From a virus, in the IMG/VR virus record IMGVR_UViG_3300027996_000097, positions 1 to 34,586 of that record: 34,586 nucleotides of DNA; one strand, given 5' to 3'. The notes below the pieces were generated by a model, which did not search any database, had not been told where the DNA came from, and was given only the letters and a program-made list of their open reading frames with translations. Positions 1-34,586 of the stretch are shown here, piece by piece. Positions within the stretch are counted from its first letter, which is position 1; every line of letters starts with the position of its first letter. The position numbers and the translations under genes are program-made.

Positions 1-82
1 CCATATGTTTCTTACTAACTTTCATTGTAGAGCTTAATGCAACATCTATTATTCTTTGGCTTATTTGACAATTATTTTTCAT
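1..82 (-). CDS. Partial small leftward gene, cut by window edge
   Basis: A leftward frame opens with ATG at 82-80 and stays open for 27 codons to the window edge; the peptide begins MKNNCQISQRII. The start is supported by context. It is preceded by the same A/T-rich leader (about 83-96) and hairpin (97-128) that precede the other leftward genes. The function is unknown and the C-terminus lies outside the window. It would be the most distal gene of the leftward operon seen here. Confidence 0.55.
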   Translation of the reverse strand, partial: MKNNCQISQRIIDVALSSTMKVSKKHM

Positions 83-96
83 AATATTAATTTTTA

Positions 97-128
97 AATT
101 CAACCAACACCAAAGTATTGATTGAATT
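97..128 (-). promoter_or_regulatory. Intergenic hairpin A of the leftward operon
   Basis: The arms 97-110 and 115-128 pair over 14 bp with loop 111-114 (caaa on the plus strand, UUUG in leftward RNA). Two pairs are A-C mismatches on the plus strand but G-U wobbles on the leftward RNA. The hairpin lies between the stop of the gene ending at 133 and the ATG at 82, so it nearly fills the intergenic gap. It is not followed by a U-tract, so it is not a classical terminator. Confidence 0.7.
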
Positions 129-132
129 AATG

Positions 133-408
133 TTAATAACCTCTTTCTGATTTTTCAATTTCAGCATTTTGTTTATAGAGATTGATTAATTTGTCTGCAT
201 TTTCTTTTGCAATATCTTTTATTTCAAGAAGTCTTAATTCAGATAGTTCATCATCATTACTTTCAAGAACATTTATTGCTATTTCAAATGCGTCTTTCAT
301 AATAAGTAAATCTTTTTCTAACATTTTTCTGTCTATCAATCTTTTGATAGCAGTTTTTTGTCTAATTAAAACATCTACTTCATTATCAAGTTTTTTCCAT
401 TGTTCCAT
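133..408 (-). CDS. Small helical protein, unknown function
   Basis: The protein has 91 residues, is highly charged and is rich in Leu, Glu, Lys and Asp. It looks almost entirely alpha-helical and probably coiled-coil; there are no cysteines and no membrane segment. I do not recognise a family. The ATG at 408 sits directly after the conserved leader and hairpin (425-454), which supports the start. A rightward ORF overlaps the same DNA (182-424), but it is Ser/Phe/Leu-rich and looks like an antisense shadow. It belongs to the leftward operon of small accessory genes. Confidence 0.7.
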   Translation of the reverse strand: MEQWKKLDNEVDVLIRQKTAIKRLIDRKMLEKDLLIMKDAFEIAINVLESNDDELSELRLLEIKDIAKENADKLINLYKQNAEIEKSERGY

Positions 409-424
409 AGTATATAATTTTTAA

Positions 425-454
425 ATTCAACCAACACTAAAGTGCTGGTCGAAT
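425..454 (-). promoter_or_regulatory. Intergenic hairpin B of the leftward operon
   Basis: The arms 425-437 and 442-454 pair over 13 bp around loop 438-441 (taaa). Two pairs are A-C on the plus strand and G-U on the leftward RNA. The hairpin starts 3 nt after the upstream gene's stop (458-460) and ends about 17 nt before the ATG at 408. Confidence 0.75.
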
Positions 455-457
455 AAA

Positions 458-730
458 TTATTCGAGAATAATTCTTTGTCTTTTTCTTACACAATCAAAT
501 ATGCATAATATTCTATTAACAATAACTTCTGTCATTGTATTATCAGGTTCTAAGATTAGTAGAACACAATCTTCATTATTGCTTTCATCTACATATTTAA
601 TCTTATGTTTATCTAACATATTTAGTACAATAATGTAAACTTCTTCTGCATTATACATAGCAATAAATTTATCATCATTACCTCTTACCATTAACAAATG
701 AGGGTAAATTTTCAAGTCATACGTTTCCAT
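458..730 (-). CDS. Small hypothetical protein
   Basis: The protein has 90 residues with alternating hydrophobic stretches (YIIVLNML, CVLLILEP, VIVNRILCIFDC), suggesting a small alpha/beta fold. It has three cysteines but no CxxC pair and no recognisable catalytic motif. The ATG at 730 follows the conserved leader and hairpin C. I do not recognise the family. Its place in the operon suggests an early or accessory phage role, which is inference from position only. Confidence 0.7.
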   Translation of the reverse strand: METYDLKIYPHLLMVRGNDDKFIAMYNAEEVYIIVLNMLDKHKIKYVDESNNEDCVLLILEPDNTMTEVIVNRILCIFDCVRKRQRIILE

Positions 731-747
731 AGTTTATAATTTATAAA

Positions 748-775
748 TTCAACAAGCACCTAAGTACTTGTTGAA
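748..775 (-). promoter_or_regulatory. Intergenic hairpin C of the leftward operon
   Basis: The arms 748-759 and 764-775 pair over 12 bp around loop 760-763 (ctaa, UUAG in leftward RNA). One pair is a G-U wobble on the leftward RNA only. It is followed by the conserved A/T leader and the ATG at 730. Unlike hairpins A, B and D it does not touch the upstream stop codon, because the element at 796-865 lies between. Confidence 0.75.
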
Positions 776-795
776 ATGTAGAGAAGTTATTCGTT

Positions 796-865
796 TTAAT
801 GTTAAGTGTTCGGCGTTTAGCCGACAAGCGTAGCTTGAACGCCAGAGCTTGCTCTGTAACATTAA
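796..865. ncRNA. Multi-hairpin structured element
   Basis: A 9-bp perfect outer stem (796-804 with 857-865) encloses several smaller hairpins. These are 810-814 with 820-824 (TCGGC/GCCGA), 826-829 with 833-836 (AAGC/GCTT), and 843-847 with 852-856 (CAGAG/CTCTG). An alternative pairing joins GGCGTT (812-817) to AACGCC (838-843). It is clearly richer in G and C than its surroundings and lies between two leftward genes. It could be a structured RNA, a processing site or a DNA recombination or binding site. The active strand is not certain. Confidence 0.45.
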
Positions 866-885
866 ATAAGAATTACTGAACGGAA

Positions 886-1350
886 TTAAACACCATTTTG
901 AATAATGTATTCTTCATTGCAAGATGAACATTTTAATTTCTCAAGAAATAATGCACCATCCATAGTTCCACAATCTCCTGGTGAAACTAAATCTGTAGCA
1001 CAAATATGTTCATCTTTATAACTATGGTTATTGCAATGAGGACAAGAATAAGATGTTGAAATTTCAGTATCTCCATTCATTCCTAACCATTTTTTATCTT
1101 CTTCAAAAGATAAATGATGATTAAGAAATACATAAGAAATAATCTTTTCTCTATCTTCTTCTCTACTTTTATCAATATCTTTTAATATTGATTGTAATTC
1201 ATCATCAAGGTTATTTGTCATTTCAGAAGGATTTAACCAACCCATTTGAATTAATGATTCAATATTATTAATGGTTTTATTTACCATTAAAATATCATTA
1301 TTTAATCCTGAAATGCTTTGCTTGATTCTATCATAATTTTTGTAGTTCAT
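886..1350 (-). CDS. Helical N-terminus plus C-terminal zinc-ribbon-like protein
   Basis: The protein has 154 residues. Residues 1-75 are predicted helical and charged. The C-terminal part carries cysteines C103 and C106 (CPHC), C117, C127, C141 and C144 (CSSC), an arrangement typical of treble-clef or zinc-ribbon modules. The most likely role is nucleic-acid or protein binding through a structural zinc; no enzymatic motif is visible. The ATG at 1350 follows the conserved leader and hairpin D. I cannot name the family. Confidence 0.75.
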   Translation of the reverse strand: MNYKNYDRIKQSISGLNNDILMVNKTINNIESLIQMGWLNPSEMTNNLDDELQSILKDIDKSREEDREKIISYVFLNHHLSFEEDKKWLGMNGDTEISTSYSCPHCNNHSYKDEHICATDLVSPGDCGTMDGALFLEKLKCSSCNEEYIIQNGV

Positions 1351-1368
1351 AATATATAATTTTTAAAT

Positions 1369-1394
1369 TCGAGTAACACCTAAGTGTTACCCGA
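1369..1394 (-). promoter_or_regulatory. Intergenic hairpin D of the leftward operon
   Basis: The arms 1369-1379 and 1384-1394 pair over 11 bp with loop 1380-1383 (ctaa, UUAG in leftward RNA). One A-C mismatch on the plus strand becomes G-U on the leftward RNA. It sits 7 nt after the upstream gene's stop (1402) and just before the leader of the gene starting at 1350. Confidence 0.75.
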
Positions 1395-1401
1395 TTTACA
1401 A

Positions 1402-1713
1402 TTACATATTAAATTCTTTATGCATTGCTCCAAATACTTCTATTCCTACATCATATTTTGTTATAATGTGTACTAAGTCTGGACTATTTTTATCAGCCCA
1501 TTTTCTAACTATATCCATATTATCAATTGCGTTAATAAATTGATATACCAATATGTTAGCTAAATCTTTATCTTTCATAAACTGAACGATATCGTCATTA
1601 GTCATAAATGGATGCATATCTGAATGCTCTTTCCATAATATATTAATGATATTAGATTTACAATCAGAAGCTTTTTTGTACTGATTAAAAAATGTTGTTA
1701 CATAATTTTCCAT
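1402..1713 (-). CDS. Small hypothetical protein
   Basis: The protein has 103 residues with mixed alpha/beta character and aromatic-rich, amphipathic helices. A single cysteine (C18) and scattered histidines form no known motif. The ATG at 1713 is supported by the conserved leader (1714-1728) and hairpin E. I do not recognise the family. Confidence 0.7.
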   Translation of the reverse strand: MENYVTTFFNQYKKASDCKSNIINILWKEHSDMHPFMTNDDIVQFMKDKDLANILVYQFINAIDNMDIVRKWADKNSPDLVHIITKYDVGIEVFGAMHKEFNM

Positions 1714-1728
1714 AAGTTTATAATTTTA

Positions 1729-1758
1729 AATTCAAGGCACAATTAAGTGCCCTGAATT
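1729..1758 (-). promoter_or_regulatory. Intergenic hairpin E of the leftward operon
   Basis: The arms 1729-1740 and 1747-1758 pair over 12 bp with a longer 6-nt loop (aattaa). One pair is A-C on the plus strand but G-U on the leftward RNA. The conserved leader and the ATG at 1713 follow. Confidence 0.7.
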
Positions 1759-1863
1759 AAAATGGTTTCGTTCATCATATGCTTACCAATAGCAATATGA
1801 TATAGTATAATCTTCTGTAGCTATACTTACATAATTTTTATGATAAGGATTACTTATCTAAAA
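1759..1863. other. Gap with small hairpins, possible gene remnant
   Basis: This gap lies between hairpins E and F and has no complete ORF. It holds two weak hairpins (1804-1809 with 1822-1827; 1842-1847 with 1853-1858). On the leftward strand one frame stays open for about 24 codons and ends at the stop 1783-1785. It reads like protein (NPYHKNYVSIATEDYTISYC) but has no ATG and is preceded by TAG. Hairpin F plus an A/T-rich leader precedes it, so a decayed or deleted small gene is a possible reading. Confidence 0.3.
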
Positions 1864-1889
1864 TCAGATAGCACCTAAGTACTATCTGA
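1864..1889 (-). promoter_or_regulatory. Intergenic hairpin F of the leftward operon
   Basis: The arms 1864-1874 and 1879-1889 pair over 11 bp around loop 1875-1878 (ctaa, UUAG in leftward RNA). One pair is G-U on the leftward RNA only. It begins 6 nt after the stop codon of the gene ending at 1896. No intact gene follows it directly, unlike the other members. Confidence 0.7.
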
Positions 1890-1895
1890 ATCTTA

Positions 1896-2144
1896 CTAAA
1901 ATGGTAAATCATCTTCTTTTTGATTTACTAAAAGCTCTGAAGCTTTACCATTCCAAATTGGGTCTTCTTGACATCTTGAACATATATGAGCTGGTTCCCA
2001 TTGATTTTCATCAGGACAGAACTCAGGCTCAGTACATTCACAACCTTCCAATTCTAAATCTTTTTGAGCATCTTCTGCACATTCTAAATGCATTTGAAGA
2101 TGATTCAATTCCGCTATTACAGCGTCTGTTAACATATTTTTCAT
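1896..2144 (-). CDS. Small acidic Cys-rich protein with SSB-like C-terminal tip
   Basis: With the start at 2144 the protein has 82 residues. A longer frame starts at 2210. However, the conserved operon leader (2145-2160) and a degenerate hairpin lie immediately upstream of 2144, so the inner ATG is preferred. The N-terminal half is helical and acidic. The middle holds a cysteine cluster (CECTEPEFC, then CSRC) that could bind zinc. The last residues, EDDLPF, resemble the acidic C-terminal tip of bacterial single-stranded DNA-binding proteins (DDDIPF in E. coli; DDLPF is the form I recall for Bacteroidota). No OB-fold is present, so this is not an SSB. A role in recruiting SSB-partner proteins is inference. 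Confidence 0.7.
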   Translation of the reverse strand: MKNMLTDAVIAELNHLQMHLECAEDAQKDLELEGCECTEPEFCPDENQWEPAHICSRCQEDPIWNGKASELLVNQKEDDLPF

Positions 2145-2160
2145 AGTTATAAATTTTAAA

Positions 2161-2185
2161 TTCAGATAACACCATAGTAATGTTA
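2161..2185 (-). promoter_or_regulatory. Degenerate hairpin-plus-leader before the gene at 2144
   Basis: The same leader type (AATTTAAAATTTATA on the leftward strand, 2145-2160) precedes the ATG at 2144. The adjoining inverted repeat is much weaker than in hairpins A-F: only about 5 bp (TAACA/TGTTA) with interruptions. It supports the choice of start more than it supports a stable hairpin. It would be the first, promoter-proximal member of the series. Confidence 0.35.
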
Positions 2186-2210
2186 ACAACTTACTTGCTC
2201 TACTTAACAT

Positions 2211-2567
2211 AATAACTTGACTATCTTAGATATTTCTTATAACTTCGCTTACGCATTTGCACAAGCAATTGATGTACATAACCCTAACAGCTTTATTATA
2301 GCTACCTACGTACGTAAGGACACTCATCAGCTACTGCTCAGATTGACTGTAGTTGTTGATTGATATCAGATTGAGGAACGATATTCAATATCAATTTACA
2401 ACAAAGTACCTGAAACGTTTACGTTTCAAATGGAACACACGTCAGTGTGGTGCCGGATAGGGGGGGTGGTTAGATTGAACGACCCGATAGGGGAGTGAAA
2501 TAAGTATGTCCTCAGCCTCTTGTCAGACAAATACAAAAAAGGTACTTATGGTGTGGGTGTATAGTGT
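2211..2567. other. Non-coding junction with several inverted repeats; candidate control or origin region
   Basis: No convincing gene is visible in this stretch of about 360 bp. It contains a 10-bp palindrome TACGTACGTA (2307-2316) and an 8-bp inverted repeat ATTGATAT/ATATCAAT (2359-2366 with 2388-2395). It also has TGAAACGT-TT-ACGTTTCA (2411-2428), CACAC-gtca-GTGTG (2436-2449), and an imperfect direct repeat of a GATAGGGG-containing block (2453-2467 and 2483-2497). The leftward operon begins just to its left, so the operon promoter is expected here, but I found no clear TAnnTTTG element on that strand. Several stacked palindromes would also suit an origin or an operator region. Confidence 0.45.
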
Positions 2568-2897
2568 TTAGTTGAGAGAGTAGTCAATGTTATAAGAGAT
2601 AGATCCTACTATTTTAATAACTTCAATAGAGTGAATCCAGAAGAACAGTTTATTTTTCTTATGAGTGATTAGGTTTTTAGATAGTCTATTAAGGGTATTC
2701 ATATATAAGAAGGGGGTGGGGAATCTAAAATCATCATCAAGGGTAAGGGTGGTTACGTCTGGAACAAATATGTTCACTTGTTTCTTGTTGTTGTTATTAT
2801 AATACTTTAGGGTAACTATAGCTATAACTACATTAGGTTTATAGCCTGGGGGGTAAGCTTTAGTTGAGATAAGGTTGTTGGGGTCTGTTAATTCCAT
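2568..2897 (-). CDS. Leftward hypothetical protein with unusual base composition
   Basis: This 109-residue frame is rich in Asn, Leu, Ile and Pro. It has alternating beta-like stretches (NVVIAIVTLKYY, VNIFVPDV, LFFWIHSIEVIKIVG) and an Asn/Lys run in the middle (YNNNNKK). It lacks the hairpin and leader seen before the other leftward genes. The coding strand is C-rich (ACC, CCC and CTT codons), quite unlike all other genes in the window, which suggests a different origin or a non-coding function. The protein reads plausibly, and no rightward ORF competes. I do not recognise it. Confidence 0.45.
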   Translation of the reverse strand: MELTDPNNLISTKAYPPGYKPNVVIAIVTLKYYNNNNKKQVNIFVPDVTTLTLDDDFRFPTPFLYMNTLNRLSKNLITHKKNKLFFWIHSIEVIKIVGSISYNIDYSLN

Positions 2898-2960
2898 GTT
2901 GAAAACGTTGGTAAGGTTTAAAGTAAGACTTTAAAAATAATTAATAAATTTGATATGTAG
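2898..2960. promoter_or_regulatory. Divergent intergenic region before the rightward gene block
   Basis: This 63-bp gap separates the leftward ORF (start 2897) from the first rightward gene (2961) and is the only place where the two transcription directions diverge. It holds TAAATTTG (2945-2952), which matches the Bacteroidota -7 element TAnnTTTG, but no TTG lies 17-23 bp upstream. The predicted transcript start would be almost at the ATG. A promoter is likely by position but not demonstrated by motif. Confidence 0.3.
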
Positions 2961-3281
2961 ATGATTCAAACGATTGAAATACCAATTTATAAAGCAAAGT
3001 TATTAGTATTTAATAATGAAGAGACATTAAGGACAAGATTTCCAAAGACAAGATTTGACATAAGAGAAGATACAGAAGGTTATAGTTGTACCGTTGACGG
3101 TATACATATTTTATTTTTCAGAATACAAAGCATACCAGTTATAGTACATGAATCATTACATGTCTGTTGGTACATATTAGCCGAAAGAGGAATTAAGTGT
3201 ACGCCAGACAATCACGAAGCTCAGGCATATCTGCTTGAGTTAATTGTGTTTAACCTTTTAAAATTAAAATGGAATGACTAA
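2961..3281 (+). CDS. Small zincin-like metallopeptidase
   Basis: The protein has 106 residues. The motif H63-E64-S-L-H67 (VHESLHVCW) is a classic HExxH zinc site, and E86 in NHEAQAYLLELI is well placed as the third zinc ligand, the pattern of minimal zincins. Residues 1-60 form a beta-rich start. Tiny predicted metallopeptidases of this type occur in Bacteroidota phages near the packaging genes; I infer a role in virion protein processing or host interference. The start is fixed because TAG lies directly before the ATG. The 3' end overlaps the next gene by 8 nt. A second HExxH motif occurs in the giant gene at the right end. Confidence 0.75.
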   Translation: MIQTIEIPIYKAKLLVFNNEETLRTRFPKTRFDIREDTEGYSCTVDGIHILFFRIQSIPVIVHESLHVCWYILAERGIKCTPDNHEAQAYLLELIVFNLLKLKWND

Positions 3282-3522
3282 TTATGTTAAAGTGGTAAGA
3301 TTAAATTCTTACACATTATTTGTAGATGGAACATATTGTTACAATACAAATGGGGTGTATTGCCCTAATGAACAAAAAGCATTAACTGAAGAAAAGATTG
3401 ATGCTATATATGAATTTCTTAAATTAGAGAAAAGAAATATAGAAGAGCGGCATGTAAAAGAATCTGAAGTTGCTGTTCATAATTTATTAATAGAATTAAA
3501 TTTTAAACATAAATTAAATTAA
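3274..3522 (+). CDS. Small hypothetical protein
   Basis: The protein has 82 residues. Residues 1-35 look beta-stranded with aromatic and Asn residues (TLFVDGTYCYNTNGVYCPNE); residues 36-82 are helical and charged. Two cysteines (CYNTNGVYC) are present without a paired partner motif. It overlaps the upstream metallopeptidase gene by 8 nt, so the two are probably co-translated. The function is unknown. Confidence 0.65.
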   Translation: MTNYVKVVRLNSYTLFVDGTYCYNTNGVYCPNEQKALTEEKIDAIYEFLKLEKRNIEERHVKESEVAVHNLLIELNFKHKLN

Positions 3523-3523
3523 T

Positions 3524-3667
3524 ATGGGATCGAATATAAATAAAAAAGCATTTGGTATGAGATTAGCTGAAGCTACTGATGCATACATCAAACAACAACA
3601 AAAAGATAAAAAATCGGATAAGGTTACTCCAGCATATAAGAGTAATAGAGGATGGTGGAAAAAATAG
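3524..3667 (+). CDS. Very short basic protein (47 aa)
   Basis: The ATG at 3524 lies just after the stop at 3520-3522 and the frame ends with TAG at 3665-3667. The product begins MGSNINKKAFGMRLAEATDAY and ends GWWKK, with many Lys and Gln residues. Tight spacing on both sides (1 nt before, 16 nt overlap after) and a contiguous operon argue that it is real. The function is unknown. Confidence 0.6.
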   Translation: MGSNINKKAFGMRLAEATDAYIKQQQKDKKSDKVTPAYKSNRGWWKK

Positions 3668-3942
3668 TTTCATACGTTGAGGGCAATTTAAAAATGCTTG
3701 CCGATAAATTTCAATTGTTAGATTGGTATAAAAAAGAACAAGTACTTTATCGTATGAATGTATGCAAGCATACATGTTTGCCTAAAGGTAAGTGTGAAGT
3801 ATGTGGGTGTACAGTGCCAAACAAAATGTATTCTATGTATTCTTGTGATACAAAAAAGTTTCCGGATATGATGGGAAAAGAGGAATGGGAAAAGTATAAG
3901 AAAGAAAACAATATTCATGTACAACGAATTGATAGAGATTGA
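3652..3942 (+). CDS. Cysteine-rich small protein, probable zinc binding
   Basis: The protein has 96 residues. The N-terminal third is helical. It is followed by C38, C42, C48, C51, C53 and C65 (pattern C-x3-C-x5-C-x2-C-x-C), then a conserved-looking FPDMMGKEEWEKYK segment. A structural zinc site is likely. It overlaps the upstream 47-residue gene by 16 nt and the downstream gene by up to 26 nt. Proteins of this kind occur next to terminase genes in phages, but I cannot assign a function. Confidence 0.7.
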   Translation: MVEKIVSYVEGNLKMLADKFQLLDWYKKEQVLYRMNVCKHTCLPKGKCEVCGCTVPNKMYSMYSCDTKKFPDMMGKEEWEKYKKENNIHVQRIDRD

Positions 3943-4462
3943 TAGAGAGGGTAATGTATTTATGCAAGATAATTCAATTGCATTAATGCCTAAGCTGTGG
4001 GAAGTATATAAGCATAAGCGAATGGGAAGTAATATGGTTCGGTGGATAGTTTCTATGTCAGATTATAAATCTCCTTATCGTAGGTTGCCAGAAAAAGAAA
4101 GGGTAAGGACTGTAACTTATAGTGTTTTTGAGAGTTACAAGAATAAGCTGTGTGATGAAGAATTAGTATTGGAAGCATTAGAGGAATATAAAAAATTACA
4201 ATATGATCCTTTAGTTGACCAGTATAATGCTATGAGTGAGCAGATGTATTTAATAACTGAGGTATATAGAGCAATGGTTCCTACACAAAGTAACTTAGAA
4301 GATTTAAATGACATAGCTATCAAAATGGAAAAGGCAGCTGTAGCGCGAGATAGAATAAAAGCATTGATTTTAAAGGATAGAGAAAGTGACTCTAAAATTC
4401 AAGGTACAAGTAGTGAAAACTTTAGTATGTTAGAAAATAAATTAAGATTAGAAGAAAGTTGA
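3917..4462 (+). CDS. Helical protein upstream of TerL; candidate small terminase
   Basis: The protein has 181 residues and is predominantly alpha-helical. It has a basic N-terminal region (residues 20-65; KHKRMGSNMVRWIVSMSD, then RRLPEKERVR) and a helical C-terminal part. It lies immediately upstream of TerL and overlaps it by 4 nt, the usual position of small terminase subunits. A DNA-binding N-terminus plus oligomerising helices would suit TerS, but I see no diagnostic motif, so the assignment is positional. The first ATG (3917) lies inside the previous gene; an alternative ATG at 3962 would avoid the overlap. Confidence 0.65.
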   Translation: MYNELIEIDREGNVFMQDNSIALMPKLWEVYKHKRMGSNMVRWIVSMSDYKSPYRRLPEKERVRTVTYSVFESYKNKLCDEELVLEALEEYKKLQYDPLVDQYNAMSEQMYLITEVYRAMVPTQSNLEDLNDIAIKMEKAAVARDRIKALILKDRESDSKIQGTSSENFSMLENKLRLEES

Positions 4463-6354
4463 TTAGTGGAGATAAATATAGACCAGTACTTTTTGATAAA
4501 ACTTCTAAGAAATTAAGAAGGGGTTCTATTGACCATAGCAACTATTGGAACGAACAAATAAGAAGATGTAGAGAGGGGTGGAAACCTAATGGTGGTACAT
4601 TTATGCCAGGGCCATATTATTTCTATTTAAATTTTTCTAAGATACATGCTTTCGATGAAAAAACTGGCAGAAAGAGAATGATGCCGCCAAGCTATCGAGA
4701 TCAAGACCACGAATACTATACTGAAATACATAATGCTAAAGAAGGTGGTTATGGTATTATAGTAGGAAAAGCAAGACGAAAAGGATTTTCATTTATGAAT
4801 GCTAATATACTTTTAGCAGAATGGAGTTTATATCCAGACAGTGAAAATGGTATAGGGGCTCAAATGGAACACTATGTTCAAGATTTCCGAAAAAAAATGA
4901 TGATGTCATATTATGCATTACCTACTGAAATGCGTAGTCAAACATTACATAATAATGAATTAATATTACAATCAGGTTATAAAGAAAAAGAAGAAGGTCA
5001 GTGGGTAGAAAAAGGAATGAAGAGTATGATTCATTTTAGAGTAATGGATAAGCCAGATGCTTTTCGTGGAACTACAATGACATATTGGGTACTTGAAGAA
5101 GCTGGTGAATTTAAAAAACTAAAGAAAGCTTATTATGCTAATGAAGAATGTTTTAGAGAAGGTTCTTTACAATTTGGTGTACCAATAATTGGTGGAACTT
5201 CAAATCAGATAAGTAATGAGAGTGAAGATTTTATGGAGATGTATTATAATCCAGAAGAATATAATTTAAGAAAAATATTTATAAGTGCTGCTAAAGTATA
5301 TCATGGATTTTTTCATTATAAAACTGGGGTTAGTGATATTGAAGGAGCTACTAAACATATAGAACATAGAGCTGCTGAAAAAAAGAAAGCAAGAGATAAA
5401 GCTTTGTATTATGCTTTTAGACAGGAAATGCCACTTAAAGAAGAGCATATGTTTCTTCAAGTAGGCACAACTCCTTTTGATTTAGATAAAATTAATATAC
5501 AGACAACTAATATACTTACTAATAAAAAATTAAATATTGTTAGAAAAGCAAATTTACATTGGCAAAAAAATAGTAAAGAAAAATACATATTAGGTTCTAA
5601 GATTGATGTAGAATATAGTTCTGATGGTAAGTTTGAAATATTACATGAAAATTTAGAAAGTTTTAAAAATGTACATGTATCAGCTGTTGATCCATACCAT
5701 GTTGATGATTCATTAGAAAATTCTATAAGTGATAAAGAATCAGATGGTTGTATGTGTGTGTATCGTAGATTTATTAATATGGATATTCCTGGAGAATTGC
5801 CAGTTGCTATGTATACAGATAGACCTTATTCTAAAGAAGAATTTTATGAAAACTGTTTAAAATTAGCGGTTTATTATCAATGTCAAATTTTGGTTGAATA
5901 TAATGATGATGGTTTTTTAAAGTATTTTATTAAACATAATATGACCAGGTACTTAAAAGAAAGACCACGCTCTGCAGATTCACCGTATAGTCAAGTTTCT
6001 AATAAGTATGGTATTCATATGAAGAGTTACCAAAAATCTTTATTGGTAGAATTAGTTGATGAGTATATTAAAAAACATTATGAAGATATTTATTTTATGA
6101 GATTGTTAGAAGAAATGGCAGTTTTTGGTAAAAGAAATACAGATAGAGTAATGGCTTTTGGATTAGCTTTAATACACGATATGGACACAACAAGACATAT
6201 TGTTAATAAAGAAGAAGAAGAAGATTCTGTAAAAGATTTTTATCCACATTTTAAAAGGAAAAATGATGGAACAATAGTTTCAGTAAATAATAATAATAAT
6301 AATAACTTTCAAAAGAGGTCAAAAAATCCTACTTTTGATTATAACTTTGATTAG
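4459..6354 (+). CDS. terL: Terminase large subunit (TerL)
   Basis: The 631-residue packaging motor pumps genomic DNA through the portal into the procapsid and cuts it. The ATPase part shows a Walker A-type loop GKARRKGFS (103-111), a Walker B with catalytic glutamate in TYWVLEEAGE (208-217) and a coupling motif GGTSN (245-249). The C-terminal RNase H-like nuclease shows D411 (VSAVDPYH), E480 (ILVEYND) and candidate third acidic residues D562 or D574. The aromatic N-terminal block (WKPNGGTFMPGPYYFYLNF) resembles crAss-like TerLs. The only plausible start is TTG at 4459, overlapping the upstream stop. The frame has a stop at 4438, and the next ATG (4603) would remove that conserved block. A seven-Asn run (610-616) lies near the C-terminus. 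Confidence 0.95.
   Translation: MISGDKYRPVLFDKTSKKLRRGSIDHSNYWNEQIRRCREGWKPNGGTFMPGPYYFYLNFSKIHAFDEKTGRKRMMPPSYRDQDHEYYTEIHNAKEGGYGIIVGKARRKGFSFMNANILLAEWSLYPDSENGIGAQMEHYVQDFRKKMMMSYYALPTEMRSQTLHNNELILQSGYKEKEEGQWVEKGMKSMIHFRVMDKPDAFRGTTMTYWVLEEAGEFKKLKKAYYANEECFREGSLQFGVPIIGGTSNQISNESEDFMEMYYNPEEYNLRKIFISAAKVYHGFFHYKTGVSDIEGATKHIEHRAAEKKKARDKALYYAFRQEMPLKEEHMFLQVGTTPFDLDKINIQTTNILTNKKLNIVRKANLHWQKNSKEKYILGSKIDVEYSSDGKFEILHENLESFKNVHVSAVDPYHVDDSLENSISDKESDGCMCVYRRFINMDIPGELPVAMYTDRPYSKEEFYENCLKLAVYYQCQILVEYNDDGFLKYFIKHNMTRYLKERPRSADSPYSQVSNKYGIHMKSYQKSLLVELVDEYIKKHYEDIYFMRLLEEMAVFGKRNTDRVMAFGLALIHDMDTTRHIVNKEEEEDSVKDFYPHFKRKNDGTIVSVNNNNNNNFQKRSKNPTFDYNFD
6286..6306 (+). repeat. AAT trinucleotide repeat inside terL
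   Basis: Six AAT codons followed by AAC encode seven consecutive asparagines (residues 610-616 of TerL), in the linker after the nuclease domain. Such a tract is prone to length change by slippage; here it stays in frame. Confidence 0.9.
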
Positions 6355-6356
6355 GA

Positions 6357-8618
6357 ATGAGCGATAGTGTAAATTTTCCAAGACAAAATATTCCTGCTGA
6401 TAAGAAAAACGAAGAATGGGTATTAGACTGTGTAAATGCAATCTTAGGATATCAAGACACAGGAGATAGATACCGGAATGAAAAAGTAAAGGATCACGAA
6501 AATTATCTAATAGCAGAAGGTTATTTTGATATTAAACAATTTGAGTATGTTACCGACATGTACGGTATTACAGCTCCAGCTCGTTTAGTAAATTATCCAA
6601 TTATAATGCCTAAGCTTGATTTATTAGTTGGTGAATTAATATCTCAACCTTTATCATTTACAGCTTATGTAGTTAATAGAAGTGCTATAAGACGTAAGAA
6701 TGAAAAGAAAATTCAAGTTGCAGCAGAATTTATCCTAAGACCTTTAAGAGCTAAAATTTCAGAAGCTACTGGTGTTGAGTTTCAAGATGAAGATTTAGGA
6801 ATGGAACTTCCTGAAGATGTTAAAGCATTTCAAGAATATAAATTTAGAGATGCAATTGAAGATCAAATTCATGTAGGCTTAGAATATCTTATTCAAAAAT
6901 ACGATTTAAAGAATATCTTTAAAAGAGGATTCTTTGATATGGGAGTAACTTCTAAAGAGTTCTATAGAGTAGAAACAAAAAATGGAGACCCAGTACCATC
7001 AAGGTTAGACCCAAGAACAGTTATATACGATCCAGATTCTGACAAAGAAACATTACAAGATTCATTATATGCTGGAGTAGATAAATATTTTACTATTAAT
7101 GAAATTATTGATAGGTGGGGGCATATGCTTACTAAAAAAGATATTGACTATATAGAAGAGTTACAAAATCAAGAATCTGCCTGGTATGCTGATAATAACG
7201 TACCATTTAGTTCATATATATATACACAAGATTCTTCATTAAAAATTAGAGTTGTTGATGTTCAATGGCGTTCTATTAGAATGATGAAGTTTAAAGAATC
7301 TCCTAATAAGTTTGATCCAGAAGTACCTTATTATAAAATGCTTCCAGATAATTATAAAGAAAAGAAAGGTGAGAAGATTGTAAAAAGACCTATGGTTGAG
7401 GTTTGGGAAGCTATTAAAGTTGGACATAAAAAATTAATCAAATGGGGTCCAAAACCTAATCAATATAGATTTGAAGAAAATTATGCTGAAGCTAAATTAG
7501 ATTTCTTTGGTGTTATTAAAACTAATTTAAATGGTAGAACATTATCTATTGTTGATGCTCTTAAAAATATTCAAATACTATATAATGTGGTTATGTATCA
7601 CATTGAGTTATGTATGGCAAGAGCTGGTGGTAAATCTATTGTTTATGATGTTTCACAAAAACCTAAGAATACACCATTAGAAGATGTGTTGTATCATGCT
7701 AAAAACTCAGGATTAATATTAATTAATTCAAAACAAGAAGGTCAACAGATTTCAACATTTAATCAATTTCAACAAATTGATTTTACATTAAGTAATTCAG
7801 TTCAGCAATTAGTTAATTTAAAAATGATGTTAGAAGAAACTGCTGATAAACTTACTGGTATATCTGCTGCAAGAAGTGGAATACAAAAATCAGGAGATTT
7901 AGTAGGAGTAACAGAACGTAATGTATTACAATCAACTACTATTACAGCACCAATTTTTGAATTACATTATAAAATAGTTGGAGAAGTCTTACAAGACATG
8001 GCAAACAAAATGCGTTTGTGTTGGGCTAATGAAGGTCGTATGGCTAATATCTTTGGAGATATGGGTATGCAAACCTTTAAAATTGATAAAGCTATTAGTA
8101 AAGATGAATACGGAATCTTTATAAAAAATAGTAGTAAAGAAGTTCAAGAAAAACAAATGATGTTACAGTTGTTAGAAAGATATTCATCTACTGGAGCTGT
8201 AGAGCCGTTAGCTGCAATTAAAGCTGTTCGTGGTGATAGTGCTACTGAAGTTGAAAATATATTAGTAGGTGCATTAAAAGAAATGAAAGCTCAACAAGTA
8301 GAGTTACAAGAAAGAGAGCTTGCAGCACAAGAAGCTAAAAATGAAATAGACGCTAAGAAAATTCAAGTACCATTAGATGTTGCTCAAATTAAAGCACAGT
8401 CTGATATTCAAGTTGCACAACTTAATAATCAAACTAAATTAGAAATTCACGATAGTGATATTGTACAAGAGCAAGACATGCAACAAGCAAATAGAAATCA
8501 AAATTTAGATGAAATGATGCTTGGGGCTGCTAATGATGAAACTGTTCCAGACATTCTTCCACCAACACAAGAAGCGCCTGTAACAGAAAGAATTGAAGTT
8601 GTAAAAAAGAATGAATAA
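6357..8618 (+). CDS. Portal protein
   Basis: The 753-residue protein would form the dodecameric ring at the capsid vertex that docks TerL and later the tail. It lies directly after TerL (2-nt gap), as usual for tailed phages. The size and the N-terminal region (FDIKQFEYVTDMYGI, LVNYPIIMPKLDLLVGEL) fit crAss-like portals. Residues about 480-560 hold helical segments ending in TADKLTGISAARSGI, typical of the portal region that precedes the barrel. Residues 640-740 form a long Gln/Glu/Ala-rich helix, consistent with an extended C-terminal barrel. No catalytic motif is expected. Confidence 0.9.
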   Translation: MSDSVNFPRQNIPADKKNEEWVLDCVNAILGYQDTGDRYRNEKVKDHENYLIAEGYFDIKQFEYVTDMYGITAPARLVNYPIIMPKLDLLVGELISQPLSFTAYVVNRSAIRRKNEKKIQVAAEFILRPLRAKISEATGVEFQDEDLGMELPEDVKAFQEYKFRDAIEDQIHVGLEYLIQKYDLKNIFKRGFFDMGVTSKEFYRVETKNGDPVPSRLDPRTVIYDPDSDKETLQDSLYAGVDKYFTINEIIDRWGHMLTKKDIDYIEELQNQESAWYADNNVPFSSYIYTQDSSLKIRVVDVQWRSIRMMKFKESPNKFDPEVPYYKMLPDNYKEKKGEKIVKRPMVEVWEAIKVGHKKLIKWGPKPNQYRFEENYAEAKLDFFGVIKTNLNGRTLSIVDALKNIQILYNVVMYHIELCMARAGGKSIVYDVSQKPKNTPLEDVLYHAKNSGLILINSKQEGQQISTFNQFQQIDFTLSNSVQQLVNLKMMLEETADKLTGISAARSGIQKSGDLVGVTERNVLQSTTITAPIFELHYKIVGEVLQDMANKMRLCWANEGRMANIFGDMGMQTFKIDKAISKDEYGIFIKNSSKEVQEKQMMLQLLERYSSTGAVEPLAAIKAVRGDSATEVENILVGALKEMKAQQVELQERELAAQEAKNEIDAKKIQVPLDVAQIKAQSDIQVAQLNNQTKLEIHDSDIVQEQDMQQANRNQNLDEMMLGAANDETVPDILPPTQEAPVTERIEVVKKNE

Positions 8619-8629
8619 ATGTATATTTG
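8598..8629 (+). promoter_or_regulatory. Bacteroidota-type promoter for scaffold and capsid genes
   Basis: GTTG (8598-8601) is followed after 20 bp by TATATTTG (8622-8629). This matches the Bacteroidota sigma-factor consensus of a TTG box at -33 and TAnnTTTG at -7. The predicted transcript start is near 8634-8637, about 12-15 nt before the ATG at 8649. The -33 box lies in the last codons of the portal gene. It would allow host polymerase to transcribe the scaffold and capsid genes separately from packaging genes. Confidence 0.5.
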
Positions 8630-8648
8630 TTAAAACAATACTTTAATT

Positions 8649-9713
8649 ATGGAAGAAAATGTAAATGAAAAAGAAGAGGTAGTTGTTGATAATTCAACAC
8701 CTACAATAGAAAATAATGAAGATACGTCAGCAGTTGATAGTAATAAAGAAACAAAAGAAGATAATTCTTTTGACGCTTCTTTATTTGTTGAAGCATCTGC
8801 AATGGCTGATAGTCCAGATGTAGCTAAAAAGCCAGAAGTAGAAGAAGCTGAAGATACAGTCAAAAATGATACTTCTGATGATTTTGTTTGGGATTATCCT
8901 ACAGAAGCAAAAGACAACAAAGAAATTGTTACTGATAAAACAAAAGAAGAACTTCAAGAACAACCTACAACTATTGAAAATAGTTTTAAATGGGAAGATA
9001 CAGGAATTGAAGGAGTAACTTCAAAAGAAGAATTTGATAATAAGATTGCAGAATATAAAGCTTTAGAAGAAAAATTAACTGAGTATAAAACTCAAAATGT
9101 AAAGTCTGATAAAATAACAAAATTGAGAAATTTTGTATCAATGGAAGATAAAGAGCTTGTAAAGAAAGATTTAGAAATGCAAGGCTTTAAAGAAGAAAAA
9201 TTAGACGAAGCTTTAGAAATTTATGATGCTAATGGCACTATGGATATTGAAGCGCAAAAAATTAGAAATACGCTTAACAAAGCAATACGCAATGAAGAGC
9301 ATAATGAATTAAATCGTGAGCGTGATAATGAAGCAAGGCTTCAAAAAGAGCGTGATGATTCAATGGTAGAATTAAAAAATCATTTAGAAAAAACTGAAAC
9401 AATGTTTGGTTTTAAAATGGCTAAAGATTCTGATAGTTTAAATAAAGTGAGAGGTGATCATTATGAATACATAACATCAGGATCTTTTTTAAAAAGTGTT
9501 ACAGAAAGTAATCAAAATGTTTCAGAAGCAGCATGGCTGTGGAAAAACAAAGATACTATCTTAAAAGCAATGAAAAACCAAGGATATCAAAAAGGCAAGA
9601 AGGAAATTTTGGATAACATTCAAAGACCTGAAATTCCTGGAACTACAAGAATATTAGATCCGACTGGAAAATCAGATGAATTTAATCCTAATTCTTTTAT
9701 GTTTGGAGGTTAA
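8649..9713 (+). CDS. Scaffold-like capsid assembly protein
   Basis: The 354-residue protein is very rich in Glu, Asp, Lys and Asn. Residues 1-110 are acidic and low-complexity, probably disordered. Residues 120-260 are helical with coiled-coil character (EYKALEEKLTEYK; LNRERDNEARLQKERD). The C-terminal region ends FNPNSFMFGG. Placement between portal and MCP, with high charge and helicity, is the classic profile of a scaffolding protein that templates capsid assembly. No protease domain is seen in it. The assignment is by context and composition. Confidence 0.75.
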   Translation: MEENVNEKEEVVVDNSTPTIENNEDTSAVDSNKETKEDNSFDASLFVEASAMADSPDVAKKPEVEEAEDTVKNDTSDDFVWDYPTEAKDNKEIVTDKTKEELQEQPTTIENSFKWEDTGIEGVTSKEEFDNKIAEYKALEEKLTEYKTQNVKSDKITKLRNFVSMEDKELVKKDLEMQGFKEEKLDEALEIYDANGTMDIEAQKIRNTLNKAIRNEEHNELNRERDNEARLQKERDDSMVELKNHLEKTETMFGFKMAKDSDSLNKVRGDHYEYITSGSFLKSVTESNQNVSEAAWLWKNKDTILKAMKNQGYQKGKKEILDNIQRPEIPGTTRILDPTGKSDEFNPNSFMFGG

Positions 9714-9755
9714 GAAACAGAAACATTCGATAATTATTAATATAAAAATGAAAAG

Positions 9756-11129
9756 ATGAAATTTCATAGTGGAACTTATGGGAAGGAAACGATTGAAAGT
9801 AATGCTTTAGTAACAAACTTACTAAAGTACCCTGAAATCGCACGAAACTTAATTCGTCAATACCCACAATACTCATTAACATATTTTGTTGATGGAACTT
9901 CAAGGTTTGCTAAAGAAGAACTTATTGGTGAAAATGCATTTAGATGGTCTATTTTAGGTAGAACTAACAGACCTTCAACTTGTACTGGAACTAACGTAGG
10001 TAACGGACTTGGTTTAACTCAATTCGAAATAGAATTTGAAGAAAATTATTTAAACCCTAACGATGTAATCAGATTTGCTGATAAAGCTCAAGCTGTAGTT
10101 GTTGGAGAGCCTTCTGCAACTGCAGGTGGATATACTTTCCAATTAAAGCTTATGACTACTGACGTTGCTTTAGCTGTTAGTGCTGCTGCATTACTTGCTG
10201 GTGTTACAGTTGGTAAAGTTGGTACTGCATTTACAGAAAGCTCTGAAAGAGGTTACGAAAATCATGTTTACCCAGATTGGTATATCAATCACTTAGGTAT
10301 CAACAGAAAAGCTAAATCAATTAGTGGTTCAGCTCTTACTGATGTTACTTGGATTGAAGCTGGTGGACAAAGATTGTGGTACTTTGCTGATCAAGAGATT
10401 GCAATGGATGAATATCTTTATGAGCTTGAATTAGACTCATGGTATTCTACTTCTACAATGGATGCTAACAACAACTCTTCAGTTTTTGATTTAAATGGTA
10501 AGCCACTTGTAAAAGGTGACGGTATCTTAAGACAAATTGATGCTGCTAACGTTGATACTTATTCTGGTCCTTTGACTGAAAAAAGATTAACGGATTTCTT
10601 AGCTCAATTGAAATTAAATACTGGTGAGAAAAATGCTCATTGGATGGTATTTACTGGTACTGCCGGTATGGTTGCTTTCCATGAAGCAATGAAAGATTTA
10701 GTATACCCAAGTGGTAACTTAATCTATGATGCATTGATAGGTAAGGATATGGAAATTGGTGTTAACTTTACAAGTTATAACGCTATCGGTCAGAGAATGA
10801 CTCTTGTTCATAATCCTCTATTTGATGATCCAAACTTGCATGGCAATGATATTGACCCAGCAACTGGATATCCTAAAGAAAGTTTCAGAATGGTATTCTT
10901 AAATATGGGAACAACTAATGGTGTTTCTAACATTGAGAAGAAAGTTAAGGGAGCTGGAGGTATTAACCGTTCTATGATTATTAAATATATTCCTGGTATG
11001 GTTGATCCATTTGATCAAGGTTCAATGAGAGCTGCAAATTCAAGAGATGCTTTCACATGTGAGATTCTTTCAGAATCTGGTATTGTGGTAAGAAATCCTC
11101 TTTCTTGTGGTCAACTTATTTTTGCATAA
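9756..11129 (+). CDS. Major capsid protein (HK97-fold)
   Basis: At 457 residues this is a typical length for crAss-like capsid proteins. It follows the scaffold-like gene, and features such as QYPQYSLTYFVDGTSRF, RWSILGRTNRPS and a Gly/Val/Ala-rich middle fit that family. The start is the ATG at 9756; a nearer upstream ATG (9748) is stopped after three codons. The gene uses more C-ending codons (TTC, AAC, TAC, ATC) than its neighbours, as expected for a very highly expressed protein. There is no sign of a cleaved prodomain. HK97 fold is inferred from family knowledge, not from a visible motif. Confidence 0.9.
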   Translation: MKFHSGTYGKETIESNALVTNLLKYPEIARNLIRQYPQYSLTYFVDGTSRFAKEELIGENAFRWSILGRTNRPSTCTGTNVGNGLGLTQFEIEFEENYLNPNDVIRFADKAQAVVVGEPSATAGGYTFQLKLMTTDVALAVSAAALLAGVTVGKVGTAFTESSERGYENHVYPDWYINHLGINRKAKSISGSALTDVTWIEAGGQRLWYFADQEIAMDEYLYELELDSWYSTSTMDANNNSSVFDLNGKPLVKGDGILRQIDAANVDTYSGPLTEKRLTDFLAQLKLNTGEKNAHWMVFTGTAGMVAFHEAMKDLVYPSGNLIYDALIGKDMEIGVNFTSYNAIGQRMTLVHNPLFDDPNLHGNDIDPATGYPKESFRMVFLNMGTTNGVSNIEKKVKGAGGINRSMIIKYIPGMVDPFDQGSMRAANSRDAFTCEILSESGIVVRNPLSCGQLIFA

Positions 11130-11152
11130 ATTAATATTATTAACTGAAAGTA

Positions 11153-11890
11153 ATGGAAAAAGTAAAAGAAACTGATGAGGTGCAAGAAATGCTAAGTTTG
11201 TGTATAACAACTGGCAGTGCTGAAATTAGATTAAAAGATCATAAAAGAACAGGTTCAATAACAGTTAGAGATTATACAGATGTTGAAACAGGTGAATTAA
11301 TGCGTTTTGTAGATAAATATGGTAATACTAAAGTAACTCGTTTTACTAAAAATAGAACCTATAATTTAACAGACTCTAATCAAGCATTAGAGTATCATCA
11401 CGTAAAAAACCATCCATTATATTGTGGTGGTCCAACACCAGTTTTAGAAGCTATTAATCTTGAAAAACAAGCAGCTGAAGATGTTTATCAAAAAGATTTA
11501 GAAGCAGAAGCTAATTACATAGTTCGAAAACTATCAGGAGAAAAACTTAGAGATTTTGCTCGAGTTTTACTTGTAGGTAAGAGAATAAAAATTGGTGAGA
11601 AAACTTCTGATAATGTTCTGAAGCGTGAAATATATATGTTAGCTGAAGAGTCAGACCCAACGGGTAAGACTGGGGCGCAAAAAATTGTAGAAGCATGGGA
11701 AAATCCTGAAAGAAGTTTGAGAGAACTTTTACAAAAAGGAGTTTCTAATAATACTTTTATGGTTAAAGATGGTGTATATTTTTACGGAAAACAGAAAATG
11801 GGTACAACATTAGAGTATGCTATTGAATGGTTTAATGAGAATAAAGACATATTACCTCAAATAAGAAAAGAAGTAAACTCTAAGAAATGA
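11153..11890 (+). CDS. Conserved protein following the major capsid protein
   Basis: The protein has 245 residues. Residues 1-110 are beta-rich (ITVRDYTDVETGELMRFVDKYG); the C-terminal part is helical with a Lys-rich end (ILPQIRKEVNSKK). The region YHHVKNHPLYCGGPTPVLEAIN in the middle looks conserved. Crassvirales usually carry a structural or head-associated gene directly behind the MCP, so a virion role such as capsid auxiliary protein is likely. I see no catalytic motif. It overlaps the following gene by 4 nt (ATGA). Confidence 0.7.
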   Translation: MEKVKETDEVQEMLSLCITTGSAEIRLKDHKRTGSITVRDYTDVETGELMRFVDKYGNTKVTRFTKNRTYNLTDSNQALEYHHVKNHPLYCGGPTPVLEAINLEKQAAEDVYQKDLEAEANYIVRKLSGEKLRDFARVLLVGKRIKIGEKTSDNVLKREIYMLAEESDPTGKTGAQKIVEAWENPERSLRELLQKGVSNNTFMVKDGVYFYGKQKMGTTLEYAIEWFNENKDILPQIRKEVNSKK

Positions 11891-12519
11891 CAATAGCCGA
11901 AATGCATAGTACAATTGATTTGCTTTTAGATAAAGCAGATGCTCCATGGTTTAATCCGACAGAAAAAGATAATTATCTTAATCTTGCTCAGATTGAATTT
12001 GTGGAAACAAGGTACACGCAATTTGAAGCCATTGAAAAACGAAGAGAAGAACTTTTACCTCTTGTTAAAAAGGTAACTTATACTGGAGTTAATATAATTA
12101 ATTTAACATCGATTAGTGAATTTCTTTATGTGTTAAGCTTACAAGCATATATAACCGACAGCTGTGTTCCTACAGGTACACGAATAGAACCAATTCATCC
12201 TATACAGTTAGATGATTTCGCTGGTGCCGAAAGGGATCCTTGGAATAAAACAACTGATGAAAATATAGGATATACACAATATAATGATGGAGCTGGTAAT
12301 GACACCCTTGAGGTGCACAGTACTAATGTTCCATCAAGTGTAAATATGTTTTATTTAAAAAGACCTGTAGATGTAAGTATTACTGTTCCTACAAATAGTG
12401 AACTACCCGTTAGTACACATGAAGAGTTAGTAAATATTGCAGTTAGAAAGATGATGATGACAATTCAAGATCAAAATTATCAAGTACAAATGAATGAAAT
12501 ACAGCAACAAGGTCAATAA
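11887..12519 (+). CDS. Head-tail connector / ring-type protein
   Basis: The protein has 210 residues. The N-terminal helix pair (MTIAEMHSTIDLLLDKADAPWFNPTEKDNYLNLAQIEFVE) resembles phage head-completion and connector proteins. These start with helices that bind the portal and continue in a beta-rich half, here residues 65-180. The C-terminus is helical and Gln-rich (NEIQQQGQ). Position after the capsid genes and before the tail genes fits a neck or ring protein as seen in the crAss001 virion. Assignment to one particular ring is not possible here. Confidence 0.65.
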   Translation: MTIAEMHSTIDLLLDKADAPWFNPTEKDNYLNLAQIEFVETRYTQFEAIEKRREELLPLVKKVTYTGVNIINLTSISEFLYVLSLQAYITDSCVPTGTRIEPIHPIQLDDFAGAERDPWNKTTDENIGYTQYNDGAGNDTLEVHSTNVPSSVNMFYLKRPVDVSITVPTNSELPVSTHEELVNIAVRKMMMTIQDQNYQVQMNEIQQQGQ

Positions 12520-12531
12520 AAATTATAAGTT

Positions 12532-12834
12532 ATGACAAAAAAGAAAACATATGAGATAGAAGAATTAAGTACAAAAAAAGTAGTAGAATTACATAAGATT
12601 GCTTCTGCAATAGAAATTAAGAATGTCAAAAAACATTCAAAAGCTGAATTACTAAAATTAATAGTTGGTAAAGAAGTTGTTTCTATAGAAAGTAAACCAA
12701 AACCAATAGCTAAAAAGGTTGTTAAAAAATCAAAACCTAAAGCTAAAAAGTTAGAAGTTAAAGTAGAAGATAAATCTGGATTAGTTAAATTTCATAGAAA
12801 GTTACCTAAGCGTAGTTCAATGACTTGGAGATAA
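12532..12834 (+). CDS. Small basic protein with SAP/Rho-N-like domain
   Basis: The 100-residue protein is strongly basic. Residues 8-46 (LSTKKVVELHKIASAIEI, then KHSKAELLKLIV) form the helix-extended-loop-helix pattern of SAP, HeH or Rho N-terminal domains that bind nucleic acids. The rest is a Lys/Pro-rich tail ending KLPKRSSMTWR, probably disordered. A virion DNA-binding or capsid-interior role is plausible. Such domains recur in crAss-like structural clusters. The function is inferred. Confidence 0.7.
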   Translation: MTKKKTYEIEELSTKKVVELHKIASAIEIKNVKKHSKAELLKLIVGKEVVSIESKPKPIAKKVVKKSKPKAKKLEVKVEDKSGLVKFHRKLPKRSSMTWR

Positions 12835-12859
12835 AGTTTAATAGTTAATACAAATAAAA

Positions 12860-13564
12860 ATGGAAATAGGTAGATCCTACATAGCGTTTAACGCTGAAGC
12901 TCATGTTCCGACTTTAACAGCGGGCATGATAGACATAACACCTTCTTTCAATGTTCCAACAAATTCACTTTCTGGACAAGCACCAACAATGGCAGTTATT
13001 GCAGCTGCTACTGGTGTAGCGGCTCAGAATGTAATTACATTTGGTGGAGTATTTGTAGCTGGAGATGATATTACTGTAACAGTAGTTAGCAGTGCAACAT
13101 CTCGTCAGTTATGGAGAAAGAGTTATTATTACACAGTTCAACCTGGTGACACTTTAAATAGTGTTTCAGAATCAATTGGAAACCAAATAAAAGCAGATGG
13201 ACTTCAAAGTGAAACTCCATATACTGGAGCTGTTGCTGCACCGGCTGTAACTATAGCATTAAAAAGTGATGATACTGATTCACTTAATGTTACAGTTTAC
13301 ACTAATTCGGCTGCTGGTACTTTGACTTCTGTAGCTACTGCAGCTACTATTTCAGAAGGGCAACCATCTGATTTATTAGACAAAGGGATTCCAGCTGAAG
13401 ATATTCTTTCTGCTACGTATGATACGTACAGATTTGAATACAGACCAACTGTTGCACAACCATTCATTGATATGGAAGGAAAGAAATCAATTGAGATTTA
13501 TTTCTTTAGTGCTACTGGTGGTACTGGAGCTGCTGCTTTAAAAGCGTTAATTGACGCTCTTTAA
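12860..13564 (+). CDS. Structural protein with a GDT-type beta domain
   Basis: The 234-residue protein is rich in Ala, Thr, Val and Ser, beta-rich and extracellular-looking but without a signal peptide. Residues about 60-165 contain YTVQPGDTLNSVSESIGNQI, in which G96-D97-T98 is the centre of a repeated-domain motif. The same module is found at residues 125-220 of the ring protein at 14836. The N-terminus (EIGRSYIAFNAEAHVP) and helical C-terminus (GAAALKALIDAL) look like phage neck or tail-tube components. The gene is followed by a terminator. The exact virion position is unknown. Confidence 0.6.
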   Translation: MEIGRSYIAFNAEAHVPTLTAGMIDITPSFNVPTNSLSGQAPTMAVIAAATGVAAQNVITFGGVFVAGDDITVTVVSSATSRQLWRKSYYYTVQPGDTLNSVSESIGNQIKADGLQSETPYTGAVAAPAVTIALKSDDTDSLNVTVYTNSAAGTLTSVATAATISEGQPSDLLDKGIPAEDILSATYDTYRFEYRPTVAQPFIDMEGKKSIEIYFFSATGGTGAAALKALIDAL

Positions 13565-13588
13565 AAAGTAAGAATAGTTATAAATTAT

Positions 13589-13617
13589 AGGGAGTAATCT
13601 TAGTGTTACTCCCTTTT
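13589..13617 (+). terminator. Rho-independent terminator
   Basis: A 9-bp stem (AGGGAGTAA 13589-13597 with TTACTCCCT 13606-13614) carries an 8-nt loop TCTTAGTG and is followed by a T-run (13614-13617). It lies 25 nt after the stop at 13564 and 14 nt before the next ATG (13631). It probably reduces read-through from the capsid genes into the tail genes. The loop contains UUAG, as in most leftward hairpins, so it may be the rightward counterpart of that family. Confidence 0.7.
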
Positions 13618-13630
13618 ATAAAGAATTGGT

Positions 13631-14332
13631 ATGCCAACTTTAAATGAATTTGCTTATAATATTCGTAACATTGGTAGAGCTGGAAATAGTGATGCAGATG
13701 ATGAAAACATCAAAATCAGTATGGTTAAGTTCTGGATTAATGGTTACAGAGCTAAATTAATATTTGAGTTTACTAATGCTGGTAAATTAATTGACCCTCA
13801 ATTAGTACAAGATTTAGGTGTTGTTCCTTTAGAAGAAGTTGATAAAGCTGATTCTGATTGCCCTGAATGTGTCAAATGGGGTTGTAATATTTATAAAGTA
13901 GATATTCCTAAATTAGTTGATTTACCAAACAATAGAGGTTTATTATTTGTCGGATTAATTGACAAACAAACTCCTATTGCTTTAGATTATCCAGATACTT
14001 CTAAATTTAAAAGAGCTACACGATTTGGTAATAAATTTGATCGTTCATATTTAATTGGTAATACATTATATGTTACCACTACAAATGAAAATCTTGATTT
14101 AAAGTATATTAATATTAGAGGTGTGTTTGAAGACCCAAGAGAGGCTTTCAACTATGTTGCACCTGGTTGTGATAAAAAATGTTATAGTGATGATGATCCT
14201 TATCCAATACCAATGCGTATGTATGAGCCAATTACTAAAAACATATTACAATCTGAATTAAACATGGCAATTAATGCAGTCAATGACGAGTTAAACGATG
14301 GAAGACAAAACTATCAAGAGCAAGGACAATGA
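13631..14332 (+). CDS. Probable ring/neck structural protein
   Basis: The 233-residue protein is beta-rich in the middle (ISMVKFWINGYRAKLIFEF; YLIGNTLYVTTTNENLDLKYINIRGVFEDP). Cysteine pairs C-x2-C and C-x3-C occur near residues 77-85 and 180. The C-terminus is helical and Asn/Gln-rich. The phrase IRGVFEDPREAFNY resembles the part of neck proteins in Bacteroidota phages that reports the adaptor fold, and the gene lies within the neck cluster. I call it a ring-type protein from context; the exact homologue is uncertain. Confidence 0.6.
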   Translation: MPTLNEFAYNIRNIGRAGNSDADDENIKISMVKFWINGYRAKLIFEFTNAGKLIDPQLVQDLGVVPLEEVDKADSDCPECVKWGCNIYKVDIPKLVDLPNNRGLLFVGLIDKQTPIALDYPDTSKFKRATRFGNKFDRSYLIGNTLYVTTTNENLDLKYINIRGVFEDPREAFNYVAPGCDKKCYSDDDPYPIPMRMYEPITKNILQSELNMAINAVNDELNDGRQNYQEQGQ

Positions 14333-14834
14333 TGGTGCTTTAACATTATATGGTATATATTTAAGGTCAAAGGAAGATGTAAATATAGATATATCTAAAT
14401 TAAACAAAGGTCGCACTAATGTTAAAAATATAGGTTACAGACTATATGGTGACATCATACGCTCATATTTTAGCATTGTCTTTAGACAAATCATAAAAGG
14501 ATATACCTATCCTCTGCTAAATAAATTCGGTTGGCTTAAAGTAGTAAAAACGTTGTGTACGCGTTATAATCCAAGTACATATAGTTTTAAAAAGATTGAT
14601 GGTAAAATCATTCGTAAAAAAATTGAATTAAATGTCAATAAAACGGATGGTTTTTTTTATTTTGTATTTTGGGATTGTCCAAAAAAATATAGACATTATA
14701 GATTAAAGGTTTCTCCAAAATGGAAAAGATTATTATTTAAAGGTGTAATAGAAGATGAAATGGATTATCCAGATTATAGTTTATTAAGATATGGTAGAAA
14801 TGCATCAAATAGTTACATACAAAAAATAAAATAA
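14298..14834 (+). CDS. Small basic conserved protein in the neck gene cluster
   Basis: The protein has 178 residues and is very basic, rich in Lys, Arg, Tyr and Phe. Motif-like parts are NIGYRLYGDIIRSYF (about residues 50-65), IIKGYTYPLLNKFGWLKVVK and FFYFVFWDCPKKYRHYRLK. It overlaps the end of the previous gene by 35 nt in another frame, and no in-frame ATG avoids this. Proteins with the Y-G-x-I-I-R, then I-x-x-G, then L-G plan are common between neck genes of Bacteroidota phages, but I do not know a demonstrated function. A nucleic-acid-binding role is possible from its charge. Confidence 0.65.
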   Translation: MEDKTIKSKDNDGALTLYGIYLRSKEDVNIDISKLNKGRTNVKNIGYRLYGDIIRSYFSIVFRQIIKGYTYPLLNKFGWLKVVKTLCTRYNPSTYSFKKIDGKIIRKKIELNVNKTDGFFYFVFWDCPKKYRHYRLKVSPKWKRLLFKGVIEDEMDYPDYSLLRYGRNASNSYIQKIK

Positions 14835-14835
14835 A

Positions 14836-16014
14836 ATGAGTAACAATAAAGTTTCAATACATACAATAATAGGTAATGTTATTGGCAATTTAGGAATTAG
14901 AAATGTTAATAATGTTATAGATGATTTTGCTCGATGGGCTGTAGATGCTGAAATGAAAATTGGAAGTGAAGGAGCTTATAGAAGATTTGAATGTGAATTA
15001 GATATAAAAGAAAGAAGAGCATGTTTACCAGATAATTTTATTACACTTATAGCTGTAAAAAAAGGAGCTAATATTTTAGATATGTCAACACAAAGTTTTA
15101 GGCTTATGAATAAAGGAGCTGAAACAGGTGTTGCTGATTCTAACAGTAATTTTGTAAGCGGCAACTATCAACCATTTGATCCAGGAGCACCTAATGTTTT
15201 ATCTACAGAATTTTTTGGAACATATATAGGTGGAGAAATAATTAATTTAACAGTATCTGCTAATAGAAATGGAACTATTTCAGTAAATACATTTTCTTAT
15301 GTTGTAGTTGGTGGAGATACTTTAAATGATATAGCTTTAGCTTTTGAATCTCAATTTATGGCTGTATCTAATTTAGGATATTCTGTTGTAGCTTCTGGAG
15401 GTGTTTTAAATTTAACTGCTAATGATAATTTAACAACAATGCAAATTACACCATTTACTGACAGTTTAGGAGGAACTATTGAGGTTAAGGTTTTGCAAAA
15501 CAGAAGATTACCTTCTTCTTGTAACATTGAACAAGGAGATAATAATACAATAAAATTTCAATCTAATAATTTATCTGAATTACAATTAAACAATTTAAAT
15601 ACTGGTAGTAGTGCATCAGGTGATAATGGAGTTAATTTTTGGGGGACAGCTGGTGCATTTACTTCATTTGCAAGTAAATTTACTATGGAAAATGGTTATT
15701 TATATTTTAATCAATTAGACGATACTAAAGTAGGAATTGCGTATTGGGGAGTAGATTTAGATGAAGAAGGGTGGCCGTTAATTAATGAATTACATGAAGA
15801 TGCAGTTACGCATTATTTAATGTATATGTATAAGGCAAGAGATTATTACGCTGGTAAATTACCTCAAAATGTATATAAAGAAATGCAAGCAAGATGGTTT
15901 TGGCTTTGTGGTCAAGCGCGTGGAGATGATGAAATGCCTGGAGAAACTGAATTAAGACAGTTATCTAATATGTGGGCTCAAGTATTACCATTACGAAATA
16001 AAAACTTCTTTTAA
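14836..16014 (+). CDS. Ring/adaptor-type structural protein with inserted GDT domain
   Basis: The 392-residue protein has two terminal parts that belong together. Residues 1-95 are helical, then beta (DFARWAVDAEMKIGSEGAYRRF), and residues 275-392 are helical (HEDAVTHYLMYMYKARDYYAG, then ARWFWLCGQARGDDE). Both resemble neck adaptor proteins of podophages. Residues about 125-220 are an inserted beta domain with VVGGDTLNDIA (GDT at 160-162) that matches the one in the gene at 12860. It overlaps the muzzle gene start by 1 nt (TAATG). Family knowledge of crAss-like virions suggests a ring protein between portal and muzzle. Confidence 0.7.
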   Translation: MSNNKVSIHTIIGNVIGNLGIRNVNNVIDDFARWAVDAEMKIGSEGAYRRFECELDIKERRACLPDNFITLIAVKKGANILDMSTQSFRLMNKGAETGVADSNSNFVSGNYQPFDPGAPNVLSTEFFGTYIGGEIINLTVSANRNGTISVNTFSYVVVGGDTLNDIALAFESQFMAVSNLGYSVVASGGVLNLTANDNLTTMQITPFTDSLGGTIEVKVLQNRRLPSSCNIEQGDNNTIKFQSNNLSELQLNNLNTGSSASGDNGVNFWGTAGAFTSFASKFTMENGYLYFNQLDDTKVGIAYWGVDLDEEGWPLINELHEDAVTHYLMYMYKARDYYAGKLPQNVYKEMQARWFWLCGQARGDDEMPGETELRQLSNMWAQVLPLRNKNFF

Positions 16015-19000
16015 TGGCTCAATCTGGCAAAAATAGAACTATGAATACCTTTCAAGATGGTATGCGTATGGATGTTGATAAATTAAATCAACCTAATTCT
16101 TCATTTAGATATGGATTAAATGGTAGGTTATTATACAATAGAGATGGAACATATGCGTGGGAAACTGAAAGAGGTAATAAATTAAGTATAAATTATAAAC
16201 CTGATAATGATAGTGGTTTAGCTGGAAGTAATTATAAACCTATAGGGTGGACAGGTAAGAGTAATTTAATAATAATTTTTTCTACAGATGAAGTTTCTGG
16301 TTATAGTGAAATCGGTTTATTAATAATAAATGAAAATGGTGTTTCTCAATACAGAACAATGTTTAATGACATTAATGACCCTAATGGTGAGTTGTTAAAT
16401 TTTAATGTTAAAAATCAAATAGAAGCACGTTTTATTTATGAAACAGATAAATTACTTAGGGCTTATTGGGTAGATGGTGTTAAAAATAATAGTAATCAAC
16501 CACGATCATATACTTTTTCTTATGATAATACATTACCTGAAAATGATTTAAATGCTTATACACCTTTATCTAATTCTACTCACGACATTAATTTACAGAG
16601 TAGTTTTAATATGGGATTAATTAAATACAATAAAACTATTTCTGGTGGTGGTAATAAATTATCAGGTTCTTATCAATACACATATAGGTTAGTTACAAAT
16701 GTAGGATATAGAACTCCTTGGAAACCATTAACTAATCCAGTTATTTTAACAACAGATCAAGTTACAGCTTCTAATCCTTGGGAATATGAAATGGAAGGAA
16801 GTGGAATTGATACTGGTAAAGCTATTGAAATAGAAATTAAAGGAATTGACCAAAGATATGATGAAATAGAGGTTTGTTATGTTTATTTAGAAACTGATTC
16901 AATACCTACACAAGCTGCAATATTTGAAATTACTCCTATAGATGGTACTACAATGACATTTGTAGATAGTACAATGGATGGAGAACCTATTTTAATAGAT
17001 GAGTTGCCAGTTTTTTTTCAAGGTATTAGAGCTGCAAAAACAATTAATATAAAAGATGAAAGTCTTTATTTAGGAAATACTATTGAATCTTCATTTGAAT
17101 TAAATGATTTAGAAGCTATTTTAGAAAATATAACTGTTACTCCTTATTTTAAAAATATTAGATCAGATGAATGGTCTATTGCATCATTTGAAGATGGAAG
17201 AGATGTAATTGGTGTAGGTTCAAAACCACCAATACATAGACAAAGTGTAGTTGCAAATAGTACTTCTACAATGATGTTGCACGACCAACCAGGAGGTAAT
17301 GAAGATTATAGTGTAATTGATGAATATTCTAATTATAAAGGAACTCAAATTTCACATTTAAATAAAGGATATTTTAGAGGAGAAACATATCGTTATGGTA
17401 TTGTATTTTTTGATTTATTAGGTTATCAAAGTTTTGTATATCATTTATTTGATTTAGAAACACCAGAGCAATATAGTAATACTTATAATGCAACAAGATT
17501 AAAATCTGATGGATCTACAGTAGCTGTTCCAGTAGTTACTTTAGCAGAAAGAGCTTGGACAACATGTAATTTTGGAGATTATTTTGATGATGATGCTATT
17601 AATGGTTTAAGTGGTAGTGATACAGCTGTATCTTATTTAAGAATAATGGGAATCAAAGTAGGTGGTATTGATATATCTACAGTTAAAAGTCAAATTAGTG
17701 GCTTTATGATTGTAAGGGCAAAATGCGAACCTCAAATATTAATGCAAGGATTAGTTATGCCTTGTGTGAAAGAAAATGATACTACAAGACCAGCTCCTTA
17801 TGGTCATGATAGGTGGTATGATATAACTAACGGTGCTAATCCTTCTACTATTACTAATGTAGGAGATATGCAATTAAACGCAGCTGTTAGTATAGTTACT
17901 GGAAGTGAATATGAATTAAGACCAAATACTTCTGTTTTTTATCCTACTGATTTAGATTTTGGATATGGACAATTACCAAATGTACAAACAGCTGATAGAA
18001 TAAAATTAGTAAGTACTTGTTATCAAGTAGGGCATGATTGTGTTGGAGATGAAGATGATGGTTCAGGGTGTTGGGATTATTTAAATCAATATTTTACTTG
18101 GGAAGATGATAGTGGTTGTTGTGCTGATAGAGGTAGAGAAGGTGTAAGAAAATTATATAGAACAAAAAATGATTCTCAAGGTTATGCAGATTTACCAGCA
18201 ACAATAAACGATCCATATCCAGCCCATGGAGTTGAAGCAAATGTAAGTTTTTTAATTAATATGGGATTAGGAGATTCTGTTGATAATTATGAACCAGGAT
18301 TAGATTTAGATAATACTACTGAATTTGATAATGGTTTTCACATGGGTTATGAAAAATTTAAACAACATAAAGCATGGGGGAAAGGAAATTCTGTATTTAT
18401 TAAACATGGTGATTTTACACCATTTGATGGTAGTGGGGTTGCTAAACCTTGGAATCCATTTTTTCAAAATCCTACTTTAGATTTAGCGTCTGATACATAT
18501 ATGGGTAGTTGGATAATGAATTATTTAAGACCAAATAATAATCCTTATGGTGGAGTATCAAGATCATCTTTAGAACGAACTGTATTTTTTAGTGTAGGAC
18601 ATTTTCAACCTGTTAATAATCCAACATTTGATGCTCAGGGAATGCCAGCAACAGATATATTCAATGGTATAGAAATTTGGGGTGGTGATTGTATATTAGA
18701 TTATATGGGGTTTGCAAGATTATATCCAAGAATGAGAGATCCTTTTAATTGGAATAATACACCTTTTGAATATGGTATTGGAGAGCTTTACCCATTAGAA
18801 AGTAGAGTACATCATCCATTAAGAAATGCTCCATCTCAACAAGAACCAATATTTAGTAATGTAGGTTTAAGACCACAAAAAGAATTACAAGTAGGTGGAA
18901 CAGAATGGCCAGATGGAATTTATTATGCAGCTGAATCTGAATTAAGAGAAGAGTTTGATATTAATTCAGTATTATTTTATGAAGAAACAGTAATGCTGTA

Positions 19001-20429
19001 TGCTCCAAAACCATTAAGATTTAATGCTGTAGATCATTTTCCTGTAAGATGGAGGTATACACCAAGTAAATTTTATGGAGATGAAATAGATAGTTGGAGA
19101 ATATTTCAAGTAAATGATTTTGATGATTTAAATGGTGAGTATGGAGAAATAACAAGTAGTATATTTATTTTCAATCAAATATATTCATTTCAAGAAAGTG
19201 CATTTGGTAGATTAAGAGCTTCTGACAGAGCTTTAATTGAATCTGCTAATCAAGGCTCACTTACAACTGGAATAGGTGAAAAATTAGATGGTATTGATTA
19301 TATTAATACTGAATTTGGAAATCAACATCAATGGAGTTTATTTAGTTCTGGAAAAGCTGCATACTGGATTGAAGTAAATCAAAGAAAAATTTGTCGTTTT
19401 GCTCAAGATGGATATATATCTTTAAGTGATGTTAGAGGTTTACATCAATGGTCAGAAAATGAATTAAGAAATTTTGAAAATCAAGATACTCCTGTTGATG
19501 GTTTTGGAATTAGTGGAGTATTCGATTATCAAAATAATGTTGCAATTTGGTCATTTATAAGAGATAAAAAATTAAAAATTAGTGATGTAAATAGTCTTTA
19601 TGTAGTTTCAACTGAAACAAGAGTTAATAATTATGTATATACTATTATAAATAATTTAGATTTAGTAGAAATTAATCCTTCAAGTGCTATAGTAGATGTA
19701 ATAATTCCAAAAAATACTTCTATTAATGGTAATAATTATTTATTTGTTTTTTATATAACTAATATATCTATTGGAGGTGTTTTACAAGTTAAACAAATAG
19801 ATGGGGCTGCATTTACAGGAATTGTAAATATTAATCCAGCGGAAACTTTTAAGTTTTATAGAAATGATATAAATGATAATTGGTCAACTGTATTGGTTAA
19901 TAAAGCAGAAATAACAGAAAAATATTATTCAACATTATCATTTAATGAAATATCAAACGCATTTGTTGGGTTTCATTCTTATAGTGCTAATATTTTTATA
20001 ACAGCTAAGAATTTTACATTAGCATATTCTGAAAATCATACTAATGATTTATGGGCTTTAAATATTGGAAGAGTAACAGAATATTACAATCAAAAATATA
20101 ATTCTATACTTGAACCAATTGTAGCAGACCAAGCAATGTATGCAAAAGTTTTTGATACGTTTAAAGGAAACGCTAACTTTAACCTTGTAAATACTTTAGA
20201 AGAAATACATATGATTACAGATACAACATATAATTTGTTATCATTAACTGCAGATACAAGAAAGGCTTTTAAAGAAAATGTATTAAGATTACCATTAAGA
20301 ACAACAGATCAATTATATAGAACAAGAGGAAAACAATTAACTGAAATATTAATAATTAATAATATTGATTTAAAGTTAACTCAAATATCAAGTATAACTA
20401 CTGATTTTAGAATTTCAAATAGAATATAA
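16014..20429 (+). CDS. Muzzle / tail stabilisation protein
   Basis: The 1471-residue protein lacks a signal peptide or membrane segment. It is mostly predicted beta structure with many Gly, Asn, Asp and Tyr. The N-terminus (NTFQDGMRMDVDKLNQPNSS) is characteristic of the large muzzle or tail-stabilisation proteins of crAss-like phages, which relate in role to P22 gp10. A cysteine cluster at about residues 669-704 (C669 onward, GSGCW, GCC) may bind metal or be disulfide-linked. The protein would form the tail nozzle beneath the ring proteins and carry fibres. Order, size and N-terminal features agree. Confidence 0.85.
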   Translation: MAQSGKNRTMNTFQDGMRMDVDKLNQPNSSFRYGLNGRLLYNRDGTYAWETERGNKLSINYKPDNDSGLAGSNYKPIGWTGKSNLIIIFSTDEVSGYSEIGLLIINENGVSQYRTMFNDINDPNGELLNFNVKNQIEARFIYETDKLLRAYWVDGVKNNSNQPRSYTFSYDNTLPENDLNAYTPLSNSTHDINLQSSFNMGLIKYNKTISGGGNKLSGSYQYTYRLVTNVGYRTPWKPLTNPVILTTDQVTASNPWEYEMEGSGIDTGKAIEIEIKGIDQRYDEIEVCYVYLETDSIPTQAAIFEITPIDGTTMTFVDSTMDGEPILIDELPVFFQGIRAAKTINIKDESLYLGNTIESSFELNDLEAILENITVTPYFKNIRSDEWSIASFEDGRDVIGVGSKPPIHRQSVVANSTSTMMLHDQPGGNEDYSVIDEYSNYKGTQISHLNKGYFRGETYRYGIVFFDLLGYQSFVYHLFDLETPEQYSNTYNATRLKSDGSTVAVPVVTLAERAWTTCNFGDYFDDDAINGLSGSDTAVSYLRIMGIKVGGIDISTVKSQISGFMIVRAKCEPQILMQGLVMPCVKENDTTRPAPYGHDRWYDITNGANPSTITNVGDMQLNAAVSIVTGSEYELRPNTSVFYPTDLDFGYGQLPNVQTADRIKLVSTCYQVGHDCVGDEDDGSGCWDYLNQYFTWEDDSGCCADRGREGVRKLYRTKNDSQGYADLPATINDPYPAHGVEANVSFLINMGLGDSVDNYEPGLDLDNTTEFDNGFHMGYEKFKQHKAWGKGNSVFIKHGDFTPFDGSGVAKPWNPFFQNPTLDLASDTYMGSWIMNYLRPNNNPYGGVSRSSLERTVFFSVGHFQPVNNPTFDAQGMPATDIFNGIEIWGGDCILDYMGFARLYPRMRDPFNWNNTPFEYGIGELYPLESRVHHPLRNAPSQQEPIFSNVGLRPQKELQVGGTEWPDGIYYAAESELREEFDINSVLFYEETVMLYAPKPLRFNAVDHFPVRWRYTPSKFYGDEIDSWRIFQVNDFDDLNGEYGEITSSIFIFNQIYSFQESAFGRLRASDRALIESANQGSLTTGIGEKLDGIDYINTEFGNQHQWSLFSSGKAAYWIEVNQRKICRFAQDGYISLSDVRGLHQWSENELRNFENQDTPVDGFGISGVFDYQNNVAIWSFIRDKKLKISDVNSLYVVSTETRVNNYVYTIINNLDLVEINPSSAIVDVIIPKNTSINGNNYLFVFYITNISIGGVLQVKQIDGAAFTGIVNINPAETFKFYRNDINDNWSTVLVNKAEITEKYYSTLSFNEISNAFVGFHSYSANIFITAKNFTLAYSENHTNDLWALNIGRVTEYYNQKYNSILEPIVADQAMYAKVFDTFKGNANFNLVNTLEEIHMITDTTYNLLSLTADTRKAFKENVLRLPLRTTDQLYRTRGKQLTEILIINNIDLKLTQISSITTDFRISNRI

Positions 20430-20430
20430 T

Positions 20431-21666
20431 ATGGCATTATTTACAGACAAAAAAGAATTATCAAGACAAGCAGAGTATGTTCCAATGGAAACCGCTACAG
20501 GTTTAAGAAAAGTTGGATTATCTGCATTAGGATATAAAGCAGATGGTAGTTTAAATACTATTGGCAAAATACAAGAATATAACCCACAACCTTTCCATGG
20601 TTTAAGAAATTTAGGGGCACAAGCATTTGCAAAAAAAGGTTCTGATTATTCTAAAGTTATAAAAGAAGGAAGTGGAGATGCATGGACTCAAGATTTAAAT
20701 TCTGTAGATTTTGCTTGGCAAGCTTTTAAAATATATTTAGCTGCAGGTGGTAGTGTCGGTGGTGGTGGTTCAGCTGCACCTGCTGGTGCAACTTCTACTC
20801 CAACTACAGGGGCTGCTGTTACAAGTGGTGCAAGTTCTGCGCCTGCCGGAGCTGGTACTGCTGTTCAAGGTCTTGATACATCAACAAGTGCTTTTAGTGG
20901 AATGGGTAGTGGAACTGAAATAGCTTCTGGTCTTGGTACTGATATGACTACTACTGCTGCTGCTTCAGCTATACCAACATATGATGTTGCTTCATGGACA
21001 ACTGGAACTGCTATGGATGGAGCTGGTAATATAGTTGATAAAAATATATTAGATGAAATTAATTCTGGAACATATGATGAAATTTATGATACAGAAGAAA
21101 CTAATATGATGGATAGATTTTTAGAATATATGGGTCAAGAAGATGATGGTAAAACGTCAGGCATTACTCCAGGTGGAGAAGAATATGATATTATTTCTCC
21201 TGATGTAATGGGAAGAAAAGGTAGTGGTACAGGTGAAGGAACTGGTGTAGATTTAGATAGCAAAAGACCGGGAAGTACGTTTGTAGATAAATTAGATCCT
21301 AATCAAAAACAAATGTTAAATAAAAATCTTGACCAAGCTAAAAAAGAAATGTCTAAAAAAGACAAAAAAAATGCAGACGCAGATTATGCAAATTGGAAAG
21401 CAGCTGCTGAACAACAAGGGTTAAAAGTAATAGGAACAGACGCTGTTGATAATACAGGTCAAGTTCAAGCAACTTTTAATGCACCAGATGATTCGGCAGA
21501 AAATAAAAAACGTTCTGGAGATGCTCTTAAAAATATAGCAATGGGGGGTATAGTTTCTTCTGGAGCTAATTTAATTAATACAGCAACATCAAACATTAAT
21601 GATGCTGAAGATAGAGTAAAAGAATATCAAAATCAAGCATCAATGACAACAAGTTATTTATTATAA
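20431..21666 (+). CDS. Gly/Ala/Ser/Thr-rich cargo-type protein
   Basis: The protein has 411 residues. Residues 1-100 look folded. Residues about 103-185 are a low-complexity Gly/Ala/Ser/Thr-rich segment (starting AAGGSVGGGGSAAPAGATS). Residues 265-330 are charged and helical with Lys-rich stretches. The end contains a mildly hydrophobic segment (NIAMGGIVSSGANLI). It lies 1 nt after the muzzle gene, where Crassvirales encode proteins packed inside the virion and ejected. Cargo function is inferred from position. The flexible repeat-like region could help it unfold during ejection. Confidence 0.55.
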   Translation: MALFTDKKELSRQAEYVPMETATGLRKVGLSALGYKADGSLNTIGKIQEYNPQPFHGLRNLGAQAFAKKGSDYSKVIKEGSGDAWTQDLNSVDFAWQAFKIYLAAGGSVGGGGSAAPAGATSTPTTGAAVTSGASSAPAGAGTAVQGLDTSTSAFSGMGSGTEIASGLGTDMTTTAAASAIPTYDVASWTTGTAMDGAGNIVDKNILDEINSGTYDEIYDTEETNMMDRFLEYMGQEDDGKTSGITPGGEEYDIISPDVMGRKGSGTGEGTGVDLDSKRPGSTFVDKLDPNQKQMLNKNLDQAKKEMSKKDKKNADADYANWKAAAEQQGLKVIGTDAVDNTGQVQATFNAPDDSAENKKRSGDALKNIAMGGIVSSGANLINTATSNINDAEDRVKEYQNQASMTTSYLL

Positions 21667-21668
21667 TT

Positions 21669-24600
21669 ATGGCAGAAAAAAGTAACAATCCTACTTGGAC
21701 AAAAGCAGACCAAAAGAAATATGACAAGTATATAAAATATGATTTCATGTTGGGATGGGACGATGAGTGGAATAAAATAAAAGCTAAAAAACAAACGTAT
21801 GATCAATTTGTTGCAAAACAAAGTAAGCTTGATAATTTTTCATATAATCTTTCTGAGAATATTGAAACTGAATTTGTACAACCTCAAGCCTTTATAGAAA
21901 AAAATCCAGATGGTACGTCAACATATTATACTAAAGCTCCAGAATCAGCATTAGAACCTAATAAAGAAGGTAATTTTAAATATGATGCATGGAATCAAGA
22001 AGGAGCAAAAAACATTGGATATTATCAAGCACCTTTTGTTTTACCAAAAAATTCTGAATTAATAAATTTAAGTGGTATTCAATATATAATATCTCCAGAC
22101 AGAACAAATAATTTACCAACATTAAATAGAGTTGAAGAAAATTCAGCAGTAGCTGAAGCTTGGACAAGTGCACAAGAACCATTTAGTTTAGCAAATAAAG
22201 CTGGTACAAGAAATTTAACAGATGCATATTCTGATGAAAATATTTCAACTGCATTATTGAATGAAGCAAAATATTATGCTAATACTCAAGGTGTTGACAT
22301 GGAAAATGGAAATTGGAATCAAGAACAGTATAATAATATAAATAAATTTAAAAAATTAGCTGACTCTTACTCTTTAAATATGTCTGAAGCTGGAGAAGAA
22401 AAATATAAAGACGCTCAATATAGTTTTCAAAAAAACATAATGAGTCCTTATTATATTAGACAATTAGAAGATACTAAAGAGTGGCAAATTGATCAAGCTG
22501 AAATTGCAGATGCAGCATTAACAAAAGCTATTGCAAGTGGTGCTGATGAACAAACTATAAACAGATTAGCAATTGCTAAAGAACAAAAAGATAAAGATTT
22601 AAAAGCAAGAACTGCAGCTTCAAATGAAGCTATAAGTCAAATTAGAGATGCGTTAGCTCCAGAAAAGAGAACTCCAAAAACTTATGGAGTGTTTGATGAT
22701 TTTTTTGCATCTGTAGATAATGCATTATCTCCTGGTGCAATAGGTAATATGTACTCTATTGACCAAGAAGGAAATGAACTTATTGGAACATCTACAGAAG
22801 AAAAACAAAATTTATTAAATCTTTTTGATGAAAATCTTCTTCCAGCTTTTCAAGCTGTTAGTGAAAGAAATCAAAGTTTAAATAATACTAATGTTGTAAC
22901 TAAAGATAATGTACCTACAGACCAAACTGATTATACTAATAATCAATTAGGTAATGGAACTGGTACAGGTACAAATCAAAAACAACGTATTGGTGAAGGT
23001 GGTGGATATAGTAGAAGTGGTTATGGATATAGTCCTAAAACTAATCAAAAAGATTTTGTACCTACTACTGAATTTATTAATGATTTAGGGAATACAGCAG
23101 CAAAAGGTCCTGATGGTACTGTTGTTATGAACGAAAGAACAATGAAAGATATTCAAAGAGATATAGCAGATATAGATTCATCATTAGGAAAAATAAATCA
23201 ACCAATAGAGGAAATAGGAGAATATGCTCCAGATTTAGAACCTGGCTCAAATATTGGTGGTTTTATTGGAGATGCTGGTAGAGCTTTAATAGGAATAAGG
23301 GGTGCTATGGAAGAAGTTCCAGAATATCAAACAGGAGAAATGTATAATCTTGCTATGGATGAAATGACAGCTCGTAGAGATTTAGGTATGAGTGATGAAG
23401 AAATTGCATTTTCAAGAAATTTAGCAGAAAGAGGTTATGGATATGATGTAAAAAATGTAAGAAGATTAGCTGGTGGAAGTTCTGGTGTTGCATTGGGTAA
23501 CTTAGGAAGAGCGCAAGGACAATTGTATGATCAATATGCTAATATAGCTGCTGCAGACCAAAGAGTTAGAAGAGATAATAGAGGGCAATTTTATAGGGGG
23601 GCTATGGCAGATGAAAACATTAATAGACAAAAATTTCAAGATGAATTTCAACAAGCTGTTATGAATAAACAATCTGGAGCTATGTTAGTTAATGATGCAT
23701 TAAGTAATATGGATGAAAGAATGCAATTTAATAAAGCATATGGAAAAGGTTCTCCTTATTATGAAATGATGAAATCTACATGGGAAAGTTCAGAACAAGA
23801 AAAAATTAATAAATCTGAAGCATTAAAAAATACAAAACAAGTTTATGTTGATAAATTAAATAAACGAAAAGAAGATTATCAATCAGAATTAGATGAAATG
23901 CAAACTTTAGGTACTGGAAATCAAGTTGTTTTACCTAATCCTAAAGATTATACTCCACCAACAATTGCAGAACAAACATTACTAACTGTACCTGATAATG
24001 TTAATTTTCAAACTGATGAAAATACTCGTGGAGATGCTACAGAAATTGCAGAATATCAAAGAAGAGTAGATGCTGGAGAAAAATCATGGGATGTTTTAAA
24101 TGATCTTCGTAAAAAAAGAAATTCTGGACAAGGTATTCTTGATAATCTTAATGTAGATAATACTGAAGAAACTATAGTTGAACAAACACCTATAACTGAA
24201 GAAACTATAGTTGAACAAACACCTATAACTGGAGATACAGATAATTTGGGTGATCCTATAGCTACTGATAATAAACCTGTTGCTGGTGAAATTCCTAAAG
24301 ATTGGACTCCTTCTTTAGATCAAGTAATGGATGCTGCAGATGCAGGGATAATAGAAACAGGTATTAGTGGTACAGAAGCAACTAAAGAAGATAATAAGAA
24401 AATATACGAGTGGTTAAATAATAAAGAAGCTACTGGTGGTGCAGATGGAAAATTAGAATCGAATCAAGTAATAAATAAAAAAGGATATGAAACTACCGAA
24501 CTTACTGATCCAGTTACAGGTGAAAAGCTTATATATGATTATGACAAAAGAGATTATGTTCCTAATGGAACTATAGATGAAAGTATACCAAAATATAGTA

Positions 24601-25232
24601 ATATTTATGGATTAGATAATGTTAGTCGTGCTTTAGGTGAATATGAAGGAGATTTAGCTGTAACAGATAATGGAGAATTAGTTGAATGGAATATCTTTGA
24701 TGAAAAATGGGATAAATCTCCAGAAAGTAGACAACCAGATTTTATTTATGAAGGACCAGAGAATTATGACTTATATAAATCTAATAGTCCAAAGTCAGCT
24801 ACAGATTATAATATAACTCCTTTTATTAATAAAGTTAAATCAGGTTCATCTAAAGATGAAGTTTTAAAAGATGTAAAAGATTTATCTAAAATAGAGATAG
24901 ATAAAACATGGGGTAATAATAGTTTAAGTTTTGCAAATGCTACATCAAATCAGATTATGACTAATAAATCAGAACAAAAAGATTTTGATAAATTAGTAAG
25001 TTCAGATAATTTTAAAAACCTTGTTGGTGGAAGAGATAGTCAAATACCTGATTTATTAATGGAAATTGAAAGACAACTTGATCAAGGGTCAACACAAGGA
25101 TTGTCAAATAGCTTTTTAAATAAAGCTAAAAAATCATTAATTAGATTTAATGAATTAAGAGATAAATATATTAATCAAAAATCTAATGAATTAAATGATG
25201 AATTATCTAAACAATTTTTACAGAACTTATAA
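21669..25232 (+). CDS. Large cargo-type protein
   Basis: The 1187-residue protein is rich in Asn, Gln, Glu, Lys and Asp. It is mostly helical with disordered linkers and has no membrane segment. Residues about 270-330 and 650-770 are helical (ALTKAIASGADEQTINRLAIAKEQKDKD; GRAQGQLYDQYANIAAADQRV). Residues 425-465 are Gly-rich (NGTGTGTNQKQRIGEGGGYSR). A perfect 33-bp tandem duplication lies at 24162-24230. No enzyme motif was seen. Its place between muzzle and RNA polymerase genes matches the internal virion (cargo) proteins of crAss-like phages, which leave with the DNA. Confidence 0.6.
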   Translation: MAEKSNNPTWTKADQKKYDKYIKYDFMLGWDDEWNKIKAKKQTYDQFVAKQSKLDNFSYNLSENIETEFVQPQAFIEKNPDGTSTYYTKAPESALEPNKEGNFKYDAWNQEGAKNIGYYQAPFVLPKNSELINLSGIQYIISPDRTNNLPTLNRVEENSAVAEAWTSAQEPFSLANKAGTRNLTDAYSDENISTALLNEAKYYANTQGVDMENGNWNQEQYNNINKFKKLADSYSLNMSEAGEEKYKDAQYSFQKNIMSPYYIRQLEDTKEWQIDQAEIADAALTKAIASGADEQTINRLAIAKEQKDKDLKARTAASNEAISQIRDALAPEKRTPKTYGVFDDFFASVDNALSPGAIGNMYSIDQEGNELIGTSTEEKQNLLNLFDENLLPAFQAVSERNQSLNNTNVVTKDNVPTDQTDYTNNQLGNGTGTGTNQKQRIGEGGGYSRSGYGYSPKTNQKDFVPTTEFINDLGNTAAKGPDGTVVMNERTMKDIQRDIADIDSSLGKINQPIEEIGEYAPDLEPGSNIGGFIGDAGRALIGIRGAMEEVPEYQTGEMYNLAMDEMTARRDLGMSDEEIAFSRNLAERGYGYDVKNVRRLAGGSSGVALGNLGRAQGQLYDQYANIAAADQRVRRDNRGQFYRGAMADENINRQKFQDEFQQAVMNKQSGAMLVNDALSNMDERMQFNKAYGKGSPYYEMMKSTWESSEQEKINKSEALKNTKQVYVDKLNKRKEDYQSELDEMQTLGTGNQVVLPNPKDYTPPTIAEQTLLTVPDNVNFQTDENTRGDATEIAEYQRRVDAGEKSWDVLNDLRKKRNSGQGILDNLNVDNTEETIVEQTPITEETIVEQTPITGDTDNLGDPIATDNKPVAGEIPKDWTPSLDQVMDAADAGIIETGISGTEATKEDNKKIYEWLNNKEATGGADGKLESNQVINKKGYETTELTDPVTGEKLIYDYDKRDYVPNGTIDESIPKYSNIYGLDNVSRALGEYEGDLAVTDNGELVEWNIFDEKWDKSPESRQPDFIYEGPENYDLYKSNSPKSATDYNITPFINKVKSGSSKDEVLKDVKDLSKIEIDKTWGNNSLSFANATSNQIMTNKSEQKDFDKLVSSDNFKNLVGGRDSQIPDLLMEIERQLDQGSTQGLSNSFLNKAKKSLIRFNELRDKYINQKSNELNDELSKQFLQNL
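24162..24230 (+). repeat. Perfect 33-bp tandem duplication in the large cargo gene
   Basis: Two identical 33-bp units (24162-24194 and 24195-24227) plus a further ACT encode two copies of the 11-residue unit TEETIVEQTPI. They lie in a Thr/Glu-rich, probably disordered linker. The identity at DNA level, including third codon positions, implies recent duplication. Confidence 0.9.
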
Positions 25233-25254
25233 AATAATACTTTAAATTTATATT

Positions 25255-26916
25255 ATGGCAGATTGGGGTTTATATTCAGCATTAAGGGGTAAAAACAATT
25301 GGCAACAAAGGCGTGCTGACAAAATGATGGATTTTCAAATGACCGAAGCTCTTAGGGCTAAAAGGGAAAGAGAAAATCAACAGAGAATGCAAATGGAAGC
25401 TAAATTTTTAGAATACCAAAATGCTATTCAAAATTTAGATGTTTTAAAACAAGACCAAGAAAGAGTTAGGGGTGTAGAAGGTAAAGCTCGACAAAATGTA
25501 ATTGCTGGTATTGCTAAGTATGATGGTGATATTAACAAATATATGAACAGTGGTGGTTTACAAGAAATGAATGTATATCAACAAGAAGTAATGCAATCTG
25601 AAGAATTATCAAATGCTGTTCAAAATAAAAAAAATATGGCTATGTATCTTGCTGATAGAGCTAAAGGAGATAGATGGATGAAATCAGTTATGGTAGATAA
25701 AGAATTTATAGACCCAAAAACTGGAGAAAAAACTACAAGAAAAGTAGCTACAAATATGGAAGATCAAATGGCAATGTTTGATTCTGGTCAATTATCTAAT
25801 TTTCAATTTAATGGTTCTGAAAAAAAGGTAGCGATAAATCCTGCATTATTTAAAAAATCTGTTAAAGACGCTACTAATCCATATAGTAAAGATAATTATG
25901 TAACACAATCTAATGTATTTGATGCTGCATTAATGCAAGGTGCAAGTAAAGAACAAGCCATGCAATTATCAGAAGAATATGGACAGGGAGTACAAGCTGG
26001 CGGTGTTGAAAGTGCTTGGAGATGGGGAGCTGGTAATCCATTAGATATTGAAAAACTTAAAATGCAAGCAAGTCAGTTTAGAGAAAGTATGAATTATAAA
26101 CGAGACTATTTAAAACAACAAAAAGAAATTTCTCAATATAGGGCTAAATATGGTAATAAAGCAACTAATACTTTAGCTGCACATGCTGTTGCTGTTAATA
26201 GAAAATTATTAGCTGGTGGAGATGGAGCAACTTCAACTGATGGTTTGTTATTAAATGATATAGCAAAATTAACTCCAGAAAACTTTATTAAAATGCCACA
26301 AGATAAAAATAATCCAAATGGTATGCAATATATGTATTCTGGTCCAATGCGTACTGCTACAACAAATTATATTGATGGTAGAGCACAAAGTCAATTAACT
26401 GGTGGAATATTAAATTCAACAGGTAATCCAGTTCCAATAATGTTAGGAGATCCAAATAGTCGAAATTCATTTGTAAGATTAAGACAAGAAAATGGAGATA
26501 TGGAAACATTTGCTATAGCTTACGCACAAGGAAGTGCTGAAAATCCAATTTTTGGAGCAGCAGCGTCTAATGGTCATGCTGGTAGTTGGGTAGTTGGAGA
26601 TATTGATAATGCTATTACTGGAGAATCACAGAAAAAGTTTGTTGGTTTAATACCTGTAGGTGGTTTATTAGATAATCCAGCATATACTCAAGCATTAGAT
26701 ATGGAAGCTGGTTATAAAGTACAAGGTCAAGGGCCTTATGAAAATTGGCAATCTTTGGGTACAGCTGGTTACAATGAAATTAATCAACAAAATATTAATG
26801 CTATGGGTGGTTTTGATCAATATAATCAAATGGTTAATAATCAACTTGGAACATTTTATACTGGAAGTACACCGGCTGGACAAACAAATTATAGTTTAGA
26901 AAATTACGATCAATAA
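25255..26916 (+). CDS. Cargo-type internal virion protein
   Basis: The protein has 553 residues. Residues 15-85 are a charged Gln/Arg-rich coiled coil (RADKMMDFQMTEALRAKRER). The middle is helical and Ala/Gly-rich. The C-terminal part is Asn/Gln/Gly-rich (PAGQTNYSLENYDQ at the end). It lies 22 nt after the large cargo gene and overlaps the giant gene by 1 nt (TAATG), so the two are probably translationally coupled. By position it is an internal virion protein. No known domain was recognised. Confidence 0.55.
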   Translation: MADWGLYSALRGKNNWQQRRADKMMDFQMTEALRAKRERENQQRMQMEAKFLEYQNAIQNLDVLKQDQERVRGVEGKARQNVIAGIAKYDGDINKYMNSGGLQEMNVYQQEVMQSEELSNAVQNKKNMAMYLADRAKGDRWMKSVMVDKEFIDPKTGEKTTRKVATNMEDQMAMFDSGQLSNFQFNGSEKKVAINPALFKKSVKDATNPYSKDNYVTQSNVFDAALMQGASKEQAMQLSEEYGQGVQAGGVESAWRWGAGNPLDIEKLKMQASQFRESMNYKRDYLKQQKEISQYRAKYGNKATNTLAAHAVAVNRKLLAGGDGATSTDGLLLNDIAKLTPENFIKMPQDKNNPNGMQYMYSGPMRTATTNYIDGRAQSQLTGGILNSTGNPVPIMLGDPNSRNSFVRLRQENGDMETFAIAYAQGSAENPIFGAAASNGHAGSWVVGDIDNAITGESQKKFVGLIPVGGLLDNPAYTQALDMEAGYKVQGQGPYENWQSLGTAGYNEINQQNINAMGGFDQYNQMVNNQLGTFYTGSTPAGQTNYSLENYDQ

Positions 26917-29900
26917 TGGGAGAATACGTAAAAAAACCGTTACAAACATCAGGTGGCAATCCAAATCAAGGGGCACAAGGATTTACTGAAGATTTTAGAG
27001 ATAGAACTCCAGCTTTAATAGATGCTGATGGTAAAATAAATCTTGATAGAGAATTTCTTTCAGGTAGGTCTGAAATGGAACAACAAATGACTTCAATGGG
27101 ATTTGATGTTGGAAGATTAGATTTACAAGAATATGATTATGCTAATTTATATAGAGATTGGAACTCAGCTGACGCAAGAGAAGTGCCTGATTTTTACGAT
27201 CCATTTGAAGCAGAATCATATGAATTTGAAAGATGGGCTATAACTGATATGGCTGCTGGACTTTGGAATAGAGGTGTTGCTGGAATGGTTAGTGGTTTAG
27301 CGCAAGCTCCAGCTATTGTTGGTGCTGCTATTACTGGTGGAGAAGTAGATGGTTTTTGGGATAGTTGGATTCAAGGAGCAAATGAGATGGGTGAAGCTAT
27401 GAGTATTCAGCAAAGTGATAGATCTTTAATTCCTATGACATCTGAAATTAATTCAAGCAATTTAGCATATGCTATTGGAGATGGATTAGGGTTTGTAGCA
27501 GATATATTTTTAGGAAGTAAAGGTGTTGGTTCATTGGTAAAAGCCGGTTCTGCTATTAATAAAGTACAAAGAGCACAAAGACTTGGAAGTTTTTTAACTG
27601 GTACTGTGCAAATGCAAAAAGATTTATATCAAGAAGGAATTAGAAATGGTTTAAATCCAGGAGATGCAGCAAGAGTTGCAATACCTACAGCTTCAATAGT
27701 TTCTTTATCTGAAGGTGCTGCATTAGAAATGTTAGGTGCTACTATAAGTGGACAAACTTTAAGAGGAATGAGTAAATCTGCTTTAGCTGGAGAATTTAAA
27801 GCTATGGGTAAAGCTTTTTCTAAGGGTGGCTCTGGATTAACAATGTCAAATTTTAAAAAATTAGCTCCAAAATATGCTAAATCATTTGGTCAAAAAATGA
27901 AAAGTGTAGGAGCAGGTGCATATAAAGGAGCTACTATTGAAGCAACACAAGAATTTACTCAACAATATATTGAAGATTTTGGAAAGTTTGCTTATGATAC
28001 ATGGTTTGCTGGAGAAGGTAAGTCAAAAGGTAAAGGAAAATTTGGTGTAGATTGGGATAAAACTTTAGAAAAAGCAATGGTAGGTGCTTTAGTGGGTGGT
28101 ATTGTTGGTGGTATGGTAAGTGGTGGAGGTTCTGCAATTAGAGGGGTTGAAGGAAATACAACATTTGCATATGTTAAAGACGCAATAGATAATAACAAAC
28201 CTGGTAAAATTAAAAGAATTATAAATCAAGTTAATAGAATGGGTGCTAATGGAAAGGTAGAAAACGCTCCAGAAGTAATTCAAGCTATTAAAGATATGAC
28301 AAGATTTTCTCAATCTATAAAAGGTCTTAATATAGATTCAAGTACTGCTAATTTTCAATTATTTCAATTAAATCAAATACAACAAGGGTTTCAAGAAAAA
28401 TTTGGTAAAGAATTTAAAACTGATCCTAAAACAAATTACTTAATAGCTAACGCTTATAGAATTAATGAGCAAAAAGCTACTATGCTTACACAAGCCATGA
28501 ATAATGAAATGCAAGTTCTTATTCAGGATAAAAAGCCATTAACTAAAGACTTAAATAAATTTGAAACTAAATTAAATAATTATCAGAAGTTATTTAAACA
28601 AATACAAAAAGGTCAAATTAATGAAGAGCAATTAGTTAAAGAAATTAGAAAAAATGAATCCCCGACTGTTACTAAATGGAGACAAACAGTTGAAGCTGAA
28701 ATGGAAAAAATTAAACAGTCACAATTAGATAATGATGGTGTTTCTGTTAATGAACAATTAGATAATTTAGATGCTGAAAAATTAAATAAAAAAGAATCTA
28801 CATTAGAATATGTAGAATTACCTAATAATAAAAAAGCTACTAAAAAAGCAATTACAGATTTTGAAAAAATTATTGCAGAGAGAGATAAAATGAATACTGC
28901 AGCTGAAAAAGATAGTACTGTTCGTGATGCATTTGCAGATAAAATAGAAAATGAATATGGAATGTCTTTAGCTGATTTAACAGAGCTTGAAAAAAATTGG
29001 TCTATTGGTGAAGAAATTGGTAGTAAACGTAAAGAGGGTTCATTAAAATATGTACAACCAAAAACAAAAGAAACTGAAGAATCAAAAACTCCAAAACAAG
29101 AAAATAGAGTTAAAGAATTAGAACAAGAAATTGAAGATCAAAAAAAAATTGTTTCTATAGTTGGACCACCTAAAGCGGGAGATATAACTTCTACTGATGC
29201 TAATTTAAAATTAAAACAATTAGAAAAATCTTTAAAAATTGAAAAAGCAGCTGTTGCTGCTTCTGAAAGAAAAGAAGGTACTACACCAGTTTTTGAAAAT
29301 GAAGAAATAGATGGTAAATTTTATAGAGATAATCAAGAAGAAATTGAAAGTAGAGCTAAAGAAATTAGAGAGGATAAAGAAGTTAATAAAATAGCAGATG
29401 CAATAAAAAAATCTTCTAAAGAAGAAATAGAAGAAGCGGTTCAAAAATTAGAGAAAAAAGATAAAAAAGTAAAGGAAGAATCTAAAGCTGAAAGAATTGC
29501 TAAAAGAGATAAAAAACTTTTTGAAGATACTCAAGAAGCTCCTGGAATACCAGGAAAACCTAAATTAGATAATATAATTAATGATGGAAATGTAACTACA
29601 GGTGTTTATGTAAATGAAAATGGTGATGTAGATATAGTTATTAGTAGTACAGGTACAAACCAAAATTATGTAGGGTTTTATAGAGTTTATGAAGATGGCA
29701 AACCAACAAATAAATTTACCTCTAAAATGCAAGTTGTAGATGGTAAAGGGTTTGGTAAAATGATAGAAAATGCTCAAAAACAATTACCTAAAAGACATCA
29801 ATGGTTAGAAACTAAAAGTGTTTCTAAAGATGGTTTAAGAGTTTGGAATAAAGCTAAACAAAAAGGATATAAAGAAGTTGTTGATGAAAATGGTAATATA

Positions 29901-32900
29901 GTAACTAATGAGGTAGCGTTAAATCAAGCTACAAAAGAAGGTATAACTGGGGAGTCTATAGACTACAAAGATGTTGTAGTTAGTAAATCTGAAGCTGATA
30001 ATATTATTAATGAGCTTCAAGAGATATATCCAGGAATTGAAACATCTACCATTAAAGGAGGTCCAGGTAAAGTTAAAATAAAAATAAAACTACCTGTATT
30101 AGAAAAGTCTTCACAAAGTAAAACTGATTCTAAAGTAGAATCTAAAACTACTGAAAAAGTAGATTCTACAAAAACTGAAGATAAAGCACCTACAGACACT
30201 AAAGAAGAAACTTCTTTACAAGAAAGAGAAAAATCTAAAAAAGATGTAGAATATAATAAACTTTTAAATGAAGAAAATTCTATAACAAATAAATTAAAAA
30301 AAGTAGGATTAACGGGCAAAGAAAGAGATGGATTGCGTAAAAGATTAAAAGAAATTCAAAAAGAAAAAAAAGAAACTGAATTTACAGATGAAGATATAGA
30401 TCAAGATGATATGCCATTTGGTTATGTTCCTATGTCTAAAGAGGATAAAGCTAAATTAGACAATCAAACAGAAAACAAAAAAGAACAAAGGACTGATTTA
30501 GAAAGAGATGTACAAAAAGAAAAACTTGAAGCAAATAAAATAAAAAACAATCCTGAGTTATATGCTAAAATATTAAATCATTTTCAAAAATTATTTCCAA
30601 ATATACCAGTTCAACAACTTAATAATGCGTTGTGGAAAAATGGTCCAGTTACTGTAGCTTATATAAATGAATTAGGTGTTACAATCAATACTGATGAAGC
30701 TTTTCAAAATACATTATTACATGAAGGAGCTCATATTATAAAAGAAATATTAGGAGATAATCATCCTTTAATTAAAGCTGGTATGCAGTTTATTAAAGGC
30801 ACAGATTACTTTAAAAATGCTCAAGTATTATATTCTGATAAAAGTGTAGCAGAACAAGCTGAAGAAGCTTTAATGGAAGCTATAGCTGATAATTCATTAG
30901 AAAAATTAAAAACTAAATTAGAGGGAACTAATTTACAAAAATTTGTTTCTTGGTTAAAAAGGTTTTGGAATGTTGCTAAAAGAGCAATAGGACTTAAAAA
31001 AGGAAAACAATCAGTTGAAATGCTTGCTGATATGTTAGCTTATGAAAAAGCTCCTTATAATGCTGATTTAGGTTTGTTTAGTGAATTTAAAGAACAGCGT
31101 TCAGCATTACATATGCAAACAGTACAAGAGGTTCAAACTGCTATTTCTTTAGCGAGATTAAATTATAGATTAAATCCAGAAGAATATTTAGACCCTACGA
31201 CTAAAAATAATTTAAAATATTTAGTTTATAATAATCTTGGACTTCAGGTTATTACAGATTCTTTTATAACAAGACCTAATTCTATAAATGAAACATTATC
31301 TTCTCAAACAGTTACTCAAATTAAAGAAGAAACAGATAAAGAGATTAGAGCTCAAAAATTGTATTATGCATTAAAAGTTGAGAATAATCAATTATGGAAA
31401 TTAATTGAAACTACTACTAATCAATTATCTAAAAAATCATTACCAACAATAACAGATCTTGAAGAATTAGTAAAGACTGAATTAAAAGGTAATAAAGATA
31501 TTTCAGAATCAGTTAGAGCTATTGTAACTGCAATTGTTGATAATGATGGTTATTTATATGATTCAAATGAAGTTTATCAAAATATTGCAAGAATAGCTGA
31601 TAAATCTATTGATATAAAGTCTTTTGAAAAAAATCTTCAAGAAGATGAAACTAAAGGAAATGATATAGCTAAAAAGATTAATCTAATTTTAAATGCTTTT
31701 CCTACTGATGCAAAAAATGGTATTCTTTCTGAATTAGCTTCATTAACTACAATAGAATATAGGTCTTTAATTAAAACACATAATGTAGTTGATGGTCAAA
31801 AAGTTACACAAGTTTTATGGAAAAGAGTAAATAAAGATAGAACTGTAGATGATTTATTTAATAGATATGCTGTAAATTATAAAAATGCTAACCTAAATCA
31901 ATTAAGATTATTAAGTAGTCAATTAAAAGACATTAAAAAAGGATTTGCAATTAAAAGATTTGTTGTTGATCAAGATGTAAATAATGCATTTTTTCAAAAT
32001 GCTAAAATGTTTGTTGAAGAATTAGTTGGAGATAATTTTACTAATGAAGAATTTAAACAATTTTTAAATAAACAAATTAAAACTGCTCCAACTGTAGAGA
32101 AAAAAGTTCAAAGGTTATCATATTTATTTGCAGCAAGTTCAAAAAGAGATGGAACATTTACTCCTGGTTCTTTTAGTAAATTATTAAATGATATAAAAAC
32201 ACAAAACAAATTTGATAAAAAAGAATTTTCAGGTGTTTTAAGAAATTTAGCAATTGCTAAAAAGGGAGATTCAATTTCATCAAATTTTGTTAATCAAGCT
32301 GGAAATAATGTAACTGCAACTAAATTAGGTTATTGGGTTAATCAATTTGGTAAAATGTTTGCTTATGATAATAAATTTAGAAATGAATTATTAAACTCTA
32401 CATTATATAAAGCTAATCCAGTTTTAAAAGAGTGGGCTAAGTCAAAAGAAATTCCAGAATGGTTTATACATGACGCATTTGAAAACACTGGTTTTAGTGG
32501 GGCTATAGAACACAATAATGCTACAATAAATGATATTGTTTTAAATAACTTTTTTTATTATTCTCAAAATAAATCTAATCAAAAATCATACGCACAATCA
32601 ATAGGTGTTACTGGAGATAGAGGACATTTAACATATTTTAAAGTACCTAAGTATAGTCAAGAACAATTAATTAACGAATATAAAATAAGAGCAAAATTAG
32701 ATGAAGCTTTGTTAAATAGAAAAATAAGAGATAAAGGTGTTTCGCCAAAATCTTTAGTAAATCAATTTAATAAACTTTCTTTAAATCAAGCTGTTATATT
32801 TGATGGTAAAGTTGAAGTATATATAGACTTGTCACAAACTCGAGTGCAAAAAAGAGTAGATAATCTATATAAATTATTAGAAACCTCTGGAACATTAGAA

Positions 32901-34586
32901 GCTCTTGCTCAACAAAATCCTTCTGTAATAGTTGATGGTAAAATAAATAAGGATAAAGTAAATGACTTAATAACAAATTATATTTACACTGAATCATTAA
33001 ATAGGTCTTATTTAACTGATATTTATGCCGGTCCAGCTATAGATAGAAAATCTGTTGCTGATGTAATGAAACGTATGGCTGGTTTAAATTCAGGCGGTAA
33101 GCTTATTCAAATAGATAAACCAGTTCATGTATTTGTTTTAGATACTTCAGGAGCAGATGGAAGAATTATGTCTGATTCTTTTTCATTTAACGGTTCACAT
33201 TTAGCAAACCATATTTCAAAACAAAGTGGTAGTACTGATGTAGTTGGTGTAAATATGAAAGATATGCTTTATCAAATTAGTAATGATGGTGGTCTTGATT
33301 TTTATAAAATGTCAACTTTAAATGTTACTGGTGAAATAGATGATAATTCATTAACTCAATTTACTGATTCTAATAATCTAACTGAAGGTTATAATGCAAT
33401 TGGAAATGCAATTTTGGAATTAGAAAAAGCTTTAGGTGATAATGCGTATGTTAAAATAATTGACGCAGATGTAGTTAAAGGAGATTTGTCTCAATATGAT
33501 AAAATTCCAATTAATGAATTTCTTGCAGATCCAGCAAAACAAAAAAATAGAAATACTCTCAAAGAATTTAAAAATTACAGAGTAGCATTTAATCTTAACA
33601 AAGATTTATCAAAAGTTCCATTAGCTAATCAAAATGTAATAATGTCTACACAATTAGCTAAAATTTTATTAAATCATGATGTATCAATTGAAGAAATTGA
33701 AAATTTTGAAAATGCATTAGTATCTGTATTAGATGATTCATTAAAACAAAATCAAACATTTAGTAAGTTAGAAAAAGTTAATAGATTATTAAATGAATTA
33801 ACTAAAGATTCAGAAGAAAATACAAAGTCAGAAATTATTGAAATTCTTTCTGAAATGAAACGATTAAATAGTGGAACTTTTGAAACTACTTATAGAATTG
33901 GAAATTATAATTATTCTCAATCTCAAGTAGCTAATTTAGGTTCTATAAATGAATCTGCTAACAAATTTGCTGATAATTTAATAACTAAACAAGAGTGGCA
34001 AGATATATTAAATAAACATGAAATGTCTGAAGAGATGTTTAATGAAGCCATGACTAATAATGTTATAAATAGATATAAAGGAAAAGATTTAGGCGAATTT
34101 GCAACAACAATTAAAACAAGTAAACAAGTTAGTGTATTATTAGATTCTTTTGATCATCCAAATTTAAAACCTATGGTTGAGCAATTTATATCAAGTAGGT
34201 TAACAAAACAGGGTATAAGAACTAATATGTCTGGTATGTATGCACATATGCTTCCAGATTTTACAGATAAACTTAAAGGTTATAAAGAAAATGGTTTAGA
34301 GCCAATGGAAATTGGTGTTCCATGGTCGTTATTTATACAAAAAAGACCAGGGGAATCTGATGAAAGTGCTAAAGGAAGAGCTGAAGAATTATTAAAAGAA
34401 AAACCAGAATTATTTAGAAATGTTGTTGTTCGTGTTCCCGCTTCAGGAGCTGTATCAAGTTTTGCTGGACAAGTTAAGTTTTTTGTTGATGGACATTCAA
34501 ATACAGCTATTGTTCCTAAATCATATATGGAAGCAGCAGATGCAGATAATGATGGAGATAAAGTCTTTGTATATAAAGCTGATTTA
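26916..34586 (+). CDS. Giant virion RNA polymerase polyprotein, 3' end outside window
   Basis: This frame is open for 2557 codons and continues past the window. Near the end, D2544-x-D2546-G-D2548 in EAADADNDGDKVFVY matches the catalytic D-x-D-G-D of multisubunit-type RNA polymerases and the single-chain virion polymerase of crAss-like phages (phi14:2 gp66). Upstream, R2506-V-P2508 and VDGHS align with the R-x-P and V-x-G steps before NADFDGD in bacterial beta-prime. GADGRIMSDSF (2079-2089) with K2131 may be part of the first double-psi barrel. Other parts, in order, are Gly/Ala-rich hydrophobic segments (107-142; glycine zipper 388-405), coiled coils (500-900), a GNAT-like stretch (915-990) and a zincin motif H1269-E-G-A-H1273 with E1316, E1317 or E1321 as possible third ligand. 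It would be packaged and ejected to transcribe early genes. Confidence 0.88.
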   Translation, partial: MGEYVKKPLQTSGGNPNQGAQGFTEDFRDRTPALIDADGKINLDREFLSGRSEMEQQMTSMGFDVGRLDLQEYDYANLYRDWNSADAREVPDFYDPFEAESYEFERWAITDMAAGLWNRGVAGMVSGLAQAPAIVGAAITGGEVDGFWDSWIQGANEMGEAMSIQQSDRSLIPMTSEINSSNLAYAIGDGLGFVADIFLGSKGVGSLVKAGSAINKVQRAQRLGSFLTGTVQMQKDLYQEGIRNGLNPGDAARVAIPTASIVSLSEGAALEMLGATISGQTLRGMSKSALAGEFKAMGKAFSKGGSGLTMSNFKKLAPKYAKSFGQKMKSVGAGAYKGATIEATQEFTQQYIEDFGKFAYDTWFAGEGKSKGKGKFGVDWDKTLEKAMVGALVGGIVGGMVSGGGSAIRGVEGNTTFAYVKDAIDNNKPGKIKRIINQVNRMGANGKVENAPEVIQAIKDMTRFSQSIKGLNIDSSTANFQLFQLNQIQQGFQEKFGKEFKTDPKTNYLIANAYRINEQKATMLTQAMNNEMQVLIQDKKPLTKDLNKFETKLNNYQKLFKQIQKGQINEEQLVKEIRKNESPTVTKWRQTVEAEMEKIKQSQLDNDGVSVNEQLDNLDAEKLNKKESTLEYVELPNNKKATKKAITDFEKIIAERDKMNTAAEKDSTVRDAFADKIENEYGMSLADLTELEKNWSIGEEIGSKRKEGSLKYVQPKTKETEESKTPKQENRVKELEQEIEDQKKIVSIVGPPKAGDITSTDANLKLKQLEKSLKIEKAAVAASERKEGTTPVFENEEIDGKFYRDNQEEIESRAKEIREDKEVNKIADAIKKSSKEEIEEAVQKLEKKDKKVKEESKAERIAKRDKKLFEDTQEAPGIPGKPKLDNIINDGNVTTGVYVNENGDVDIVISSTGTNQNYVGFYRVYEDGKPTNKFTSKMQVVDGKGFGKMIENAQKQLPKRHQWLETKSVSKDGLRVWNKAKQKGYKEVVDENGNIVTNEVALNQATKEGITGESIDYKDVVVSKSEADNIINELQEIYPGIETSTIKGGPGKVKIKIKLPVLEKSSQSKTDSKVESKTTEKVDSTKTEDKAPTDTKEETSLQEREKSKKDVEYNKLLNEENSITNKLKKVGLTGKERDGLRKRLKEIQKEKKETEFTDEDIDQDDMPFGYVPMSKEDKAKLDNQTENKKEQRTDLERDVQKEKLEANKIKNNPELYAKILNHFQKLFPNIPVQQLNNALWKNGPVTVAYINELGVTINTDEAFQNTLLHEGAHIIKEILGDNHPLIKAGMQFIKGTDYFKNAQVLYSDKSVAEQAEEALMEAIADNSLEKLKTKLEGTNLQKFVSWLKRFWNVAKRAIGLKKGKQSVEMLADMLAYEKAPYNADLGLFSEFKEQRSALHMQTVQEVQTAISLARLNYRLNPEEYLDPTTKNNLKYLVYNNLGLQVITDSFITRPNSINETLSSQTVTQIKEETDKEIRAQKLYYALKVENNQLWKLIETTTNQLSKKSLPTITDLEELVKTELKGNKDISESVRAIVTAIVDNDGYLYDSNEVYQNIARIADKSIDIKSFEKNLQEDETKGNDIAKKINLILNAFPTDAKNGILSELASLTTIEYRSLIKTHNVVDGQKVTQVLWKRVNKDRTVDDLFNRYAVNYKNANLNQLRLLSSQLKDIKKGFAIKRFVVDQDVNNAFFQNAKMFVEELVGDNFTNEEFKQFLNKQIKTAPTVEKKVQRLSYLFAASSKRDGTFTPGSFSKLLNDIKTQNKFDKKEFSGVLRNLAIAKKGDSISSNFVNQAGNNVTATKLGYWVNQFGKMFAYDNKFRNELLNSTLYKANPVLKEWAKSKEIPEWFIHDAFENTGFSGAIEHNNATINDIVLNNFFYYSQNKSNQKSYAQSIGVTGDRGHLTYFKVPKYSQEQLINEYKIRAKLDEALLNRKIRDKGVSPKSLVNQFNKLSLNQAVIFDGKVEVYIDLSQTRVQKRVDNLYKLLETSGTLEALAQQNPSVIVDGKINKDKVNDLITNYIYTESLNRSYLTDIYAGPAIDRKSVADVMKRMAGLNSGGKLIQIDKPVHVFVLDTSGADGRIMSDSFSFNGSHLANHISKQSGSTDVVGVNMKDMLYQISNDGGLDFYKMSTLNVTGEIDDNSLTQFTDSNNLTEGYNAIGNAILELEKALGDNAYVKIIDADVVKGDLSQYDKIPINEFLADPAKQKNRNTLKEFKNYRVAFNLNKDLSKVPLANQNVIMSTQLAKILLNHDVSIEEIENFENALVSVLDDSLKQNQTFSKLEKVNRLLNELTKDSEENTKSEIIEILSEMKRLNSGTFETTYRIGNYNYSQSQVANLGSINESANKFADNLITKQEWQDILNKHEMSEEMFNEAMTNNVINRYKGKDLGEFATTIKTSKQVSVLLDSFDHPNLKPMVEQFISSRLTKQGIRTNMSGMYAHMLPDFTDKLKGYKENGLEPMEIGVPWSLFIQKRPGESDESAKGRAEELLKEKPELFRNVVVRVPASGAVSSFAGQVKFFVDGHSNTAIVPKSYMEAADADNDGDKVFVYKADL

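Follow-up and report, generated by a model that had tools for sequence, protein, structure and literature searches.

A dispersed family of covarying RNA hairpins next to start codons in a clade of crAss-like phages

Background

The closest described counterparts of the elements reported here are the SAS/ESAS sequences of the cluster K mycobacteriophages. Within this one phage group they occur in many dispersed copies just before start codons. In each, a short conserved leader is preceded by an imperfect inverted repeat, the consensus of which varies by subgroup; a role in translation initiation is suspected (PMC3203893). Our elements likewise occur in dispersed copies directly upstream of start codons. 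They are comparable but not members, as SAS reads GGGATAGGAGCCC, whereas the leader here is AATTTAAAAATTATA-like, AU-rich and almost free of G. Furthermore, the ESAS repeats are 17 bp long with mostly 4–13 bp spacers, and covariation at the RNA level is not reported in the accessible part of that paper (PMC3203893). Tight loops, compensatory changes and a G-U bias distinguish the present elements from ESAS, and the phages and hosts are unrelated.

Stable intergenic hairpins with a C(UUCG)G cap and tolerated G-U pairs are also known from the mRNA of T4 and other phages; for these intercistronic CUUCGG hairpins, PMC8948821 refers to Tuerk 1988 and the T4 gene 32 leader. In contrast, the elements described here stand at most uncoupled genes of one module, at a fixed site before the AUG and with a leader of their own, and their caps are UUAG, UUUG or UUUA in the lineage of our sequence and other loops in deeper lineages. 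The promoters of the N4 virion RNA polymerase, an enzyme type which this phage group possesses as well, are short inverted repeats followed by AT-rich DNA, located before early genes (PMC4496689). However, N4 hairpins work as template-strand DNA (PMC4496689), whereas the wobble bias found here indicates the coding-sense strand; moreover, our stems are longer and the copies far more numerous. Finally, the translation initiation region of Bacteroidota resembles our leaders in being A-rich at about -11 to -14, with A at -3, low structure and no Shine-Dalgarno sequence, and in F. johnsoniae A-12/A-13, A-3 and low structure boost initiation. In contrast to our elements, it lacks an upstream hairpin, and a fixed U at -1 is not reported for it in the accessible part of the source (PMC6847099).

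Results

Six hairpins in the window

The window, i.e. the whole stretch of DNA analysed, comprises positions 1 to 34,586 (34.6 kb) of IMG/VR record IMGVR_UViG_3300027996_000097 from an uncultured crAss-like virus. Its crAss-like TerL, portal and major head protein (PHROG matches) identify it as a Crassvirales phage. The closest named relatives of TerL are Crassvirales, with Oafivirinae first at 26.6% identity, and no nucleotide relatives were found among named phages. The left end carries the following features, all on the leftward strand.

83..96, (-), G-free AU-rich leader between hairpin 1 and its ATG
97..128, (-), hairpin 1, AATTCAATCAATAC (UUUG) GUGUUGGUUGAAUU, 14 bp, 2 G-U
133..408, (-), ORF of 91 aa without family match
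409..424, (-), leader of gene 133-408; the exact AATTTAAAAATTATA at 413-427 overlaps the stem base
425..454, (-), hairpin 2, ATTCGACCAGCAC (UUUA) GUGUUGGUUGAAU, 13 bp, 2 G-U
458..730, (-), ORF of 90 aa without family match
731..747, (-), leader of gene 458-730
748..775, (-), hairpin 3, TTCAACAAGTAC (UUAG) GUGCUUGUUGAA, 12 bp
886..1350, (-), ORF of 154 aa without family match
1351..1368, (-), leader of gene 886-1350
1369..1394, (-), hairpin 4, TCGGGTAACAC (UUAG) GUGUUACUCGA, 11 bp, precedes gene 886-1350
1402..1713, (-), ORF of 103 aa without family match
1714..1728, (-), leader of gene 1402-1713
1729..1758, (-), hairpin 5, AATTCAGGGCAC (UUAAUU) GUGCCUUGAAUU, 12 bp, loop of 6, precedes gene 1402-1713
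1864..1889, (-), hairpin 6, orphan, TCAGATAGTAC (UUAG) GUGCUAUCUGA, 11 bp
1896..2144, (-), ORF of about 82 aa if started at ATG 2144; the listed extent, 1896-2210, uses an earlier ATG
2167..2185, (-), degenerate seventh element, 8 bp, loop of 3, precedes the first leftward gene

An earlier note on this DNA had described the six hairpins as differing in stem sequence while remaining paired, and all of them are indeed present at these positions. Their stems of 14, 13, 12, 11, 12 and 11 bp contain no mismatch besides G-U, and the eight non-Watson-Crick pairs counted in that note are exactly eight G-U pairs on the leftward strand, beside 65 Watson-Crick pairs. The loops, called mostly UUAG-like, are UUAG in three of six cases, the remainder being UUUG, UUUA and UUAAUU. 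Throughout the 34.6-kb window these are the only contiguous stems of at least 11 bp with a loop of 4 or 6 on the leftward strand. When the first 2,200 nt were dinucleotide-shuffled 500 times, such stems averaged 0.17 per shuffle, with a maximum of 3; together with the covariation described below, this excludes chance inverted repeats.

Hairpin 1 is the putative start element of a gene that leaves the window at its left end (ATG 82-80). Hairpin 2 follows the stop codon of gene 458-730 by 3 nt, with the ATG of gene 133-408 located 16 nt further on, whereas the upstream stop of hairpin 3 is 110 nt away and the ATG of gene 458-730 only 17 nt. Hairpin 6 lies about 6 nt past the stop of gene 1896-2144 and has no gene after it. 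For this first leftward gene the start at 2144 is probably the right one, rather than that at 2210. A protein search with the 91-aa ORF (133..408) returned no relatives, a tRNA scan found no tRNA, and an Rfam search of the window, L081 and L082 gave no match above the gathering score.

The earlier note had also held that these are not ordinary terminators. This stands for five of the six hairpins, for which the scan rejects an intrinsic, Rho-independent terminator, but not for hairpin 6, which passes the scan with a TTTTAG tail. Terminators with runs of 8–10 T are present elsewhere in the same or related genomes.

Covariation and strand of selection in relatives

A loose pattern scan yielded 39 matches with real hairpins only in L023, L024 and L039, and a stricter one 17 matches, many by chance. 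A covariance search in relatives, named beforehand as the test that could overturn the idea of a family, returned many copies. They include copies in records outside the training set of the model (DnaB 88% or TerL 55–60% identity), and with few exceptions they lie in the early/replication module, on its sense strand; relative G025 alone holds at least 13 over about 17 kb. The top match (71.6 bits) is hairpin 1, itself part of the model, and the seventh element is matched weakly at 2142-2181 (E 4.2). The same search found no copies in seven named Crassvirales genomes, and among distant DnaB contigs (L142 onward) members did not rise above chance. The hairpins belong to a dispersed family within a crAss-like phage clade. 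We found no description of such hairpins in crAss-like phages in the collection of open-access papers searched.

Among 16 unique C(UUNN)G elements, compensatory changes occur at 9 of 13 pairs. The number of compensatory cells was 36 versus 10.5 after shuffling and the covariation score 0.636 versus 0.260, with none of 500 shuffles reaching the observed score; slid controls gave at most 0.17. Apex and base of the stem are conserved and the middle varies with compensation. For hairpin 3, relative G008 has the compensatory version CAACAGGTAC/GTGCCTGTTG. Loop and stem consensus are specific for each lineage (UUAG/UUUG; UUCG; CCAUU/UCCC) and common to the elements within it: UUAG, UUUG and UUUA are typical of the window's own lineage and UUCG caps the hairpins of most relatives, the C(UUCG)G cap being found in G003, G005, G006, G008 16341, G025, L138 and others, not in the window.

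When all non-Watson-Crick pairs were penalised equally, the ratio of G-T to A-C on the coding strand was 55:0 in the window's clade, counted over 44 unique elements, and 55:5 in deeper lineages. This excess bears out the suggestion, made from the window alone, that selection acts on the leftward transcript, and it speaks against selection on a template-strand DNA hairpin.

Leader and spacing to the start codon

A leader followed by ATG comes after five of the six hairpins, in line with the earlier claim that it precedes most ATGs; the exception is 1864-1889. Exact copies of AATTTAAAAATTATA are located at 413-427 and 1355-1369, copies with one mismatch at 735-749 and 2148-2162, one with two mismatches at 86-100, and one with a 1-nt deletion at about 1714-1728. 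We compared 47 hairpin starts with 287 other starts. T at -1 is found in 98% of the former and 42% of the latter, and in each genome of the clade this enrichment is confined to the hairpin class. The leaders contain 2.9% G at hairpin starts versus 10.5% at others, and A at -12 reaches 85% versus 61%. At -10 to -13, A makes up 64–85% at hairpin starts, a pattern that is weaker, yet present, at starts without a hairpin, whereas A at -3 (60%) is equally frequent in both classes. With this richness in A, the A at -3 and the scarcity of G, the leaders show the features of a Bacteroidota initiation region, for which A-rich positions around -11 to -14 and low structure are also typical.

Hairpins without a U-run lie at a median of 15.5 nt upstream of ATG, and for 13 of the 16 unique C(TTNN)G elements the ATG is at most 24 nt away. 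In long gaps they stay near the ATG and far from the stop (stop/ATG distances of 110/17, 133/11 and 89/9 nt). In orthologous gaps before DnaB the hairpin is retained 4–5 nt after the stop and 10–13 nt before the ATG with changed stems. Hairpins occupy 12/17, 12/17, 13/16, 11/16 and 4/4 of the leftward gaps versus 0/3, 0/7, 1/4, 1/13 and 1/7 of the late-module gaps, and they split the leftward module into units of coupled genes. The hairpin is selected in the coding-sense strand and tracks the start codon, and the leader bears a Bacteroidota initiation signature.

Discussion

Our tentative reading, to which we give close to even credence, is that the leftward early/replication module carries these hairpins and leaders on its sense strand as mRNA start elements. 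The earlier note had proposed three functions, among which translation start is best supported, both by how far the hairpins lie from the AUG and by the signature of the leader; processing and protein binding are less so. Each element consists of an 11–17 bp hairpin, mostly with a C(UUNG)G cap in the window's lineage, a single-stranded leader of 9–25 nt with almost no G, with A at -10 to -13 as well as U at -1, and the AUG; such elements occupy most gaps of the module where the preceding gene does not overlap the next. In a long polycistronic transcript the leader might be the ribosome-loading site of Bacteroidota hosts, which do without Shine-Dalgarno pairing, and the hairpin might form its upstream border, setting the leader apart from the previous cistron. 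It may also stabilise the 5' end should the transcript be cut. Judged from sequence, the hosts probably belong to the Bacteroidota, the transcript is probably polycistronic and the hairpin probably demarcates or stabilises the start. Guarding the start from misfolding is a role that we tried and rejected: in constrained folding, replacing the hairpin by shuffled sequence left the predicted cost of opening the start region unchanged (4.55 vs 4.67 kcal/mol, p = 0.58), so that such protection is not supported. Three observations speak against start elements. In short gaps the hairpin is equally near the stop codon, so that protection of a 3' end also fits; T at -1 beside the A of ATG resembles a transcription start; and the late genes do without hairpins.

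Rather unlikely, in our view, are processing or stability elements. Cleavage of the early polycistronic transcript would then fall close to each hairpin, either within the stem or within the AU-rich leader, and the hairpins would guard the 3' or 5' ends of the shorter pieces, in the manner of the RNase III sites of T7 or the leader of T4 gene 32. The hairpins do stand between most uncoupled genes of the leftward module, and their AU-rich single strands beside stems recall the targets of RNase E-type enzymes, which typically are of this kind. Many relatives carry C(UUCG)G caps, and the T4 gene 32 transcript is stabilised by a 5' CUUCGG hairpin (as cited in PMC8948821). However, in long gaps the hairpin keeps to the start and not to the stop, which speaks against 3' protection as its main role, and the leader is tied to the ATG, with a translation signature. 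We hold it distinctly improbable that these are terminator-promoter cassettes, with the upstream transcript terminated at the hairpin and a promoter in the AT-rich leader. Single genes or gene groups would then form transcription units of their own, perhaps served by the virion RNA polymerase, and their mRNAs would have no leader or a very short one. The T at -1 with the A of ATG fits the pyrimidine-purine pattern of transcription starts, the leader is uniform and AT-rich, and the module is divided by hairpins into units of coupled genes. Against this, a U-tract is lacking, with hairpin 6 alone passing the scan although the same or related genomes do contain terminators with 8–10 T, and the host sigma factor element TANNTTTG, as given in PMC6847099, is missing from the leaders. 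The weaker A-rich pattern at hairpin-less starts is what one would expect of a ribosome-loading site.

By far the least credible are N4-like DNA promoters, in which the inverted repeat would extrude from the DNA and the injected virion RNA polymerase would recognise it on the template strand. The early genes of crAss-like phages are indeed transcribed by a giant virion RNA polymerase (PMC8375218), and the hairpins of N4 promoters, too, have some stem positions that are conserved and others that vary (PMC4496689). However, a coding-strand G-T is an A-C mismatch on the template strand, and the ratios given above disfavour such a hairpin. In addition, the N4 hairpin has a stem of only ~7 bp and a 3-nt loop, unlike the 11–17 bp stems and mostly 4-nt loops found here, and the number of copies in G025 argues against N4-type promoters. 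Quite doubtful, too, are binding sites of a lineage-specific phage RNA-binding protein or regulator with the module as its regulon. A constant apex and base around a compensating mid-stem would suit this, as would a consensus that is lineage-specific yet common within the lineage, as in ESAS. On the other hand, the likeness of elements within one genome may merely reflect shared descent or recombination, and no candidate protein was found, the small leftward genes matching no family.

A broader proposal, which we consider unlikely, is that hairpin and leader together are the recognition unit of a lineage-specific trans-acting factor that switches the early/replication module gene by gene. If true, this factor would be either an RNA-binding protein of the phage or the injected RNA polymerase, the latter working on the nascent RNA, and each crAss-like lineage would hold a phage-wide RNA regulon with a code co-evolving with its reader. 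Crassvirales are among the most abundant human gut viruses, and to our knowledge little is understood about how their early and middle genes are expressed. An RNA family that covaries, stands at most separately spaced starts of one module and is rare in the late module provides a testable handle on post-transcriptional control and is relevant to gene starts in hosts without Shine-Dalgarno pairing.

Two elements coincide with boundaries of gene replacement or gene loss. Homology to relatives stops at window position 400, just beyond the ATG served by hairpin 2, and in relative G001 about 85 nt between hairpins 6 and 5 are missing, which suggests gain or loss of a gene. The elements may thus shape the swapping of small genes.

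Hairpins in the window and its relatives

The window is a linear virus record of 34,586 bases with PHROG matches for terminase, portal and major head protein. The nearest named terminases belong to Crassvirales, Oafivirinae ranking top at about 27% identity, and by these matches its source is a crAss-like phage. Small leftward genes reach to about position 2144; between them and the rightward structural module lie about 750 nt of non-coding sequence. The six hairpins that an earlier note had described among the leftward genes were all found in place:

97-128, leftward strand, hairpin 1
425-454, leftward strand, hairpin 2
748-775, leftward strand, hairpin 3
1369-1394, leftward strand, hairpin 4
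1729-1758, leftward strand, hairpin 5
1864-1889, leftward strand, hairpin 6

No other contiguous stem of at least 11 bp exists on this strand; the shuffled first 2,200 nt of the window gave a mean of 0.17. The note's observation that all non-Watson-Crick pairs are G-U on the leftward strand was confirmed as well: the stems contain 65 Watson-Crick pairs, 8 G-U pairs and no further mismatch. A leader and an ATG follow five of the six hairpins; no gene follows hairpin 6.

The same elements occur in relatives reached via the terminase (86–100% identity), via hairpin patterns and via a relative's DnaB helicase (76–100%). All clade records are uncultured fragments with gene starts from a simple ORF caller, and counts overstate independent events since several relatives are near-identical. 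In the relatives G007 and G008, whose early/replication module codes for DnaB, a Sak4-like annealing protein, an SSB-like protein and others, strong hairpins occupy 12 of 17 gaps of this module each, against none of 7 and none of 3 late gaps. Scanning both strands of all clade records for the cap C(TTNN)G on at least 9 bp yielded 16 unique hairpins, every one on the sense strand of the early/replication module and 13 with an ATG at most 24 nt away. Their gap-free alignment has 94.7% of cells paired against 76.6% when shuffled, a figure inflated because the hairpins were picked for pairing. Such picking does not account for their location or for the compensatory counts: both partners have changed in 9 of 13 pairs, and covariation scores 0.636 versus 0.260 shuffled and at most 0.169 slid. 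Orthologous gaps before DnaB contain changed but still paired stems (TCAAGGTACACC/GGTGTGCCTTGA, TCAGGGCACGCCA/TGGTGTGCCTTGA, TCAGGGAATATCG/CGGTGTTCCCTGA, TACGGGGAGCA/TGTTCCTCGTA). The window hairpins are members of one family, not six accidents.

Selected strand

In scans penalising every non-Watson-Crick pair equally, 44 unique clade elements showed 55 G-T versus 0 A-C pairs on the coding strand. Other lineages gave 55 versus 5, their first set, G009, overlapping the clade (DnaB 88% identity). Binomial p-values are too small for these related, non-independent elements; the direction is unambiguous and repeated. This shows that what is selected is the coding-sense strand in single-stranded form, most simply as mRNA, and a hairpin in the non-template DNA strand may be compatible with the same counts. 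The injected RNA polymerase with which crAss-like phages transcribe early genes (PMC8375218) makes a template-strand DNA hairpin as in phage N4 (PMC4496689) attractive, but the G-T excess in both sets disfavours such a hairpin.

Association with translation starts

Short gaps (42–56 nt) are filled by the element, 0–6 nt past the stop and 9–20 nt ahead of the ATG. In long gaps the hairpin stays near the ATG (stop/ATG distances 110/17, 133/11, 89/9 and 92/27 nt) while several U-tract terminators remain near the stop; therefore, the element belongs to the start, not the stop. Genes overlapping the preceding gene have no element.

Hairpin starts were picked by the hairpin, its distance and the lack of a T-run, leader bases playing no part. 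T stands at -1 in 98% of 47 unique hairpin starts versus 42% of other starts, A at -10 to -13 in 64–85% versus 58–61%, and G makes up 2.9% versus 10.5% of positions -16 to -1. A U at -1 could allow longer codon-anticodon pairing; were the leader a promoter, it could mark the transcription start. The host group would be Bacteroidota, going by the crAss-like affiliation. In F. johnsoniae, translation rises with A at -12/-13, -3 and -6 and is helped by low structure (PMC6847099); with this base pattern the leader resembles a strong initiation region of Bacteroidota.

Most likely, they serve as start elements on a polycistronic mRNA, in which the stable hairpin would form the upstream edge and the G-free leader would load the ribosome, followed by the AUG. 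The simplest version, in which the hairpin would protect the start region against misfolding, failed a direct test (4.55 vs 4.67 kcal/mol, p = 0.58). The hairpin may instead separate cistrons physically for the ribosomes, stabilise the 5' end left by cleavage or bind a protein; the last would suit the conserved apex and base, the compensated mid-stem and the lineage-dependent consensus, but shared descent would suit these features too.

Cluster K mycobacteriophages and T4 provide the nearest parallels, the former with their start-associated sequences (SAS/ESAS), the latter, like some other phages, with CUUCGG intercistronic hairpins (PMC8948821); by analogy the crAss-like elements would work like both. 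As far as described in PMC3203893, SAS/ESAS likewise join a start-proximal leader to an upstream inverted repeat with subgroup-specific consensus; the crAss-like leader is, however, not SAS by sequence, and the cap in the window itself is not UUCG.

Cassette behaviour

In the window, sequence homology with relatives spans hairpin 2 and its leader and ends at position 400, just inside the next gene, beyond which the genes differ. Between hairpins 6 and 5, about 85 nt are present or absent when the window is compared with the relative G001; this would account for hairpin 6 being an orphan. Non-orthologous clade elements align at 77–87% over 36–61 nt, perhaps enough to aid recombination; we regard this behaviour as a consequence of the elements, not their function.

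Breadth across crAss-like phages

A covariance-model search of relatives, as the earlier note had proposed, found members in records outside the model's build set. G009 and G010 hold many sites (E down to 1e-7), and matches extend to relatives with 55–60% terminase identity (L218/G025, L231, L260, L221, L235), L218/G025 having at least 13 copies at 10.8–27.4 kb on a single strand. In deeper lineages the consensus is lineage-specific: G025 has UUCG caps and the core AGUACUUCGGUACU, and L260, L221 and L235 combine loops CCAUU, UCCC or ACCC with a UCAA/UUGA base. Seven named Crassvirales genomes, crAss001 and phi14:2 among them, gave no match above chance. Named genomes do contain intergenic hairpins, many of which carry U-tracts. 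In crAss001, cr10_1 and cr1_1 (L106-L110, L121-L130), about 22 of 25 hairpin-preceded starts have T at -1 versus roughly half elsewhere, a weak hint at a wider Crassvirales habit; phi14:2 shows no such enrichment. The mostly open-access literature searched contained no account of such hairpins in crAss-like phages.

Other features

The non-coding stretch at 2200-2960 is richer in GC (34%), has no Rfam match and is likely a regulatory region or origin; its 10-bp stem at 2408-2431 also occurs in the relatives G001 and G004. Upstream of hairpin 3, the long gap at 776-885 contains the GC-rich dyads GTTCGGCGTTTAGCCGAC and GAGCTTGCTC. The lone late-module hairpin at 13589-13614 (GGGAGTAA-UUACUCCC, then UUUUAU) is probably a conserved intrinsic terminator, since a comparable late gap in L222, L231, L232 and L233 contains a U-tract terminator.

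In cr273_1 (L077), the terminase annotated at 7908-9965 contains four in-frame stop codons in table 11 and reads through when TAG is glutamine, consistent with stop-codon reassignment; unlike it, the terminase of the window reads normally. The crAss-like relative L082 encodes a Mom-like DNA modification protein (9092-9718) as well as a PRTRC-system protein E and a ThiF-family protein (6624-7394 and 10383-11147), components found together in plasmids.
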